Below the pieces are notes generated by a model. The model saw only the letters and a list, made by a program, of their open reading frames with translations, searched no databases and was not told where the DNA came from. From NCBI GenBank assembly GCA_001800245.1, contig MGVA01000033.1:1-64000 (forward strand): DNA of 64,000 nt, in the 5' to 3' direction. The DNA is from Elusimicrobia bacterium RIFOXYA12_FULL_51_18 (GTDB lineage Bacteria > Elusimicrobiota > Elusimicrobia > Elusimicrobiales > UBA9959). Shown here piece by piece: positions 1-64,000 of this stretch (its first letter is position 1; the number at the start of each line of letters is the position of its first letter). The position numbers and the translations under genes were made by a program.

Positions 1-126
1 GCTGCTGCGGGGAATCCCGGCCGTCTGATGGCCATAGGCCCTTATACGGCACCTACGCAGGTATTGCTTTTTTTGTTCACAGGATCTTCCAGTGGAAACC
101 AAGTTGAACTGCAGTATTCAGGTTAA
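1..126 (+). CDS. C-terminal fragment of a CDS starting upstream of the window
   Basis: Frame 1 is open from base 1 and reads AAAGNPGRLMAIGPYTAPTQVLLFLFTGSSSGNQVELQYSG, stop TAA at 124-126, followed by a hairpin terminator. Confidence 0.5.
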   Translation, partial: AAAGNPGRLMAIGPYTAPTQVLLFLFTGSSSGNQVELQYSG

Positions 127-163
127 GAAAACAATAGAGATTCGATATCGGCGCGGGAAATTA

Positions 164-201
164 AAAAAGCGGATGAGGATATCAGCCCTCATCCGCTTTT
201 T
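164..201. terminator. Bidirectional intrinsic terminator between convergent genes
   Basis: aaaaagcggatgagg / cctcatccgcttttt perfect stem with A/T tracts. Confidence 0.8.
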
Positions 202-231
202 AATTTGTATGCTTAATATCTTTTTCCCGCC

Positions 232-1593
232 CTATCCGGTCTTGGTCTGATATTTATAGGCGAACTTGGACCGTTTGTGGGGCGGCGTGATCTGGTGCTC
301 AGACCACTCAAAGTTTTTACCGGCGATCCTGATCTGATCCCCCGGCAGCACTCCGGCTTTTTTCAGCGCCTTGTCCAGGCCGATAAGCTTAAAGATTCGT
401 CTTAGGCGGTTTATGGAGTCGGGTTGGTTGAAGTTTGTCATGGCGATAATTGTGGACAGTGCTTCACTGTTCGCTTCCATGAGGCCGTCTTCTCCCGCGG
501 AAATCCTGAAGCCTGCTTTCACCGGCTTATACAGGGCTGAAACGTCCTCGTCCAGCTCTGGTTTGTAGATTTCCGGTTCCTTTATTTTGGGCAGAAGGGA
601 TATTATATAATCCAGCAGCCCCCTGACCCCGAAGCCTGTGGCCGCGGATATCAGGAAGACAGGGTGTTTCTTGTGTTTGCCAACGAGGGCCGCATGGACC
701 TTTTTCGCTTCCGGCAGGTCGGCCTTGCTGACCACGATGATCCTCTGCTTCCGGGCCAGTTCGGGATGATAAGTTTTAAGTTCTCTGGCGATTATACCCA
801 CGGATTCTACGGGCTTGAATTTGCCGAAGCCGGCCGGGTCGACAAGGTGCACCAGCATCTTTGTTCTAAGAACGTGTTTTAAAAATAGATCTCCAAGGCC
901 TTTGCCCTCATGCGCGCCCTCGATAAGGCCGGGAATATCGGCCGCCGCGAAGCTTTTACCTTTATGCGACACTATGCCCAGGTGCGGGCTGAGAGTGGTA
1001 AAAGGATAGGCCGCTATTTTGGGCCTGGCGGCGGAGATCGCCGAGAGTAAAGTGGATTTTCCGGCGTTGGGAAAACCAACGAAGCCGACATCCGCCAGCA
1101 CGCTGAGTTCCAGGTCCGCGGTAAATTCCTGGCCGGGCTCTCCGTTCTCCGAAATCTTGGGGGCGGTGTTGAACTTGGTTTTAAAAGACGTGTTGCCGCG
1201 CCCGCCCCGTCCACCGCGGGCGGCGAGGAAGCGGTCCCCGTGGCGCTTCAAGTCGGCCGTTACGCGGCCGTCAGCCTTCACGATGGTGCCGCATGGGACG
1301 TAAACCAGGATGTCTGCGCCTTTCAGGCCGCTCATGTGTTTGCTGGCCCCGGGCCCGCCCTGTTCCGCTCTGATGTGGGGGTGATTTGCGATCTCGTGCA
1401 GTGTGGTGATATTGGAGGAAGCCTCAAACCATATGTCTCCGCCTTTTCCGCCGTTGCCGCCGTTAGGGCCTCCGTATGGCACAAATTTTTCCCTGCGAAA
1501 AGAAGCGCAGCCGTCCCCGCCTTTGCCGGCCCGCAGGTAAACCCTGGCGGTATCTATAAAATCCGTTCTTTCTGCGTGTCCCTGGTTTTGCAT
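232..1593 (-). CDS. obgE: GTPase Obg/CgtA
   Basis: Obg Gly-rich domain FIDTARVYLRAGKGGDGCASFRREKFVPYGGPNGGNGGKGGD plus G1 motif GFPNAGKSTLL; start chosen at the internal Met (ORF extends to 1671). Confidence 0.95.
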   Translation of the reverse strand: MQNQGHAERTDFIDTARVYLRAGKGGDGCASFRREKFVPYGGPNGGNGGKGGDIWFEASSNITTLHEIANHPHIRAEQGGPGASKHMSGLKGADILVYVPCGTIVKADGRVTADLKRHGDRFLAARGGRGGRGNTSFKTKFNTAPKISENGEPGQEFTADLELSVLADVGFVGFPNAGKSTLLSAISAARPKIAAYPFTTLSPHLGIVSHKGKSFAAADIPGLIEGAHEGKGLGDLFLKHVLRTKMLVHLVDPAGFGKFKPVESVGIIARELKTYHPELARKQRIIVVSKADLPEAKKVHAALVGKHKKHPVFLISAATGFGVRGLLDYIISLLPKIKEPEIYKPELDEDVSALYKPVKAGFRISAGEDGLMEANSEALSTIIAMTNFNQPDSINRLRRIFKLIGLDKALKKAGVLPGDQIRIAGKNFEWSEHQITPPHKRSKFAYKYQTKTG

Positions 1594-1700
1594 AAATAGA
1601 TCCAATCTTGAACCATCACGATCCGGGAATCCCGGCGCGGCGCTCATGCGCCGGCTAATTCGTGTACTCAACCCATTTGCCGCAACCGTATATGTAATAA

Positions 1701-1733
1701 AAAACCTCCTGATTGGAAGAGCCAGGAGGTTTT
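1701..1733 (-). terminator. Intrinsic terminator downstream of rpmA
   Basis: aaaacctcctg...caggaggtttt stem; U-tract on the minus-strand transcript. Confidence 0.75.
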
Positions 1734-1748
1734 AAGCAAGGTTGCGGG

Positions 1749-2012
1749 TTATTTGGAAACCTGAGGATAAACGCTGATTTGCTTCTTGTTACGTTTTGCC
1801 CACTCGAATTTCACTATTCCGGTCACTTTTGAGAAGAGCGTGTCGTCCGAACCCTTGCCGACGTTAAGGCCGGGCAGAAATTTGGTTCCACGCTGCCTGA
1901 CCAGAATCTCTCCGGCATTGACGCTCTGGCTGCCGTAGCGTTTAACGCCAAGCCGCTGGCCATGACTGTCTCTTCCGTTAGTTGACGAACCCTGGGATTT
2001 TGTTCCTGCCAT
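1749..2012 (-). CDS. rpmA: 50S ribosomal protein L27
   Basis: [44 protein letters not shown]. Confidence 0.97.
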
Positions 2013-2025
2013 AACTTTTAAGCCC

Positions 2026-2337
2026 CTATGACAACTGAATATCTTTAACTTGGAGTTCGGTCAGTTCCTGGCGGTGGCCGGAACTTTTCTCGTAAGCTTT
2101 CTTGATACGTTTTCTGAAAACGATAATTTTGTCGCCTCTAAGGTGTCGTACGACCTTGGCGGTCACCTTGGCTGAGGGGGACTTGCCGGGGGCCGCGTTC
2201 TTGTCTTCCTGAGAAGCGGTCCATAAAGCGTTAAAAGTCACATCCTCGCCGGCTTTGACCTCGAGCCGCTCGACCTGCAAAATTTCGCCGGGGATGACCC
2301 AATACTGTTTGCCGCCTGTTTCAATTATTGCGTACAT
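2026..2337 (-). CDS. rplU: 50S ribosomal protein L21
   Basis: [14 protein letters not shown]...; adjacent to L27 and Obg. Confidence 0.96.
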
Positions 2338-2435
2338 AGTAGATATATATTAGCAAAACAAACTATTTTTTGCAATTGTTTTGCTGATTTTTTTCGATCC
2401 GTGGGATGCAATCGTCTGCCGCACGGGTGTGTACG

Positions 2436-2942
2436 TTAGAGGGTTGATTTGTTTTGTATCGGGTCGGCCGGCACCAGCTTTATCAGCCGGTTCTTTTTTG
2501 CGGGGAGTATTACCGGGCGTTTGTTCTCGTTAACGCGCTGTTCGTGGCCCGGCTGAGCGGCTTTTGCGGGAATATCTGCCGGAGCGTCTCTCATGAGGCG
2601 TTTCTTATTAACAGGGGTATCTTTCACCTCCGCTTCGGAGGAGATATCTTTTTCTATGGCTTTTTGAAGGAGGACTTTTGAACCTTCCCGGTAAAGCGGG
2701 TCGTTTACGTTGCTGAACTCGTCGAATGCGGTATGGCCGATCACTGCCTCTTCCGCTTTGGGAATTCCAGGGTCGGAGACAACCGAACTGCGGATCTTTT
2801 CGCCGGGGGTGACGGCCGCTTTTGGGATGGGCGCTTTTATGGCGGAGGGCAAAGGCGCGCCGGCGGCGTTAGCGTAAAGCGAAACGGAGCATACGGCTGA
2901 AATTTTGAGAAATGCTTTCATTGTAAAACTCTCCATTGGCAT
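2436..2942 (-). CDS. Hypothetical secreted protein
   Basis: Signal-peptide-like N-terminus, no recognised domain. Confidence 0.5.
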   Translation of the reverse strand: MPMESFTMKAFLKISAVCSVSLYANAAGAPLPSAIKAPIPKAAVTPGEKIRSSVVSDPGIPKAEEAVIGHTAFDEFSNVNDPLYREGSKVLLQKAIEKDISSEAEVKDTPVNKKRLMRDAPADIPAKAAQPGHEQRVNENKRPVILPAKKNRLIKLVPADPIQNKSTL

Positions 2943-3052
2943 ACCTGTTTGCTGCCTTTATATTATGGCTTAAAAACCGCGACTCCGTAAGTGACTAATG
3001 GCCCTGGATCCGATGGGCCATTAGGGCAGAAGCGAGTTTTTTGTTATATGTT

Positions 3053-4213
3053 TTAAGTATCAAGTGAGCGACTTCCGGTCTTAAGCTTTATGAGCTTTTC
3101 ATATAGCGCAAGGTGATCCAACGCGGGCTTTTCCCAGGAAAGGCCCGCGGCCAGTTTTATGCCGCCGCGGGAAAGCCGATCCCTGCAGGCTGGATCGGTC
3201 ATACGGTCTGCAAGTATTCTAATCTCTTCCGTATCCCAGGGATGCTCAAGGATAAAAGCATTTTCCTCGTTTTTAAAGAGTTCGCTTACCCCGGCGTATC
3301 TGGTTGTGATTACGGGTAAGCCCATGGCCATTGCCTCAAGAACAGCCAGACCGAAGGTATCCATGGGGGTTGGATTTATTAATATATCCCCCGCGCTGAA
3401 AAGATCCCTTATATCCCCCCATTTACTTTCGCAGATAAGTTTTAAGCCCAGTTCCGCCGCCAGGGCGGCGTATTTATCTTCGCGGAAAGGTCCGGCCGCT
3501 ATAAGGACGCTGGTTTTGGCGCAACGGCCGGCGGCAATTCCTCTTATAGCGAACTCAAGCCCTTTCCAAGAGTCGCCGATATATACAAAAGTCAATTCGT
3601 CAGCGGCCAGGTTCAACATGGCCCGCGTGTCTTTACGGCGGTCCTGGCGTTGTGCTGGTGAGAAGTATAATGAATCCACCCCGTGCCGTATAACCGTCAT
3701 CTTATCCAAGCCTACGCCGTAGGTTTCGGCGATCCCGTCGGCGGAGAGCTTTGACGCCGCCACCACGCTTTTATAACGCCGCGGCGCAAAACGTTTCCGC
3801 TCTATAAAAGTGCGGAGAAACCTGTTCTTTGAGCGCAGGCGCGGCCGGTCTATGGTGAAAGGCACGGCGGACATCCTCTTCACTTCCACAGGTTGGGGAT
3901 CGTTATGCATCACTATCACGTCCTGCCAGACTGTTAGCAGATGGCTGACCACCAGGTCATGGCCGCCTTTTAGAAACGGCAGGAGCGCTCCGAAAGGCGC
4001 GGCCCAGATCCTGTTCGAACCGCGCAGGCAGGGGTAACGGTGAAGAAAGACATTCTCCGGCAGGCTTTTTTTATCTTCCGGAGTCATCAACAGCCGCGAG
4101 GCGTAGATATGTGTCTCGTGTCCGCGCTTTGCGAATTCCCGTGTCAGAGAAAGGACCACCCTTGAAATGCCGTTATTTAGCGACAGAGCGTGAATTAGGA
4201 CGGCCAGGTTCAT
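3053..4213 (-). CDS. Glycosyltransferase family 4 (GT-B)
   Basis: C-terminal GT4 pattern PTPMDTFGLAVLEAMAMGLPVITT. Confidence 0.85.
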   Translation of the reverse strand: MNLAVLIHALSLNNGISRVVLSLTREFAKRGHETHIYASRLLMTPEDKKSLPENVFLHRYPCLRGSNRIWAAPFGALLPFLKGGHDLVVSHLLTVWQDVIVMHNDPQPVEVKRMSAVPFTIDRPRLRSKNRFLRTFIERKRFAPRRYKSVVAASKLSADGIAETYGVGLDKMTVIRHGVDSLYFSPAQRQDRRKDTRAMLNLAADELTFVYIGDSWKGLEFAIRGIAAGRCAKTSVLIAAGPFREDKYAALAAELGLKLICESKWGDIRDLFSAGDILINPTPMDTFGLAVLEAMAMGLPVITTRYAGVSELFKNEENAFILEHPWDTEEIRILADRMTDPACRDRLSRGGIKLAAGLSWEKPALDHLALYEKLIKLKTGSRSLDT

Positions 4214-4971
4214 AAGATGGATTTTTTCCCGGCCTGCCGCAGGCGCAGCGCAAAATTAAAAAACCCGCTTTTTCCGCTTATGATGCGCCGCGGGACGGCG
4301 AAGATCTCTCCGTCCCCGTCTTCCGTGGCGAAACCTATCTTGTAGCCGGCTTCCGCCAGGGCGCGTTTTGCCGCCGGAGTATAGGCGCCATAGGGATAGG
4401 CGAACCAGGAGACTTCGGAACCAAGCGCCAGTTCCAGCTCCGTCCTGGACTTGGCGGCTTCTTCAGCCAGCGCGGGAGCGTCCAGTTGTGCGAAATTTTT
4501 GTGGCGGACGCCGTGGGATCCTATACACCAGCCCTCGTCCTTTAACGCTTTGAGCTCATCCGGTTTAAGCAGGCGGTTCGGAGAGTTCGCGTCTTCTCCG
4601 TCCCAGAAAGCGTTACGGCCGAAACCGGATGAAACCATAAAGAGCACTGCGGAAAATCCGCTTTTTTTCAGGATCGGCAGGGCGCGGGTGAACGCGCTTT
4701 CAAAAGCGTCGTCAAAAGTGATCAGGAACGGTTTTTCCGGCAGCCGCGCCGGAAGACCCAACCGGGCTTTAAGGTATTCCGCGGGGTCTGCGGTCCGGTA
4801 GCCCAGGAGGGTCAGAAGTTTCATCTGGTTCTCGAAATTGGAGGGGGTGACGCAGGTATTGGGATTGGCGTCATAATCCGAAGGCTCGGCAATCTTGTGG
4901 TAGACCAGCACGGGTATTTTAGGATAACGGCTCATTACTTGATTATCCCTTTTTCCAGGCGGTGATTTCAA
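4210..4971 (-). CDS. Polysaccharide deacetylase (NodB homology, CE4)
   Basis: PFLITFDDAFESAF; GSHGVRHKNF; WFAYPYGAY motifs. Confidence 0.88.
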   Translation of the reverse strand: MKSPPGKRDNQVMSRYPKIPVLVYHKIAEPSDYDANPNTCVTPSNFENQMKLLTLLGYRTADPAEYLKARLGLPARLPEKPFLITFDDAFESAFTRALPILKKSGFSAVLFMVSSGFGRNAFWDGEDANSPNRLLKPDELKALKDEGWCIGSHGVRHKNFAQLDAPALAEEAAKSRTELELALGSEVSWFAYPYGAYTPAAKRALAEAGYKIGFATEDGDGEIFAVPRRIISGKSGFFNFALRLRQAGKKSIL

Positions 4972-5182
4972 ACCCTCGCTTCGGAGAGCTTTAAATATAG
5001 TGCAAAGGATCGGCCCAATCTATGCGGCAGGCAGGGTGTGGCAATGGCGTTGCGCCGCTATGAGGCTCCGGAAGCAATGTCATAAAATAGTTATCCGGTT
5101 AACGAGAATCAATAGCTGGTGTTGCGTGGTGCCCTGAGAATTCATAAAATAAAGATTCGGTGAATTTAGTTCCGGAGGCAAC

Positions 5183-5869
5183 ATGCTTAGAGATATAGCG
5201 GATCTTTTTATAGACCCCGTTTTGCGCATTTGGGCTATTTTCTCGGCTTATGTGCCCAACCTGATAGCGGCTCTGCTCTTTATCCTCTTCGGCCTGTTTA
5301 TTGCCAGGGTCTTAAGTTCGCTCCTTGAACAGTTTCTCCGGAAGATAAAACTGGATTCCTACACTAGCCAGGTCGGTATTAACGAGATCATGGTCCGCTT
5401 CGGTTTCGGACGCTCGCCCTCCGCCATTATCGGTTTCCTGATCTACTGGTCGCTCATTATGGTTTTTTTTGTTTCCGCCGCCAATATCCTTAACCTTACC
5501 GTGATTTCGGATATTCTTGAACGGTTCATTATCGGTTTTATTCCTAAGATCGCGGCGGCCATCTTCATCGCCTTCGGCGGTCTTATGTTTGCCAAGTTCA
5601 TCTCCGATGTGGTGACTAACTCCGCCGCGGCCAATAATCTGCGGGGGGGGAGATCGCTTTCAAGGATCGTTCATTTTGTTATCCTGGTGTTTACCGCGAT
5701 AGCGGCGGTTGAGCAGCTGGGTATAGAGATGAAGATCATACGCTCCAGTCTGAATATTCTGTTCGCTTCTTTCGGACTGGCCTTCGCTATAGCGGTAGGT
5801 TTGGGCGCCAAGGATATAGCCCACGGTATCATCAAGGGCATGTTTACTGAAAATAAGGAAGAGAAGTAA
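5183..5869 (+). CDS. Small-conductance mechanosensitive channel-like conserved-TM-helix protein
   Basis: Multiple TM helices; FASFGLAFAIAVGLGAKDIAHGIIKGMF resembles the conserved TM-helix/MscS-like family. Confidence 0.7.
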   Translation: MLRDIADLFIDPVLRIWAIFSAYVPNLIAALLFILFGLFIARVLSSLLEQFLRKIKLDSYTSQVGINEIMVRFGFGRSPSAIIGFLIYWSLIMVFFVSAANILNLTVISDILERFIIGFIPKIAAAIFIAFGGLMFAKFISDVVTNSAAANNLRGGRSLSRIVHFVILVFTAIAAVEQLGIEMKIIRSSLNILFASFGLAFAIAVGLGAKDIAHGIIKGMFTENKEEK

Positions 5870-5900
5870 ACGAGAATAGAAAAGAGCGCAGACAATTTAA

Positions 5901-5936
5901 AAAGCGGCCGTGGTTCAATAACCACGGCCGCTTTTC
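5901..5936. terminator. Bidirectional intrinsic terminator
   Basis: aaaagcggccgtggtt-caat-aaccacggccgctttt perfect 16-bp stem. Confidence 0.9.
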
Positions 5937-6041
5937 TGACTGACCCGAATCCTGCAATTTAAGCCGTTTACATTCGCAAACCGGCGGCACAAAAAAATGC
6001 AACTGCATTTTTCGGGCTAATTCCTATGCGCTACACCGTCC

Positions 6042-6210
6042 TAGGAGCCTGTCCGACATAAGCAATTTCGCCTGCAATTGCCGCTTTTTGCCTGCGCCTT
6101 CGCACCGCTCAACTTACAGGTTCATTGGAGCCTGCTCGTTTCGCGTTGCTTCGGCTCGGCTTCAAAACCGGAAATTTCGGCATGAAAGCCTTATGTCGGA
6201 CAGGCTCCTA
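6042..6210. repeat. Intergenic element bounded by 21-bp perfect inverted repeats
   Basis: taggagcctgtccgacataag (6042-6062) and cttatgtcggacaggctccta (6190-6210). Confidence 0.85.
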
Positions 6211-7917
6211 GTCCAGATAATCGCGCAGCATCTTGCTGCGCGAGGGGTGGCGGAGCTTCCTGATGGCTTTTGCTTCTATCTGGCGAACGCGTTCGCGGGT
6301 GACGCGGAAGATCTTGCCGACTTCTTCCAGGGTTCGGGGGTAGCCTGACTCTATGCCGAAGCGCAGTTTGATAATCTTGGCTTCCCTGTCGGTCAGAGTG
6401 TCCAGTATCTTCGTCACTTCCCGGCGCCTCAGAAGGTCCAGGGCGGAGTGGGAGGGCGGGAGGCCGCCTTTATCTTCTATGAAGTCTTCAAGGTGGGAAT
6501 CCTCGTCTTCGCCTATCGGGGTGGACAGCGAGATGGGATCCTGCATTATCTTGAAAGCGTTCTTGACCTTGTCCATGGAGATGTGGAGGTGCTTTGAGTA
6601 TTCCTCTATGGCGGGGTCGCGTCCGAATTCCTGCCGGTATTTTCTAGTGACCTTCATGAGTTTTGAAACAAGTTCCTTCATGTGGACCGGGATGCGGATG
6701 GTGCGCGCCTGGTCGGCTATGGCGCGGTTGATGGACTGGCGTATCCACCAGGTGGCATAGGTGGAGAATTTGAAGCCGCGCTTGTACTCGAATTTCTCCA
6801 CGGCCTTCATGAGCCCCAGACCGCCTTCCTGGATGAGATCGGAAAGCTCGAGATTCGAGTTTACGTGTTTTTTTGCAATGGACACTACCAGCCGCAGATT
6901 CGCCTTGATGAGCTTGAGCTTATCCTGAAGGATCTGATCTTCCAGGAAAGTGATCTTGTCGTTAAGCGTCATGAAGTCGTCCGGACTGATCGGGAGTGTG
7001 CGGATAAGATGTTTTTCGCGTTCTTTTATGGCCGCGATATTTTCCAGCGCCGCCTCTACTTCCGTGGGATTGTAACCCCATTTTGACCTGAAAGCTCCAG
7101 GATTCATGCGGTTCCTGCGCACCAATTCGTAGTCGGTCCTGAGTTTGTTCAGGTCTCCGTACTGTTTCTGGTATTTTTCCAGTTCCGTGCGGTATTCCTT
7201 GATCTTGTGGGCCAGGTTCTTTATTCTGTTAGTGAGGCGCTTTATTTTTTCCTGGTTAAGATTCAGGTTGATAATGGTTTTTACAATTTCTTTGCGCTTC
7301 CGGTCGATGATGCCGGCTATGTTCTTTTTCTGTTCGTTGGGCAGCTGGGGTTTGTTAAAGCGCTCAGTCAGTTTGGCTATCTCTTTTTCCGTCCTGGTGA
7401 TGAGGTGCGCCACATTTTTCATCTTTCGTTTCATGGCTGAAAGCTCGTGTGCGGATTTGCGTCCGCGGGGCATGAGCTCTTTGGTGGTCATCTCTTCCTG
7501 TTCGATCAGGGTTTCCCAGTTGCGGATCTCGCGCATGGTGATGGGGGATTCCAGGACCAGCATGCGGAGCTCTTTCTCGCGTTCGCGGGAATTACGGGCC
7601 AGCGTAACTTCCTCATCGCGGGTTAAAAGCGGGACTTTGCCCATCTCGGAGAGATACATCCGGATGGAATTTGAAACGTCCGGCGCGGCGCCCCATTCTT
7701 CGGTATATGCTTCCCGTTCCGCCGCCGCGACCATTTTAAACTTCTTTCGGTCCACTACCTCGATGCCGAGGTCCTCCAGCGTGCCCATGAGCGTGTCTAT
7801 TTCCTCGCTGGACATGGAGGCGTTGGTGAGCGAGCGGTTTATTTCTTCAAGCGTGATGTAACCGTGCTCCTTGCCGAGTTCCACTAGATCCCGTAAAGCT
7901 TTTCTTGCCTGTGCCAT
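6208..7917 (-). CDS. rpoD: RNA polymerase primary sigma factor (sigma-70)
   Basis: [53 protein letters not shown]; region 4.2 present; start at MAQARK with RBS aggaaggag. Confidence 0.97.
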
Positions 7918-7931
7918 AGTATTTCTCCTTC

Positions 7932-7991
7932 CTTGTCGCATCCGTCTTAGGCGGATGGACTACCGCCGGGCTTTATCAGGTGGCGCCCGGT
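7932..7991. repeat. Two-stem intergenic repeat (family member)
   Basis: cttgtcgca-tccg...cgga-...cgccgggctttatcaggtggcgcccggt; same architecture as 51110 and 51302. Confidence 0.65.
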
Positions 7992-8015
7992 ACCTGTTCT
8001 GCTGAATTGCGGCCG

Positions 8016-9782
8016 TTACTCCGTATCGGTTTTAACCTTAAGGCCTTTTTTGAGTCCCATCAGAGCGATATATTCCGCCATCTCGGCCTGCGTGAGAGAC
8101 CCCATCCGGCTCTTAAGCTCTTTGCGCTTGCGCTCCAGTGAAAGTTTTCTCAGCGTCTCCGCGGCCTTAGCAGCATTCTGTGTGGTATTCATGTCGGGAC
8201 CCATCTCTTCCACCGACAGCTTCATTATGATCCCCGCGTATTCGGGCAAAAGTTCCACCAGGCGGGGGATGGTTTTTGCCGGATCTTCTCCCGCCAAGTC
8301 CTTAACGGCTGAAAATATCCTTTTTGAAACCGGGTTCTGAAAATCCGCTTCCGTCAGGTCTTTTACGCAGGCGATCAGGCCCGGGTCCTTTACCAGCAGG
8401 TGGATGAATCCGAGTTCAATGGCCGGTACTTCAGGGAGCGCGGGGGCCCCGGCGCCGTGCCCCGGAGCGTCGCGTCGCGGGGCGGGCGCGTAAACTGATT
8501 TTTTCTTGAGCTGGCGCAGGACGGATTCCTGGGTGACGTCAAAACGGGTGGCCAGCGTCTTGACCCATTCGCTCTTAAGGATCTCGTCGCTTTGTTTTAC
8601 CACGGTGTCCAGGAGCGTTTCTATAAGTTTTGCCTTATCCTGGGAGGCCATGGCGTCGGGACGGTCGCGCAGCAGGGCGGAGATCCTGAATTCCAGGGGA
8701 TCGGCTGCCTGGGCCAGTTTGGAGTCGAAGGCCTCGCGCCCGTATTCGTTCAGGTATTCGTCGGGGTCCAGGCTTTCGCCCAAATCGGCCACCTTTACGT
8801 ACATGCCGGCTTCCATGAAAATATCTGAAGCCCGCACGGAGGCGTTGATGCCGGCTTCATCCGCGTCGAACATCAGGATGGTGTCCTTTGAATAGCGCTT
8901 TATGAAAGCCGCGTGTTCGGCGGAGAGCGCCGTGCCCAACGGGGCCACCGCGAACGTGACGCCGTGCTGGTGCGCGGCAATGACGTCCATGTATCCCTCC
9001 AGGATCAGTATGCGTCCTTCTTTACGGATCTGGGGCAGGGCCTCGTGGATGCCGTACAGTGTGCGGCGTTTGGAAAAAAGCGGGGTCTCCGGGGAGTTGA
9101 GATATTTTGGCTGCTGGCCGTCATCCAGGGCGCGGCCGCCGAAGGCTATGACGTCTCCCGTGGAGTTGCGTATGGGGAACATCACGCGGTTTCTGAAATA
9201 GTCGGTGACGGAGCCGTTGTCGCGCACGCCGGCCAGGCCGGCCGTTACGATCAGCTCTTTTGAGAATTTCTGGCGTTCCAGTTCGGCCGTCAGGGAAGGC
9301 TCGCCTGGGGCGAAGCCGAGTCCGAAATGCTCCACGGTGGCTTTATTTATCTTCCTCCCGCCCAGGTACAGGCGGACCTTTTCCCCGTTGGAAGAGAATA
9401 GCAGTTTTTTGTAAAATTCGGCGGCGGCGGTTAGGACCTTTTTCAGGTCCAGCCGTTCTTTTTCTTTGGCGCTCAGCTGGTGATACTCGGTCTCAGCCCA
9501 AGGGATGCCGGCTTTGTGGGAAAGTTTCTTAAGGGTCTCTACGAAAGTCAGACCCTCTATCTTCATGACAAAAGTGAACATATCCCCGCCCTCGTTGCAA
9601 CCGAAGCAGTAAAACATCTGTTTATCCTGGCTGACGGTGAAGGAGGGTGTCTTTTCGTTGTGGAAAGGGCAGACGGCCTTGTAATTGCGGCCGGTCCTGC
9701 GGAGCGAGGGGATATAATCCTGCACCACGTCCACAATGTCCAGTTTTTCCCGTATTGAGTCGGCGACGCCGTGAGAAGTCAT
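8016..9782 (-). CDS. dnaG: DNA primase
   Basis: CHC2 zinc finger CPFHNEKTPSFTV...FYCFGCNEGGD, Toprim EGYMDVIA. Confidence 0.97.
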   Translation of the reverse strand: MTSHGVADSIREKLDIVDVVQDYIPSLRRTGRNYKAVCPFHNEKTPSFTVSQDKQMFYCFGCNEGGDMFTFVMKIEGLTFVETLKKLSHKAGIPWAETEYHQLSAKEKERLDLKKVLTAAAEFYKKLLFSSNGEKVRLYLGGRKINKATVEHFGLGFAPGEPSLTAELERQKFSKELIVTAGLAGVRDNGSVTDYFRNRVMFPIRNSTGDVIAFGGRALDDGQQPKYLNSPETPLFSKRRTLYGIHEALPQIRKEGRILILEGYMDVIAAHQHGVTFAVAPLGTALSAEHAAFIKRYSKDTILMFDADEAGINASVRASDIFMEAGMYVKVADLGESLDPDEYLNEYGREAFDSKLAQAADPLEFRISALLRDRPDAMASQDKAKLIETLLDTVVKQSDEILKSEWVKTLATRFDVTQESVLRQLKKKSVYAPAPRRDAPGHGAGAPALPEVPAIELGFIHLLVKDPGLIACVKDLTEADFQNPVSKRIFSAVKDLAGEDPAKTIPRLVELLPEYAGIIMKLSVEEMGPDMNTTQNAAKAAETLRKLSLERKRKELKSRMGSLTQAEMAEYIALMGLKKGLKVKTDTE

Positions 9783-9900
9783 CGGTAATTATTTCCGGAC
9801 CGAGCGCTGTTATGAGATCCTAAACAGGATCCTGCGTACGCCCAAAGGCGGGACCGGCGCTATCACCCCGGGCCCTGCGTGAGCGTGTTGAGTGAAAATA

Positions 9901-9929
9901 TCCCCGCGCCGCCTTGCGGAGCGCGGGGA
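9901..9929 (-). terminator. Hairpin between rpsU and dnaG (possible attenuator)
   Basis: tccccgcgc...gcgcgggga stem in the rpsU-dnaG gap. Confidence 0.6.
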
Positions 9930-9946
9930 CAGAGTAAGACAGGAGG

Positions 9947-10153
9947 TTAGTAAGACGGTCTTCTGTTCTTACGAAGTTTGCGTCTCATCTCCTCGGATTT
10001 CAGCTTCCGTTTGAGGCTGGGGGAAAGGTAGTGCTCCCTGCGCTTGATCTCTTTCAGAATGCCGTTCTTCTCGCACTCGTGCTTGAAGCGCCTGAGCGCC
10101 TCCTCTATGTTCTCTTCTTCTCTGAGTTTAATGAAAACCACGAATATCACCAC
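9947..10153 (-). CDS. rpsU: 30S ribosomal protein S21
   Basis: EEALRRFKHECEKNGILKEIKRREHY. Confidence 0.95.
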   Translation of the reverse strand: MVIFVVFIKLREEENIEEALRRFKHECEKNGILKEIKRREHYLSPSLKRKLKSEEMRRKLRKNRRPSY

Positions 10154-10188
10154 CTTTGTGCTAACAGCTAGTATTCACCAAATCGTTC

Positions 10189-10530
10189 TCAGCCCGGGGG
10201 CCAGTTCATTTTCCGTCCGGCAAGCAGGTGGTAGTGCAGATGGTCCACCGATTGCCCGGCTTTGCGGCCGTTATTGGCGACGAGTCTGAAATTTTCGGCT
10301 ACGCCCAGTTTTTCCGCTATCTCTCTGGCGGCGTATTGCATCTTTCCCAGCAGTAAAACATCTTCCGGAGCCGCTTGCGAGAGCCGGACTATGTGTTTCT
10401 TTGGCACGATGATAATATGAACCGGAGCCTGTGGATTTAAATCATGGAAGGCCGTCAATTCATCGGTCTCATGCACAAGCTTGGCATCGATCTCGTGCCC
10501 GGCTATTTTACAGAAAATACAGTCCGCCAT
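10189..10530 (-). CDS. HIT family hydrolase (HinT-like)
   Basis: CIFCKIAGHE... and HLHYHLL histidine triad. Confidence 0.93.
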   Translation of the reverse strand: MADCIFCKIAGHEIDAKLVHETDELTAFHDLNPQAPVHIIIVPKKHIVRLSQAAPEDVLLLGKMQYAAREIAEKLGVAENFRLVANNGRKAGQSVDHLHYHLLAGRKMNWPPG

Positions 10531-10665
10531 TATTATTAGTATATTTTATTAGTTTTTAGAGGTGTTAAGCAAGGTAAATGGCTGCCGCGTTCCGGAATTA
10601 CTATGGTTTATCAGAACGGCATGAATGCGAAGGCAGAAGATGAGCTCCGGCCGGTGAGTGGGTAT

Positions 10666-10699
10666 TAACCTGAAAAATTCAACTGAATTTTTCAGGTTA
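10666..10699. repeat. Small palindromic repeat
   Basis: taacctgaaaaattca-ac-tgaatttttcaggtta, perfect 16-bp arms. Confidence 0.85.
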
Positions 10700-10725
10700 G
10701 TTCGGAAGAGGTAGGCAGGCGCGCG

Positions 10726-11313
10726 TTAAAACTCGGAGAGCGGCAAAACCGGCTCTTTGAACTTGTGTGGGGTGGATTCTGACGGCAGCACAGATTTCCT
10801 GCCTTTGCGTATCCTGACGGCCCACACTCCGGCCTTACGGGCCTGGATGATATCGGCGTCCGAGGCCGCGAAATAGATGGTGAAATGTTTTTTTTCCAGC
10901 AGCTCGTATTTCTGGTTTTCGTCGTCGGCGAAATAAAAGTCGTCAGCCAGCGGTTTCCAGTTTTGGACCAGGGAATCCGAACCCGCCGGGTCCCGCTGGC
11001 AGAGGATGGCTGTTTTAAAACCGAAGGCTTTAAAAAACCAGGCCGTAAGCCATACAGCGGGCTTGGTCCGCTCAAGTTTATAGGAACGGTTGACCGCGTT
11101 CCAGTAGTCCTTGGAGCCTGGTTCCGTTTTAATTTCCAACGCGCTTTTAAAAGCGGGCGTGGAAAAGGCCAGGCCGTCGTCGTATTCAAAACCGGCGCGC
11201 AGTCCCATGAGCGTGAAAACGCTGAAAAAGACCGCCCAGGTTGCCGCCAGTAAAGAGAATATCTTGAACCGCAGCATCCATTTTTTCAGGAAAGCATCAA
11301 GTGTCTGCAACAT
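10726..11313 (-). CDS. Class B acid phosphatase (AphA)-like HAD protein with degenerate motifs
   Basis: FEYDDGLAFSTPAF vs AphA DIDDTVLFSSPGF; YFAASDADIIQARKAGVWAVRIRKGRKS vs [22 protein letters not shown]. Confidence 0.6.
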   Translation of the reverse strand: MLQTLDAFLKKWMLRFKIFSLLAATWAVFFSVFTLMGLRAGFEYDDGLAFSTPAFKSALEIKTEPGSKDYWNAVNRSYKLERTKPAVWLTAWFFKAFGFKTAILCQRDPAGSDSLVQNWKPLADDFYFADDENQKYELLEKKHFTIYFAASDADIIQARKAGVWAVRIRKGRKSVLPSESTPHKFKEPVLPLSEF

Positions 11314-11319
11314 GGTTTT

Positions 11320-12798
11320 TCATTCCGTCCTTATGATGCGGTTGAGATCGGGTTTGGGCGTTACCGCATGGCGGGAAAAACACCATCCGAGAACCTCGCG
11401 CAGGAATCGTTTGGAATTGACGAATTCGGTCGCGCTTGAAAGAAGAGAGTAATCCTTGTCGTTGACTATGGCATCCGGAACCGCGATACGGTAGATGTGG
11501 TCGGGTCTTACAGGTTGTCCGCCTATACTAAGCCGCTCCACCGCCGGACCCTGCATGCGTATCTCCATTCCCGATACGCTTATATCCCTGGAAACCGTTT
11601 CTATGGCGCGTTTCAGGTCCTCACCGCGGATCTTCACGAAGACCACGCTGGTGTCAAAGGGGAGAACCCTGTAGAGGTCGCCGTCTGTCACTGGGCCTTT
11701 CAGGATGTCTCCGTCCAGCACCGCATTATTGATGATGGAGGCGTCGGATCTGGCCCAACGCTTCACGCAGTCAGCGGTGAAATTTCCAAGCGGGGAGGCG
11801 GAATCTTCCGTTTTTCGTATGTCCGACGCTGCCGCGCCTACGCGCCTGGAAAAAAGCCTGGTTATGACGGCGCGCTGCCTGGTTACGGTTTTCAGCGTGC
11901 CCGCATCTTCTCCGTATTTATCTTTTTCCAGGCGGATGTTCTTAAACCTCGCGTTTACAAGGCGGCCGGTATCGGGGTCTATTGAAAGCTCTATCCTGGC
12001 CGCGGCCGTAAGTCTGGGAGGCACGGGCATAACCCATGCTTTATTCACCCGTATCGGTTTTTTAAGCCCCGGATCATCGGTGATGATCAGGTCCAGCCGC
12101 GGCAGTTTGTCAAGGAACGCGGTGTAGAAATCTTTTCCGGCCTGTTTTTTCGGATTGACTCCCAGGAGGAGAACGGTGATGCGCGCTCCGCTTTCCTTCA
12201 GCGCCTTAAATGCGCGTTCTATCTCGTAACTCTCTTTCTCAAGTTTATAGTTAGGGAAGTACCTCCGGATATTGAACTTTTCCGGATCCATGACGGTTAC
12301 GGCCATAAAGCCGATCTTGGTTCCGCCGGAAGTTATGACCTGCTGACTTTTTATGAAAGCCGGTTTTCTATTGTTCCTTAAGTATAGGTTAGAGGCCAGG
12401 ACCGTGAACGAGGATGCTCGAACCAGCTTCTCAAGATCGGAGGGGGAAAGAGTGAGGTCTTCCGGCCCCAGGGCGGATACCGTATAGGGGATAGCGTTCA
12501 TGCAATCAGCTACCGCCGCGCCCTTGGTCAGATAGCCTTCCGGCGTCTCGCTGAACCAGTTGCCCAGGTCTACCGCAAGTTTAGCGGTTTTCTCCAGATC
12601 GTACACTTTGCGCAGTACCGCGTAGCCGCCTGTATCGGTTGTTTCTTTTTTTGAGCCGGGTTCGGGCCTGGACCAAAGCCAGCCGCCGGAACGGGCGGTG
12701 GCGTAGATAGTCACTTTCTCTGTTTTTGAGCAGGCGGCAAAGGACGAAAGGAGCGCCACTATCATTGCCAACCGAGACGTAAATCTTAGGAGACTCAT
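11320..12798 (-). CDS. 5'-nucleotidase (UshA)-like lipoprotein, metal-binding motifs absent
   Basis: Colinear similarity to the neighbouring UshA homolog (TPEGYLTKGAAVADCMN; LGNFTADCVKRWARSDASIINNAVLDGDILKGPVTDGDLYRVLPFDTSVVFVKI). Confidence 0.75.
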   Translation of the reverse strand: MSLLRFTSRLAMIVALLSSFAACSKTEKVTIYATARSGGWLWSRPEPGSKKETTDTGGYAVLRKVYDLEKTAKLAVDLGNWFSETPEGYLTKGAAVADCMNAIPYTVSALGPEDLTLSPSDLEKLVRASSFTVLASNLYLRNNRKPAFIKSQQVITSGGTKIGFMAVTVMDPEKFNIRRYFPNYKLEKESYEIERAFKALKESGARITVLLLGVNPKKQAGKDFYTAFLDKLPRLDLIITDDPGLKKPIRVNKAWVMPVPPRLTAAARIELSIDPDTGRLVNARFKNIRLEKDKYGEDAGTLKTVTRQRAVITRLFSRRVGAAASDIRKTEDSASPLGNFTADCVKRWARSDASIINNAVLDGDILKGPVTDGDLYRVLPFDTSVVFVKIRGEDLKRAIETVSRDISVSGMEIRMQGPAVERLSIGGQPVRPDHIYRIAVPDAIVNDKDYSLLSSATEFVNSKRFLREVLGWCFSRHAVTPKPDLNRIIRTE

Positions 12799-12858
12799 AG
12801 TAAATAATCACCCACGGAGATCCGCCAGCGGCAGGCTGCGGGCCGCGAAGTTCCCCGG

Positions 12859-14424
12859 TCAGTCCAGTTTTATAAATCTGGGACCGGCAGGCATTTTTAG
12901 GGGCGAAGTTTCTTTTAAGTCCTTGATCAGATATTCCCTTACGGGCAGCATGGTATCCGTAAGCTCTTTTCCCTCGTTAAATGCCCTGCCTCCGGAGCCG
13001 CCGCCGGCAAGATAGTTGTTCGTGACGACCGTAAATTCATCCCCATCTGTGATGACTTTTTCATCCTTCTCCAGGGTTATATCCGTGACTTTGTCTTCGG
13101 GGGACAACTTGAATTTTACGGTGAGGCCGGAGATCTGTATCTTAGCCCTGCCGCCGCGCATATTGTCTCTGATAAGTTTTTTAATATTGGTCCCCGTCAT
13201 TTTTAGTTTGACGAGGGTGTTCTCAAACGGCATGACCTGGTATATGTCCCGCATCTTCAGAGTCCCTTTCGTCAGGACGGATCTGATTCCAGCGGTATTC
13301 TGGAACGCCATGTCGGTTCCGGCCTGCCGGCGCATCGCGTCGGTCATCCAATTCCCTATGGGGGAATCGAGGCCGGCTGCTGCAATTCCCAGGTCAACCT
13401 CGCTGCTGCCCAGGAATTTGTCCATTTCTTTTTCCACTGATACGCTGAATTTTTTTATGGTTTCAATTACTTCGGGGTCTTCCCCGGTTGTATCGGTCCA
13501 GAGGGGGACGATCTCGTCCCTGGCGCCCTTGAACTTGCCGGTAGTATCGTCGAATTCCAGATCTATCCTGCTGACATCGGTGAGCCCGTAGTAACTCTCC
13601 GCTATCAGAACTCCGCTTTGCTTGTCGAGGTAGCCTTTCATGAGTCCGACATGATTGTGTCCTCCTATAACCACATTGGCTCCCTTGGCGGCCCGGGCTA
13701 TGGGTAGGGTCCCGGACGCGGTTTCTTCTTCGGTATCGGTAAAAGTCCAGGTGGAGATATCTATCATCGGTCCCACGCTTGCGCCGAATCCGAGATGTGC
13801 AAGAATTATAATGGCATCCGGATTCAGCTTTTTAACCTCTTCGGTCCACTTGGTGGCTTCCTCCGCTTCATTCTTGAAACCAAGATGTTTTACATGTAGG
13901 GGTAATGTGGAGGTGGCAGTGTGTCTGCCGGCGATGCCTATAATGGCTATCTTTTTGCCGGCTTTTTCGACTATCGTGTAGGGCTTTAGATAGGACGGTT
14001 CTTTGCCGGTGTCTTTAACATATATATTTGCTCCCAGCCATGGAAAAGAAGAGCTGGATACGAGGAATTTGAGATTGTCTTCGCTATAATCGTACTCGTG
14101 GTTCCCTACGCAGGCGGCCGAGTAGCCCAGCTGGTTCATGAGGGAGACCGAGGCCATTCCCTTGGTCAGGTTGCCTTCCGGGGTTCCTTGGAAAGTATCT
14201 CCGGAATCAAGGAGTATATAAGGGTTCTTCTCTTGTTTGATAAGAGAAGAAAGAGCCGGGAAGCCGCCTATGGACCGGGTGGAGTTTTCTTTGGACCATG
14301 TCGCGGTTCGGGAGGAATACCAGCCGTGTACGTCGCTGGTGTGATAGACTGAGATCGTCACGGCGGAAAGGTCCGGCCTGACAGCCAACGTTAAAAATGT
14401 CAAAAGAATAAGTGTCTTTTTCAT
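12859..14424 (-). CDS. 5'-nucleotidase / UshA-family metallophosphatase
   Basis: YHTSDVHGW, LLDSGDTFQGTPEG, CVGNHEYDY, LAHLG, VIGGHNH, C-terminal 5'-nucleotidase domain. Confidence 0.93.
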   Translation of the reverse strand: MKKTLILLTFLTLAVRPDLSAVTISVYHTSDVHGWYSSRTATWSKENSTRSIGGFPALSSLIKQEKNPYILLDSGDTFQGTPEGNLTKGMASVSLMNQLGYSAACVGNHEYDYSEDNLKFLVSSSSFPWLGANIYVKDTGKEPSYLKPYTIVEKAGKKIAIIGIAGRHTATSTLPLHVKHLGFKNEAEEATKWTEEVKKLNPDAIIILAHLGFGASVGPMIDISTWTFTDTEEETASGTLPIARAAKGANVVIGGHNHVGLMKGYLDKQSGVLIAESYYGLTDVSRIDLEFDDTTGKFKGARDEIVPLWTDTTGEDPEVIETIKKFSVSVEKEMDKFLGSSEVDLGIAAAGLDSPIGNWMTDAMRRQAGTDMAFQNTAGIRSVLTKGTLKMRDIYQVMPFENTLVKLKMTGTNIKKLIRDNMRGGRAKIQISGLTVKFKLSPEDKVTDITLEKDEKVITDGDEFTVVTNNYLAGGGSGGRAFNEGKELTDTMLPVREYLIKDLKETSPLKMPAGPRFIKLD

Positions 14425-14435
14425 GAGGATCTCCA

Positions 14436-14972
14436 TTAGAACGTCCGGGCCAGAAGTTCCGTATAATCGTTAACGGCACAGACAGTTTTTTCAAGGCCTG
14501 AGTATATCCTACTAAATTTAAGATTGGGGATAAAATTCGCGTCGTCCGTCTTCACGGCTCTTAGGGCCAAAGCCAGGCCTTTTGAGGCCGAGGATAGGTT
14601 CTTTGCCGCCTCCGCCGATGTGTTAGAGGCCGGTCGGGAGATGAAGTCCGCATGGAGTTGCAAGGCGCGTTCGGTAAAAAGCAGGACCTCTATGGATTCA
14701 TCGTCCGGTTTTAATTCATGAAGCCGCAGATCTAAAAAGGTCCTTTCCAGGCATGCCCCGGCGGTTTCCAGCTGCGCCAGCAGGCCGGTTCGGCCGGGGC
14801 CGGTTTCTCTCATCAGTGGGCGGGCCCGGGTCACGGCGTTGGAAAAACGGGTGAAGCGCTTTTGTGTTCCGGCGCCGGAGGCCGCTATGGAACGGCAGAT
14901 TTCGGCCAGCGTCAGCGTGAGACGGCGTAATTCATAACGCGGCTGGTCCTGGAATCTTAATAAAAGGCTCAT
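14436..14972 (-). CDS. Hypothetical helical protein
   Basis: 178-aa ORF abutting the 5'-nucleotidase start. Confidence 0.55.
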   Translation of the reverse strand: MSLLLRFQDQPRYELRRLTLTLAEICRSIAASGAGTQKRFTRFSNAVTRARPLMRETGPGRTGLLAQLETAGACLERTFLDLRLHELKPDDESIEVLLFTERALQLHADFISRPASNTSAEAAKNLSSASKGLALALRAVKTDDANFIPNLKFSRIYSGLEKTVCAVNDYTELLARTF

Positions 14973-15052
14973 AGATAAGGTTTTGCGAGCGTTTTTATGG
15001 ATTTATCGTGGTGCTCTCCGCTATAGGGCATGTTACCATACGCACTAACGAA

Positions 15053-15081
15053 AACGCGGGAAGGTTCTGCCTTCCCGCGTT
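15053..15081 (-). terminator. Intrinsic terminator downstream of rpsI
   Basis: aacgcgggaagg-ttctg-ccttcccgcgtt. Confidence 0.8.
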
Positions 15082-15103
15082 CGTCGTTCCACCGAGGTGT
15101 CGC

Positions 15104-15499
15104 CTAACGTTTGGAGAACTGGAATCTCTTCCTGGCTTTCGGCTGGCCGGGTTTCTTTCTTTCCACCATTCTGGGATCCCGGGTGAGGAAACCGGCTTTT
15201 TTCATTGAGGAATGGAAGCTTTCCCCAAGACTGGCTATGGCGCGGGCTACGCCGTGCCGGATAGCGCCGGCCTGGCTGGAAAGCCCGCCGCCCACCACTT
15301 TCGCGATGCAATCGAATTTCTGGTCTTTGGCCAGATCAAAAGGGGAAGTGATTACATATTTCAGGCGGGGATTGTTGCCGAAATAAGCTTCGGGTGTTTT
15401 GGTGTTTATGGTGACTTTGCCTTCTCCGTTTTGTACCAGTTTTACCTGGGCCACGGAGGTCTTCCTTCTGCCGGTAGCGGTTATGATATTTTTTTCCAT
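15104..15499 (-). CDS. rpsI: 30S ribosomal protein S9
   Basis: ATGRRKTSVAQVKL...ARKRFQFSKR. Confidence 0.97.
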   Translation of the reverse strand: MEKNIITATGRRKTSVAQVKLVQNGEGKVTINTKTPEAYFGNNPRLKYVITSPFDLAKDQKFDCIAKVVGGGLSSQAGAIRHGVARAIASLGESFHSSMKKAGFLTRDPRMVERKKPGQPKARKRFQFSKR

Positions 15500-15503
15500 T
15501 AAA

Positions 15504-15953
15504 TTATCCTTTTATAACTGACGCTTGTTTATCGGTTTTGGTTCCGTACTGGTCTTGCTCGCCTACGAAAAGCTTGAGTCTCTTGAGGCGTCCGTGGCGC
15601 AGCTTGTTGGAATCCAGCATGCGTTTTACGGCTAGCTCCAGGACTTTTGTGGGGTCTTTTTCCATCTGCCTTTTATAGGGGATGGTCTTGGCGCCGGAGG
15701 CGTAGCCGGAGTGGCGGAAGTAAAATTTATCTTCTTCCTTGTTGCCGGTAACTTTCACCTTGGCCACATTTGTCACCACTACGAAATCTCCGCAGTCCAT
15801 GTTGGGGGTGTATGTCCTCTTGTGTTTGCCGATAAGCAGAACGGCGATCTTGGAGGCCAGTCTGCCGAGGATCTGTCCGGAGGCGTCGAAATAATGCCAT
15901 TTCCTGGTGGTATCCACTTCTTTAGCGCCGGGTAAAGTTGTTTTTTGTATCAT
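15504..15953 (-). CDS. rplM: 50S ribosomal protein L13
   Basis: WHYFDASGQILGRLASKIAVLLIGKHKRTYTPNMDCGDFVVV. Confidence 0.97.
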   Translation of the reverse strand: MIQKTTLPGAKEVDTTRKWHYFDASGQILGRLASKIAVLLIGKHKRTYTPNMDCGDFVVVTNVAKVKVTGNKEEDKFYFRHSGYASGAKTIPYKRQMEKDPTKVLELAVKRMLDSNKLRHGRLKRLKLFVGEQDQYGTKTDKQASVIKG

Positions 15954-16047
15954 AGTAGGTCTATAGTAGCAATTTTTATCCTTTATGTAAACCCCGTATT
16001 CTTGAGAGGATTGATAACTCGAACAATCGTATTATAGCATTAATCCT

Positions 16048-16069
16048 GAAAAATGCGGTTGCATTTTTC
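16048..16069. repeat. Small palindromic repeat (same family as 10666)
   Basis: taatcctgaaaaatgc-ggtt-gcatttttc. Confidence 0.6.
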
Positions 16070-16080
16070 CCCTTCGCAGT

Positions 16081-16159
16081 TTTTGGAGCGAAACAAAAAA
16101 CGTGGAGCGCAGCATAGCTGGGCTATCTAAGCGATGTCCGTGACGCGGTTGCAGCCCAA
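16081..16159. repeat. Intergenic GGAGCGAAACAA...GCATAGCTGGGCTAT element
   Basis: Shares tttggagcgaaacaa, catagctgggctat(c/g)taagcgat and gttgcagcccaa with 22240-22315. Confidence 0.7.
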
Positions 16160-16326
16160 TGCCTGCGCAGACGCCGTATCAAGGGCCTCCGGCATGCTCG
16201 CTCGTCACGCCTCGCAGCCATCTCAAATCCAAGCCTCCTATAAAATTTCGGGTTTGCTATTTGTGTATCCTGTAAGCTGTCCGGGATAAAAGGTGGTCGC
16301 CGCAAGGCCGCCCCAGTAATAGGCGG

Positions 16327-16959
16327 TTATTTTTCGTTATTTTCCCCTATGTATTCAGGGTAAATTTTACCCATGCAGTCAGGGCATAAGCCATGAGTGA
16401 ATTCGATGTCGGAGTGTTCTTTAAGGTAGCTTTCCACCTGCTCCCAGTAACCCTTGTCGTTGCGTATCTTCTTGCAACCGGCGCATATAGGCAGCAGGCC
16501 TGAAAGAAATTTGATCTTTGAGAGGGCGCCGGTAAGTTCATTTATAAGTTTGAGGCGATCCTGTATCAATGCGTTGCGTTCCACGGCGTAGACTGCGGTG
16601 CGCATAAGCAGATGCGCGGTTACTTACCCTTTTATAAGGTAATCCTGGGCGCCTTCCCGAACCGCTTGTGTGGCTATGCTTTCGTCGTCCACTCCTGTGA
16701 GGAGGATGACCGGGATTTTTGGCGAGGTTGATTGCAGGCTTCTGAAAGTTTCCAGGCCGCGGCTGTCCGGCAATGTGAGATCGGAAATTATCAGGTCAAA
16801 ATTCTCTTTTTTAAGAATATCGATCGCTTCCGTGAGGGTTGCGGCGGCCATAAAACGGATATCTTTGTGCTTGAGGCTTTTAATGAGTTTCTCAAGAATC
16901 AGCATGTCGTTGGCATTATCTTCCAGTATTAGAGCCGTTATTGTTTTCCCCTGCATCAT
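16327..16959 (-). pseudogene. Response regulator (REC domain + CxxC tail) interrupted by one in-frame TAA
   Basis: REC ORF 16624-16959 ends ...GAQDYLIKG*; the same frame continues VTAHLLMRTAVYAVERNALIQDRLKLINELTGALSKIKFLSGLLPICAGCKKIRNDKGYWEQVESYLKEHSDIEFTHGLCPDC. Confidence 0.8.
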
Positions 16960-16994
16960 TTCCCTCTTTCACGGTAAAGCAATTGTTTGATTTT

Positions 16995-19013
16995 TTAGTT
17001 TCCCGTCCAGATCTTTCCTTTGTGGCAGAAGCGGTGTTGCTCCCCTCCGCCGCTGCCGAAAAACGCGCTTGCCCCGGTATTTTCCGGGATCCAGGTATTA
17101 TTTGCGCGGTAGCGTTCCACATAACCGGCCAATATCTGGGCCGCTTGGGTAAAGCATGGAGCCGTTTGGGAATAACATAAAAAGTATTTTCTTGTTTTGG
17201 ATGTTTTAAGGAGTTTTACTCCGCAAGGGGGGGTCTGGAGCACTTCATCTGGGCAGGATGTGACTTTCATAAGCCAGAAATATTCGGGCTCGGAGATTTC
17301 TTTAAAACCGTTTTTCAGGAATTCCTCGGTTTGCGCGTTCAGCGTGTCGTCCTCCGGCGAGCGGGATACCGTCTCGTAAGGCAGGAGCCAGGTCTTGTTT
17401 CCGCTTTGCTGCGCGGCCCAGTAAGATTCCATCCCCTCGATCGTCAACCTGCCTCCGGGCGCAAAAAAAGGCGTTCCGTTAAGGTCGCGCAAAGTGAAAA
17501 CATCACGCAGGTTTATGGCTTTTTTTTCAAAAAAGCTTACGGCGTCTCGGGTCTGGTAGTTCTGGTAACTCTTGAAGCCGGCCAGGGTAAGCATCAGCTT
17601 GATATGGTCCTGCTCCTTTTTTTCCATTATCAGCCCTTTAGTGTAAGAGGTTCTGGCTTTTAGATAATCAACAGCTCCGTTGCGTTCCGCGCGGTGTATG
17701 GCTTTGAGCAGCTTAAGATCCTCTGCGGAAAATGCGGTTTTTTTCTCATCCGCGCCCCTGCGGCCGCGCAATTCCTCAAGTCGCTGGCTGTCGGAAAGAA
17801 GATTAAAGTTGATCTCGTCCAGACGCTCGCGGGCTTTCGCGTTGGACGGTTCCGCTTTCAGTACGCGGATATATAGGGCTCCGGCTGCTTTGAAGTCGGC
17901 TCTTGCTTCGGTTACCGCCGCTAATCCCATCAGGGCGTTCAGATCGTTCTTGTTTATTTCTAGAGCTTTTTCGTAGTGCAGTATGGTTTTGGGAATATCA
18001 TTTAGCTTGGAATAAGTCTGGGCGGTTTTAATATGGCAGAAGGCCGCCATCGGATCATTACCCGGAAACAATCCGGCCGCTTTCCGGTACTGGACGGCGG
18101 CTTCTTCATATTTGCCCAGCCGGATAAGAAATCCGGCCCGCTCGGTTATAGGCTGAGGGTTCCGAGGCGCCAGCGCCGCGCAGGCGGACAGTTTCTTTTC
18201 CATATCGACCGGATCATCGGCTTTTTTAAGATCTTCAGCCTCTTTCATGCATATCTCAAACAGTTTTTCCGGCGCGGCTACGGCGCTTTTCCCGGCGGCT
18301 GGATTGTCGGCGGGCTGGTTCGTGAGCCGGTTGGGTGTACGATGACCGGTCGCTTTTGTTATGGCGCCTGAGCAGATATTGATCCTGCCTCGGATTAGCT
18401 TGGAATATGTCCGCCTATCCGCATTTTCTCCCGTTTTCAGCAGGGCCAACGCCTTCCTGTAGTTTTTGAGCGCGGCCGGGAATTCTTTACGCCTTTCGTA
18501 TTCGGCCGCCAGGTAATAATACGCCTTGTAGTTGCCGGAAGAGAGGTCCACGCCCTGAGTCAGCGTTTCCAGGGCTCTATCGTTGTCGCCGTTTCTGGAA
18601 TATGTCAGACCCAGTTCGCGATAGACGGCCAGGGAGGTGGGGTCAAGCGCCCTGGCTTTTTTACAGTTTGAAAGGGCTTCGGCCGGCTGTCCGGCGCCGC
18701 GGGTCAGCTTGCAGAGGCCCAGGTAGTAGATGTAGCTCTCGGGCTTCAGCGCTGAGGCTTTAGCCGCTATATCACGCAGCGGCCCGGCGTATTTTGACGG
18801 TCCTTCGGGGAGTATTTCCAGAGCGTAGGCGTAAAGACCTTCATCCGGGGGGTCTCTTTTCAGGGCGGCTATGCAGGTCTCCAGCGCTTTGGATGTCCGG
18901 CCGGCCTCATAATAGCCGGCGGCTTCACGCTGCGCCGCGCTCTCGCCGGCTGAAAGGCCGTTTAAAGGGACACTCAGCACAATAAGCGCGGAGAAAAAAT
19001 TGATTTTCTTCAT
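16995..19013 (-). CDS. TPR-repeat secreted protein
   Basis: Signal peptide; repeated TPR units (AVYRELGLTYSRNGDNDRALETLTQGVDLSSGNYKAYYYLAAEYERR). Confidence 0.8.
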   Translation of the reverse strand: MKKINFFSALIVLSVPLNGLSAGESAAQREAAGYYEAGRTSKALETCIAALKRDPPDEGLYAYALEILPEGPSKYAGPLRDIAAKASALKPESYIYYLGLCKLTRGAGQPAEALSNCKKARALDPTSLAVYRELGLTYSRNGDNDRALETLTQGVDLSSGNYKAYYYLAAEYERRKEFPAALKNYRKALALLKTGENADRRTYSKLIRGRINICSGAITKATGHRTPNRLTNQPADNPAAGKSAVAAPEKLFEICMKEAEDLKKADDPVDMEKKLSACAALAPRNPQPITERAGFLIRLGKYEEAAVQYRKAAGLFPGNDPMAAFCHIKTAQTYSKLNDIPKTILHYEKALEINKNDLNALMGLAAVTEARADFKAAGALYIRVLKAEPSNAKARERLDEINFNLLSDSQRLEELRGRRGADEKKTAFSAEDLKLLKAIHRAERNGAVDYLKARTSYTKGLIMEKKEQDHIKLMLTLAGFKSYQNYQTRDAVSFFEKKAINLRDVFTLRDLNGTPFFAPGGRLTIEGMESYWAAQQSGNKTWLLPYETVSRSPEDDTLNAQTEEFLKNGFKEISEPEYFWLMKVTSCPDEVLQTPPCGVKLLKTSKTRKYFLCYSQTAPCFTQAAQILAGYVERYRANNTWIPENTGASAFFGSGGGEQHRFCHKGKIWTGN

Positions 19014-19576
19014 CAGTGTTTTTTGAGTATCCTCGGCAGGGTGACGCCCCGCTGGGACTGATACTTACCCTTTCTATCCTTGTAAGAAGTTCCGCAGACC
19101 TGGCCGGATTCAAGGAAGATAAGCTGGGCTATTCCTTCGTTGGAATATATCTTGGCGGGCAGGGGGGTGGTATTCGAAATCTCAAGAGTAAGGTTCCCTT
19201 CCCATTCAGGTTCAAGCGGCGTTATATTGACCACGATGCCGCAGCGCGCGTAGGTGCTTTTGCCTATGCACAATCCGATGACGTTGCGCGGAATTTTGAA
19301 ATATTCCACCGAGCGGGCAAGAGCGAAGGAATGGGCCGGTACAATGCAGAAGGCCGCTTTGAGATTTACGAAAGATTTCGGACTGAAATTCTTGGGATCC
19401 ACCACGCAGTTATGCACGTCCGTAAAGACTTTGTATTCGTCGGCCACTCGGATGTCGTAGCCATAAGAAGAAAGGCCGTAAGAAACTTTATTGCTGGCGA
19501 CAAGGTTCTCAACGAAAGGAACGATCATTTTTTCGTCAAGGCACATCTTACGTATCCATGAATCCGGTTTAAGCAT
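19013..19576 (-). CDS. dcd: dCTP deaminase
   Basis: [48 protein letters not shown]. Confidence 0.93.
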
Positions 19577-19705
19577 GTCTATCTCCTGGCAAAATGAGCG
19601 CGGTTCCTTTTGCGGTCAAAAGTCTCAAGTCTTATATCACCGGCTGGACTATCCGCCGATAACCAAATGGCAGCAGAAACTCAGGATTTACTTAACAACC
19701 TGCGG

Positions 19706-20536
19706 CTAACAATATCTCCAGGCCCTATATACCGCCCTGAGTTTTTCGAATCCGTTCAGCCGGATCCTGGGGCCGGCGGTATTAAATCCGCGCGCCTCTA
19801 TTTTATCCAGCAGATCGGAGTAGAGTTGGGCCATGATGAAAGCGCATAAAAGTTTTTTCTTTTCCGGGCCTGCGGCCAGGTTTTGCGCGCGGGTATAAAA
19901 CCCCCGCGCCCGGGCGGCTTCGAATCTCATTAATTCTATGAAATTATCGGGATAAATGAAATTTTTGAAGAGGGACGGAGCGCAGCCGAATTTTTCAAGG
20001 TCTTCAAGGGGCAGATATACCCGTCCTAACCGGGCATCCTCAAAAACATCCCTTATTATGTTAGTCAGTTGTACGGCATAGCCTAGATTCTCCGCATAGG
20101 CGGAGGCGTTGTCCCCGCGCCAGCCGAAGATTTCCAGGCAGGATAAGCCCACAGCCGAAGCTACGCGGTACATGTAATACTTCAATTCTTCAAAAGAGGC
20201 GTATTCATTTTTGCGCGCGTCCATGCCCACGCCTTCCAGTATAAGGAGCAGGTTCTCCTTGCTCATGGAATAGATTCCCGCCGCCCGGACCAGTTCCGCT
20301 TCAAGCGGGTTTTGGGGCGCGACGCCGGCAAAAAGCGCTTCTATTCTGGCTTTCCAGTCCGCCAGGGCGGCTTGTTTTTCCGGCGGCGCAGCCGCTTCGT
20401 TATCCGCGATGTCGTCCACGGAACGGGCGTAGCCGTATAAAGCGGAAAGAGCCCGGCGCTGTTCCGGGTTTAGAAACAAAAAAGCGGGCTTGAAACTGCT
20501 GCCCGCTTCATAAGGGTGCGGTTGACTGCTGGACAT
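19706..20536 (-). CDS. Squalene/phytoene synthase family protein
   Basis: YARSVDDIADNE; YMYRVASAVGLSCLEIFG; YAVQLTNIIRDVFEDARLGRVYLP. Confidence 0.92.
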   Translation of the reverse strand: MSSSQPHPYEAGSSFKPAFLFLNPEQRRALSALYGYARSVDDIADNEAAAPPEKQAALADWKARIEALFAGVAPQNPLEAELVRAAGIYSMSKENLLLILEGVGMDARKNEYASFEELKYYMYRVASAVGLSCLEIFGWRGDNASAYAENLGYAVQLTNIIRDVFEDARLGRVYLPLEDLEKFGCAPSLFKNFIYPDNFIELMRFEAARARGFYTRAQNLAAGPEKKKLLCAFIMAQLYSDLLDKIEARGFNTAGPRIRLNGFEKLRAVYRAWRYC

Positions 20537-20641
20537 GGGATTTTAACTATCAACGGACAGTGAATCAGGGGTTGATTGGGAAAACATTCAGCTTTTTAAC
20601 TTTCAATGCCTTTGCGGATGCCGGATTTCCCTGCCGGCTGG

Positions 20642-22093
20642 TTAATCCATTTTTTCCAGATAATTCATGAAGGTTTGCCAGCCGGTAGCTTTTTCAAAAG
20701 CCAGTCTGGAATAGGTCGGATAATATTCTATGAGACTGCCCGGCTTTCCGGGAATGTTTATCGCTATTCCGTGGGCGTTCGAGTAGTCTTTGCCCGTGCG
20801 GTCCTTGCCAAGATAGGCGTTCTTCACGGTAAGTTCGGCTGCGATGAATTTATTGAGATCGTCTCCGGCGGCTTTTAATTTACCCGCGCCGGGCAAAGCG
20901 GGATTGAGGTTGGCGTTTATAAGCTCAACGAAATGATAGAGGTCCCCGTAAAAAGATATCTGCTTGTCGGGGTCGGTGGTTTCGTCTCCGACTTCAAAAC
21001 GGAGCACGCCGGTTTTGGCTTTTTTGTAGGCGGTGGTATCGTTGATCTGCATGGCGAGTTGCGCCCAGTTCTTCGTTTTCTGCGCTAAAACAGCGAGTTT
21101 GTCGGAGCGTATAGCGGAAAGCTGGACGCCGTATTTTGTTTGTCCCAGCATGTCCGAGTATTCCGGCCGGGAATACATTTCTTTAAAGGTGTCAACGAGA
21201 TAAATGCCGGCCTTGGAGGCTGTGGCCGCGGGATCCCGGAGCAGCAGGGTGAAGAAATCCTCGAAGTTCAGGCTAGGCAGCTGGATCACTTCTTCCGAAC
21301 CGACGATTATGTCCGCGCCGTCTTTCAGTTCATAGGCCACTTCGGCCATCTGCATGAAGCAGGCCATGGAGGCATAAATGTCCACGCGGCCGGCTTCCTT
21401 GAAGATTTTACCCATATCTGCGGCCTTAATATAATTGCCGGTGACAAAATCGTGCGAGATGGATTTATTTTTTCGCGGCCCCGCAAGCGTAAACTTGGTT
21501 TCATCCGCCGTATTTTCTCCGGGTTTCTTCGGGTCTATCCAGCCCCAGCCGTGATCCCAGATGATCAGCATATAGCGTTTGGCCGGATAAGCCGCCTTTG
21601 CCCATTTCACAAAAGAAACAACTTCCCTGTAGTCTCCCATGTCCGCCGGGCCCAGGTCCATGAGCGCCGGGGAGGCGATATGCTCTTTATCCGCGTCCTT
21701 TATGATGAGGTAGCGGCGTACGCCTGTCCAGTCGTCGTCGGCGGTGGTGTCGTTGTCCAGGCCGGTGGAGCGGCCCAGTTCCGTCAGGATGTTCACCTTT
21801 TCGCTGGAACCTATTGACTCGAAGCGGTTAATGTCGTTCAGAGCGAAAGGCTCTATATTGCTTTTGCCGTTCATGAAAACCATGATCGTCCAGTCTTTAG
21901 CCGTTTTAGCGGCGGCGTCTAAAACGGGTTCCGGGACGGCCTGCGCAGGGGTGCCAGCTAACGGGCGGAATTTACCGCAGTTTTCAGCTTTGGGCGGGCA
22001 CAGTTCATTAAATAAATCCAGTCCGGGAGCGGCGTGAAGGGGAAGGATCGCACAGAGCAATGTTGCGGCGGCGGTCAGCGGAATTTTCTTCAT
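20642..22093 (-). CDS. Clostripain-family (C11) cysteine peptidase
   Basis: WTIMVFMNGKSNIEPFALNDINRFE; LIIWDHGWGW; DIYASMACFMQMAEVAYEL. Confidence 0.88.
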   Translation of the reverse strand: MKKIPLTAAATLLCAILPLHAAPGLDLFNELCPPKAENCGKFRPLAGTPAQAVPEPVLDAAAKTAKDWTIMVFMNGKSNIEPFALNDINRFESIGSSEKVNILTELGRSTGLDNDTTADDDWTGVRRYLIIKDADKEHIASPALMDLGPADMGDYREVVSFVKWAKAAYPAKRYMLIIWDHGWGWIDPKKPGENTADETKFTLAGPRKNKSISHDFVTGNYIKAADMGKIFKEAGRVDIYASMACFMQMAEVAYELKDGADIIVGSEEVIQLPSLNFEDFFTLLLRDPAATASKAGIYLVDTFKEMYSRPEYSDMLGQTKYGVQLSAIRSDKLAVLAQKTKNWAQLAMQINDTTAYKKAKTGVLRFEVGDETTDPDKQISFYGDLYHFVELINANLNPALPGAGKLKAAGDDLNKFIAAELTVKNAYLGKDRTGKDYSNAHGIAINIPGKPGSLIEYYPTYSRLAFEKATGWQTFMNYLEKMD

Positions 22094-22197
22094 AACTGTT
22101 TTCCTCTCTGTCGCACCCCGCGCTTACGGGGATTATGGTAAGGTATAACCAGAGTTTATAAATAATTATCCAGGCAAATCAATACAATTCAGGAGCC

Positions 22198-22465
22198 TAC
22201 TGAGCTTTCCCTATTAGGTTGAAGCTTTGACTGTCCGTATTTGGAGCGAAACAAGGAGCGAAGAGCGCGGCATAGCTGGGCTATGTAAGCGATTCGCGAC
22301 GCAGTTGCAGCCCAAATACGGACAGCCCCCTGGGGGAGGCTCATCTTTGGCCGGCTGTTTCGTTGCTCTTCCTCAACATACGGGTAGTATGCCATCGTCA
22401 TCGCGCCTCACATCCGGTCCAAATCTGAGCCTCCAAAACTTCAACCTAATAGGGAAAGCTCAGTA
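22198..22465. repeat. Intergenic element bounded by 27-bp perfect inverted repeats, with a nested 14-bp inverted repeat
   Basis: Arms 22198-22224 / 22439-22465 (ctgagctttccctattaggttgaag); inner arms 22231-22244 / 22312-22325 (ctgtccgtatttgg); interior shares the CATAGCTGGGCTAT core with 16081. Confidence 0.85.
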
Positions 22466-24892
22466 AATGTGGCCCTTAAGCTTCTCCGCGCGCAGGGTAT
22501 CGTAATATTCGCTGAGGCTTTCCCGGTTGGAAGCGGCTTTGTAGATCTTGCCGATAGGGAAGACAAACGTTCTCCATGGCAGGTACATGGACCAAAAACC
22601 GTCGTTGCCGTCCACGTTATACCAGACCGCCTTAAAATCTCTTATCAGTATTTCGGCCAGGATATGGCCGTAGCAGCGCAGCAGTTTCCAGCCGTCAGCG
22701 GTCGGGGGAATGTCGGGTCTAAAATTCTCTTTAAGGGCGTTTTCCAGGTTTACTATTCCGGACCGGCCCAATTCTATATGGCTGGTCTCTTCCAAAGTAG
22801 TGGTAAGGGTAATGATTCGGCGGTGTTCCGTCTGCACATCGATTCTGCGTTCAGGGTGGCTGAGGATTTTGTTCCGGATCGCGGCCGCGCCCTGCGCCTT
22901 TTCGGTGGTTTTAGCTCTGAGTTCGTCTTCCACGTAAAGCAGATATTGGGTAAGCCAGCCCGGATCGGGGAAGCTCTCTCCCTCCCATAAAAGTCTCCAG
23001 GCGCGTTGTATAGGGTAGGTTACCATATGTTTTGGAGTTTCAAAGAGTACGGGCCAGCCCCAGTGGTCGAAATCCGGCATCTTTATGAGCCGGCCTTTAT
23101 GCCGTTCTTTCAGTAGAAAACATAGGAAAGCGGCGCAATCTTTCACCATTTCCAGGGCATCCTGAGGGGTTTGGCGGCCCTGCATGAATGTCAGACGGAG
23201 TTTTTTTTCCACTTCGGTCAGGCCATCAGCGTTAAAGTACACTTTTTTATTTAGTTCTTCCTCCAGTGAGGAAGCCAGTTTGAACGCTCTGCCCAAGAAG
23301 TCGTCTTTCCTGGTTTCGGTTTCCATGGGCCTGGGTGCGGCGCAGACGGCGTCCATCAGGGATTCCATTACTATCTCGTTCGGTTTAGGTGTTACGGGAT
23401 CAGACGCAACTGACTGAGGAAGGGCACTTTCAGCCGGCCGTGCCGCCCGAACGCCTGTAACATTCCGCGGCAAGGCCGCTTCCAGAGAAACAGTGGCGGT
23501 TTCGGCGGACGGTTCGCTGTCCTGTACGTTCCGAGCGACCGGGGGCGGTACGAATGATTCCGGTTTAGGCGCGGTGTCGGGCCGCTTAATTTCCGGTGAC
23601 GGAGCTTTTGGAAGGACGTTTAAATTGGCGAATTGTACCTCCGTGGCCGCAAGGCCGGGCGGGATCAGGTCGGGCCGTGGTTTTTCCGCAGCGGACGGAA
23701 GCGAGTCACGGTGCTGTCTTGAGTTCTCCAGAAGTTTAAATGCTGAATCAGCCGGGAGCTCCGTCGCCAGGCGTCCGGCCGAGGCCGGATCCGTAAGGGC
23801 GATATCATTTGCCAGGGCCGCGGCTTCCTGAAGATTGCCGGTCTTTATGAATGCGAGGCCCAGATTAGCCTTTGACTGGATAGTGGGGCTGATATCCGCG
23901 GCCTTTTGGTAACAGGCCGCGGCTTCGGAATAGTTGCCTGTCCGAAAATTCAGGTTGCCCAACTGAATGAATATGTCGGGCAACAGCGGAGACGGTAAAT
24001 TGAGCGCCGAAGAAAAAACCGTCATGATCTCACTGGTTTCGGCCTGGTTCCGCCCCGGCGGCGCGCTTTTCATCAGTGTTACGCCCACGCCGAAAAGCGC
24101 CCCGGTCTTTTCAAAAGAATTTTTGGCGAGCGATCGGAATGCGTCGAGGGCTTCGCCGGTCCTGCTTTCTTCCAGGGCAAGCCAGGCGAGCTCCAGTTTT
24201 TTTTTGTCCTCAAAAGGCGTGCCGCCCGGTATTTTAGCCAGCCATTGGCGGGCTTTTGCCGGGTCGCCGGAAAGACGCAGTATGGCTGCCCTGTAACAAA
24301 AAAAATCCGGCGTCTGGAAGGTTTTGACGTAATTATACGCCTCTTGCAATAAGCCAAGGTTGATCAGTGTTTCCGCATAAGATCCGTACGGTGGCGCGGA
24401 GGGGTTGCCGGCAAGCAGTACGGAGGCCATATAATTAGCGCGGTGCAGGTTTCCTAACCCGGCCTCGTTCCTTAAAGCCGCCTCAAGTTCCTCCCCGGCC
24501 GGCAATGGTGACGGGGTCTGAAGAAATCCGATGGCCGCCGAAAGCCGGTGTTTGTCAAGGCGTATTTCGGCGGCGGGAAATTTTGCCTTAGCATGCGTGG
24601 GATTGAAGGCAAAGATCTCGGCCGCGGGTGATGAGAAAAGCATCTGGAGAAAAGGGAGCACCGGCTTGACGGTGTACGGCGGCTCTATAAGTTCCGGGGA
24701 TGTGAAAACGGGGAGAATTGAAAGTTCTTGATCGTGGTAATCGGATATGGTGTAAAGAGGAAGACCGGCGGTTTGCGCCGGGACAACAGGCGAGACCAGT
24801 TCAGGAAAACTGTTAAAGCTTCCGATTATCTCCGCCAGAGAAGGCGTTTTTGATAGTCTGAAAATGGTAAAATCAGGAAGCTCGTTCGCCAT
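22460..24892 (-). CDS. TPR protein with uncharacterised ~300-aa C-terminal domain
   Basis: TPR units (IFIQLGNLNFRTGNYSEAAACYQKAADISPTIQSKANLGLAFIKTGNLQEA); unfamiliar C-terminal region. Confidence 0.75.
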   Translation of the reverse strand: MANELPDFTIFRLSKTPSLAEIIGSFNSFPELVSPVVPAQTAGLPLYTISDYHDQELSILPVFTSPELIEPPYTVKPVLPFLQMLFSSPAAEIFAFNPTHAKAKFPAAEIRLDKHRLSAAIGFLQTPSPLPAGEELEAALRNEAGLGNLHRANYMASVLLAGNPSAPPYGSYAETLINLGLLQEAYNYVKTFQTPDFFCYRAAILRLSGDPAKARQWLAKIPGGTPFEDKKKLELAWLALEESRTGEALDAFRSLAKNSFEKTGALFGVGVTLMKSAPPGRNQAETSEIMTVFSSALNLPSPLLPDIFIQLGNLNFRTGNYSEAAACYQKAADISPTIQSKANLGLAFIKTGNLQEAAALANDIALTDPASAGRLATELPADSAFKLLENSRQHRDSLPSAAEKPRPDLIPPGLAATEVQFANLNVLPKAPSPEIKRPDTAPKPESFVPPPVARNVQDSEPSAETATVSLEAALPRNVTGVRAARPAESALPQSVASDPVTPKPNEIVMESLMDAVCAAPRPMETETRKDDFLGRAFKLASSLEEELNKKVYFNADGLTEVEKKLRLTFMQGRQTPQDALEMVKDCAAFLCFLLKERHKGRLIKMPDFDHWGWPVLFETPKHMVTYPIQRAWRLLWEGESFPDPGWLTQYLLYVEDELRAKTTEKAQGAAAIRNKILSHPERRIDVQTEHRRIITLTTTLEETSHIELGRSGIVNLENALKENFRPDIPPTADGWKLLRCYGHILAEILIRDFKAVWYNVDGNDGFWSMYLPWRTFVFPIGKIYKAASNRESLSEYYDTLRAEKLKGHIY

Positions 24893-25020
24893 ATCATATT
24901 ATTGTATATTTTTGTTCCAAGACATTGTCAAGGAATACCAAAAAGCGTTTACGAATTGCGTGTTCCGAGCACTTTTGAACGCGCTTTCGCTTCTGATATA
25001 TTAGTTATGGAGGGCATCTT

Positions 25021-25632
25021 ATGATACAGACCGTGGTTCTTGCCACCCGCAATAAATATAAATTTAATGAGATCCTGGAGCTTTTGCCGGGGCTTAAGGT
25101 GGAAATGAAGACGCTGGATAATTTCCCCGGCGCTCCGGAAGTGGTGGAGGACGGCGCTACATTGGAGGAAAATGCCTCTAAGAAAGCGAAAAGCGCCGCT
25201 CTTTTTTGCGGTTTCTGGGCGCTCGCGGACGACACCGGACTTCAAGTGGACGCGCTTGGCGGGGCTCCGGGTGTTTACTCCGCCAGATACGCCGGTCCCG
25301 GCTGCTCCTATTCGGATAATAATCTTAAACTTCTGGCGGAACTTGCCGGTTTGCCGCCGGAAAAAAGGACCGCTCGCTTTTGTTGCGTTATGGCGCTGTC
25401 CTCTCCCGCCGGTTCGGTTATAACGGTCGAAGGCCGGCTTGAAGGCCGCATGACGTGCGCACCTTTGGGCGCTAACGGTTTCGGCTACGATCCGCTGTTC
25501 CTTATACCGGGGGTGGGGAAGACCCTGGCAGAACTTACTCCGGCGGAAAAAAACGCCTTAAGCCACCGCGCGGCTGCGGTCGTTAAAATAGAGCCTTATC
25601 TGAAAAGACTTATCGGGCGTGCGGCATCATGA
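25021..25632 (+). CDS. rdgB: XTP/dITP diphosphatase (RdgB/HAM1)
   Basis: VVLATRNKYKFNEI; ADDTGLQVDALGGAPGVYSARYAG; GANGFGYDPLF. Confidence 0.95.
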   Translation: MIQTVVLATRNKYKFNEILELLPGLKVEMKTLDNFPGAPEVVEDGATLEENASKKAKSAALFCGFWALADDTGLQVDALGGAPGVYSARYAGPGCSYSDNNLKLLAELAGLPPEKRTARFCCVMALSSPAGSVITVEGRLEGRMTCAPLGANGFGYDPLFLIPGVGKTLAELTPAEKNALSHRAAAVVKIEPYLKRLIGRAAS

Positions 25633-25828
25633 CATTTGTTCCGCGCCACACCCGTTTCGGCGGCGGATCAGGGTCTTTTGGCGGCGCCTTCTACGGGGAT
25701 TGGCGGGGCCTTTTAAGGGATTATCAGGTGCCGGTACCGCTCCGTGGCTTACCCTTCAACTGACAGTTAGTTTTTCTTTTCGTTTTGAGTCTGGGGAGCC
25801 GCGGTACTAATGCTATAATTGATTTTGT

Positions 25829-27964
25829 ATGAAGATCAGGCTTTTTCATAAACTTGTCGCCGTAATGCTGGCAGTGTCGCTGGTGCCCATTGCGCTTCTC
25901 GGCTATAGATTGATAAATATCGGTCAGCTGGGTGTAAAGACCGCCATCCTTGAGCTCCACCTGAATATGGCGGAACGGGTTGCCGGAGACTTCCGTGCGT
26001 ATGTGGATCGCATTGACGCCAAGATGCGTTTTGTTATGGATGCCATGCTTAAAATGGATTGGGAGACCAAGCAATCTCTGCTGGCCTCGCTTCTGGATAC
26101 CAATGATGAATTTCGGGAGGTTTCGGTGCTGTCCGGAGAAGGACGAGAGTTGGTGAAGGTTTTGGGGCCGTCGCTGAAGGGGGGGAGGGAACTTCGGTCT
26201 TATGCCAAGGATGCCGGTTACCGTTCCGCACTGACCTCAAAGAAAAGAACACTGCGCTTTGAGATATCCTCCGGCTCCGCCGAAATGGTCTTTTTTTACC
26301 CTTTCCAAAAGGACCTGCTGCTCAGGGTTTCCGTCACTCTTGATAAATTCGCGGCCATTCGCGAGCTAAAAAAAATCGGCCTTACCGGTTTTCCGGTTGT
26401 CATAGACGCGGAAGGGCGCCCCATAGCTTTCCCTTCCGACGTGGCGGAGGCCGAGCTTGCCGGTATAAAAGACTGGCCCATTTCCAGAACGGCGCTTAGC
26501 GCTCTGGCTTCCGGTTCCTCGGAATATGAGGATGAGCGGGGCCGGTTCCAAATCGGCGCCTACGCGCCTGTCGCGGAACTGGGCGGCGCGGTAATAGTGA
26601 GTCAGTCGCGGGAGGAGGCTTTCCGTTACGCGCTTTTTATGGAGCGTCAGGCGGTTTACGCTATCCTTGTCTTTGTGCTGATCGTTCTGGTGGCCGCTTT
26701 TCTGCTGTCCCGGCAGATGACCGGGCCGATACTGGAACTTACCCGCGTGGCTGAAAAAGTGGCGGAGGGGGACTTTTCCAAGACGGTGGCCATTAATAGC
26801 CGGGACGAGCTTAAAGACCTGGGCGAAACTTTTAATAAAATGGTGCGCCAGCTTAAAGCTTATTCCGATATGCAGGTGGACCGCATTATCCGCGAACAGA
26901 AAAATACCGAGGCTATACTGTTTTCCACCGAAGACGGCATCGTTATGATAGATGACGCCGCCAGCGTGCAACTCGCCAACCGCAAGGCCCGCTCGCTTAT
27001 GGGTGTGGGCCAGGACTCGGTTATAGAGGGACGGCAACTGTTGGATATTATCGGCGACGCAAACGTCAGGGAAGCGGTCTCCGAAGTTCTGAACAGCCGC
27101 AGGGAAAATTTCGTCAAAGAAATAGAGATCTCATTGGAACATTCGCGCCGGTTCTTTAAATGTTTCTCCGCGCCAATCGTGGCGCCTGGAAAAGGGGCGC
27201 GCCTAGGCACGCTGCTGGCGTTCTATGATATTACGCTGGATAAAGAACTGGAGCGCATAAAGGAGGAATTCCTTCATTCCATAACCCATGACTTGCGTAA
27301 TCCCATGGGCGCCGTGAAGGGTTTTGTTGAATTTATGCTTAAGGAAATCCCCGGGCCCGTCAATGAGGCTCAGCGCAGAATGCTGGTTTCAATAGACCGC
27401 GCTTCTTTCAGGCTGCTGGGCATGATAAATAATATCCTCGACATCGCCAAGATGGAGGCCGGCAAGATGGAGCTCAAACTGGCCCCTGTCAATGTTTCTG
27501 AAACCGCCAAAAGAATAGTCGAACTGCTGGAATCCCTGGGGCAGAGGAAAAAAATAAAGTTCCTGCTTGAAACCCCTGGCCCCATAACCGTGGAAGCCGA
27601 CGGCGTGATGCTGGAGCGCATGTTCACCAATCTTATCGGTAATGCCGTGAAGTTCGCGCCTGAAAATGGAATCATCACGGTCCATCTTGAGGAGGACGAC
27701 AAAAAGCTTACCGCGTATGTTGGCGATAACGGGGACGGCGTTCCTCTGGAATATCTGGATAAAATATTTGAGAAATTCGAGCAGGTTAAGGGTCAGAAAG
27801 CCGGCGGCACCGGGCTTGGTCTCACCATCTGCAAGCATATCGCATCCGCACATCTAGGTAAAATATGGGTGGAATCTGAGATAGGGAAGGGGGCTAAATT
27901 CATCTTTACAGTGCCGAAAGGCCTGGTTAAGGGCGAGGACGGACGGGTGCGGGCGGCCGCATGA
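25829..27964 (+). CDS. Membrane sensor histidine kinase (Cache-HAMP-PAS-HisKA-HATPase)
   Basis: HSITHDLRNPMGAVKGFVEFML H-box; NLIGNAVKFAP; GDNGDGVP; GTGLGLTICKHI. Confidence 0.93.
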   Translation: MKIRLFHKLVAVMLAVSLVPIALLGYRLINIGQLGVKTAILELHLNMAERVAGDFRAYVDRIDAKMRFVMDAMLKMDWETKQSLLASLLDTNDEFREVSVLSGEGRELVKVLGPSLKGGRELRSYAKDAGYRSALTSKKRTLRFEISSGSAEMVFFYPFQKDLLLRVSVTLDKFAAIRELKKIGLTGFPVVIDAEGRPIAFPSDVAEAELAGIKDWPISRTALSALASGSSEYEDERGRFQIGAYAPVAELGGAVIVSQSREEAFRYALFMERQAVYAILVFVLIVLVAAFLLSRQMTGPILELTRVAEKVAEGDFSKTVAINSRDELKDLGETFNKMVRQLKAYSDMQVDRIIREQKNTEAILFSTEDGIVMIDDAASVQLANRKARSLMGVGQDSVIEGRQLLDIIGDANVREAVSEVLNSRRENFVKEIEISLEHSRRFFKCFSAPIVAPGKGARLGTLLAFYDITLDKELERIKEEFLHSITHDLRNPMGAVKGFVEFMLKEIPGPVNEAQRRMLVSIDRASFRLLGMINNILDIAKMEAGKMELKLAPVNVSETAKRIVELLESLGQRKKIKFLLETPGPITVEADGVMLERMFTNLIGNAVKFAPENGIITVHLEEDDKKLTAYVGDNGDGVPLEYLDKIFEKFEQVKGQKAGGTGLGLTICKHIASAHLGKIWVESEIGKGAKFIFTVPKGLVKGEDGRVRAAA

Positions 27965-29124
27965 GGATACCGTCTATCGCGTCCTTTTTAAGCTTCCTGC
28001 TGGCGTTTTCCGCCCAAGGCGCGGAGGACTTTCAAAACGTGGTAGTCAAACCCGGAGATACCCTTTGGAGTATAGCCAGCGTATATCTTAAAGACCCGAA
28101 AAGGTGGAGCGAACTTCTTAAATACAACCGGCTTCCCTCTTCCGATCCGTCAATAGCCCTGCCGGGGATGGTCCTCAAAGTTCCGGTGGTCCTGATCAAA
28201 GAGCAGTATCGTGCCGCAAAGCTGATCTATTACGTGAATAACGTCCTCTTGCGTAAAAGCGGCGCCGCGGATTGGAAAAAGGTGTCCATGAGTATGGAAC
28301 TTTACAAGAGCGACACTCTGCGGACCGATGTCGATGCTCGCGCCGATATTAAATTTCACACCGGCGAGATTCTGAACCTGTATCCTAATTCCATGGCTGT
28401 GCTGCGGCCTCCGGACACAAAAGCGGATGTGAAGCTTATTGCCGGAGAGATGCGCGGAGTGCGTTCGCGTGTGGTTACGGCTTCCGCCCGGATAACGCCT
28501 AAAACCGGGGATACCGAATTCGGCGCAAAAATAAAGCAGGATATGACTACGCTGGTCCAGGTTTATAAGGGCCTTGTAAACGTGGAGGCGCAGGGTAAGG
28601 TTGTGGAGGTTCACGAGGGCTTCGCCTCTGAGGTTAAACTGGACATGCCGCCCTCGGAACCGATAAAGTTGCCGCCTCTGCCTGAATTCGAGAATGGTGG
28701 GCAGACCCGGCTGGCTAAAATCGGAGCTCCCCAGCTTAAAATGGACGGCAATAAGTTTTCGCTTAGTATGGTGAATGTCCCCAAGGGGCGGGCGGCGCAG
28801 ATTGAACGCTTGTCGAATACGGATGTTGACATGAAGAGTATGCCCGAAGCCGGCGATGCCAATTTCAAGGAGCTAAACCCCGGAGAGATATCCAGGCTTA
28901 TCAGCGTGGCCAACCCCATTCAGGCGTACCATCTACAGATCGCGCGGGACCAGAGCTTTGCCAATATGGTCCTTAATCGCAATTATGACGCTTTTGATGA
29001 AATAGATCTTACCGAGCTTATGCCTCCCGGCAACTACTGGATGAGGGTTTCCTATATAGATCTTCTGGGTTTCGAAGGCAAATTCAATGTTCCCAGGCAG
29101 ATCACGGTTTTTAAAAAGCGCTGA
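27961..29124 (+). CDS. LysM + FecR-domain secreted protein
   Basis: VVVKPGDTLWSIASVYLKDPKRWSELLKYN (LysM); FecR-like RTDVDARADIKFHTGEILNLYPNSMAVL. Confidence 0.8.
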   Translation: MRIPSIASFLSFLLAFSAQGAEDFQNVVVKPGDTLWSIASVYLKDPKRWSELLKYNRLPSSDPSIALPGMVLKVPVVLIKEQYRAAKLIYYVNNVLLRKSGAADWKKVSMSMELYKSDTLRTDVDARADIKFHTGEILNLYPNSMAVLRPPDTKADVKLIAGEMRGVRSRVVTASARITPKTGDTEFGAKIKQDMTTLVQVYKGLVNVEAQGKVVEVHEGFASEVKLDMPPSEPIKLPPLPEFENGGQTRLAKIGAPQLKMDGNKFSLSMVNVPKGRAAQIERLSNTDVDMKSMPEAGDANFKELNPGEISRLISVANPIQAYHLQIARDQSFANMVLNRNYDAFDEIDLTELMPPGNYWMRVSYIDLLGFEGKFNVPRQITVFKKR

Positions 29125-29209
29125 ATAGTAGTCTTGTGCCGGGCAGATTTATGGCGCGTCCAGCGGTTGTTTTGGCGAAACGCCAACACGCGCACACCGC
29201 AACACGCCA

Positions 29210-29238
29210 TTGACAAGTCAAGAGGTATCTGCTATAAT
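29210..29238 (+). promoter_or_regulatory. Consensus sigma-70 promoter
   Basis: TTGACA (29210-29215), 17-nt spacer, TATAAT (29233-29238). Confidence 0.8.
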
Positions 29239-29244
29239 TAAAAT

Positions 29245-29410
29245 GAGCGGGCGATAATTTGGGAGGGAGGCAGGTTGGCTCCTCGGCGCGGATCGTATGG
29301 CGCTGTGCTCGCGTGGAGTGCGGAGAGGGCACGAAAAGGAAGCGGTGTCGGCGCTATCTTTTTGTGTCCTCTTCCTTTATATTACGCTCCCGGAAAATTA
29401 AAGCGGCCTC
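29245..29410 (+). ncRNA. Putative structured RNA or long 5' leader
   Basis: Downstream of consensus promoter; predicted stem GGGCACGAAAAG...CTTTTTGTGTCC with inner AGCG/CGCT and outer TAATTTGGGAG/CTCCCggAAAATTA pairing; no matching protein. Confidence 0.35.
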
Positions 29411-29532
29411 CTGTAAGCCGTATGCCTGGCGTATAAATCTTAAGTAACTCTTTCGAAGCGTGCGGCTTCCGGCATATGGGCGATTCTATTGCTGTTTACC
29501 CCGGCCTGAATTAATTTATAATCTTATCTGGA

Positions 29533-31164
29533 ATGCATAAAACGTACCTACTGTATCTGATACTGGTTCTCGGATCCTTTTTGTTGCGGGGGGGCGCCTT
29601 CGCCTCTTCCGGCGCCGCGCCTGCCACGGTCTGGGACCGCATTATGAAAGAGCAGAGTCTGATGAACCTGAGCAAAGGGTACATGCTCATGGAGGCCGAA
29701 CAGTACCCGGAGGCCGCCAATGAATTCCTTAAGGCCATAGCCAGGACGCCGAACGAACCCTACGCTCGTATCCTCTACGGGTCAAGCCTTTACTGGCTGG
29801 GTGAGCCTGATAAAGCCATGGCGGAGTTTACGACCGCGGTCGGGCTTGATCCGGGAAACCCCGTCCCATACCAGCTTATGGGTATAGTCCATGCCTGGAA
29901 AGGCGAGTTTCCCGCTGCGCTTGAAAAGTTTCTCAAGGCCATGGAATTGGCTCCGGAGCGGGCGGACGTAAGGATGAATATCGGCTCCATTTATCACGCT
30001 CTGGGAGATATGGATAAGGCGCTGGACTATTTTCGGCAGGCGGCCAGGCTTGAACCGAAAAACCCGTTGTATCTGTATCAGCTCGGCCTCCTTTATTCAA
30101 GACTGGGCCGAGGTCCGGAGGGGAAAACCGCTTTCAGAAGCGCTCTTTCCGTTTTTAGCGATTATGAGGATGCCATGCTTGAGCTGGCCGTGCTGGAGGA
30201 AAAGGATGGGAACGTTAAAGACGCGGTCCGGCTTTACCGCAAAGCCCTGGCATTAAAACCAGGCGACAATGTTGCCCGTTTCCGGCTTGGCTGCTTGTTA
30301 TATAAGACAGGCGACGATAAGCGGCTTAACGGCCTTCTCGAGGACGCTTTTCTTCTTACGCCGTCCAATTCCAAAGGCGGCATTTCCATCAGCTTGGCCT
30401 ACGCCGGCGGGCCGGATACCGGGGATTCCAGTCCCGGAGCGGGCAAACCAGGGTCGCTTGAGAATGCGGTGGCCAAGGTCCCGGCCGACGAAGATATAAA
30501 CATAAAGGCTGAATTTATTTCCATACCTAAAACACAGCTTGTTACGCGGCAGGAGGGGAAGCCGAAAGGCCTTAAAGCCGGTCTTGAATCCGAGTTTAAA
30601 CGTGCTGAAGTCAATTACTTGAGAAGAGAATATTCGCTGCCGGCCGCGGATATTAAAGGCAGGGGAGCCCGTGCCGCCCAGATAGCGGCGGAAATAGACA
30701 AAGCGCTAAAGGCAGCTTCGAAGGAAGGCATGGACACCAGGATGTCCATTAATATCGAAACCAAGAAATCATCCTTAACTCCAGGGGCCGGAGGCGAAGC
30801 CCCCAACGCGGTTTATAAGCCGCGCGATGTGGGCAATGATATGGGACTATGGGTTATGGGAACTAACTGGCTGGAAAATGTGGAGGACGCGCTGGAGGAT
30901 CTGCAGGACTTGCCGCACCGGGCGCGGGACGCCAGGCTGGGGGTTTTGCAAGGGCTTGGCCGTCTTATCCTGGGCGAGCCGGACGCCGCCCTTTCGGTTC
31001 TGGACGGTGTTTCAGCCGACGCGGCCGCGGACCTCGGGCGGTGCGCCGCCTGGGTGGAAAAAGGGTCGCAGGAGAAAGCTTTGGCGGCCTGTCTGGATGC
31101 CCTGAAGAAAGAGCCGAAAAATAAGACGGCGCTCGCTAATAAGAAATGGCTTACCACAAAATAA
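29533..31164 (+). CDS. TPR-repeat protein
   Basis: Multiple TPRs (VRMNIGSIYHALGDMDKALDYFRQAARLEPKNPLYLYQLGLLYSRLGR). Confidence 0.85.
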   Translation: MHKTYLLYLILVLGSFLLRGGAFASSGAAPATVWDRIMKEQSLMNLSKGYMLMEAEQYPEAANEFLKAIARTPNEPYARILYGSSLYWLGEPDKAMAEFTTAVGLDPGNPVPYQLMGIVHAWKGEFPAALEKFLKAMELAPERADVRMNIGSIYHALGDMDKALDYFRQAARLEPKNPLYLYQLGLLYSRLGRGPEGKTAFRSALSVFSDYEDAMLELAVLEEKDGNVKDAVRLYRKALALKPGDNVARFRLGCLLYKTGDDKRLNGLLEDAFLLTPSNSKGGISISLAYAGGPDTGDSSPGAGKPGSLENAVAKVPADEDINIKAEFISIPKTQLVTRQEGKPKGLKAGLESEFKRAEVNYLRREYSLPAADIKGRGARAAQIAAEIDKALKAASKEGMDTRMSINIETKKSSLTPGAGGEAPNAVYKPRDVGNDMGLWVMGTNWLENVEDALEDLQDLPHRARDARLGVLQGLGRLILGEPDAALSVLDGVSADAAADLGRCAAWVEKGSQEKALAACLDALKKEPKNKTALANKKWLTTK

Positions 31165-31727
31165 TGGGTTTTAAAAAAAATCTGGCTTTGAGGGTCGGAG
31201 ATGAGGCGCTTAAGTGCCGGCTCATCGCCCGCCTGGTATCAAATTACTCCTACTGGCTGGGGGGTTTTTTTACCCAGGAGATCCGTTCCGGTTCCGCCAG
31301 GGAGGGATTTATCCTCAAAACTCCTGGCGGCCGTTCGGAAGTGATGGCTTCAAAGGCGATAATGTCTCCGGTTTCCTTCAATAAATACGGGGTCAGCCTG
31401 CCCGCGCTTGACGGGCTGGCCGCGGACAGCCTGGGCGAAGCGCGTAAGGAGGGGAAGATCGCGCTGATGGACGAATTGGGCCCGCTGACGCTTAAATCCG
31501 AAAAACTGGCCGCCGCCGCCCTTGAAACGCTCGCATCCGGCACGCCGTGTCTGGCTACCTTCCGTAAAAACGCAAAAAAGTTTGAGGAGTCTTTTTTTAA
31601 AATGGATAACACCCAGGTTGTTGACCTGGATGCCGCCGGGCTTTCAGCGGTCCTGGCCCGCCTGGACGGCTGGATAGAATTCTGGATAAAGGGCCTCACA
31701 GACCAAAAATCAGGAGACTTTAAATGA
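31164..31727 (+). CDS. THEP1-like nucleoside-triphosphatase homolog lacking Walker A
   Basis: WLGGFFTQEIRSGSAREGFILKT and LMDELGPLTLKSEKL resemble THEP1; no GxxGxGKT. Confidence 0.6.
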   Translation: MGFKKNLALRVGDEALKCRLIARLVSNYSYWLGGFFTQEIRSGSAREGFILKTPGGRSEVMASKAIMSPVSFNKYGVSLPALDGLAADSLGEARKEGKIALMDELGPLTLKSEKLAAAALETLASGTPCLATFRKNAKKFEESFFKMDNTQVVDLDAAGLSAVLARLDGWIEFWIKGLTDQKSGDFK

Positions 31728-33133
31728 CAGACCCTGTGGACTTCGATATTGAGGAAATTAAGAAAGCGCATTTTATAGGAATAGGCGGCATAGGTATGAG
31801 CGGTATCGCCCGTCTGCTGCTTAAGACAGGCATCGAGGTCAGCGGTTCCGATCTTAAAGAATCTGAGATCACCAGGGGCCTCAAGGCCGAGGGCGCGCGC
31901 GTTTTCATCGGGCACAGGGCTTCCAATATTTACGGCCCCGACGTTGTAGTGATCAGTTCCGCGGTCAAAGCCGGAAACCCGGAACTTGAAGCCGCCGTGA
32001 AAAAAGGCGCAAGGATAGTGCCGCGGGCTCTGATGCTAGCGAAGATAGCCTCGTCCAAAAAGACCGTGACTGTCAGCGGTTCCCACGGCAAAACCAGCAC
32101 AACCTCTATGCTGGCTTCGGCGCTTGAAGGCGCCGGCGCGGACGCTACGGTGGTGGTTGGGGGGCTGTTTAAGAATATAGCCTCAAATATCAAAATGGGA
32201 GCCGGGGAATATCTGGTGGCAGAGGCGGACGAATCCGACGGGTCTTTTCTTTATTTTGATCCGCTGGTCACCTGCGTTACCAATATAGACTCGGATCACC
32301 TTGACTATTACAAGAGCATGTCTAATCTTAAAACCGCTTTCCTGGCCCATATTTCCAAGGTGCCTTTTTACGGCGCCGCCGTGGTTTGCGCCGACGATCC
32401 CGGCGTGGCCTCTATCCTTGCGGATGTCAGGACCCCGTTAATCACATACGGTCTCAAGCCGGGCGCGGATTGGACCGCGAAAGGCCTGAATTCAGGACCC
32501 GCCGGCCTTGTTTATGACGCTTATTTTAAAGGCCGGAAAATGGGCGGGGTGTCGCTCATCTCCGGCGGGCGGCACAACGCTTTAAACTCCCTTGCCGCGC
32601 TGGCCGCCGGGCGTTACCTGGGATTTGACTTTAAAGGGCTGGTTAAAGGTCTGGCCGGGTTCAGAGGCGTGAAACGCCGCATGGAGAAACTTGGTGAGTA
32701 CGCCGGTGTCACCTTTTTGGACGATTACGGGCACCACCCTACCGAAATAAAAGCCACGCTTGAGACCATTCCGGCCATGTATAAAGGCTGCCGGCTTATA
32801 GTTTTGTTCCAGCCGCATCGCTATTCGAGGACCAGTATTCTACGGCGGGAATTCCCGGCCGCTTTCGCCGCGGCCCATATGACTTATGTCATGGATATTT
32901 ATGCGGCTGGAGAGAAACCCCTGCCCGGAGTTACTTCGGAACTTATTCTGGCCGGTCTTAAAAAGCGGGGGCTGAAGGCGGAAAAATTCCCAGGCGCCAT
33001 GGAGATAGTCAAGAACCTGCGAGCCGGGGACCTGCTTGTTACCGTGGGCGCCGGCGATGTCTGGAAGCTGGGAGAAGAAATAAAACTCAAGCTGGAAATG
33101 ATAAAGGGAGGTGGTAGTTTATGGGGAAAATAG
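31724..33133 (+). CDS. murC: UDP-N-acetylmuramate--L-alanine ligase
   Basis: HFIGIGGIGMSGIARLLL; TVSGSHGKTSTTSML; DDYGHHPTEIKATLE. Confidence 0.95.
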   Translation: MTDPVDFDIEEIKKAHFIGIGGIGMSGIARLLLKTGIEVSGSDLKESEITRGLKAEGARVFIGHRASNIYGPDVVVISSAVKAGNPELEAAVKKGARIVPRALMLAKIASSKKTVTVSGSHGKTSTTSMLASALEGAGADATVVVGGLFKNIASNIKMGAGEYLVAEADESDGSFLYFDPLVTCVTNIDSDHLDYYKSMSNLKTAFLAHISKVPFYGAAVVCADDPGVASILADVRTPLITYGLKPGADWTAKGLNSGPAGLVYDAYFKGRKMGGVSLISGGRHNALNSLAALAAGRYLGFDFKGLVKGLAGFRGVKRRMEKLGEYAGVTFLDDYGHHPTEIKATLETIPAMYKGCRLIVLFQPHRYSRTSILRREFPAAFAAAHMTYVMDIYAAGEKPLPGVTSELILAGLKKRGLKAEKFPGAMEIVKNLRAGDLLVTVGAGDVWKLGEEIKLKLEMIKGGGSLWGK

Positions 33134-33167
33134 TATCCCTTAAAACCCCGGCTACCCTCTGCTATTT

Positions 33168-33941
33168 ATGCCTAAATACAGCCAGGTTTTTTTAAAGGAC
33201 GTTCGCATGTGCGAACGTATAGCCTCGGTTCTGGAACCGGTAAATTTTGTTTCAGCAGTGGAGATCGGTCCCGGCCGCGGAGCTCTGACGGAATTTTTGT
33301 GTACGCTGTGGGGGGATAAACTTTCCGTTGTGGAGATAGATCCTCTCATGACGAACCGAATAAAGGAGAAGTTTCCGGGATTGCGGGTAAACAATTCCGA
33401 TTTTTTGGCGCTTAATCTGGAAGCGTCTTTTCCGGCGGGTCCTGTCGCTTTTATCGGCAATCTGCCTTATGAATGCTCCACCGCCATACTTATGAAGGTC
33501 CTGGCTTTCAGCCGGTTCGGGGCGGCGGTATTCATGTTCCAGCGGGAAGTGGCCAGGAAGATAACGGCGGAAACCGGCGATTCAGACTACGGTTATTTGT
33601 CCGTGGCTGTTCAGGCGCAAAGCGAAGCCGAGTTGGTGGCGGATGTTCCGGCCGGCAGTTTCAGCCCTGTGCCTGAAGTGGATTCCTCGGTCCTGGTTTT
33701 CAGCCCGAGGCAGACTTTCCCGGACGCCGAAAAAAGAGGACGATTCTTGGGTTTCGTGAAAAATGCTTTCTCGCACCGCCGCAAAACGCTGCTGAATTCG
33801 CTGTCGATGGGGTTGAACATAGATAAGGCCGAGGTTGAACCGCTTATAAAAGCCGCCGGTTTCGATCCCCGTCTGCGCCCGCAGAACCTTTCGGTCAAGG
33901 ACTATCTCAAACTCTCCATTGTTTTCAGCGGGGGAAAGTGA
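33168..33941 (+). CDS. rsmA: 16S rRNA dimethyladenosine transferase
   Basis: YSQVFLKD; AVEIGPGRGALTEFL; VAFIGNLPYECSTAI. Confidence 0.93.
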   Translation: MPKYSQVFLKDVRMCERIASVLEPVNFVSAVEIGPGRGALTEFLCTLWGDKLSVVEIDPLMTNRIKEKFPGLRVNNSDFLALNLEASFPAGPVAFIGNLPYECSTAILMKVLAFSRFGAAVFMFQREVARKITAETGDSDYGYLSVAVQAQSEAELVADVPAGSFSPVPEVDSSVLVFSPRQTFPDAEKRGRFLGFVKNAFSHRRKTLLNSLSMGLNIDKAEVEPLIKAAGFDPRLRPQNLSVKDYLKLSIVFSGGK

Positions 33942-34140
33942 GCTTGTCCGGGCCTCCCGTCCCGCGAGACATGCGCCAAACTCCGGTCTCAAGATTTTTA
34001 TATAAATTCACAGGTGCTCCTCCCTGGAATTGTCCGGAATATAATCATCACATTTCCGTTTTTCTACGGTGGTAGCGCCTGAAACTTGCGTGATTTGGTC
34101 GATAAGCGCCGATATATTAAAATTTAGTACAATTGAAAAC

Positions 34141-35178
34141 ATGAATATCCATGAGAAACGGTTGAAGGATCTGCAGCATCTCCTGAAAAAGGAGAAGCTG
34201 GACGCCATGGTTGTGTCCAGGCCCCTTGAACAGGGGTTCCTGACCGGGTACCATATGGATGGTTACCTCATGCTGGTCTCACAGACAGATGTCTGGGCAT
34301 TTATGCCGAAGATGTTCGTGGACCAATTCAGGTCAAAAGTGGATTTCGTCAGCCCTTCCGCGCCCGACAACCAGCTTGAGGCCGCGATCCTGAAGATACG
34401 CGAAAATAAATTTAGGAAGACCGTCTTCGAGCCGGAGACCGAAAGCTATCTCCGCGGCCAGTTCTGGCGCAAGAAAGGCCTTCTGGAGTTTAAGGGACTT
34501 ACGGCCGGTCTGCGGGCCGTGAAAGAGGGGGCGGAGATTTCCATATTGCGTAAATCCTGCCATATCGCCGCCAAAGCTTTCAAAATTGTCAAGCCCCGGA
34601 TAAAATCCGGCCGGACGGAAATATCCGTTTCCAGGGAGCTGGAAGACATTATGCAGGCTATGGGCGCCAAGGGGCCTTCGTTTAATCTGATAATCGGCTT
34701 CGGGCCCGACTCCGCTCTGCCTCACCATGAAACTTCGGACAGGCCTCTTAAAAAGAACGAGGCGGTGCTGCTGGATTTCGGCTGCGTATATAATGGTTAC
34801 TGTTCCGACATAACCAGAACCTATTTCCACGGCAAGCCCGGCGCGGAATTTAAAAAGGTCTATGCCATAGTGGACGCGGCCCAGAAAGCCGGGGTTAAAA
34901 AAGTGAAGGCCGGAGTTAAGACCGCCGCCGTGGATAAAGCCTGCCGCGAATATATTTCGGACGCCGGGTTCGGCCAATATTTTATTCACGGCACCGGCCA
35001 CGGAGTGGGGCTTGAAATTCACGAATCTCCCACGCTGAATACGAAATCCAGGGAGACGCTCAGGGCGGGCATGACCGTTACAGTGGAACCTGGAATTTAT
35101 CTCTATGGGAAATTTGGAGTCCGTATCGAGGATTCGGTGCTGGTGAAAAGCGGCGGCTGTGAAATCCTGACAAGGTAG
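34141..35178 (+). CDS. Xaa-Pro aminopeptidase (M24)
   Basis: LLDFGCVYNGYCSDITRTYF; FIHGTGHGVGLEIHESP; VTVEPGIYLYGKFGVRIEDSVLV. Confidence 0.93.
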   Translation: MNIHEKRLKDLQHLLKKEKLDAMVVSRPLEQGFLTGYHMDGYLMLVSQTDVWAFMPKMFVDQFRSKVDFVSPSAPDNQLEAAILKIRENKFRKTVFEPETESYLRGQFWRKKGLLEFKGLTAGLRAVKEGAEISILRKSCHIAAKAFKIVKPRIKSGRTEISVSRELEDIMQAMGAKGPSFNLIIGFGPDSALPHHETSDRPLKKNEAVLLDFGCVYNGYCSDITRTYFHGKPGAEFKKVYAIVDAAQKAGVKKVKAGVKTAAVDKACREYISDAGFGQYFIHGTGHGVGLEIHESPTLNTKSRETLRAGMTVTVEPGIYLYGKFGVRIEDSVLVKSGGCEILTR

Positions 35179-35228
35179 ACATCAGGCGGCAGGTCTATAT
35201 TTCTTGCCGACGGTAAAAGGAGAGGAAC

Positions 35229-35792
35229 ATGAAAATACTTGTTGTGATACTTCTTGCGGTAGTTGCGTGGGTGGTTATGATCTTCAACAGTCTTGTTAGA
35301 CTGCGCAACCAAGTTGCTAACGCATATAAGCAGATAGACGTTCAATTGAAACGGCGTTATGACCTCATTCCCAACCTGGTCAACTCAGTCAAGGGCGAGA
35401 TGAAATTCGAACAGTCCACCTTGGAAAAGGTTATTCAGGCCCGCGCCGCGGCGATGAATGCCGGCGCTGCGGGCAATATGAACGAGATCCTGGCTAAAGA
35501 AGGAATGCTGACCCAGGCCCTGGGCAAACTTATAGCTTTAACCGAAAATTATCCCAATCTTAAGGCCAACGAATCGGTAAAAACTCTTATGGAAGAGCTG
35601 ACTCACACGGAAAATCAGATCGGTTTTTCCAGGCAGTTGTATAATGATATCGTTACCAAATTCAATAACGAACAGCAGGTTTTCCCCAATAATGTTTTCG
35701 CCTCCATGATGGGCTTTACGGCTGCCGTGCTGTTTGAGCTGCCTGTGGACGCTAAGGACCGGGAAGCGCCGAAAGTGGAACTAACGGTTTAA
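35229..35792 (+). CDS. lemA: LemA family protein
   Basis: NQVANAYKQIDVQLKRRYDLIPNLVNSVKG. Confidence 0.95.
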   Translation: MKILVVILLAVVAWVVMIFNSLVRLRNQVANAYKQIDVQLKRRYDLIPNLVNSVKGEMKFEQSTLEKVIQARAAAMNAGAAGNMNEILAKEGMLTQALGKLIALTENYPNLKANESVKTLMEELTHTENQIGFSRQLYNDIVTKFNNEQQVFPNNVFASMMGFTAAVLFELPVDAKDREAPKVELTV

Positions 35793-35825
35793 ACCGGCTT
35801 ATCGGGTATCGGTCGGACGGTTGAA

Positions 35826-36866
35826 ATGAACATCTACGAGCAACAAGCCAGGAATCGGCGCATGACTTGGGCGGTTATGTTCGTTTTCGTGGTGTTTTTC
35901 CTTGTGATCGGTCTGGGTTTTGATTTTTTCTATTTAAGTTTTAGTCCGGCAAAGTCCCCCGATTACAAGTGGAATGTCGCCGGCTATTATGAGGCCGCCG
36001 TAACCTCCCAGCCGGTGCCGTACGGCACAATCATTGCGTTGTTGATCGGCTTCGGTATGGTTGCGAACAGCATGGTGAATGGGGCAGGGATGGTGCTGCG
36101 CTCCACCATGGCCCGCCGCGCCGTATCCACGGATGAAAAAGAGCGCCGGTTCCTGAACGTGGTGGAGGAGATGGCCACCGCCGCCGGTATGCCGCCGCCC
36201 ACGGCCTACGTCGTGCCTGACCCGGACATTAATGCGTTTGCGGCGGGGATAAACCCGCAAAATTCGGTTATAGCCGTCACGGAAGGACTTTTGAGTTCTC
36301 TTAACCGGGAAGAACTTCAGGCCGTGGTCGCCCATGAAATGAGCCATATAAAAAATTACGATATGCGCCTCATGACCGTGGCGGCGGCCCTTATGGGCGC
36401 CATTGCGCTATTAAGCGATCTGGCGGGCCGCTCCATGCGTCCGCGTTACGGCGGTTCCTCATACTCCGGATCTTCTTCCAGGTCTTCTTCGGGGGGACGC
36501 AAGGGCGGCGGCCTCGCGGCTATTGTTATGTTCGTAGTGTGGATAGCGCTTGTTATGTTAGCTCCGCTTGTCTCGCGCCTGCTGGCCATGGCCATTTCAC
36601 GGGAGAGGGAATATCTGGCCGATGCCTCAGGCGCCGAGTTGACGCGCAACCCATTGGCGCTGATTTCGGCCCTTGAGAAGATACGCGGCGCCGTGACGCC
36701 GACTTCCGCCATAAATAATGGCGTTGCGCATATGTGTATCACGGATCCGCGGGGCAGCCTGATAGAGGAAAAGCTGGGCCTTGCGGCCGACCTTTTCGCC
36801 ACGCACCCGCCTATGGAGAAAAGGATACTCGCTTTGAAGGTCATGGCGTACCAGGCCGGGAATTGA
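35826..36866 (+). CDS. htpX: M48 metallopeptidase HtpX-like
   Basis: VVAHEMSHIKNYDMRL; AISREREYLADASGAELTRNP; adjacent to lemA. Confidence 0.93.
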   Translation: MNIYEQQARNRRMTWAVMFVFVVFFLVIGLGFDFFYLSFSPAKSPDYKWNVAGYYEAAVTSQPVPYGTIIALLIGFGMVANSMVNGAGMVLRSTMARRAVSTDEKERRFLNVVEEMATAAGMPPPTAYVVPDPDINAFAAGINPQNSVIAVTEGLLSSLNREELQAVVAHEMSHIKNYDMRLMTVAAALMGAIALLSDLAGRSMRPRYGGSSYSGSSSRSSSGGRKGGGLAAIVMFVVWIALVMLAPLVSRLLAMAISREREYLADASGAELTRNPLALISALEKIRGAVTPTSAINNGVAHMCITDPRGSLIEEKLGLAADLFATHPPMEKRILALKVMAYQAGN

Positions 36867-36951
36867 CAGGTCAAGAAGGCCCCGGCCTTTTTTCAAGCCG
36901 AATACCCGCGATCCGACGCCTCTTATCCGGTAATTATAAAAGGAGAATAAC

Positions 36952-37527
36952 ATGATAACATCCACACAATTCAAGGAAGGGTCTATATTTGTCAACGAAA
37001 ACGGCCAGATCGTGGAGGTTCTGACATACCAGCACCATCGCAAATCCCAGGCCCGGGCCATAGTCAGGGTGAAGCTCCAAAATCTGGATACCGGGGCCAT
37101 CATCGAAACCACCTATCGTCCTGAAGACAAGTTCAAAGAGATCATGGTGGAAAAGCATCCGAAGACCTATATGTACAACGACGGCAACCTGGCGTATTTC
37201 ATGGATAACGCCAATTTCGACCAGGTCGGTCTGCCTATAGCCAAGATCGGGCCCCTTATGCAATTCCTGACGGAAAACATGGAAGTGGAGGGTCTTTATC
37301 TTAACGACAAGTTCTTTAACATCGCCCTTCCGGCCAATATCGTGATGACTATAACCGAGACCGTTCAGGGAGTCAAGGGCGATACCGTCTCAAACGTTAT
37401 GAAGCCGGCCAAGGTCAACACCGGCCTGGAGATCAAGGTCCCGCTCTTTATCAATGAAGGCGATAAGGTTCGTGTGGACACCCGCACCTTCGAATACGTG
37501 GAAAGGGTCACCGAACCGAAAAAGTAG
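36952..37527 (+). CDS. efp: Elongation factor P
   Basis: HHRKSQARAIVRVKLQNLDTGAIIETTYRPEDKF; VPLFINEGDKVRVDTRTFEYVERV. Confidence 0.96.
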   Translation: MITSTQFKEGSIFVNENGQIVEVLTYQHHRKSQARAIVRVKLQNLDTGAIIETTYRPEDKFKEIMVEKHPKTYMYNDGNLAYFMDNANFDQVGLPIAKIGPLMQFLTENMEVEGLYLNDKFFNIALPANIVMTITETVQGVKGDTVSNVMKPAKVNTGLEIKVPLFINEGDKVRVDTRTFEYVERVTEPKK

Positions 37528-37616
37528 CCGGGGGGGGGTAGCTTCCCGTCGCTTTAACTCAAAAGTCAAAATTAGGATTTCCCTATAAAATCTTGGATTT
37601 GGATAAGGAAATATAA

Positions 37617-38303
37617 ATGATCAAGGCCGTAATCTTCGATATCGACAATACGCTGATGGACTTCATGCGTATGAAGCGCGCTTCCGTGGACGCGGCCGTG
37701 GACGCCATGCTGGACGCCGGTTTGCCCATGAAGAAAGAGAAGATGTATGAATCAATCTTTGAGACCTACTGGAAGGAAGGCATCGAGGATCAGAACATCC
37801 TTGATAAAGTGCTGGTGAAGGAGTTCGGACAGGTGGAATACAGGATCCTGGCCGCCGGTATTATCGGTTACAAACGGGCCAAAGAAGGCCATATGACGCT
37901 TTATCCGCGCGTCAAACTCACCCTTACCGAGCTGATGAAAAGCGGGGTGAAGATGGGCGTGGTTTCCGATGCTCCGCGCCTTTCCGTCTGGCTGCGCATC
38001 GTCGGTCTGGGGCTGCATCATTACTTTGAGCACGTCGTAACTTTTGAGGACACAGGGGAGAAAAAACCTTCTCCGAAACCCTTTAAAAAGATCCTGGGGC
38101 TGCTCGCGGTGGAGCCGGCTGAAGCCGTAATGGTCGGCGACTGGGCGGAGAGGGATATAAAAGGCGCCAAGGCCCTTGGCATCCGCACCGCCTGGGCCAA
38201 GTACGGCAACGAGTTCGACACTAAAGTGTCCGGGGCGGATTACGAACTGGATGATATCTACGATATAATTAAAATTATCAGGAGAGTAAATGAAAAAGAT
38301 TAA
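37617..38303 (+). CDS. HAD-superfamily hydrolase
   Basis: VIFDIDNTLMDF; GVVSDAPR; MVGDWAERDIKGAKALGIRTAW. Confidence 0.9.
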   Translation: MIKAVIFDIDNTLMDFMRMKRASVDAAVDAMLDAGLPMKKEKMYESIFETYWKEGIEDQNILDKVLVKEFGQVEYRILAAGIIGYKRAKEGHMTLYPRVKLTLTELMKSGVKMGVVSDAPRLSVWLRIVGLGLHHYFEHVVTFEDTGEKKPSPKPFKKILGLLAVEPAEAVMVGDWAERDIKGAKALGIRTAWAKYGNEFDTKVSGADYELDDIYDIIKIIRRVNEKD

Positions 38304-38871
38304 TTTTTATATCCTGCTTCCGGTTGTTATTGTTTTGTCGGTCTTTAACTCCGCCGCGATGGAGATAACCGCCGCCTCTCCGGTCAAGACGGAGAATGGC
38401 AAAAAGGCTGATTTTGTATTTATCGGTTCCGTAACCGTGCGGAATATCGCTTTTGAAAAAGGCGGGATCGTCATGCCTGTGACCGAGTATAAGGACAGGA
38501 CGTATACTGATATTAAACTTCTGTCCAGATCGCTTTATGCCAAACTGGAAGCCTGCTTCACCAAGGATAAGTGCGTTTCCGGAGTCCGGCCCCCTCTCCC
38601 TAAACTTTCAGTTTCCGAGGTTAAGACGCTTAAGTCCAAGACCCGCGTGGCGAACGTCTCTCTTGCTTTTGACGGGGACCTGGTGGTGACTTTCGGCGTT
38701 ATAAAAAAAGAGTCTGGCGAGATCTGGGCCGCTTATCCGGCCAATTTCGAAGTGGCCGATGAAACGCTCAAAGATTTGATAGAAAAGAAAGTTGCCGAAG
38801 GTTTTAAAAACGCGCCTCCGGAGAGTAAGAAAAAAAGTTCCGGTCCCGTTCCGCGGAAAACTTCTAAATAA
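38290..38871 (+). CDS. Hypothetical secreted protein
   Basis: Signal-peptide-like N-terminus; overlaps end of the HAD gene. Confidence 0.6.
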   Translation: MKKINFYILLPVVIVLSVFNSAAMEITAASPVKTENGKKADFVFIGSVTVRNIAFEKGGIVMPVTEYKDRTYTDIKLLSRSLYAKLEACFTKDKCVSGVRPPLPKLSVSEVKTLKSKTRVANVSLAFDGDLVVTFGVIKKESGEIWAAYPANFEVADETLKDLIEKKVAEGFKNAPPESKKKSSGPVPRKTSK

Positions 38872-38958
38872 CTTTTGCGCCTCCGGCTGCCTTCCGCCAT
38901 GGCATCCAAAACCGGTGATCCGCCTGCTGAGCCTGGAAGGCGGCGGATAAAGGGATAA

Positions 38959-40575
38959 ATGGAAATTCAAAAAAAGTTTGCCGTATTTTCCTTGCTCCCG
39001 TTCTGTTTCTTTTGCGCGCATTCCGCTAATGCTTTAAAAGTAGAGCGTCTGCCTATTGCCGGTCCGGCATCCGTTTCCGCCGCGGCGCCGCCGGCAAAAC
39101 CGGGCCGTGAAGTTGCCAGCGGCCGGGCTTTCGTTGAATTTGGAGCCGGGCTTTCTTCTGCGGCCGCTGCCGGCGTAGTTTCCGCCGCCGGATTCGAACT
39201 GGTTGATGGCGTCTATCCCGGAGGTTGGAATCTTGTGCTTTTGCCGCATGGCATGAGCGTTTCGTCCGCCCTGTCCGTTTTGAAGTCCCTGCCAGGGGTC
39301 GCGGCTGTGGAACCCTCCGGAGTTTACCATGTCAAAAGGAAATCCAGCGACCCCGCTTTAGTTCTTCAATACTCCTTACGAAGGGCCGATGCTTTCAGAG
39401 CCTGGGACTATGAAACCGGCGCGTCCAGCCGGGTTACCGTAGCGGTTATGGATACCGGTATAGATGGTTCGCATCCGGAATTGGTTTCCAAGCTGGCGGT
39501 GGGGAGCCAGTTTTTCGACCCGAATAATAACGGCGTTCAAAGTCTGAACGATCCGCCCACTCCGGCCTGCAATCACGCGACCCGCGTGGCCGGTGCGGCG
39601 GCGGCCGCTTCTGATAATAACTATGGCATAGCCGGAATCTCCTGGGATGCCCGCCTTCTCTCCCTAAAAATATTCAACGACGCGGATTGTAACACCGACT
39701 GCTCGGATGCGGCCGCCGCCGCTGCCTGCAGCACCGACGATGTGGCCATTATAAAAGCTATAAATTATGCCGTCGGGCTGAACAATTCCGCGGCTGCCGG
39801 CAGGATAGTCCTGAATATGAGCATTGGAGAGGGGGTTGCCTGCTCAGTCCCGTTGCAGGCCGCGCTTACTCCGGCCGCCACGGCGGGGCTGGTCCTTATT
39901 GCCGCCGCCGGCAACAGTCCTGTAGGGGGCATAGACTCTCCGGCCAATTGTCTGGGAGTGATGCCGGTGGGGGCCACGGATATCAATGATAATATAGCTT
40001 CTTTCTCCGCGAGAGGAACGGAAATGTCCAGCCGCGGAGTCGTGGCTCCGGGTGTGGGGATATATACAACGGACTTGCGCGGAAGTTTCGCCTACGGCGA
40101 CGGAACTTCTTTCGCTTCGCCCTTCGCGGCCGGGCTTGCGGCTCTGGTTCTTTCCGCAAACCCCGCGTTGACTGGAGTTCAGGCGGGTGATATCATAAGA
40201 AACTCGGCCGATAATCTGGGGAGCCGTGAAACATACGGTTTCGGCAGGGTTAACGCTTATAAAGCCGTTCTGCTGGCGCTTGGAAAGCTGTCTTCATACT
40301 CCACGTCTCCGGATATGGCAAAGGCCTACGCTTACCCCAACCCTTACAAGCCTTCCTCCACCCGGCCGCTTGCTTTTTCCATGCCGGACTCGGTCTTCGG
40401 TTCGGGGCTGGAGATCAGTATTTATACTTCCGAAGGGGAAAAAGTGAAGAAGGTTTCAGAGCCGAATTGGGACGGGAAAAACGAGGCCGGGTATGATGTG
40501 GCCAGCGGCGTCTATCTTTTCTTCATGAAAACGGACAAGGGCTCGGCCGTGGGAAAATTCGCGGTGCTGCGGTGA
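38959..40575 (+). CDS. Subtilisin-like serine protease (S8) with FlgD/Por-like C-terminal domain
   Basis: AVMDTGIDGSHPEL, CNHATRVAG, GTSFASPFAAGLAAL; C-terminal YPNPYKPSS...GEKVKK...WDGKNEAGYDVASGVYLFFM. Confidence 0.9.
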   Translation: MEIQKKFAVFSLLPFCFFCAHSANALKVERLPIAGPASVSAAAPPAKPGREVASGRAFVEFGAGLSSAAAAGVVSAAGFELVDGVYPGGWNLVLLPHGMSVSSALSVLKSLPGVAAVEPSGVYHVKRKSSDPALVLQYSLRRADAFRAWDYETGASSRVTVAVMDTGIDGSHPELVSKLAVGSQFFDPNNNGVQSLNDPPTPACNHATRVAGAAAAASDNNYGIAGISWDARLLSLKIFNDADCNTDCSDAAAAAACSTDDVAIIKAINYAVGLNNSAAAGRIVLNMSIGEGVACSVPLQAALTPAATAGLVLIAAAGNSPVGGIDSPANCLGVMPVGATDINDNIASFSARGTEMSSRGVVAPGVGIYTTDLRGSFAYGDGTSFASPFAAGLAALVLSANPALTGVQAGDIIRNSADNLGSRETYGFGRVNAYKAVLLALGKLSSYSTSPDMAKAYAYPNPYKPSSTRPLAFSMPDSVFGSGLEISIYTSEGEKVKKVSEPNWDGKNEAGYDVASGVYLFFMKTDKGSAVGKFAVLR

Positions 40576-40579
40576 TCTT

Positions 40580-40918
40580 GTGATAGTTTTTAATAAAACC
40601 AGGAACGTAATCGTTGCCTCCGGTATTTTGAAAGCGGATACTTTTACGGACAGGCTGTGCGGGCTTATTCCGCGCAAAGCGCTGGGGCCGGAGGATGGGC
40701 TTTGGCTTGACCCTTGCGCCATGATCCATACCTGCTTCATGAGTTTTTCCATAGACGCCGTCTTTCTGGATGCGGGTCTTAAGGCGGTGAGAGTCTGCGC
40801 GGCCTTGAAGCCCTGGCGGTTTTCTCCCTGGGTCTACGGGGCAAAAAGCGTCCTGGAGCTTGCCCCCGGCAGGGCCGCCGGTTTCCTGGCGGAAGGCGAT
40901 ATTCTCGAGTTCCGATGA
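40580..40918 (+). CDS. DUF192 family protein
   Basis: GLIPRKALGPEDGLWLDPCAMIHTCFMSFSIDAVFLD. Confidence 0.85.
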   Translation: MIVFNKTRNVIVASGILKADTFTDRLCGLIPRKALGPEDGLWLDPCAMIHTCFMSFSIDAVFLDAGLKAVRVCAALKPWRFSPWVYGAKSVLELAPGRAAGFLAEGDILEFR

Positions 40919-40968
40919 TTTTTGGGTTTGTAAATGACGAACAATAAATTTATAATAATAGATTAACT

Positions 40969-42765
40969 ATGCCGCCATCAAAAGGTTTACAGAGAAGCAA
41001 AAATATCCGGGAGATCCTGGTAGCGGCCGGTCTTGTCCCGGAGCTTAAGGTCAAGGAAGCGGAGGAACTCGCCAAAAAAGAGAATAAACCCCTCCAGCAG
41101 GTGCTGACAGACCTGAAACTCATCGACGAACTAAGGCTTTTGAAAGTCCTGGCGGATGAATGGGGGTTTAAAGCGGTGGACCTCTCCAAGATGGAAGTGC
41201 CCAAGGAGACCGTCCAGAGCCTGCCTGAAGCCATAGCCATGCGGCAGTCCTGCGTGCCGTTCGCGCTTAAGGACAACATTATGTTCCTGGCGATGGCCGA
41301 TCCCAGAGATTTTTTGGTGCTTGAGGATATAGGACTGAGGACCGGCCTTGAGGTTAAGGCGTATTTGGCCCTGCCGCAGGGAATAAACAAGGTTTTGGAC
41401 AGCGTGTACGGCAAGGCCGATGCCGCGCAGGTGGATAAACTGGTGGAATCCGTCACCCAGGCCGCGCCCAAAGCCGCGGGAGAGGAAGAATCTTTTTCTC
41501 TGGCGGACGAGGCTGAAAAAAAAGATATCAGCGACGTGGATGCCAACGCCCCGGAAGTGGAGCGTCTGGTCAACGCCATAATTCTGGGCGCGCTGAACAT
41601 TAAGGCCTCCGACATCCATATAGAGCCTTTTGAGGATCCCAACGGTAAAAATTCAAAGGTGTTGATCCGCTACCGGGTGGACGGCATGCTGCGGGTCGCC
41701 TCTTTCTCCGTGCCGTGGGCTTACCGGCAGGCGATCAACGCCAAGATAAAGATCCTCAGCAATTCCATGAATATTACCGAGCGCCGCATTCCCCAGAGCG
41801 GACGCATACAGATAATCGCCAAGGGCAATCCCATAGAATTCCGCGTGGAGATCGTTCCGACCGTGTACGGGGAATCCTGCGTTATGCGTATTCTGGACCG
41901 GGCCTCGGTGCGCGTGGACATAAAGATCATGGGTTTTTTGCCCGATACGGAAGCCGCGCTTCTCAAGCAGTTCCAGGGCATCGGCGGCAAAAAGAATTTC
42001 GGTCTGATGCTGGTTTGCGGTCCCACGGGTTCCGGTAAATCCACCACGCTTTACGGCTGCCTGAACTATGTGAACCGCCCCGATATAAAGATACTCACCG
42101 CCGAGAACCCAGTGGAATACAACATCGACGGTATAGTGCAGGTTCCGGTCAACCCCGACATTAAGCTGGGCGGGGATAAAAAGTTCGATTTCGCCACCGC
42201 GCTGCGTTCCTTTATGCGTCTGGACCCCGATGTCATCATGGTCGGAGAGATCCGCGACGAGGAAACGGCACATATCGCCCTTGAGGCCGCCATGACCGGC
42301 CATCTTGTTTTTTCCACCATTCATACCAACGACGCCCCTTCGGCGCTTGAACGTCTGACCCAGATGGGGATCCCCCGTTTCGTGGTGGCCAACACTATGA
42401 AGGCCGTACTGGCTCAGCGTCTGGCCAGGCGGCTCTGTCCCGACTGCAAGCAGGAAGTGGAGATCTCTCCGGAGGAAAGGGCTGTTTTCGACGCCAACAA
42501 TGTGAAGATCCCGGCGGGCGCTAAAATTTTCAAGGCCGTGGGGTGCGAAAAATGCAAGACCACCGGCTACAAGGGCCGCTGCGGCATGCATGAACTTTTG
42601 ATCCTCAACGAGGAGATACGCTCGCAGCTTTTAACCGATCCTTCCGCCATTCCCGTCAAAAATATCGCTATGAGAAACGGCATGCGGACCATCGGCATGG
42701 ATGGCCTTGAAAAGGTGCTTTTGGGGCTTACCACGGTGAAAGAAGTCCTTGGCGGTTCGACTTAA
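40969..42765 (+). CDS. pilB: Type IV pilus assembly / type II secretion ATPase (PilB/GspE)
   Basis: ASDIHIEP, CGPTGSGKSTTLY, AENPVEYNIDGI, GEIRDEETAHIALEAAMTGHLVFSTIHTNDA, CPDCKQ...CEKC. Confidence 0.92.
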   Translation: MPPSKGLQRSKNIREILVAAGLVPELKVKEAEELAKKENKPLQQVLTDLKLIDELRLLKVLADEWGFKAVDLSKMEVPKETVQSLPEAIAMRQSCVPFALKDNIMFLAMADPRDFLVLEDIGLRTGLEVKAYLALPQGINKVLDSVYGKADAAQVDKLVESVTQAAPKAAGEEESFSLADEAEKKDISDVDANAPEVERLVNAIILGALNIKASDIHIEPFEDPNGKNSKVLIRYRVDGMLRVASFSVPWAYRQAINAKIKILSNSMNITERRIPQSGRIQIIAKGNPIEFRVEIVPTVYGESCVMRILDRASVRVDIKIMGFLPDTEAALLKQFQGIGGKKNFGLMLVCGPTGSGKSTTLYGCLNYVNRPDIKILTAENPVEYNIDGIVQVPVNPDIKLGGDKKFDFATALRSFMRLDPDVIMVGEIRDEETAHIALEAAMTGHLVFSTIHTNDAPSALERLTQMGIPRFVVANTMKAVLAQRLARRLCPDCKQEVEISPEERAVFDANNVKIPAGAKIFKAVGCEKCKTTGYKGRCGMHELLILNEEIRSQLLTDPSAIPVKNIAMRNGMRTIGMDGLEKVLLGLTTVKEVLGGST

Positions 42766-43501
42766 AAATATGAGACGGCCCCTGATGAAAAAAATTTTAT
42801 TCGGATTTGGAGTCGCGGCGCTTACCCTGCAGGCGGTTTACGCCGGTTCGGGCAGATACGGGGATTTTCAGCAGGCCTCGCTTTCAGATCTCAGGCCTTT
42901 CGCCCGGGATCTGGGCGGACTCCTGGGCAGCGGGACCAATCAGACCGCGCGCGTGCTGGGATTCGGCGGTTTTGACGTCAGCGGCAGGACGGTGGTGCAA
43001 TTCGAGCCGGAAAGCGGGGACGGTATCCTGGCAAAAAACAAGCCTTTCGGCTTAGGCTGGGTTCAGGCGGAAATAGGTATGCCTTTCCGGATAGACGGGT
43101 TTATCAGGGCCGGCTCCTTCGCCAATCTGGCGCTTTCGGGGGGAGGGCTAAAATACGGCCTTACCCAGCCGCAGAAAAAAATACAGGCTATGGTCGTAGG
43201 CGTCGGAAATATGGCCGCGCATAAATTTTTTTATGCCACTCATTTCGCGGCCAGCCTGGTCTTTTCCGTAAACACGCCGGTTATCGCCCCATATTTCGGC
43301 GCGGGCATGGATAACACCACTCTTACGGTGCTGAACAACCTTAACGATCCTTCTTTGGTGGGTAAGCGCCTTTCCGTGTTTGAGCCCAGGTATATGGCGG
43401 GTTTCAGGGCGACTTTTATGAGCTATGGCTTTATATCGGGCGGGTATACTTATACGCACGGGCGGAGCCTTGTGAACGCGGGGCTTGGTCTGCGGATCTG
43501 A
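42749..43501 (+). CDS. Hypothetical exported, possibly outer-membrane protein
   Basis: Signal peptide and beta-strand-like C-terminus. Confidence 0.55.
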   Translation: MAVRLKNMRRPLMKKILFGFGVAALTLQAVYAGSGRYGDFQQASLSDLRPFARDLGGLLGSGTNQTARVLGFGGFDVSGRTVVQFEPESGDGILAKNKPFGLGWVQAEIGMPFRIDGFIRAGSFANLALSGGGLKYGLTQPQKKIQAMVVGVGNMAAHKFFYATHFAASLVFSVNTPVIAPYFGAGMDNTTLTVLNNLNDPSLVGKRLSVFEPRYMAGFRATFMSYGFISGGYTYTHGRSLVNAGLGLRI

Positions 43502-43520
43502 GCCTGTTTTTCGGCCGGGG

Positions 43521-43543
43521 TTCCCGCGCCGTCGGTGCGGGAA
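43521..43543. terminator. Hairpin between convergent genes
   Basis: ttcccgc...gcgggaa. Confidence 0.45.
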
Positions 43544-43565
43544 AGTCCTAAGTTGAATCCCGCGG

Positions 43566-44039
43566 TCAGCCTTTAAATTTTTCCTTAAAATCCCTGCGCA
43601 GTTCCCTGTCCAGTTCTTTTTTCTTTTTCGCCTCGTGTTTGTCGGGGGCTTTTTTACCTCTGGCCAGCGCCAGGAGGACTTTCGCCCAGCCGTTCTTGAA
43701 ATAGACTTCAAGAGGCACTATCGCGGTGCCTTTTGTCGCGATGGAGTTGGACAGTTTTTTTATTTCCTTTTTGTTCAGAAGGAGTTTTCTGGTCCTGACG
43801 GGGTCCAGCTCTTTCATGGTATTGAAGGCGTACGGCGGGATGTGCATACCGTAAAGATAGAGGCCGTCTTTCTCGGCTCTTGCGAAGCTCTGCGCTATCT
43901 GCGCCTGCTTCATGCGCAGCGATTTGACCTCCGGGCCCTCCAGCACCAACCCGGCTTCCAAAGTCTCGAGTATCTCGTAATCATGTCTGGCCTTGCGGTT
44001 AGTGGCCACGGTCTCAAGTTCGGGATGTTTCTTTTTCAT
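43566..44039 (-). CDS. smpB: SsrA-binding protein SmpB
   Basis: TNRKARHDYEILETLEAGLVLEGPEVKSLRMKQAQIAQSFARAEKDGLYLYGMHIPPYAF. Confidence 0.96.
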   Translation of the reverse strand: MKKKHPELETVATNRKARHDYEILETLEAGLVLEGPEVKSLRMKQAQIAQSFARAEKDGLYLYGMHIPPYAFNTMKELDPVRTRKLLLNKKEIKKLSNSIATKGTAIVPLEVYFKNGWAKVLLALARGKKAPDKHEAKKKKELDRELRRDFKEKFKG

Positions 44040-44155
44040 TGTAAATGCGTCTTAAATTTTCTAGACTACCAATACGAAGCGGTATCTGGTTCCTGATCTT
44101 AGGATAGGTGTATTCTACTAGTTACACGCTCTTGATTGCCAGCGACTTTTTTAAT

Positions 44156-44239
44156 GGGCGGGTGGCGGAACTGGCAGACGCGCACGGCTCAGGACCGTGT
44201 GGCCGAAAGGCCTTATGGGTTCAAGTCCCTTCTCGCCCA
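44156..44239 (+). tRNA. tRNA-Leu (CAG)
   Basis: Long variable arm; anticodon loop CTCAGGA; acceptor GGGCGGG/CTCGCCC; T-loop TTCAAGT. Confidence 0.9.
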
Positions 44240-44280
44240 TTTCTTTTTTTATCAAATCCAAACGCTTGACTTCGGTTAAC

Positions 44281-44312
44281 AAAAGCCCATTCTGAAAAAA
44301 GAATGGGCTTTT
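44281..44312 (+). terminator. Intrinsic terminator after tRNA-Leu
   Basis: aaaagcccattc-tgaaaaaa-gaatgggctttt. Confidence 0.85.
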
Positions 44313-44485
44313 GTGTCCTTGGTAACACCAATTAGCCGCATTCGTGCGTCGTGTATAAAAACGAATATTGACATCCCACGACAATATTAAGTAAATTAAA
44401 CATTGATAAAGATGCCTTTAGGTATTATTTATAAATTATCCAAAAGGCGGTTTATCAGATGTGTTATCTACAGGAGGTATTGTAA

Positions 44486-44968
44486 ATGAAAATGAACAAG
44501 AAAGGTTTCACCCTGATCGAGCTCATGATCGTGGTGGCAATCATCGGCATTTTGGCCGCGATCGCTATCCCGAAATTTGCCGATCTGATCAATAAGTCGA
44601 AGGAAGGCGCGACCAAGGGCGCTCTGTCAACGGTCAGAAGCGCGCTGCAGATCTACTACGGCGACAACGAAGGCTGGTTCCCTACCGCTCCGACATCTGA
44701 CGCAGCCGGCGGAGCCGCCTGCATGGCTGTGCTCACAGCCTCTTCCAAGTATATTGCCGAAGTGCCCCTTGCCAAGATGCCCGGCACCACGCATTCCGAC
44801 AGCACCGTTGTTACCGCCGCGGCTGCGGCAGACGGCGGCGGCTGGCATTACGACGGCAATGCTTCAAGTCCCTCCGTGTGGGGCAACTTCGCTGTGAACT
44901 GCACGCATCTGGACATCAAGGGCAGAAGTTCTACCCCTGTTGCCACGGCTGGCTGGTCCACATTCTAA
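44486..44968 (+). CDS. Type IV pilin (major pilin-like)
   Basis: [41 protein letters not shown]. Confidence 0.95.
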
Positions 44969-45037
44969 TAGGACGTATTTCTCCGCCAGGCAGCCTTGCC
45001 TGGTTTGCCGGCGCAGGGTTGCAGGCGGATGAGTTGA

Positions 45038-45064
45038 ACCCGGTCCCTCCTGGAGGGACCGGGT
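45038..45064 (+). terminator. Intrinsic terminator after pilin
   Basis: cccggtccctcc-t-ggagggaccggg followed by ttttt. Confidence 0.8.
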
Positions 45065-45149
45065 TTTTAGCTAAGAGACATTTCTTGCGCGTGGCTCGGC
45101 AGCCTGGAAATTGTCTTTTAATTCGTATTTTGTTCGGAATTTTAACCCG

Positions 45150-45200
45150 AATCCCGCGGTTCAACTTGGTTTCCATTGGAAAATCAGGTGAACAGAAAAA
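45150..45200. repeat. Intergenic repeat upstream of pilD, paralog of 59134
   Basis: aatcccgcggttcaacttggtttccattggaaaatcagg vs aatcccgcggtttatttcggtccccgttggaaaaacagg. Confidence 0.55.
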
Positions 45201-45300
45201 TGCGGGATTCCCCGCAGCAGCGGGTCGAAAACCAAGCGCAATGCGCGCCAGGTTTTAGAGAGTGTATGTCGCGCGAAGCGCACCTGAGCTCCGCGAAGGG

Positions 45301-45324
45301 AAAAATTCCTGAATTTTTCAGGTT
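45301..45324. repeat. Small palindromic repeat (same family as 10666)
   Basis: aaaaattcctgaatttttcaggtta. Confidence 0.6.
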
Positions 45325-45329
45325 AATTT

Positions 45330-46118
45330 ATGATCCCGGAAATTATTTTAATAATAGTATTTGTTTTTGGTCTTCTGATAGGCAGCTTCCTTAATGTCTG
45401 TATTTCCAGACTGCCGGAGAGTCTCTCCATCATCAGGCCCCGCTCACGCTGTCCCAAGTGTCTGACCCCAATAAGTTTTTACGATAATGTGCCGCTTGTG
45501 AGCTTTATTTTGTTGCGAGGACGCTGCCGGCACTGCGCAGCGCCTATTCCCTGGCGATATCCTGTTGTGGAGCTTGTAACGGCCCTGGTTACCGCGTTGC
45601 TGTTTTTTAAATGGGTTATGACACCGCTTTGGCTGTCCGCCGCTCTTGCGGCCGCCTATATCCTGATCGTTGTGGCATTCATAGATTTTGAGACCATGAT
45701 GATCGCCGATGTGTTTTCCTTCGTACTTGTCGGTCTGGGGGTGGTAGCCTGTTGGTTTAATCCATATTTTACCGGTCCGTTTTTAAATCGGCTATTTAGT
45801 TGCTTTATGGGCGCCATTTCCGGAACTTTCATCATTTGGCTTATGGCATGGCTTGGTACCAGAATATATAAGAAAGAAGCTGTCGGGGAGGGGGACATCT
45901 TTCTGATGGCCGGTATCGGAGCTTTGACCGGCTGGGAAGGCGTGGTCTCGGCTCTTATCATGGCCTCTTTTTTTGGCTCGGTTTATGGAGTCAGCCTGAT
46001 GTTGGCCAAAAAAGCTAGACGTTTTGACCATATCCCGTTCGGCCCCTTTCTGACGCTTGGAGCGGTGATAAATCTTTATCACCTTATCAGGATAACCGAT
46101 TTTTTTATGTGGTATTAG
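45330..46118 (+). CDS. pilD: Prepilin peptidase (A24)
   Basis: GSFLNVCISRLPES; RCPKC...CRHC; GEGDIFLMAGIGALTGW. Confidence 0.93.
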   Translation: MIPEIILIIVFVFGLLIGSFLNVCISRLPESLSIIRPRSRCPKCLTPISFYDNVPLVSFILLRGRCRHCAAPIPWRYPVVELVTALVTALLFFKWVMTPLWLSAALAAAYILIVVAFIDFETMMIADVFSFVLVGLGVVACWFNPYFTGPFLNRLFSCFMGAISGTFIIWLMAWLGTRIYKKEAVGEGDIFLMAGIGALTGWEGVVSALIMASFFGSVYGVSLMLAKKARRFDHIPFGPFLTLGAVINLYHLIRITDFFMWY

Positions 46119-46160
46119 CGCGGGGCGTAAAAAACAACCCCCGCCTTTGCGTGAAGTCAT

Positions 46161-46470
46161 AACCTTCTTCGCGCAACATCCTGCGGAAACTTTATAGAGA
46201 CCTTTTAACGTCGTTTTCCCTGGCATCCCCAGGGCTAGGGACCGCGAGAAGCCGTCGCGGGCGTAGCCACGATGCGCGGCCCCGCACCGTTCCTTGCCGC
46301 AGGAAGGTCGCAGGCGAGCCCACACGCCGGCCCATTGGTGGGCCGGCTCCGGGCTCGCTCTGCTCCAGCAGAAACGGCGTTGTTTATCATGGCCTCACCC
46401 CCTTCCCGTCCGCCATAGGCGGCCGGGTTTCGGCTTCGCCGTACAACCCGGAAAATTATTGCCCGCGCCC
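46161..46470 (-). repeat. Left copy of large structured inverted repeat flanking the accessory island
   Basis: rc shares gcgcggg(n)aataattttc, ggcggacggga, atgataaaca, tttctgctggagcagagcgagcccggagccggcc, ggccggcgtgtgggc, gatgttgcgcgaagaaggtt with 50601-50955. Confidence 0.85.
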
Positions 46471-46905
46471 ACTGCAAAGAGAAAGATCAAAACTACACCG
46501 GAATTATTTTATACGATTTTGCCCGCGCCGCCCGCAAATCTCGGCAAATTCAGGGCCAAAATTTGCCCCGGCATGGCCCTGTTCCTGTCAATGTTCAACA
46601 GTATTTATGCCGGTGGCCACAGGGTGAATAAAACACTGCCACGCCGCTACGCGCCCTGGCGGTCTTTTCTGTTAATGGTATGTAGCCACCGGCCAGAGGG
46701 AGAAACGGCAACAGCAAGGAAGCTAAGGCCAGGACAGCCCGGACAAGCCGTGCAGCCCCGGCCTTAGCCGCCTTATCTGGTCCCGCCCTCTCATGATACA
46801 GCATGTTGACCCATAAATTAGCCAAAAACAGTCTTTCCCAACACGACACAAGGCTGTCGCGGTGGTCTGCTATACTTTTAGTAAGAAATAAGAAAGAAAT
46901 AACCA

Positions 46906-46934
46906 TTGACCATAAACTGGCAAAGCAATAGAAT
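46906..46934 (+). promoter_or_regulatory. Putative sigma-70 promoter for island genes
   Basis: TTGACC - 17 nt - TAGAAT, about 50 nt before the HTH gene. Confidence 0.5.
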
Positions 46935-46982
46935 ATGGACTAATAGGGATTGGCGGGAATTCACCAAACCAGGAGTTTGTCA

Positions 46983-47156
46983 ATGGAAGATATAGCTAAA
47001 TATCTAACTGTCCGTCAGGTTGCAAAGAAACTCGGGATTAGCGAGGAATGGGTCAGAGATTTAATTGCTAGAAAAGAAATCAAAGCTGTGAAAATTGGGC
47101 AATGGAAAATTAGCCAAGAGGCTTTAGACCAATTTATCAAATCTCGAAGCAATTAA
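46983..47156 (+). CDS. Excisionase-type helix-turn-helix protein
   Basis: YLTVRQVAKKLGISEEWVRDLIARKEIKAVKIGQWKISQEALDQFIKSR. Confidence 0.85.
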   Translation: MEDIAKYLTVRQVAKKLGISEEWVRDLIARKEIKAVKIGQWKISQEALDQFIKSRSN

Positions 47157-47161
47157 AAAAT

Positions 47162-47768
47162 ATGAACAGCAGCCCCAAAACCTTAGAAGAAGCCTTAATG
47201 TGGAGTGCAGGGCCGACTGACAAGGAAAAAGCTATTTTTTCCGCGATGCTTAAAATAGAAGCAACGCTTCTGAGTGCCACCACAAAAGATGTCTATGTTA
47301 AAATGCGGACTTTTGTTATAGCGCTACACGCGATAATAGAAAGATTGCTAAATCATTTATTGAAGGAATTAAGCCTGTCTTGTGGGGAAGAAGCAAACTT
47401 CAGTTGCAAAATATGTAAACTTGAAAATTACTTTAAGCCCAGCACGCTAAAACACTTGAGGAAGATTAATCAGTTTAGAAACGGATTTGCACATTTATAT
47501 CCTCAGCGCCATAAAAAGTTTAACAATCTGCCAGAAATCCCCGGGCTTTCAAGCCCGGGGATGAATGGCAGCCCGGAGCGACGCGGAGGCCATTTTCGCA
47601 TAGCGGCTATGCGAGAGGTCTGAAACCCTGGCCTTTAGGCCGGGGAGTGGGTTCATTTTTAATGGCGGGACAGTGTTTGATAGTGGCTCCATAACTCAAC
47701 TGTTTAATCAATTTATGGAAATATCTGATGACCACACAAACATTCTGCGTTTGAAGACACAGAAATAA
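47162..47768 (+). pseudogene. HEPN-like protein gene interrupted by a ~118-bp insertion
   Basis: INQFRNGFAHLYPQRHKKFNNLPE then insertion and stop; reading resumes in another frame FNGGTVFDSGSITQLFNQFMEISDDHTNILRLKTQK* ending 47768. Confidence 0.6.
47538..47655 (+). mobile_element. IS200/IS605-type right-end / omega-RNA-like remnant (MITE-like)
   Basis: aatccccgggctt-tc-aagcccggggatgaatggcagcccgg...gtctgaaaccctggcctttaggccggggagtgggttca. Confidence 0.55.
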
Positions 47769-47790
47769 AAATATCACTATCGCAATTGTT

Positions 47791-48522
47791 ATGATAAACG
47801 AAAAACCCCGAGAACCTTTGCCGAAAGATTTTGGACTTACTGATGCGGGAATAAAAAAGCTCGAAAAGACTTCGGGATGGATACGCGGGTTTGTCGCAAT
47901 GCTCCCCGGCGTGTTGCTGTTATTCAAGTTCGGGGCTCCTTCCGACCCTTCCGATTTAACATTAGGCACCACGTTGATACTTGGTTTTATCATTGTGTTT
48001 GTGCTGTCTCCTCTCGCTTATACGATAGTTGAGCAGATAATAGTTCGATGGTGGCCAATTGTTACGCCCTTTTGGTTGTTTTGGCACCCGGATTATTCAA
48101 AATATAAACAATACCAACTGGCCCAAAAGCGATATAAAAACGACTATGATGAATGGCTGAAAACCCAATTGTCTTGGTGGCAGAGATTAAGCGGTCAAAG
48201 ATTTGAGCAGGAAATCGGGGCGGTGTTTGAAAAACGCGGCTATCAAGTATATTTGCAGGGGAAATCCGGGGATGGCGGGGTTGACCTTATTATTTCAAAA
48301 GGCTCCCAAAGAATAATCGTTCAATGTAAAGCGCATAAAAATCCGATAGGCCCGCATGTCGTCAGAGATTTATATGGAGCCCTCACTCATAATAAAGCCC
48401 GGAAAGCCTGGATTGTCTCGGTTTCACGATTTACCAAAGGCTCATGGGAATTCGCCGTAAATAAGCCGATTCGTCTTATTACGATAGAAGATATCCTCAC
48501 AGAGAGATTTATTGTTTCATAG
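47791..48522 (+). CDS. Membrane-anchored Mrr-like restriction endonuclease
   Basis: Two hydrophobic segments then RFEQEIGAVFEKRGYQVYLQGKSGDGGVDLIISKGSQRIIVQCKAHKNPIGPHVVRDLYGAL. Confidence 0.85.
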   Translation: MINEKPREPLPKDFGLTDAGIKKLEKTSGWIRGFVAMLPGVLLLFKFGAPSDPSDLTLGTTLILGFIIVFVLSPLAYTIVEQIIVRWWPIVTPFWLFWHPDYSKYKQYQLAQKRYKNDYDEWLKTQLSWWQRLSGQRFEQEIGAVFEKRGYQVYLQGKSGDGGVDLIISKGSQRIIVQCKAHKNPIGPHVVRDLYGALTHNKARKAWIVSVSRFTKGSWEFAVNKPIRLITIEDILTERFIVS

Positions 48523-48612
48523 GCAAGATGGAGACAATGCATCTACAACTAATAATTAAAATCAGATGGTTAAGTTTTTTGAAATTTAGCGCGGCACTTT
48601 TCTGGGGATAAG

Positions 48613-49503
48613 ATGAGCGAATTAACCAATTTTCTCGATAATCGGTATCCGGCACGTTTATCGGATCGTCTGCTGATTATCGCTGACATTGAAAAGATAT
48701 GGGGAGAATTCAAACCCTATGCGGAGACCACTTGCCTAACAGAATTTACCAGTGGTGACGAGGATAAATTCCGACAGCGGTATTGGGAAATACTTCTTGG
48801 TTCCTACCTCTTACGAGCGGGTCTGAAGCTTTCACCTCCCTCCAAAGCCGGAGGCCCAGACTTTAGAATAGAACATAATGGGCGTGTAATATGGGTTGAG
48901 GCAATTGCGCCTGGTCGTGGTATAAAGAACAATCAAGTGCCGGACATTGTTCCGAGCCCTGGCCCAGCGAACAAAGTCCCCTCGGATAAGATTCTGCTCC
49001 GCTATACAACTGCAATCGACACAAAATTTAAGAAGTATGTGAGCTATTTGGACAACAAAATTGTTAAGCCAAGCGAAGTATTTATTATTGCCGTAAATTA
49101 TTCCCAATCCAGATGTTTCAGTTTTAAAGGTAAATCAACTTACCCGGCAATACTTCAAGCCGTTTATCCTATAGGGGATCTAAAATTACACAAGGATGGT
49201 TCTCAGAGCATCACATATAGGGATAAAATTGTTAATGAGAACCAGGCTGAGATAGATACTGCTTTTTTTCTTAACCTGCGGCATTCAGGTATCACAGCTG
49301 TTTTATCTACAAGCCGTGATGAATATCATATATGTAATAAACCCCCGACACCAATAATCCTGGTGCCCAATAAACTGGCCGCAAACCCATTACGTCCATC
49401 GCCCATTAAAGTTGATTGTGAATATCGGCTTGAGGATATTCCTAATGGATATAGACTTTGCTGTTCGGCCCCATCCAGTCAGTTGGAGGCCCTTTGGGAA
49501 TAA
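48613..49503 (+). CDS. Hypothetical protein, possible PD-(D/E)XK-like nuclease
   Basis: SKAGGPDFRIEHNGRVIWVEAIAPGRG resembles D...ExxA nuclease core. Confidence 0.5.
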   Translation: MSELTNFLDNRYPARLSDRLLIIADIEKIWGEFKPYAETTCLTEFTSGDEDKFRQRYWEILLGSYLLRAGLKLSPPSKAGGPDFRIEHNGRVIWVEAIAPGRGIKNNQVPDIVPSPGPANKVPSDKILLRYTTAIDTKFKKYVSYLDNKIVKPSEVFIIAVNYSQSRCFSFKGKSTYPAILQAVYPIGDLKLHKDGSQSITYRDKIVNENQAEIDTAFFLNLRHSGITAVLSTSRDEYHICNKPPTPIILVPNKLAANPLRPSPIKVDCEYRLEDIPNGYRLCCSAPSSQLEALWE

Positions 49504-49515
49504 AGGCGTGATTAT

Positions 49516-50538
49516 ATGAATAAATCCGAAATCATAATTTATAACACCGAAGACGGGAAAAGCCGGATACAGGTGCGGCTTGAGGACGGCACGGTGTGGC
49601 TCTCGCAAAAACTTATTGCCGAACTCTTCCAGGTTGCCGTCCATACTGTAAATGAGCATATTAAAAATATCTATGCCGAGGGCGAGGTCCCCAATGAGGC
49701 AACTATTCGGAATTTCCGAATAGTTCAAAAAGAAGGCTCAAGGGAAGTGGCCAGGGATGTTGAATTTTACAATCTGGACCTGATTATGGCGGTTGGCTAT
49801 AGGGTGCGTTCTGAAAGAGGCATTCAGTTCCGCAGGTGGGCCACGGAAAGACTTAAAGAATACATCGTTAAGGGATTCGTCATTGATAATGAGAGGCTTA
49901 AGGAGCCCGGCGGCCTTGATTATTTTGACGATCTGCTTGAGCAGATTCGCGATATCCGTGCCTCTGAAAAACGGTTTTATCAGAAAATACGGGATATTTA
50001 CAAACTTTCAATAGATTACAGGCCGGATGCAGAGGAAACGCATGAATTTTTTCAGATAGTTCAAAACAAACTGCATTGGGCGGTTGCCGGGCATACCGCC
50101 GCCGAAATAATTCATGGCCGGGCAAACGCTAATAAGCCCAATATGGGCTTAACGAGCTGGAAAGGTTCAAAGGTCCGTCGTGGTGATGTTACTGTGGCCA
50201 AAAATTATCTTGTCGGGGATGAGATAAAACAACTTAATAAAATTGTCAACATGTATCTTGATTATGCGGAAGAGCAGGCCCGCCGCCGCAAGGTGCTTTA
50301 TATGAAGGATTGGCGCGAGAAGTTGGACGGTTTCCTAAAATTCCATGAGCACGAAATATTAAAAGACGCCGGCAGAGTTTCGATGGAGGTTGCTCAAAAT
50401 CTGGCGCTTGCAGAATACGACAAATTCAATGCCCACCGGATTGCCTTGGAGGCTGACGCGGAAAATGAGCTTGAGAAACAGGTTAAGCGGATTGAACACA
50501 AATCCAGAAAGCCCAAGAAAAAAGGCAACGAGGATTAG
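49516..50538 (+). CDS. rhuM: RhuM family protein
   Basis: VWLSQKLIAELFQVAVHTVNEHIKNIYAEGE...YNLDLIMAVGYRVRSERGIQFRRWATERLKEYIVKGFVIDNERLK. Confidence 0.88.
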   Translation: MNKSEIIIYNTEDGKSRIQVRLEDGTVWLSQKLIAELFQVAVHTVNEHIKNIYAEGEVPNEATIRNFRIVQKEGSREVARDVEFYNLDLIMAVGYRVRSERGIQFRRWATERLKEYIVKGFVIDNERLKEPGGLDYFDDLLEQIRDIRASEKRFYQKIRDIYKLSIDYRPDAEETHEFFQIVQNKLHWAVAGHTAAEIIHGRANANKPNMGLTSWKGSKVRRGDVTVAKNYLVGDEIKQLNKIVNMYLDYAEEQARRRKVLYMKDWREKLDGFLKFHEHEILKDAGRVSMEVAQNLALAEYDKFNAHRIALEADAENELEKQVKRIEHKSRKPKKKGNED

Positions 50539-50600
50539 AAATTTATTATTTGACGAAAACTTGAGTAGTATGGCAGGACCTTATAACGAATAAGATTGAT

Positions 50601-50955
50601 GCGCGCGGGAAATAATTTTCTGCGTTGGCCGCTTGAGGCGCATAGCGCTTGTTGCGGCACGGGCACAGCCCAGTACGGACGCCGAAGGCGGACGGGAGCG
50701 GCCAGCAGGCCGCGCATAAGGAGGTGATGAGTATGATAAACACCTCTTTTCTGCTGGAGCAGAGCGAGCCCGGAGCCGGCCGCCAAAAGCGGCCGGCGTG
50801 TGGGCGAGCCTGCGAACTTCCTTGCGGCAAGCGTGGGAGGCCGCGCGGCGTGGCCGACCGCGCGACATCCCGCGGATAGGCTTCCCCGGACCGCAGATCC
50901 AGGGGGAAAGCGGAATCTATATAGTTTCCTCGGGATGTTTTGCGCGAAGAAGGTT
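50601..50955 (+). repeat. Right copy of large structured inverted repeat flanking the accessory island
   Basis: Inverted, diverged homolog of 46161-46470; contains SD-like aaggaggtga before ATGATAAAC. Confidence 0.85.
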
Positions 50956-50980
50956 CGAACTTTATCCTGAAAGCTCCGGA

Positions 50981-51018
50981 TTTAAAAAGCCCGACTAAAT
51001 TTAGTCGGGCTTTTTAAA
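50981..51018. terminator. Bidirectional intrinsic terminator
   Basis: tttaaaaagcccgactaaa / tttagtcgggctttttaaa, perfect 38-bp palindrome. Confidence 0.9.
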
Positions 51019-51021
51019 TAC

Positions 51022-51108
51022 GGAGAGGGAGGGATTCGAACCCTCGAAGCACTTTTGGCGCTTACAGACTTTCCAGGTCTGCGCCTTCAACCACTCGGCC
51101 ACCTCTCC
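51022..51108 (-). tRNA. tRNA-Ser (GGA)
   Basis: GGAGAGGTGGCCGAGTGGTTGAAGGCGCAGACCTGGAAAGTCTG...GGTTCGAATCCCTCCCTCTCC. Confidence 0.95.
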
Positions 51109-51109
51109 A

Positions 51110-51204
51110 CTTGTCGCACCCCGCGCTAAACACATGCGCGGGGCGGATTACGCCGGGCTTTATAAGGTGACGCCCGGTGCTCCACAAGGAGGGCTCTGCC
51201 CTCC
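51110..51204. repeat. 95-bp direct repeat, copy 1
   Basis: 93/95 identical to 51302-51396 by eye. Confidence 0.95.
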
Positions 51205-51301
51205 GTTTCATCGTCGCTTACTCCCTGCGCTTCGCTTGGTCGTTACGCTGAACCTCCCGGAGTGGAAATCTCTTTAATAAAATTGTATCCATTTCTTCAT
51301 G

Positions 51302-51396
51302 CTTGTCGGACCCCGCGCTAAACACATGCGCGGGGCGGATTACGCCGGGCTTTATAAGGTGACGCCCGGTGCTTCACAAGGAGGGCTCTGCCCTCC
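51302..51396. repeat. 95-bp direct repeat, copy 2
   Basis: Differs from copy 1 at two positions. Confidence 0.95.
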
Positions 51397-51436
51397 ATTC
51401 AACCGGCACTTGCTTCCCATCTTTGCAAAATCATAT

Positions 51437-51519
51437 GGTTGGGGAAGGATTCGAACCTTCGTAGGACGTAGTCCGCTGGTTTTACAGACCAGTGCATTTG
51501 ACCGCTCTGCCACCCAACC
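51437..51519 (-). tRNA. tRNA-Tyr (GTA)
   Basis: GGTTGGGTGGCAGAGCGGTCAAATGCACTGGTCTGTAAAACCAG...GGTTCGAATCCTTCCCCAACC. Confidence 0.95.
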
Positions 51520-51744
51520 GTTTGTTTTACCCTTGCGATACCACCTTAAGGGCGGATTTCCTTTTACTGTTGAATAGTATAGCAAAAAATAAATACCTGA
51601 AAATGCCGGATTCTCCGCCCCCTCCAGGTCGGGGCCCGGTAGTTCCGCAAAAATAGTATAATTAAAGAAGTATTAATAAAACTTATAACCTTTAACCTTT
51701 TCAGCCGCCTATTGTCGTCGTCCTTTTCGCGGGCAGGAGAATGT

Positions 51745-51978
51745 ATGTGCATCGCAGTACCCGGAAAAATACTTTCCATTGAAAATAATACCGCTGAGGT
51801 AAATTTCAGCGGGGCAAAAAGAAAAGTGGCGCTTGATCTGGTGCCCGGCGCCGGAAAAGGCGACTATGTCCTTGTCCACGCCGGATTCGCCATCACCGTG
51901 GTGGAGCAATCCGAAGCGGAAATAACTCTTAAACTTTTTGAGGAGATTTACAGCCGTGAAGACCTTAAGAAGCTCTAA
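51745..51978 (+). CDS. hypC: Hydrogenase maturation chaperone HypC
   Basis: MCIAVPGKILSIENNTAEVNFSGAKRKVALDLVPGAGKGDYVLVHAGFAI. Confidence 0.95.
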   Translation: MCIAVPGKILSIENNTAEVNFSGAKRKVALDLVPGAGKGDYVLVHAGFAITVVEQSEAEITLKLFEEIYSREDLKKL

Positions 51979-53086
51979 CCGTTTTGAATCCCCTCTTTGG
52001 CGCGACAAGTCGCTGGCCGCTTCGGCGCTTGAGGAAATGCGGCGCCTGGCGGCGGCCGCCGCCGCGCATACTGGCAGGGATACGGCCATAATGGAGGTCT
52101 GCGGCTCGCACACGATGGCCATAGCGGCCAGTGGTATGCGCCGTCTTTTTCCCAAAGGTCTGAAAATGCTTTCGGGGCCCGGCTGCCCTGTCTGCGTCAC
52201 CGCGCAGGGTGATATAGATCTGATCCTTGAACTGGCCGCGCGTCCCGGAGTCACCATAGCCACTTTCGGAGACATGCTCAAGGTGAAAGGCTCCGGCGGC
52301 CTGGACCTCCAGTCAATGCGTGAGAAAGGGGCATCGGTAAACGTGGTGTACTCGCCCATGGACGCTCTGGAACTGGCGCGGGAAAACACCATGCGGCAGG
52401 TGGTTTTTGTCGGTGTGGGCTTCGAAACTACCGCGCCCGTGATAGCCGGCACGGTGCTGCGCGCCAGGGCCGGAAAAGTTGAGAATTTTTCCGTGATCCC
52501 GCTTTTTAAGCTGGTCCCGCCGGCTTTGGAACTTCTGTTGAAGGATCCCAGCCATAGTATTTCCGGTTTCATGCTGCCCGGCCATGTCAGCGCCATCATC
52601 GGACTCAAACCTTACCGGTTTGTGGCCGCGAAATACTCGGTCCCGTGCGTGGTGACGGGGTTTGAGCCGCTGGATATCCTTACCGGCATCAATATGCTGC
52701 TCCGACAGATCGTTTCAGGCAGCCCGGCCGTAGAATCCGAATACGACCGCGTGGTTAAGTCCGAAGGCAATCCGCGGGCTTTGGAAATAATGCGGGAAGT
52801 TTTTTCCGTTACCGGCGCCCGCTGGCGTTCCATAGGTTTGATAGAAGGATCCGGATTAGGTTTTAGCCGCGCATTCGCCGGATTTGACGCCGTGAGGCGT
52901 TTTAAATTGTCTTACCGCGCCGCGCCGGAACCGAAAGGCTGCATCTGCGGAAGCGTTCTGATGGGGAAAGCCCTGCCCGCCGATTGCGCGCTTTTCGGCA
53001 AAGCATGTTCGCCGTCTAATGCGGTGGGGCCCTGCATGGTCTCTTCAGAGGGTGCGTGCGCGGCCTGGTTCAAATACGGAGGATGA
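51956..53086 (+). CDS. hypD: Hydrogenase maturation protein HypD
   Basis: IMEVCGSHTMAI; LSGPGCPVCVTAQGDID; FMLPGHVSAIIGLKPY; GTG start at 51956 preferred over 51938. Confidence 0.95.
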   Translation: MKTLRSSNRFESPLWRDKSLAASALEEMRRLAAAAAAHTGRDTAIMEVCGSHTMAIAASGMRRLFPKGLKMLSGPGCPVCVTAQGDIDLILELAARPGVTIATFGDMLKVKGSGGLDLQSMREKGASVNVVYSPMDALELARENTMRQVVFVGVGFETTAPVIAGTVLRARAGKVENFSVIPLFKLVPPALELLLKDPSHSISGFMLPGHVSAIIGLKPYRFVAAKYSVPCVVTGFEPLDILTGINMLLRQIVSGSPAVESEYDRVVKSEGNPRALEIMREVFSVTGARWRSIGLIEGSGLGFSRAFAGFDAVRRFKLSYRAAPEPKGCICGSVLMGKALPADCALFGKACSPSNAVGPCMVSSEGACAAWFKYGG

Positions 53087-53177
53087 AAAAACGGTTTAAG
53101 GCCGCAGGCGGCAGGTAGCGGGTTTTAGATCCGCTTCCATTGCAACCTGTAACCCGGCCTTTTGACCTTCACTGATT

Positions 53178-54089
53178 ATGAACATTGAAACTTTAAAAGT
53201 TTTCAGAGACCTGGTGGATACCGACAGCTTCTCAAAGACCGCGGAACTTAATTATATCTCGCAGTCGGCCGTAAGCCAGCAGGTGAAAAAATTGGAACTG
53301 GTCCTTCGTTGCAGGCTGTTCAACCGGGTGGCCAATAAGATAGCGCTCACTTCCTGCGGAGAGAAGTTTTATGAAACTTCCAAGAGAGTGGTCCTGCTTT
53401 ATGAGAATTCCCTGGTCAGCATCAAGCAGCTTTCCGCTTCAACGGCTTCTGAGGAAATAAGGATCTCCACTATTTACAGCGTCGGAGTTTATCTGTTGCA
53501 GGATTATATTAAAAAGTTTATGACCGACTACCCCAGCACCAAGGTGAGCGTGGAGTACCGCCAGTTCTCGCAGATCCATGGCGATATCGTTTCCGGCCGC
53601 GCGGATTTCGGCATCATGGCCTGCCCTTACCGCAAACTGTCGGGTATCACCATGCTTCCTATCGGCGAAGATGAGATGGTGCTTCTGACCGGTATGGGGG
53701 ATAAATTGGCCCAGAAACGATCGGTGGCGGTGCGCGAAGTCGCCGGCCGGGACTTTATTTTTTTTGACAAAGTCGTCCCATCCAGAAAATATGTGGATAT
53801 TTTCCTGAAAGAGCACGGAGTGAAGGTTAATATAAAGATGGAACTGGATAACATAGAGACCATAAAGACCGCCGTCTCTTCCGGGGTGGGGCTTTCCATT
53901 CTCCCGCTTTCGGCTATACGGGAGGATGAACGGGAGAGTAAACTGCATATCGTCCGGTTTACGGACGCGGAGGTTTCAAGGGCGCTATACCTGATTTATA
54001 ATAAGTCGCGCAAGCTTCCGGCTTCCGCTAAAGCTTTTCTGGAAATACTCCTAAAAAATTATAAACCTGTCGCGCCGGTTAAGGGCTGA
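53178..54089 (+). CDS. LysR family transcriptional regulator
   Basis: LKVFRDLVDTDSFSKTAELNYISQSAVSQQVKKLELVLRCRLFNR. Confidence 0.93.
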   Translation: MNIETLKVFRDLVDTDSFSKTAELNYISQSAVSQQVKKLELVLRCRLFNRVANKIALTSCGEKFYETSKRVVLLYENSLVSIKQLSASTASEEIRISTIYSVGVYLLQDYIKKFMTDYPSTKVSVEYRQFSQIHGDIVSGRADFGIMACPYRKLSGITMLPIGEDEMVLLTGMGDKLAQKRSVAVREVAGRDFIFFDKVVPSRKYVDIFLKEHGVKVNIKMELDNIETIKTAVSSGVGLSILPLSAIREDERESKLHIVRFTDAEVSRALYLIYNKSRKLPASAKAFLEILLKNYKPVAPVKG

Positions 54090-54090
54090 T

Positions 54091-55104
54091 ATGATTTTTG
54101 AAAAAAATGTAAAGCTCGGGCATGGGAGCGGCGGTCGTATGACGCATGAGCTCATAGAGCGCCTGTTTCTCAAAACCTTCTATAATCCGGCTCTGGCGCC
54201 CCTTGAGGACGCCGCCGAGATCCGCGCGGGCAAAGAGCGCCTGGCTTTCACCACTGATTCTTACGTGGTGGACCCGCTTGAGTTCCCCGGCGCGGACATC
54301 GGACGCATCTCCGTCTGCGGGACCGTGAACGACCTTGCGGTGAAGGGCGCTAAACCTTTAGCCGTTTCGGCCGGGTTCATTATAGAGGAGGGGTTTCCTC
54401 TTTCCCGGCTTAAGAAGATTGTCAGTTCTATGCAAAAAGCCGCTCTGGAGGCCGGCGTCCGCGTAGTCACCGGGGACACTAAGGTTGTGGAAAAAGGCAA
54501 GGCCGACAAGCTTTTTATAAATACTTCCGGAGTCGGGCTTATTCCGAAGGGGCGGAGACTTTCTTCGGCCTTTATCCGCCACGGAGACGCTGTCATCCTC
54601 AGCGGCCGCCTGGCCGATCATGGTGTGGCGGTCATGAACGCGCGCAGCCGCCTGGGCCTTTCCGGAGATATTAAAAGCGACGCCGCGCCGCTTAACGCCA
54701 TGATAGCGCGCGCCCTCAAAGCTTCAGCGAATATAAGAGCTATCCGTGATATTACACGGGGGGGCTTGGGCACCGTTTTGAATGAAGCCGCTTTTGCCAG
54801 CGGGACCATTATAGAGATAGAAGAAAATTCTATCCCGGTAAGGCCGGCGGTGGAAAACGCCTGCCGTCTGCTGGGACTGGACCCGCTCTATGTGGCTAAT
54901 GAGGGGAAGGCTGTGTTTTTTGCCGCCGCCGCCGACGCGCCCGGAATAATTTCGGCCCTGCGCGCCGGCGAATATGGACGAGAAGCCTGCATTATCGGCC
55001 GGGTATTAAAAGACAAAAAGCCGCAGGTGCGTCTTAAAACATCGATAGGCGGGACCCGCCTTGTAATGATGCTTGAAGGTGAACAACTCCCCAGGATCTG
55101 CTGA
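54091..55104 (+). CDS. hypE: Hydrogenase maturation protein HypE
   Basis: LGHGSGGRMTHELIERLF; FTTDSYVVDPLEFPGADIG; C-terminal PRIC. Confidence 0.95.
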   Translation: MIFEKNVKLGHGSGGRMTHELIERLFLKTFYNPALAPLEDAAEIRAGKERLAFTTDSYVVDPLEFPGADIGRISVCGTVNDLAVKGAKPLAVSAGFIIEEGFPLSRLKKIVSSMQKAALEAGVRVVTGDTKVVEKGKADKLFINTSGVGLIPKGRRLSSAFIRHGDAVILSGRLADHGVAVMNARSRLGLSGDIKSDAAPLNAMIARALKASANIRAIRDITRGGLGTVLNEAAFASGTIIEIEENSIPVRPAVENACRLLGLDPLYVANEGKAVFFAAAADAPGIISALRAGEYGREACIIGRVLKDKKPQVRLKTSIGGTRLVMMLEGEQLPRIC

Positions 55105-55919
55105 TGAAAAAGGCTTTATACTGGGTGTTGAGCCTGACGATAACTTTGGTTTTTGCCGTTTTCCAGCGTGTGACAGGTCCCACCTACCCCCTTAAGAATA
55201 AAGTATTCCCGGACGGAACCGCGGCTGTTTCCTTCCGTTTGCCCAGGAGCTGCACTATAGGGGGGAAAGACTGTCTTATAAAGATAGACTCTCCGGAAAA
55301 AATAAAGGGATATGTTTCCTGGCGGCGCTATCCGGCCGGAGACTCCTGGACCAAAACAGAAATGCTGTACCGGGACGGGCTGCTGTCGGCGGGGCTGCCG
55401 GACCAGCCGCCGGCCGGAAAGCTGGAGTACAGGGTTTTTATAAAGCGCGAAAAAGGCGATCTGGAATTATACGCAAAGCCGGTGGTGGCCAGGTTTAAAG
55501 GGGTTGTTCCGGCGGCAATACTTATTCCGCACGTACTGTTTATGTTCCTTTTTATGTTGTTTTCGGTGCGCATCTTTATAACCGTTTTCACCATGGATAC
55601 TGTAATAAAGCACGCCGTAGTACTCAATATCCTATTCCTTATATTGGGCGGGTTCGTTTTGGGCCCGCTTACCCAGTTCTATGCTTTCGGCGCTTACTGG
55701 ACGGGCTGGCCCTTCGGCCATGACCTGACTGACAATAAAACATTGGTGATGCTGGCGTTCTGGTTAGCCGCGCTTTACGCGATCTTCAGGGCCGGGAATC
55801 CGAAGCCCTGGCTTTTAGCCGCCTTCTCCGTAACCGCGTTGGTTTACCTGGTGCCGCACAGCCTTTTCGGCAGCGAACTGGATTATTCCCAAAACCAGGT
55901 GACTAACGGTCGGAAATAG
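55104..55919 (+). CDS. Hypothetical membrane protein
   Basis: Several C-terminal TM segments; start overlaps hypE stop. Confidence 0.7.
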   Translation: MKKALYWVLSLTITLVFAVFQRVTGPTYPLKNKVFPDGTAAVSFRLPRSCTIGGKDCLIKIDSPEKIKGYVSWRRYPAGDSWTKTEMLYRDGLLSAGLPDQPPAGKLEYRVFIKREKGDLELYAKPVVARFKGVVPAAILIPHVLFMFLFMLFSVRIFITVFTMDTVIKHAVVLNILFLILGGFVLGPLTQFYAFGAYWTGWPFGHDLTDNKTLVMLAFWLAALYAIFRAGNPKPWLLAAFSVTALVYLVPHSLFGSELDYSQNQVTNGRK

Positions 55920-55993
55920 ACCGCTGAAAACTGGAAACATGGTTGCAGCGCCGTTCCGCAAAATCTCTGATCCCGGAACCTGCTATAAAATTT

Positions 55994-58384
55994 ATGTCAC
56001 CAGTGTTAAGGAAGAGGATATTTATTAAAGGCGTTGTCCAGGGAGTGGGCTTCCGGCCGCACGTCTATAGGCTCGCCCTCGAACGCCGCCTCTCAGGCTG
56101 GGTGAAGAACGACGCCTCCGGAGTTACGATAGAAGCCCAGGGGGCCGGCGGGGAACTTTCGCGCTTTATAAAGGACCTTAAAATCCGGAAGCCGCCGGCC
56201 GCGCGGATAGATTCGCTTATAACTTCCGACCGTCCCATCGGGACGGATAAATGTTTCGCCATAGTAAAAAGCGGGGGAAAAGCTGAAGCGCAAGCGCGTA
56301 TTCCCGCCGATCTGGCTCTTTGCGCCGATTGCCGCGGAGAACTTCTGGACCCTTCGGACCGGCGGTATTTATATCCCTTTACCAATTGCACCAATTGCGG
56401 TCCGCGCTTTACCATAGTAAAACGCATCCCTTATGACCGGCCGCTGACCACGATGAAAAGTTTTAAGATGTGCCCAAAGTGCCTGGCGGAATACCGGGAC
56501 CCGCTGGACCGGCGGTTTCACGCCCAGCCTAATGCTTGTCCTGTTTGCGGCCCGAAAGTCAGCGCCTTCCGCTGCGGCCGTAAACTTATCCCGCTGTCCA
56601 ACCGCGAAGCGGGCGGCAGGGGGGGGGAGGCTTTGCCCGCGAAGCAGGCGGGCGGGGTTAACGGGTTTTATGCCATTGAACTGGCGGCTGAATTTTTAAT
56701 GAAAGGCAAAATAGTCGCTCTTCAGAGCCTGGGCGGATTTCATCTGGCGTGTGACGCAGGCAATGCCGCGGCTATAGGCAGGCTGCGGCGTTTTAAGGAC
56801 AGACCGGCCAAACCGTTCGCTGTGATGACCGATACGCTCGCGGGCGCGGAAAGTTTCTGTCTTCTCTCAGGACCTGAGCGTACGGCGCTGGAATCTGCCG
56901 GGGCGCCGGTGGTCATGTTGAAGAAAAAAAAGCCGGATGCTCTAGGCCCGGTTGCGCCTGGACTTGACACCATCGGTGTGATGCTGGCCTACACTCCTAT
57001 ACACACGGCGTTGTTCCGGCTGCTGCGCTCTGGCGGTTTTAAAGGTTTCCTGGTCATGACTTCCGGCAATCTTCGGGATGAACCGATAGCCAGAGACCGC
57101 GCGGAGGCCGAAAAAAGCCTGGGCGCCATGGCCGACCTTATTCTATTCCACGACAGGGAAATACATAACCGGATCGATGATTCCGTGGGCTTTTACGCCG
57201 GAGGAGCTTTCCGACTTGTCCGCAGGGCGCGCGGTTATGTTCCCGAATCGGTGCAACTGGGCGGCTGGGCGGCAAAGCGGCTTGGCGGCAAGGAGGCGCT
57301 GGGCTGCGGAGCGGATTTGAAAAGCGCCTTCTGTCTAACCCGCGGAGATTCTGCGTTCCTTTCGCAGTATATCGGCGACCAAAGCGAATATGGGAACCAG
57401 TGTTTTTATGCCGAGACGCTCGCCAAGACAAAATCTCTTTTGAAAGTCAGACCCGGCGTGATCGCCCATGACCTCCATCCGGATTATCATTCTTCAAATT
57501 ACGCCCGTGCGCTTAAAGGTATTAAAGTCCCGGTCCAGCATCATGTGGCGCATGTCCTGAGCGTCGCGGCCGAACAGGGCATCACAGGCCCTTTTATCGG
57601 CGCGGCGTTGGACGGCACGGGTTACGGTACCGACGGGAATATCTGGGGTTCCGAATTCTTTGTCATAAGGGAAAATAAGGGCTGGACCTGGCACAGGGCC
57701 GCCCACCTTAAATATTTTGCCCTGCCCGGTGGAGACGCCGCTGCGGCGGAAGTCTGGCGTTCCGCCCTCCCGTTGGTGATGGAGGCACTGGGGCCGGACT
57801 GGCGTAAGGAGGCCGGAAGCTGTTTTAGCGGGGTGGACGCTAAAGTTCTCGCGGCTGTGGAAAAGATCACGGCTAATGGCATAAACGCCCCCCTGACTTC
57901 CAGCATGGGCCGGCTTTTTGACGCTATAAGTTTTATCGCGGGTCTGGGGGCCGAGGCCACGTACGAAGGTCAGCGGGCCATGGAACTTGAAAGCCTGATC
58001 GTCAGGGTGCCAAACCGTCCCTATATTTTCGGCCTTCAGAAACAGGACGGGGCTTTTATAATAGATCCGTCGAAAGCGGTCTTAGCCGCTTTGCGCGAGC
58101 GGGGCGGTCGGCGGGCTCAGGTTATTTCCGAAAGATTTCATTCGGGGTTGGCCGATATGCTGGTTAATACGGTTTCCGCTATTGGCCGTGATACCGGAAT
58201 AACCACTGTGGCCTTATCGGGCGGCGTTTTCCAGAACCGGACGCTTCTCACCCTCGGTATGGAAAGACTGGAACGCGAAGGTTTTAAAGTCTTCGCAAAT
58301 GAGACGGTCCCGGCCAATGACGGCGGGATAGCGCTTGGCCAGGTTTACTACGCCCTTAAAGGCTTTCGAGAGGTTCGGGAGTGA
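55994..58384 (+). CDS. hypF: Carbamoyltransferase HypF
   Basis: Acylphosphatase FIKGVVQGVGFRPHVYRLA; CADC...CTNCGPRF, CPKC...CPVCGP zinc fingers; YrdC and Kae1-like domains. Confidence 0.95.
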   Translation: MSPVLRKRIFIKGVVQGVGFRPHVYRLALERRLSGWVKNDASGVTIEAQGAGGELSRFIKDLKIRKPPAARIDSLITSDRPIGTDKCFAIVKSGGKAEAQARIPADLALCADCRGELLDPSDRRYLYPFTNCTNCGPRFTIVKRIPYDRPLTTMKSFKMCPKCLAEYRDPLDRRFHAQPNACPVCGPKVSAFRCGRKLIPLSNREAGGRGGEALPAKQAGGVNGFYAIELAAEFLMKGKIVALQSLGGFHLACDAGNAAAIGRLRRFKDRPAKPFAVMTDTLAGAESFCLLSGPERTALESAGAPVVMLKKKKPDALGPVAPGLDTIGVMLAYTPIHTALFRLLRSGGFKGFLVMTSGNLRDEPIARDRAEAEKSLGAMADLILFHDREIHNRIDDSVGFYAGGAFRLVRRARGYVPESVQLGGWAAKRLGGKEALGCGADLKSAFCLTRGDSAFLSQYIGDQSEYGNQCFYAETLAKTKSLLKVRPGVIAHDLHPDYHSSNYARALKGIKVPVQHHVAHVLSVAAEQGITGPFIGAALDGTGYGTDGNIWGSEFFVIRENKGWTWHRAAHLKYFALPGGDAAAAEVWRSALPLVMEALGPDWRKEAGSCFSGVDAKVLAAVEKITANGINAPLTSSMGRLFDAISFIAGLGAEATYEGQRAMELESLIVRVPNRPYIFGLQKQDGAFIIDPSKAVLAALRERGGRRAQVISERFHSGLADMLVNTVSAIGRDTGITTVALSGGVFQNRTLLTLGMERLEREGFKVFANETVPANDGGIALGQVYYALKGFREVRE

Positions 58385-58462
58385 TTTGTTTGCCGGGTGG
58401 CTGTCAGTCCCCGGATTTATTCGCTTTTGTCCGCGGTGCGGCCGTAAAAGCCGGGTTTTAAA

Positions 58463-59068
58463 ATGAACGGGGGGACTATGGAGATTCAAACCAGGGAATT
58501 CTTTGACCGCCATGCGGCGAAATGGGACAGTTATGAAAAGCCGGAGATCGTCCCGATTATAAACGCTATTTTAGACCGCATCGGGGTTTCCCAGGAGGAC
58601 GAGCTGCTGGATGTGGGCTGCGGTACGGGAATACTTGCGTCCCATTTTGAAAAACGCGGCGTGAAAAAAATGTCCGCCATGGACATTGCTCCGGAAATGG
58701 TGAAAGAATATCTCAGGAAGTTCCCCGGCCGGAAAGTGGTATGCGGCGATTATGAGGAACCCGGAGTTTTCCCCCCGGACTTTTTCACAAAAATTATTAT
58801 TTTTAACGCTTTCCCGCATTTTTACGATCGAAAAAAGATTTTTGAAAACTCATATCGTTATCTCAAACCGGGCGGAGGTCTTTATATAGTTCATTCCATG
58901 ACCCGCGCGGACCTTGACCGGCATCACCGTGAAGCCGGCGCGGAGGTGGCGGACCATATGCTGTATTCCAACGCCGGGTTTAAGGAACTTTATGCCGGCG
59001 CGGGCTTTAAAGATGCGGAAGTGGACGACAACGGCCCTTTCTTTTCTAAAGGCGCCAAGCCGGTTTGA
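58463..59068 (+). CDS. Class I SAM-dependent methyltransferase
   Basis: ELLDVGCGTGILASHF. Confidence 0.9.
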   Translation: MNGGTMEIQTREFFDRHAAKWDSYEKPEIVPIINAILDRIGVSQEDELLDVGCGTGILASHFEKRGVKKMSAMDIAPEMVKEYLRKFPGRKVVCGDYEEPGVFPPDFFTKIIIFNAFPHFYDRKKIFENSYRYLKPGGGLYIVHSMTRADLDRHHREAGAEVADHMLYSNAGFKELYAGAGFKDAEVDDNGPFFSKGAKPV

Positions 59069-59133
59069 TCTTACAGTCTTGTTTATCCGGGCTTTTTTAT
59101 CGGATCTGAAAATATGCTACATTTTGTTATTCC

Positions 59134-59185
59134 AAATCCCGCGGTTTATTTCGGTCCCCGTTGGAAAAACAGGCGGATAAAATAG
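59134..59185. repeat. Intergenic repeat upstream of pilT, paralog of 45150
   Basis: aatcccgcggtttatttcggtccccgttggaaaaacagg. Confidence 0.55.
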
Positions 59186-59266
59186 CGCTGGAATCTTGGC
59201 CGGCAAGTGTCGTATCGTAGCGCCGATGTTCGGGCGCAATCTTAGACGGACATTTTAAGAGGTAAT

Positions 59267-60739
59267 ATGGCGCAACTGGATAAACTTATTGAAAAAATAC
59301 AGGCGGGTCAGGAAATAATATTGGAGTCCGGCAAGGCCCCGGTTTTAAAGAGCGAGTCCGGTTCCGCGCCGATGTTGAGCCAGCAGCTCTCTATTTTGCA
59401 GCTCACAGGTTTAATACAGGAAATAGCGCCTGTTGGCCTCCGGGAGCTGGTAGCGCAGCATACGACGGTGAAGTTCGAATATGCCATAGGAACTAAAACA
59501 GTGGCGGTCGCCTGCGGGTCAGAAGGCGACCAGTTTACGGCTAGAATATCCATGGGCGTTCGGAACGGGAACGGAGCCGCGTCCGAGCATCAGTTTGCCG
59601 CAAAGCCTGAGGCGGTTTGTCAGCCCTCTTCGGGGCAGGAGGCTGAGCCGGAGATAAACCTTCTGTTGCGCAAGATGTTCAAAATGGGGGCATCGGATCT
59701 GCACCTGACGTCCTCCCATCGGCCAATGGTTCGTGTAAATGGCGATATGCGGGAACTTTCCGACCAGTCTGTAATACACCAGGATCAAATGGGCGTTCTT
59801 CTCAGCGCTATTATGCCCGCGCACAACGCGGCGCAATTTAATGAGATCCACGATACCGATTTTGCCCATGAAATAACGGGCCTGGCGCGTTTCCGCGTTA
59901 ATGTCTTTATGGACAGGTTCGGCATGGGCGCCGTTTTTCGCCAGATACCTATGGAGATCGTGACGGCCGAGAAACTTGGCCTTTCCAAGGAAATAATGGA
60001 TCTCTGTTTTCTTTCCAAAGGCCTAGTGCTGGTGACCGGCCCGACCGGCTCGGGCAAGTCAACCACCCTTTGCGCTTTGGTGGACTTTATAAACCGCCAT
60101 CGCAAGGACCATATCATAACCATAGAAGACCCGATAGAGTTCGTGCACCAGAAGAAGCATTGTCTTATAAATCAGCGCGAAGTGCATGTTCACACGCGGT
60201 CGTTCTCACAGGCTCTGCGCGCGGCTCTGCGCGAGGATCCGGATATAGTGCTGGTGGGGGAAATGCGCGATCTGGAAACCATATCTATAGCCATCGAGAC
60301 GGCGGAAACGGGGCATCTGGTTTTCGGGACTCTTCATACCACAACCGCGGCATCCACGGTGGACCGTATAATAGACCAGTTCCCGGCCGACAGGCAGTCG
60401 CAGATAAGAACCATGCTTTCCACCTCGCTCAAGGGTGTCATTTCCCAGACTTTGTGTAAGAAGATCGGAGGCGGCCGAGTGGCGGCCATGGAGGCGCTCT
60501 TTGTAAACAGCGCCGTGGCCAATCTTATACGCGAAGGAAAGATATACCAGATCCCCTCGATAATGCAGACCGGTAAAAAACAGGGGATGACTATGCTCGG
60601 CGAAGTGCTCTTCAAATACGTTGTTGACAAGGTTGTTGCGCCTGAGGAGGCATATATCAAGGCCACGGATAAGCCGGCTTTCGTCGCCATGCTGAAATCC
60701 AAGGGCATAACGCTGCATTTGGCCGGGCTTGAAGATTAG
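59267..60739 (+). CDS. pilT: Twitching motility ATPase PilT with extended N-terminus
   Basis: GASDLHLTSSHRPMVRVNGDM; TGPTGSGKSTTLCALVDFINRHRKDHIITIEDPIEFVH; LVGEMRDLETISIAIETAETGHLVFGTLHTTTA. Confidence 0.93.
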   Translation: MAQLDKLIEKIQAGQEIILESGKAPVLKSESGSAPMLSQQLSILQLTGLIQEIAPVGLRELVAQHTTVKFEYAIGTKTVAVACGSEGDQFTARISMGVRNGNGAASEHQFAAKPEAVCQPSSGQEAEPEINLLLRKMFKMGASDLHLTSSHRPMVRVNGDMRELSDQSVIHQDQMGVLLSAIMPAHNAAQFNEIHDTDFAHEITGLARFRVNVFMDRFGMGAVFRQIPMEIVTAEKLGLSKEIMDLCFLSKGLVLVTGPTGSGKSTTLCALVDFINRHRKDHIITIEDPIEFVHQKKHCLINQREVHVHTRSFSQALRAALREDPDIVLVGEMRDLETISIAIETAETGHLVFGTLHTTTAASTVDRIIDQFPADRQSQIRTMLSTSLKGVISQTLCKKIGGGRVAAMEALFVNSAVANLIREGKIYQIPSIMQTGKKQGMTMLGEVLFKYVVDKVVAPEEAYIKATDKPAFVAMLKSKGITLHLAGLED

Positions 60740-62451
60740 TGGAAAATCTTGGCAAAGAGAGCATGTCCTTCATGGATCCGAGGCAGGGCGTTGCGTCGAT
60801 TAGCGGCAGTTCTATATTCTGTGCGATAGCGGGTCTTTTCGCCAGGCATTGGGGGCTGTCGGCGTTGCTTCTGATTCTCTTGACCCTTACGGCTTATTCC
60901 CCCGCGATGCGGGGGGAATTTATCTGGGACGATGAACTCTATGCCGCCACTCCGATCCTTGATCAGCCCGACGGACTGCGCCGGATATGGACGCTGCAGC
61001 CGCCGTACGAGCATTATTATTATGAATTCCCGGTAGTGTATACAAGTTTTTGGCTTGAACGGCATCTTTGGGGGCTGGCCCCTGCGGGATACCATCTTGT
61101 AAATATCGTTCTGCATATATTGAACGCGCTCCTGGTGTGGTTTCTGCTGAGGCAGCTGGGACTGCGGTTCGCCTGGTTAGCAGCTGCGCTATTCGCTTTG
61201 CATCCGGTCCATGTCGAGTCCGTGGCCTGGATCTCTGAACGCAAAAACGTGCTATCCGGCGTGTTTTATCTGCTGACGCTGATCTGTTACCTGCGGTTTG
61301 AGGATAGCGGCCGCCGTAGATGGTATTTAGGAGCCCTTGGATTGTTTTTGTTATCCCTCCTGAGCAAACCTGTAACGTTCACTCTGCCGATAATATTGTT
61401 ATTATTGCGTTGGCGGCGCGGCCTGAATATCCGCCCCCGTGAGCTGGTAAACCTGCTGCCGTTTTTCTTGTTTTCCATTGTATTAGTCCTATATACCATG
61501 TTCTTCGAGGTGCGCACTTTGGGCGCGGAAGGACATCTCCATTTGTTGCAGCGGATACTCCTGGCCGGCAGGGCGGTGTGGTTCTATCCTTTGAAATTGG
61601 CATGGCCGGTAAACCTCGCTTTCAGTTATGAACGCTGGACGCTGGATGTCCATAGTACCGGAGAATGGCTCTGGGTTTTGGGGGTATTCGGCGCCGGCGC
61701 ATATTTCTGGTCCGTCCGGCGACGGTTGGGACGGAATTTTTTTGCAGGGCTGTGGTTCTATCTCATTACCATAGGGCCGTTGCTGGGTTTTGTCAGTAAT
61801 TACACATTCCAATATTCTTATGTGGCCGATCATTACCAGTATCTCTCAAGCCTCGGGTTATTGGCTATCGCCGTCGGAGGTTTCACACGCCTGATCGAGG
61901 GAAATAGCCGGATTTCGGGGCCGGCCGGGGAGCCCAGCCCAGGCCGGACGGCAATGCTTCTGGGGTTAGTGGTCCTGCCATTATTATGGGTCGGAACCTG
62001 GCGGCAAAGTGGGATCTATAAGAATTCCGAACTGGTGTGGACCGATACGATCAAGAAAAACCCCGCCAGTTGGCTGGCTCATAACAACCTTGGTATGCTT
62101 CTTATGGATAAGGGCAGGTTGGCGGAAGCCGTGGCTCAATTCAAGGAAGCGGCGCGGGATAAACCTGACTTAGCGGAGGCTTACGGCAATTGCGGATTGG
62201 CTCTGGTCAAACAGCACAAACCGGGGGAAGCGATAATCTTCTATCAGGAGGCATTGCGGATCAGGCCCGGCTATTCTAAGGCTGCGGCCGCGCTGGTTGG
62301 CATTTATAATAATATGGGTATTGAATCGGCCAATGCCGGCCGGCTGGATGAGAGCGTTCGGAATTTTAGCATGGCTCTTAAAATTTCTCCGACCGACATG
62401 AATGTCCGGAAAAATCTGGATATCGTTTTGGGAATAAAAGGCGCTCCTTAA
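60739..62451 (+). CDS. Polytopic membrane protein with C-terminal TPRs (TMTC/PMT-like glycosyltransferase family)
   Basis: HVESVAWISERKNVLSGVFYLLTLICYL and C-terminal TPR LAHNNLGMLLMDKGRLAEAVAQFKEAARDKPDLAEAYGNCGLALVK. Confidence 0.8.
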   Translation: MENLGKESMSFMDPRQGVASISGSSIFCAIAGLFARHWGLSALLLILLTLTAYSPAMRGEFIWDDELYAATPILDQPDGLRRIWTLQPPYEHYYYEFPVVYTSFWLERHLWGLAPAGYHLVNIVLHILNALLVWFLLRQLGLRFAWLAAALFALHPVHVESVAWISERKNVLSGVFYLLTLICYLRFEDSGRRRWYLGALGLFLLSLLSKPVTFTLPIILLLLRWRRGLNIRPRELVNLLPFFLFSIVLVLYTMFFEVRTLGAEGHLHLLQRILLAGRAVWFYPLKLAWPVNLAFSYERWTLDVHSTGEWLWVLGVFGAGAYFWSVRRRLGRNFFAGLWFYLITIGPLLGFVSNYTFQYSYVADHYQYLSSLGLLAIAVGGFTRLIEGNSRISGPAGEPSPGRTAMLLGLVVLPLLWVGTWRQSGIYKNSELVWTDTIKKNPASWLAHNNLGMLLMDKGRLAEAVAQFKEAARDKPDLAEAYGNCGLALVKQHKPGEAIIFYQEALRIRPGYSKAAAALVGIYNNMGIESANAGRLDESVRNFSMALKISPTDMNVRKNLDIVLGIKGAP

Positions 62452-62686
62452 ATATACGGATTCAGTAGTAGGGTTGTTATTTTCTGACAATTGCGCGGCC
62501 GACGTCCCAAATAGCGCGTACGCCTGCCCCTGACCATTTGATTGAAAAAACATTATACTTCCGAAAATAATCCGGTCCAACTGGGTCTTTAGCCCTGCAT
62601 CACCAGGTACCGTAGGCACTTGTATTCTACGGTATACCAGCTATACTATATAATCAGAATGTGGCTGATCCTTTGCGTTTGGAGGA

Positions 62687-63763
62687 TTGAAAAATATAAA
62701 AATGAAAATATATAAATTGTGCCTCGCGTCGGCGCTTCTGCCCGGTTGCATTTCACCGGTTGTGAAACGGTTTACCGTATTTCTTTTAATACTATCGCCT
62801 CTTGGGGCTATGGGGGGGCAACGGTCTCTTGAGGCCCCGGTTCCCTTGTCCGCTGAACCCGAGTTGGTGTTCTACGATTCTATCGAAACAAACGCCAATG
62901 GGAAATCTGTCCTGACCGGCGGCGTGTATGAAGATGCGGAACAAGCCACGCGTCTACGCCGGCTGCGAAAGAGCTTGGCTCCAGTGCCTATAGACGGATA
63001 TTATCATATCCGGTTTGTCGCGGATGCGCTGGCTATGAAACGTGCCAATGATTTTTCTGACCTGTTGCTGACCAATGAGGCGTTTGCGTCCATCCGGGAT
63101 AGATTCCGGATCGAATATGTTGAGGGCGATGCGGACAGTATGAACTGCCGGAACGATGTTCCGCAAGCTCCGCGTATCATCAGTTGCGATATGACATATA
63201 TTCTTTCTCTGGGAACTGCTCCGGCGCACATGACGGCGGTTTTTACCAGTCGCGGCTCCGGAGGCGCCGGTGGAAGCTTTCCGGTTGTATCTCTTGATTA
63301 CCCCCTGCCTACCATGCTTCACGAAATGCTTCATACCTGGACGCTGAATGACGAGTACATATATTCACCGTCCGAGGCCGATTTTTATTGTGACTATCCC
63401 CAGATATTGAAAGGTCCCAATACAAGCAGCTTTGTCACGCTTGAAACTTATGTGTCAGATGCCGAAGCCAGAGACCGTCACCAAGCGGATATTCCCTGGG
63501 TTTTCGATATCCAGTCCGGAGTGCCTGTTACGGTTTCCAGCACCGCCGATTCCGGCGAGATGAACGTTCTTAAATTGGGAACGCCGATGGAATTGGCGGG
63601 TGCGGAGCCGGGGTTGTATCCGGGTTCCAATTGCAGCCGGAAACTGCCATCGTTCCGCCCGTACGGGATCGATACCATTATGAAAACCCTGTCGACCACC
63701 TGGATCCCTCCTATCCATCAAAAGGCCGTGTTGGCCGCGATCGCGAAGGCCGCCGGGTGGTAG
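62687..63763 (+). CDS. Secreted zinc metallopeptidase, M64-like
   Basis: TMLHEMLHTWTLNDEY (HExxH...DEY). Confidence 0.65.
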   Translation: MKNIKMKIYKLCLASALLPGCISPVVKRFTVFLLILSPLGAMGGQRSLEAPVPLSAEPELVFYDSIETNANGKSVLTGGVYEDAEQATRLRRLRKSLAPVPIDGYYHIRFVADALAMKRANDFSDLLLTNEAFASIRDRFRIEYVEGDADSMNCRNDVPQAPRIISCDMTYILSLGTAPAHMTAVFTSRGSGGAGGSFPVVSLDYPLPTMLHEMLHTWTLNDEYIYSPSEADFYCDYPQILKGPNTSSFVTLETYVSDAEARDRHQADIPWVFDIQSGVPVTVSSTADSGEMNVLKLGTPMELAGAEPGLYPGSNCSRKLPSFRPYGIDTIMKTLSTTWIPPIHQKAVLAAIAKAAGW

Positions 63764-64000
63764 TTTTCATGTAACGTGAGATTGTTCCAAAAACCAAAAT
63801 CAATTTCCCGGCGGTTATCTTAAAAGTAACCGTTACCGGCCGCGTGATCTCGGTTCCCGGCTGCTCGCGCCCAGCGTATCGAAGTTACTCAATAATAGGC
63901 CGCAGTAAAGCCTTGAACCGCGGTCCGGCAGGCGCTTTTAGAGGCTATTGTTTTTATAGGCGGATCGCCCCACTCCGGGCCCGGCGTCAGTTTATAGCGG

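Follow-up and report, generated by a model that had tools for sequence, protein, structure and literature searches.

The window analysed here, a stretch of 64,000 nucleotides, contains an island of five genes between pilD and tRNA-Ser(gga), bracketed by two outward-facing inverted repeats that are called arms below. A sequence-only reading had placed diverged outward inverted repeats around an island at 46161-50955, and its sequence blocks are found mechanically at those places. The tRNA-Ser(gga) gene, a key neighbour, was overlooked in that reading. A search of the window against Rfam returned tRNAs only. The features of the locus are as follows, LSR standing for large serine recombinase.

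45330..46118, plus strand: pilD-type prepilin peptidase, a conserved neighbour on the left side
46154..46480, minus strand: left arm, inner edge at 46471, outer tip toward pilD (mechanical repeat search and alignment)
46158..46165, minus strand: T-loop-like (zinc-ribbon) motif GGTTATGA of the putative left attP half-site (spacing set on sister elements)
46950..47156, plus strand: cargo, helix-turn-helix protein, HTH_17 (Pfam, E 2.4e-15)
47162..47623, plus strand: cargo, 153-aa open reading frame, no family match
47791..48522, plus strand: cargo, Mrr_cat restriction endonuclease with N-terminal hydrophobic segments (Pfam, E 2.4e-29)
48613..49503, plus strand: cargo, 296-aa protein weakly similar to the defence proteins PD-T7-1/PD-T7-5 (PADLOC, E 6e-9)
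49516..50538, plus strand: cargo, RhuM-family protein, Virulence_RhuM (Pfam, E 1e-115)
50598..50965, plus strand: right arm, inner edge on the left, outer tip toward tRNA-Ser (repeat search and alignment)
50628..50672, plus strand: REP-like hairpin insertion of 45 bp inside the right arm, separately dispersed in the genome
50952..50959, plus strand: T-loop-like (zinc-ribbon) motif GGTTCGAA of the putative right attP half-site
50973..50978, plus strand: tRNA-Ser-like core GCTCCG, attached to the right-arm tip
50974..51025, no strand: palindromic terminator between inverted tRNA-Ser 3'-end cores, at the position of the LSR unit in sister elements
51020..51109, minus strand: tRNA-Ser(gga), presumed target gene (an LSR remnant in G002 is joined to the same tRNA)

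Aligned over their full length, the two arms are 71-77% identical. The inverted block 46341-46374/50748-50781 spans 34 nt and is 100% complementary in the mechanical search, and a second block of 32 nt (46301-46332/50791-50822) reaches 91%. The inner-edge block (46444-46471/50600-50627) and the outer-edge block (46154-46176/50940-50962) agree at 86% and 87%, respectively. A perfect block of 34 nt together with other blocks in the same order is far beyond chance. The left-arm tip is of type B, GGTTATGACTTCACGCAAA. The 45-bp segment of the right arm is missing from most other arm copies, in which query position 30 is joined directly to position 76. The idea that the repeats are ubiquitous genome repeats was considered and rejected: only this insert (query 28-78) is ubiquitous, and a genome contains few true arms, which lie by an LSR or by cargo.

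The cargo had been read as an HTH protein, a HEPN-like protein, an Mrr-like endonuclease, a possible nuclease and RhuM. Pfam agrees with the HTH, Mrr-like and RhuM assignments. The HEPN-like call finds no backing, as the 153-aa frame has no match in Pfam or PADLOC; a hairpin-rich insertion at about 47528-47660 apparently divides it from its downstream part. The possible nuclease shows weak similarity to PD-T7-1/PD-T7-5. No recombinase was found within the island, in keeping with the earlier remark that no integrase is visible there.

The locus takes several forms in relatives. In G014 and G004, pilD is followed directly by tRNA-Ser, and in G008 the two are separated by 1.5 kb containing no arm, so the comparison proposed in the sequence-only reading does reveal an island-free locus in all three genomes. 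G002 carries a ddl gene and the scar of an LSR 3' end joined to the same tRNA-Ser. In G005, which belongs to another genus, a left arm lies at the same place by pilD and is joined to a tRNA-Ser-like core.

Arm matches occur in 17 of the 41 genomes searched, all within one family; a second family of the same order, represented by 16 genomes, yielded none. In sister genomes, outward inverted arm pairs surround unrelated cargo, for example at G000:C26, G017:C107, G001:C141, G024:C5, G013:C19 and G014:C31. Many of these cargos are defence genes, restriction-modification among them: a C5 methylase with an NgoFVII-type nuclease; an EcoRI-type methylase with a GmrSD-domain nuclease and LmuB; an AlwI nuclease with Mrr; a CD-NTase with a patatin (CBASS); and PbeA. 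Some are non-defence and comprise giant repeat-rich proteins and response regulators. Among 24 sampled cargos, Fic and small HTH proteins appear in 8 each and no gene is common to all; a conserved backbone gene besides the LSR was sought across them and not found. The arms themselves are mosaic sequences. The proposal of a mobile defence-type cassette between dispersed repeats is thus upheld by relatives without the island at the site and by other cassettes bearing the same repeats. Neither repeats scattered genome-wide without gene gain nor the presence of the five genes in all relatives without the repeats was seen.

In sister elements, most arms adjoin an LSR of about 510 aa. It consists of Resolvase, Recombinase and Zn_ribbon_recom domains, the set that marks an LSR-driven island, and is absent from the window copy. 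Of 12 family genomes with true arms, 10 also have a close LSR relative, against 0 of 13 lacking such arms (p=2e-5, not corrected for phylogeny). In 20 of 20 units of a second batch, the LSR gene and a tRNA gene of the opposite strand meet at their 3' ends, the targets being tRNA-Asp, tRNA-Glu (ctc, ttc), tRNA-His and tRNA-Ser (gga, cga, tga, gct). An arm lies upstream of the LSR in 18 of the 19 units of this batch with room there. On both sides of every LSR lie inverted copies of that LSR's 3' end (IRs), mostly 95-150 bp long and 91-100% identical, even though LSRs of different units differ by 20-40%. Both copies start at the tRNA 3'-end sequence, such as ACCCCGCCA for tRNA-Asp. The nearest phage LSRs in the collection searched show 29-31% identity, and plasmid LSRs 33% at most. 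The genome of the window itself holds an LSR at tRNA-Glu (G000:C28) and an LSR fragment at tRNA-Ser(gct) (G000:C2). The repeats are dispersed, as the sequence-only reading allowed, and their role is a different one: they flank the attachment sites of a tRNA-targeting LSR present in the same genome, at G000:C28.

One complete element is the 24-kb G024:C5, which runs tRNA-Asp, core, LSR, core, arm, 22 kb, arm, core and downstream DNA. The corresponding empty site, G043:C120, reads tRNA-Asp, ACCCCGCCAAATTTTTGAGTCCCGGAATTTGGCA, TACGAAAAGCTCC, and G024 carries this sequence on either side of the element, with a few changes in the copy on the right. The comparison reveals site-specific attL and attR derived from one attB, with no target duplication. 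Complete elements have arm pairs that are 95-100% identical, including G059:C42 at tRNA-His (97%) and G060:C27 at tRNA-Ser (99%). The exceptions are G048:C84, whose arms are only 81% identical, and G013:C19, whose arms are dissimilar.

The attachment sites can be read from the junctions. On the far side of the core, the arm tip reads ..GGATGTTGCGCAAAGTAGGTTCGAACTTCATCCTGAAA. When arm and tRNA are aligned on their shared core, the tRNA T-loop motif GGTTCRAAY is found repeated in the arm exactly 5 bp further out, as the best match in 12 of 16 units. The same shift recurs in other families, at L169, L170 and L171 (G214 and both G125 loci). Sites of the A118 integrase differ in the same manner according to PMC3783163: relative to attB, the zinc-ribbon motif of attP is displaced by 5 bp away from the crossover. 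Because the shift equals the published one, the order arm, core, IR is assigned to attP and the tRNA 3' end to attB. The outer tip of the arm is, judged by its sequence, an attP half-site bearing the tRNA T-loop motif GGTTCGAA. The zinc-ribbon domain of the LSR probably reads the T-loop, GGTTCRAA; since this loop is shared by nearly all tRNAs, such reading would account for the use of several tRNA genes by one recombinase family.

The arms are thus very probably attP-bearing inverted repeats of integrative genomic islands driven by a tRNA-targeting LSR, and the window copy is probably a degenerate chimera of such elements. Upon excision, an element would form a circle carrying attP twice, in opposite orientations, each copy made of arm, core and LSR 3' end. 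The LSR body would lie on one side of this circle, its coding end inside one attP copy, and the cargo on the other. The LSR would recombine one attP with the attB at a tRNA 3' end, giving the integrated order tRNA, core, IR', LSR, IR, core, arm, cargo, arm, core, downstream DNA. The window copy would have arisen by the merging of two such elements, leaving unlike arms around five genes beside tRNA-Ser(gga) and no LSR. Seen directly in the sequences are the arms and LSR units, the junctions with tRNA genes, the 5-bp shift, one sister empty site and, in complete elements, the 95-100% arm pairs. The circle, its excision, the activity of the enzyme and the use of either attP are presumed; no circle or excision was seen.

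The window copy fits this scheme less well than its sisters, its arms being 71-74% identical in the comparison that gives 95-100% for complete elements. Its right arm is closest to G001C20 and differs in lineage from the left arm, which near its tip is 84-88% identical to G005C36_L and G013C19_L2. The word composite, used in the sequence-only reading, is apt in that each arm derives from a different element lineage, and misleading in that the repeats are not transposon ends. Direct att repeats are not found at the two ends: the right one reads GCTCCG-terminator-ACGGAG and the left one has no tRNA-like core. Consequently, the copy is classed as a remnant or chimera and not as an intact member. 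A terminator between inverted cores also occurs at tRNA-Glu in G005:C31 (L054). In the window, this arrangement of the right end is not derivable by a simple reaction, which counts against the main explanation. For the window copy itself, which has no LSR, arms of only 71-77% identity and no tRNA-like core at its left junction, LSR integration cannot be demonstrated. This copy is most likely a derelict chimera or remnant of two elements with unlike arms that presumably lost its LSR.

The same features suggest another reading, in which the arms are merely dispersed repeats and the island arose by homologous recombination between them, with no site-specific integration at the locus. The differing lineages of the window arms, the lack of both an LSR and direct att repeats, and the mosaic nature of the arms all fit it. 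This reading is nevertheless doubtful, though it deserves serious attention, since G005 has a left arm at the same pilD-side place with a tRNA-Ser-like core, the right-arm tip in the window bears such a core, and the LSR scar of G002 lies at this very tRNA-Ser. Homologous recombination between arms may well have been the final event in the formation of the window copy, after earlier integrations.

It is very improbable that the functional unit is a structured RNA or a short peptide encoded by the arms. GC-rich hairpins, and in some arms a Shine-Dalgarno-like GGAGGTGATG followed by ATG, speak for such a unit. Against it, the consensus fold has an unfavourable covariation term (+0.82), with two-sided changes in only 4 of 37 pairs, there is no Rfam match, the reading frames differ between the two window arms, and outside the tip the arm sequences of other families are unrelated. 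Least credible is a composite or passively mobilised transposon cassette whose terminal inverted repeats, the arms, are served by a transposase in trans: it would explain long inverted repeats, variable cargo and the lack of a recombinase between the arms, but the sequences adjoining the arm tips are tRNA 3'-end cores and LSR ends instead of random sites with short target duplications, neither a transposase among shared cargo genes (no gene being common to all cargos) nor such duplications at the junctions point to a composite or IS transposon, and the only complete element compared with an empty site has site-specific attL and attR.

Under the preferred explanation, attP-bearing arms of LSR-driven islands, an unusual property is the doubling of attP. 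The region of arm, core and LSR 3' end is present twice, in inverted orientation, in G024, G059, G060, G214 and G121. In these elements, the LSR and the cargo are each enclosed by inverted repeats, and integrated copies retain one whole attP internally. At L077 (G022:C14), the non-coding IR copy is joined to the tRNA and the LSR faces away, an arrangement that use of the other attP would produce, with misassembly at the repeat a possible cause. Many contigs break at inverted repeats, and claims based on a single orientation could reflect assembly effects. L157 was considered as possible proof of internal-attP use and discarded, as its two sides belong to different LSR lineages.

The layout extends to other families of the phylum, where the LSRs are 38-62% identical and the arm sequences unrelated. 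In G214 (L169), the IRs measure 133 bp and the arms 165 bp, all 100% identical. In G121 (L173), the lengths are 102 and 103 bp at 99-100%, and the target is a HIT-like gene, not a tRNA. G125 has IRs of 133 bp (100%) and 117 bp (97%), and no second arm is visible on its contigs. LSRs at about 29-36% identity that adjoin tRNAs have no inverted repeats; the layout is therefore regarded as inherited within one LSR clade.

These results define, in one bacterial phylum, a family of carriers of anti-phage genes. The LSRs are of interest as genome-insertion tools, given a near-universal target motif and attP/attB pairs that genome sequences reveal directly. Testable predictions on inversion and copy number follow from the doubled inverted attP.

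In the sources consulted, islands at tRNA genes usually carry tyrosine integrases (PMC4383910; PMC10654092). Islander-type islands (PMC4383910) resemble the present family in inserting at tRNA 3' ends, restoring the tRNA end, leaving a displaced core at the far end and carrying variable cargo; they differ in their typically tyrosine integrases, where the present family has an LSR and an inverted duplicate attP. With phage A118-type serine integrases (PDB 4kis; PMC3783163), the LSRs share the domain architecture and the 5-bp motif offset between attP and attB. Known systems of this type have one attP, whereas the present elements are divided by two inverted attP regions. Recombination between two attP sites is not normally carried out by serine integrases (PMC3783163).

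Genomic islands at tRNA genes and serine integrases are already known; the doubled inverted attP appears to be a new layout among LSR genomic islands. No description of it was found in the literature searched, whose incomplete coverage makes this weak evidence of absence. In staphylococcal SCC, LSRs insert variable cargo, often defence or resistance genes, at the 3' end of rlmH (orfX). The likeness lies in the LSR, the variable cargo and the 3' end of a conserved gene, and the difference in the target, rlmH (orfX) instead of a tRNA. To our knowledge, SCC has no duplicated attP arms of several hundred bp.

The yeast 2-micron plasmid is a circle split by two inverted repeats that hold the recombination sites, one of them entered by the recombinase gene. 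Its recombinase, Flp, is a tyrosine recombinase, and the plasmid normally does not integrate. The presumed excised circle is like it in layout only, and no homology is claimed. By analogy, the circle could conceivably be a prokaryotic counterpart, in which exchange between the inverted attPs would reverse the LSR half relative to the cargo half, so that the circle could integrate in both senses and might be amplified before reintegration. This is an unlikely proposal; if true, defence cassettes would have, in a 2-micron-like circle, a general means of transfer from one tRNA gene to another throughout a bacterial phylum.

In the arm/tRNA interval of the window, and likewise at L054 (a locus from G005:C31), the core, which is the tRNA 3'-end sequence at the attachment site, is followed by a palindromic terminator and an inverted core. 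This arrangement occupies the position of the large serine recombinase (LSR) unit. The features of the window and of L054 are as follows.

Window 50628-50672: 45-bp hairpin repeat, GCCGCTTGAGGCGCATAGCGCTTGTTGCGGC, within the right arm
Window 50974-51025: core, palindromic terminator and inverted core, at tRNA-Ser
Window 51110-51225 and 51302-51417: 116-bp repeat in two copies that share 91% identity
L054 7640-7720: core, palindromic terminator and inverted core, at tRNA-Glu

The sequence of the 45-bp repeat is REP-like, with about 15 stand-alone copies in the window genome and occurrences in many relatives. The 116-bp copies flank the gap separating tRNA-Ser from tRNA-Tyr, and similar sequences lie close to tRNAs in other genomes. 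In G002, a D-Ala-D-Ala ligase gene (L084 3365-4414) is located between pilD and tRNA-Ser, the position held by the island in the window. A comparison of L111, L114 and L115 with L109 and L047 revealed that, in G017, G041 and G049, tRNA-Asp and its promoter are inverted with respect to the flanking sequence on either side, relative to G024, G043 and G046.

One distant LSR relative, which shares the doubled-repeat layout, is inserted at a HIT-like gene, in its 3' part (L173 640-900, in G121), instead of at a tRNA, which is a change of target. In G008:C202 (L175), an LSR (38%) is enclosed by an identical 141-bp sequence present at both contig ends in inverted orientation (1-141 and 7011-7151).

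Fic-family genes were found in 8 of the 24 sampled cargos, the genes between the two arms, frequently just within an arm's inner edge. They include the following, among others.

L044 3489-4604: Fic-family gene
L146 3484-4602: Fic-family gene
L148 3494-4609: Fic-family gene
L056 2751-3866: Fic-family gene

In the window, a 153-aa ORF enters a hairpin-rich insert (47528-47660), for which no match was obtained in Rfam, and an open frame resumes downstream of it. The insert ends in CCTTTAGGCCGGGGAGTGGGTTCAT, which is similar to an IS605-type right end.
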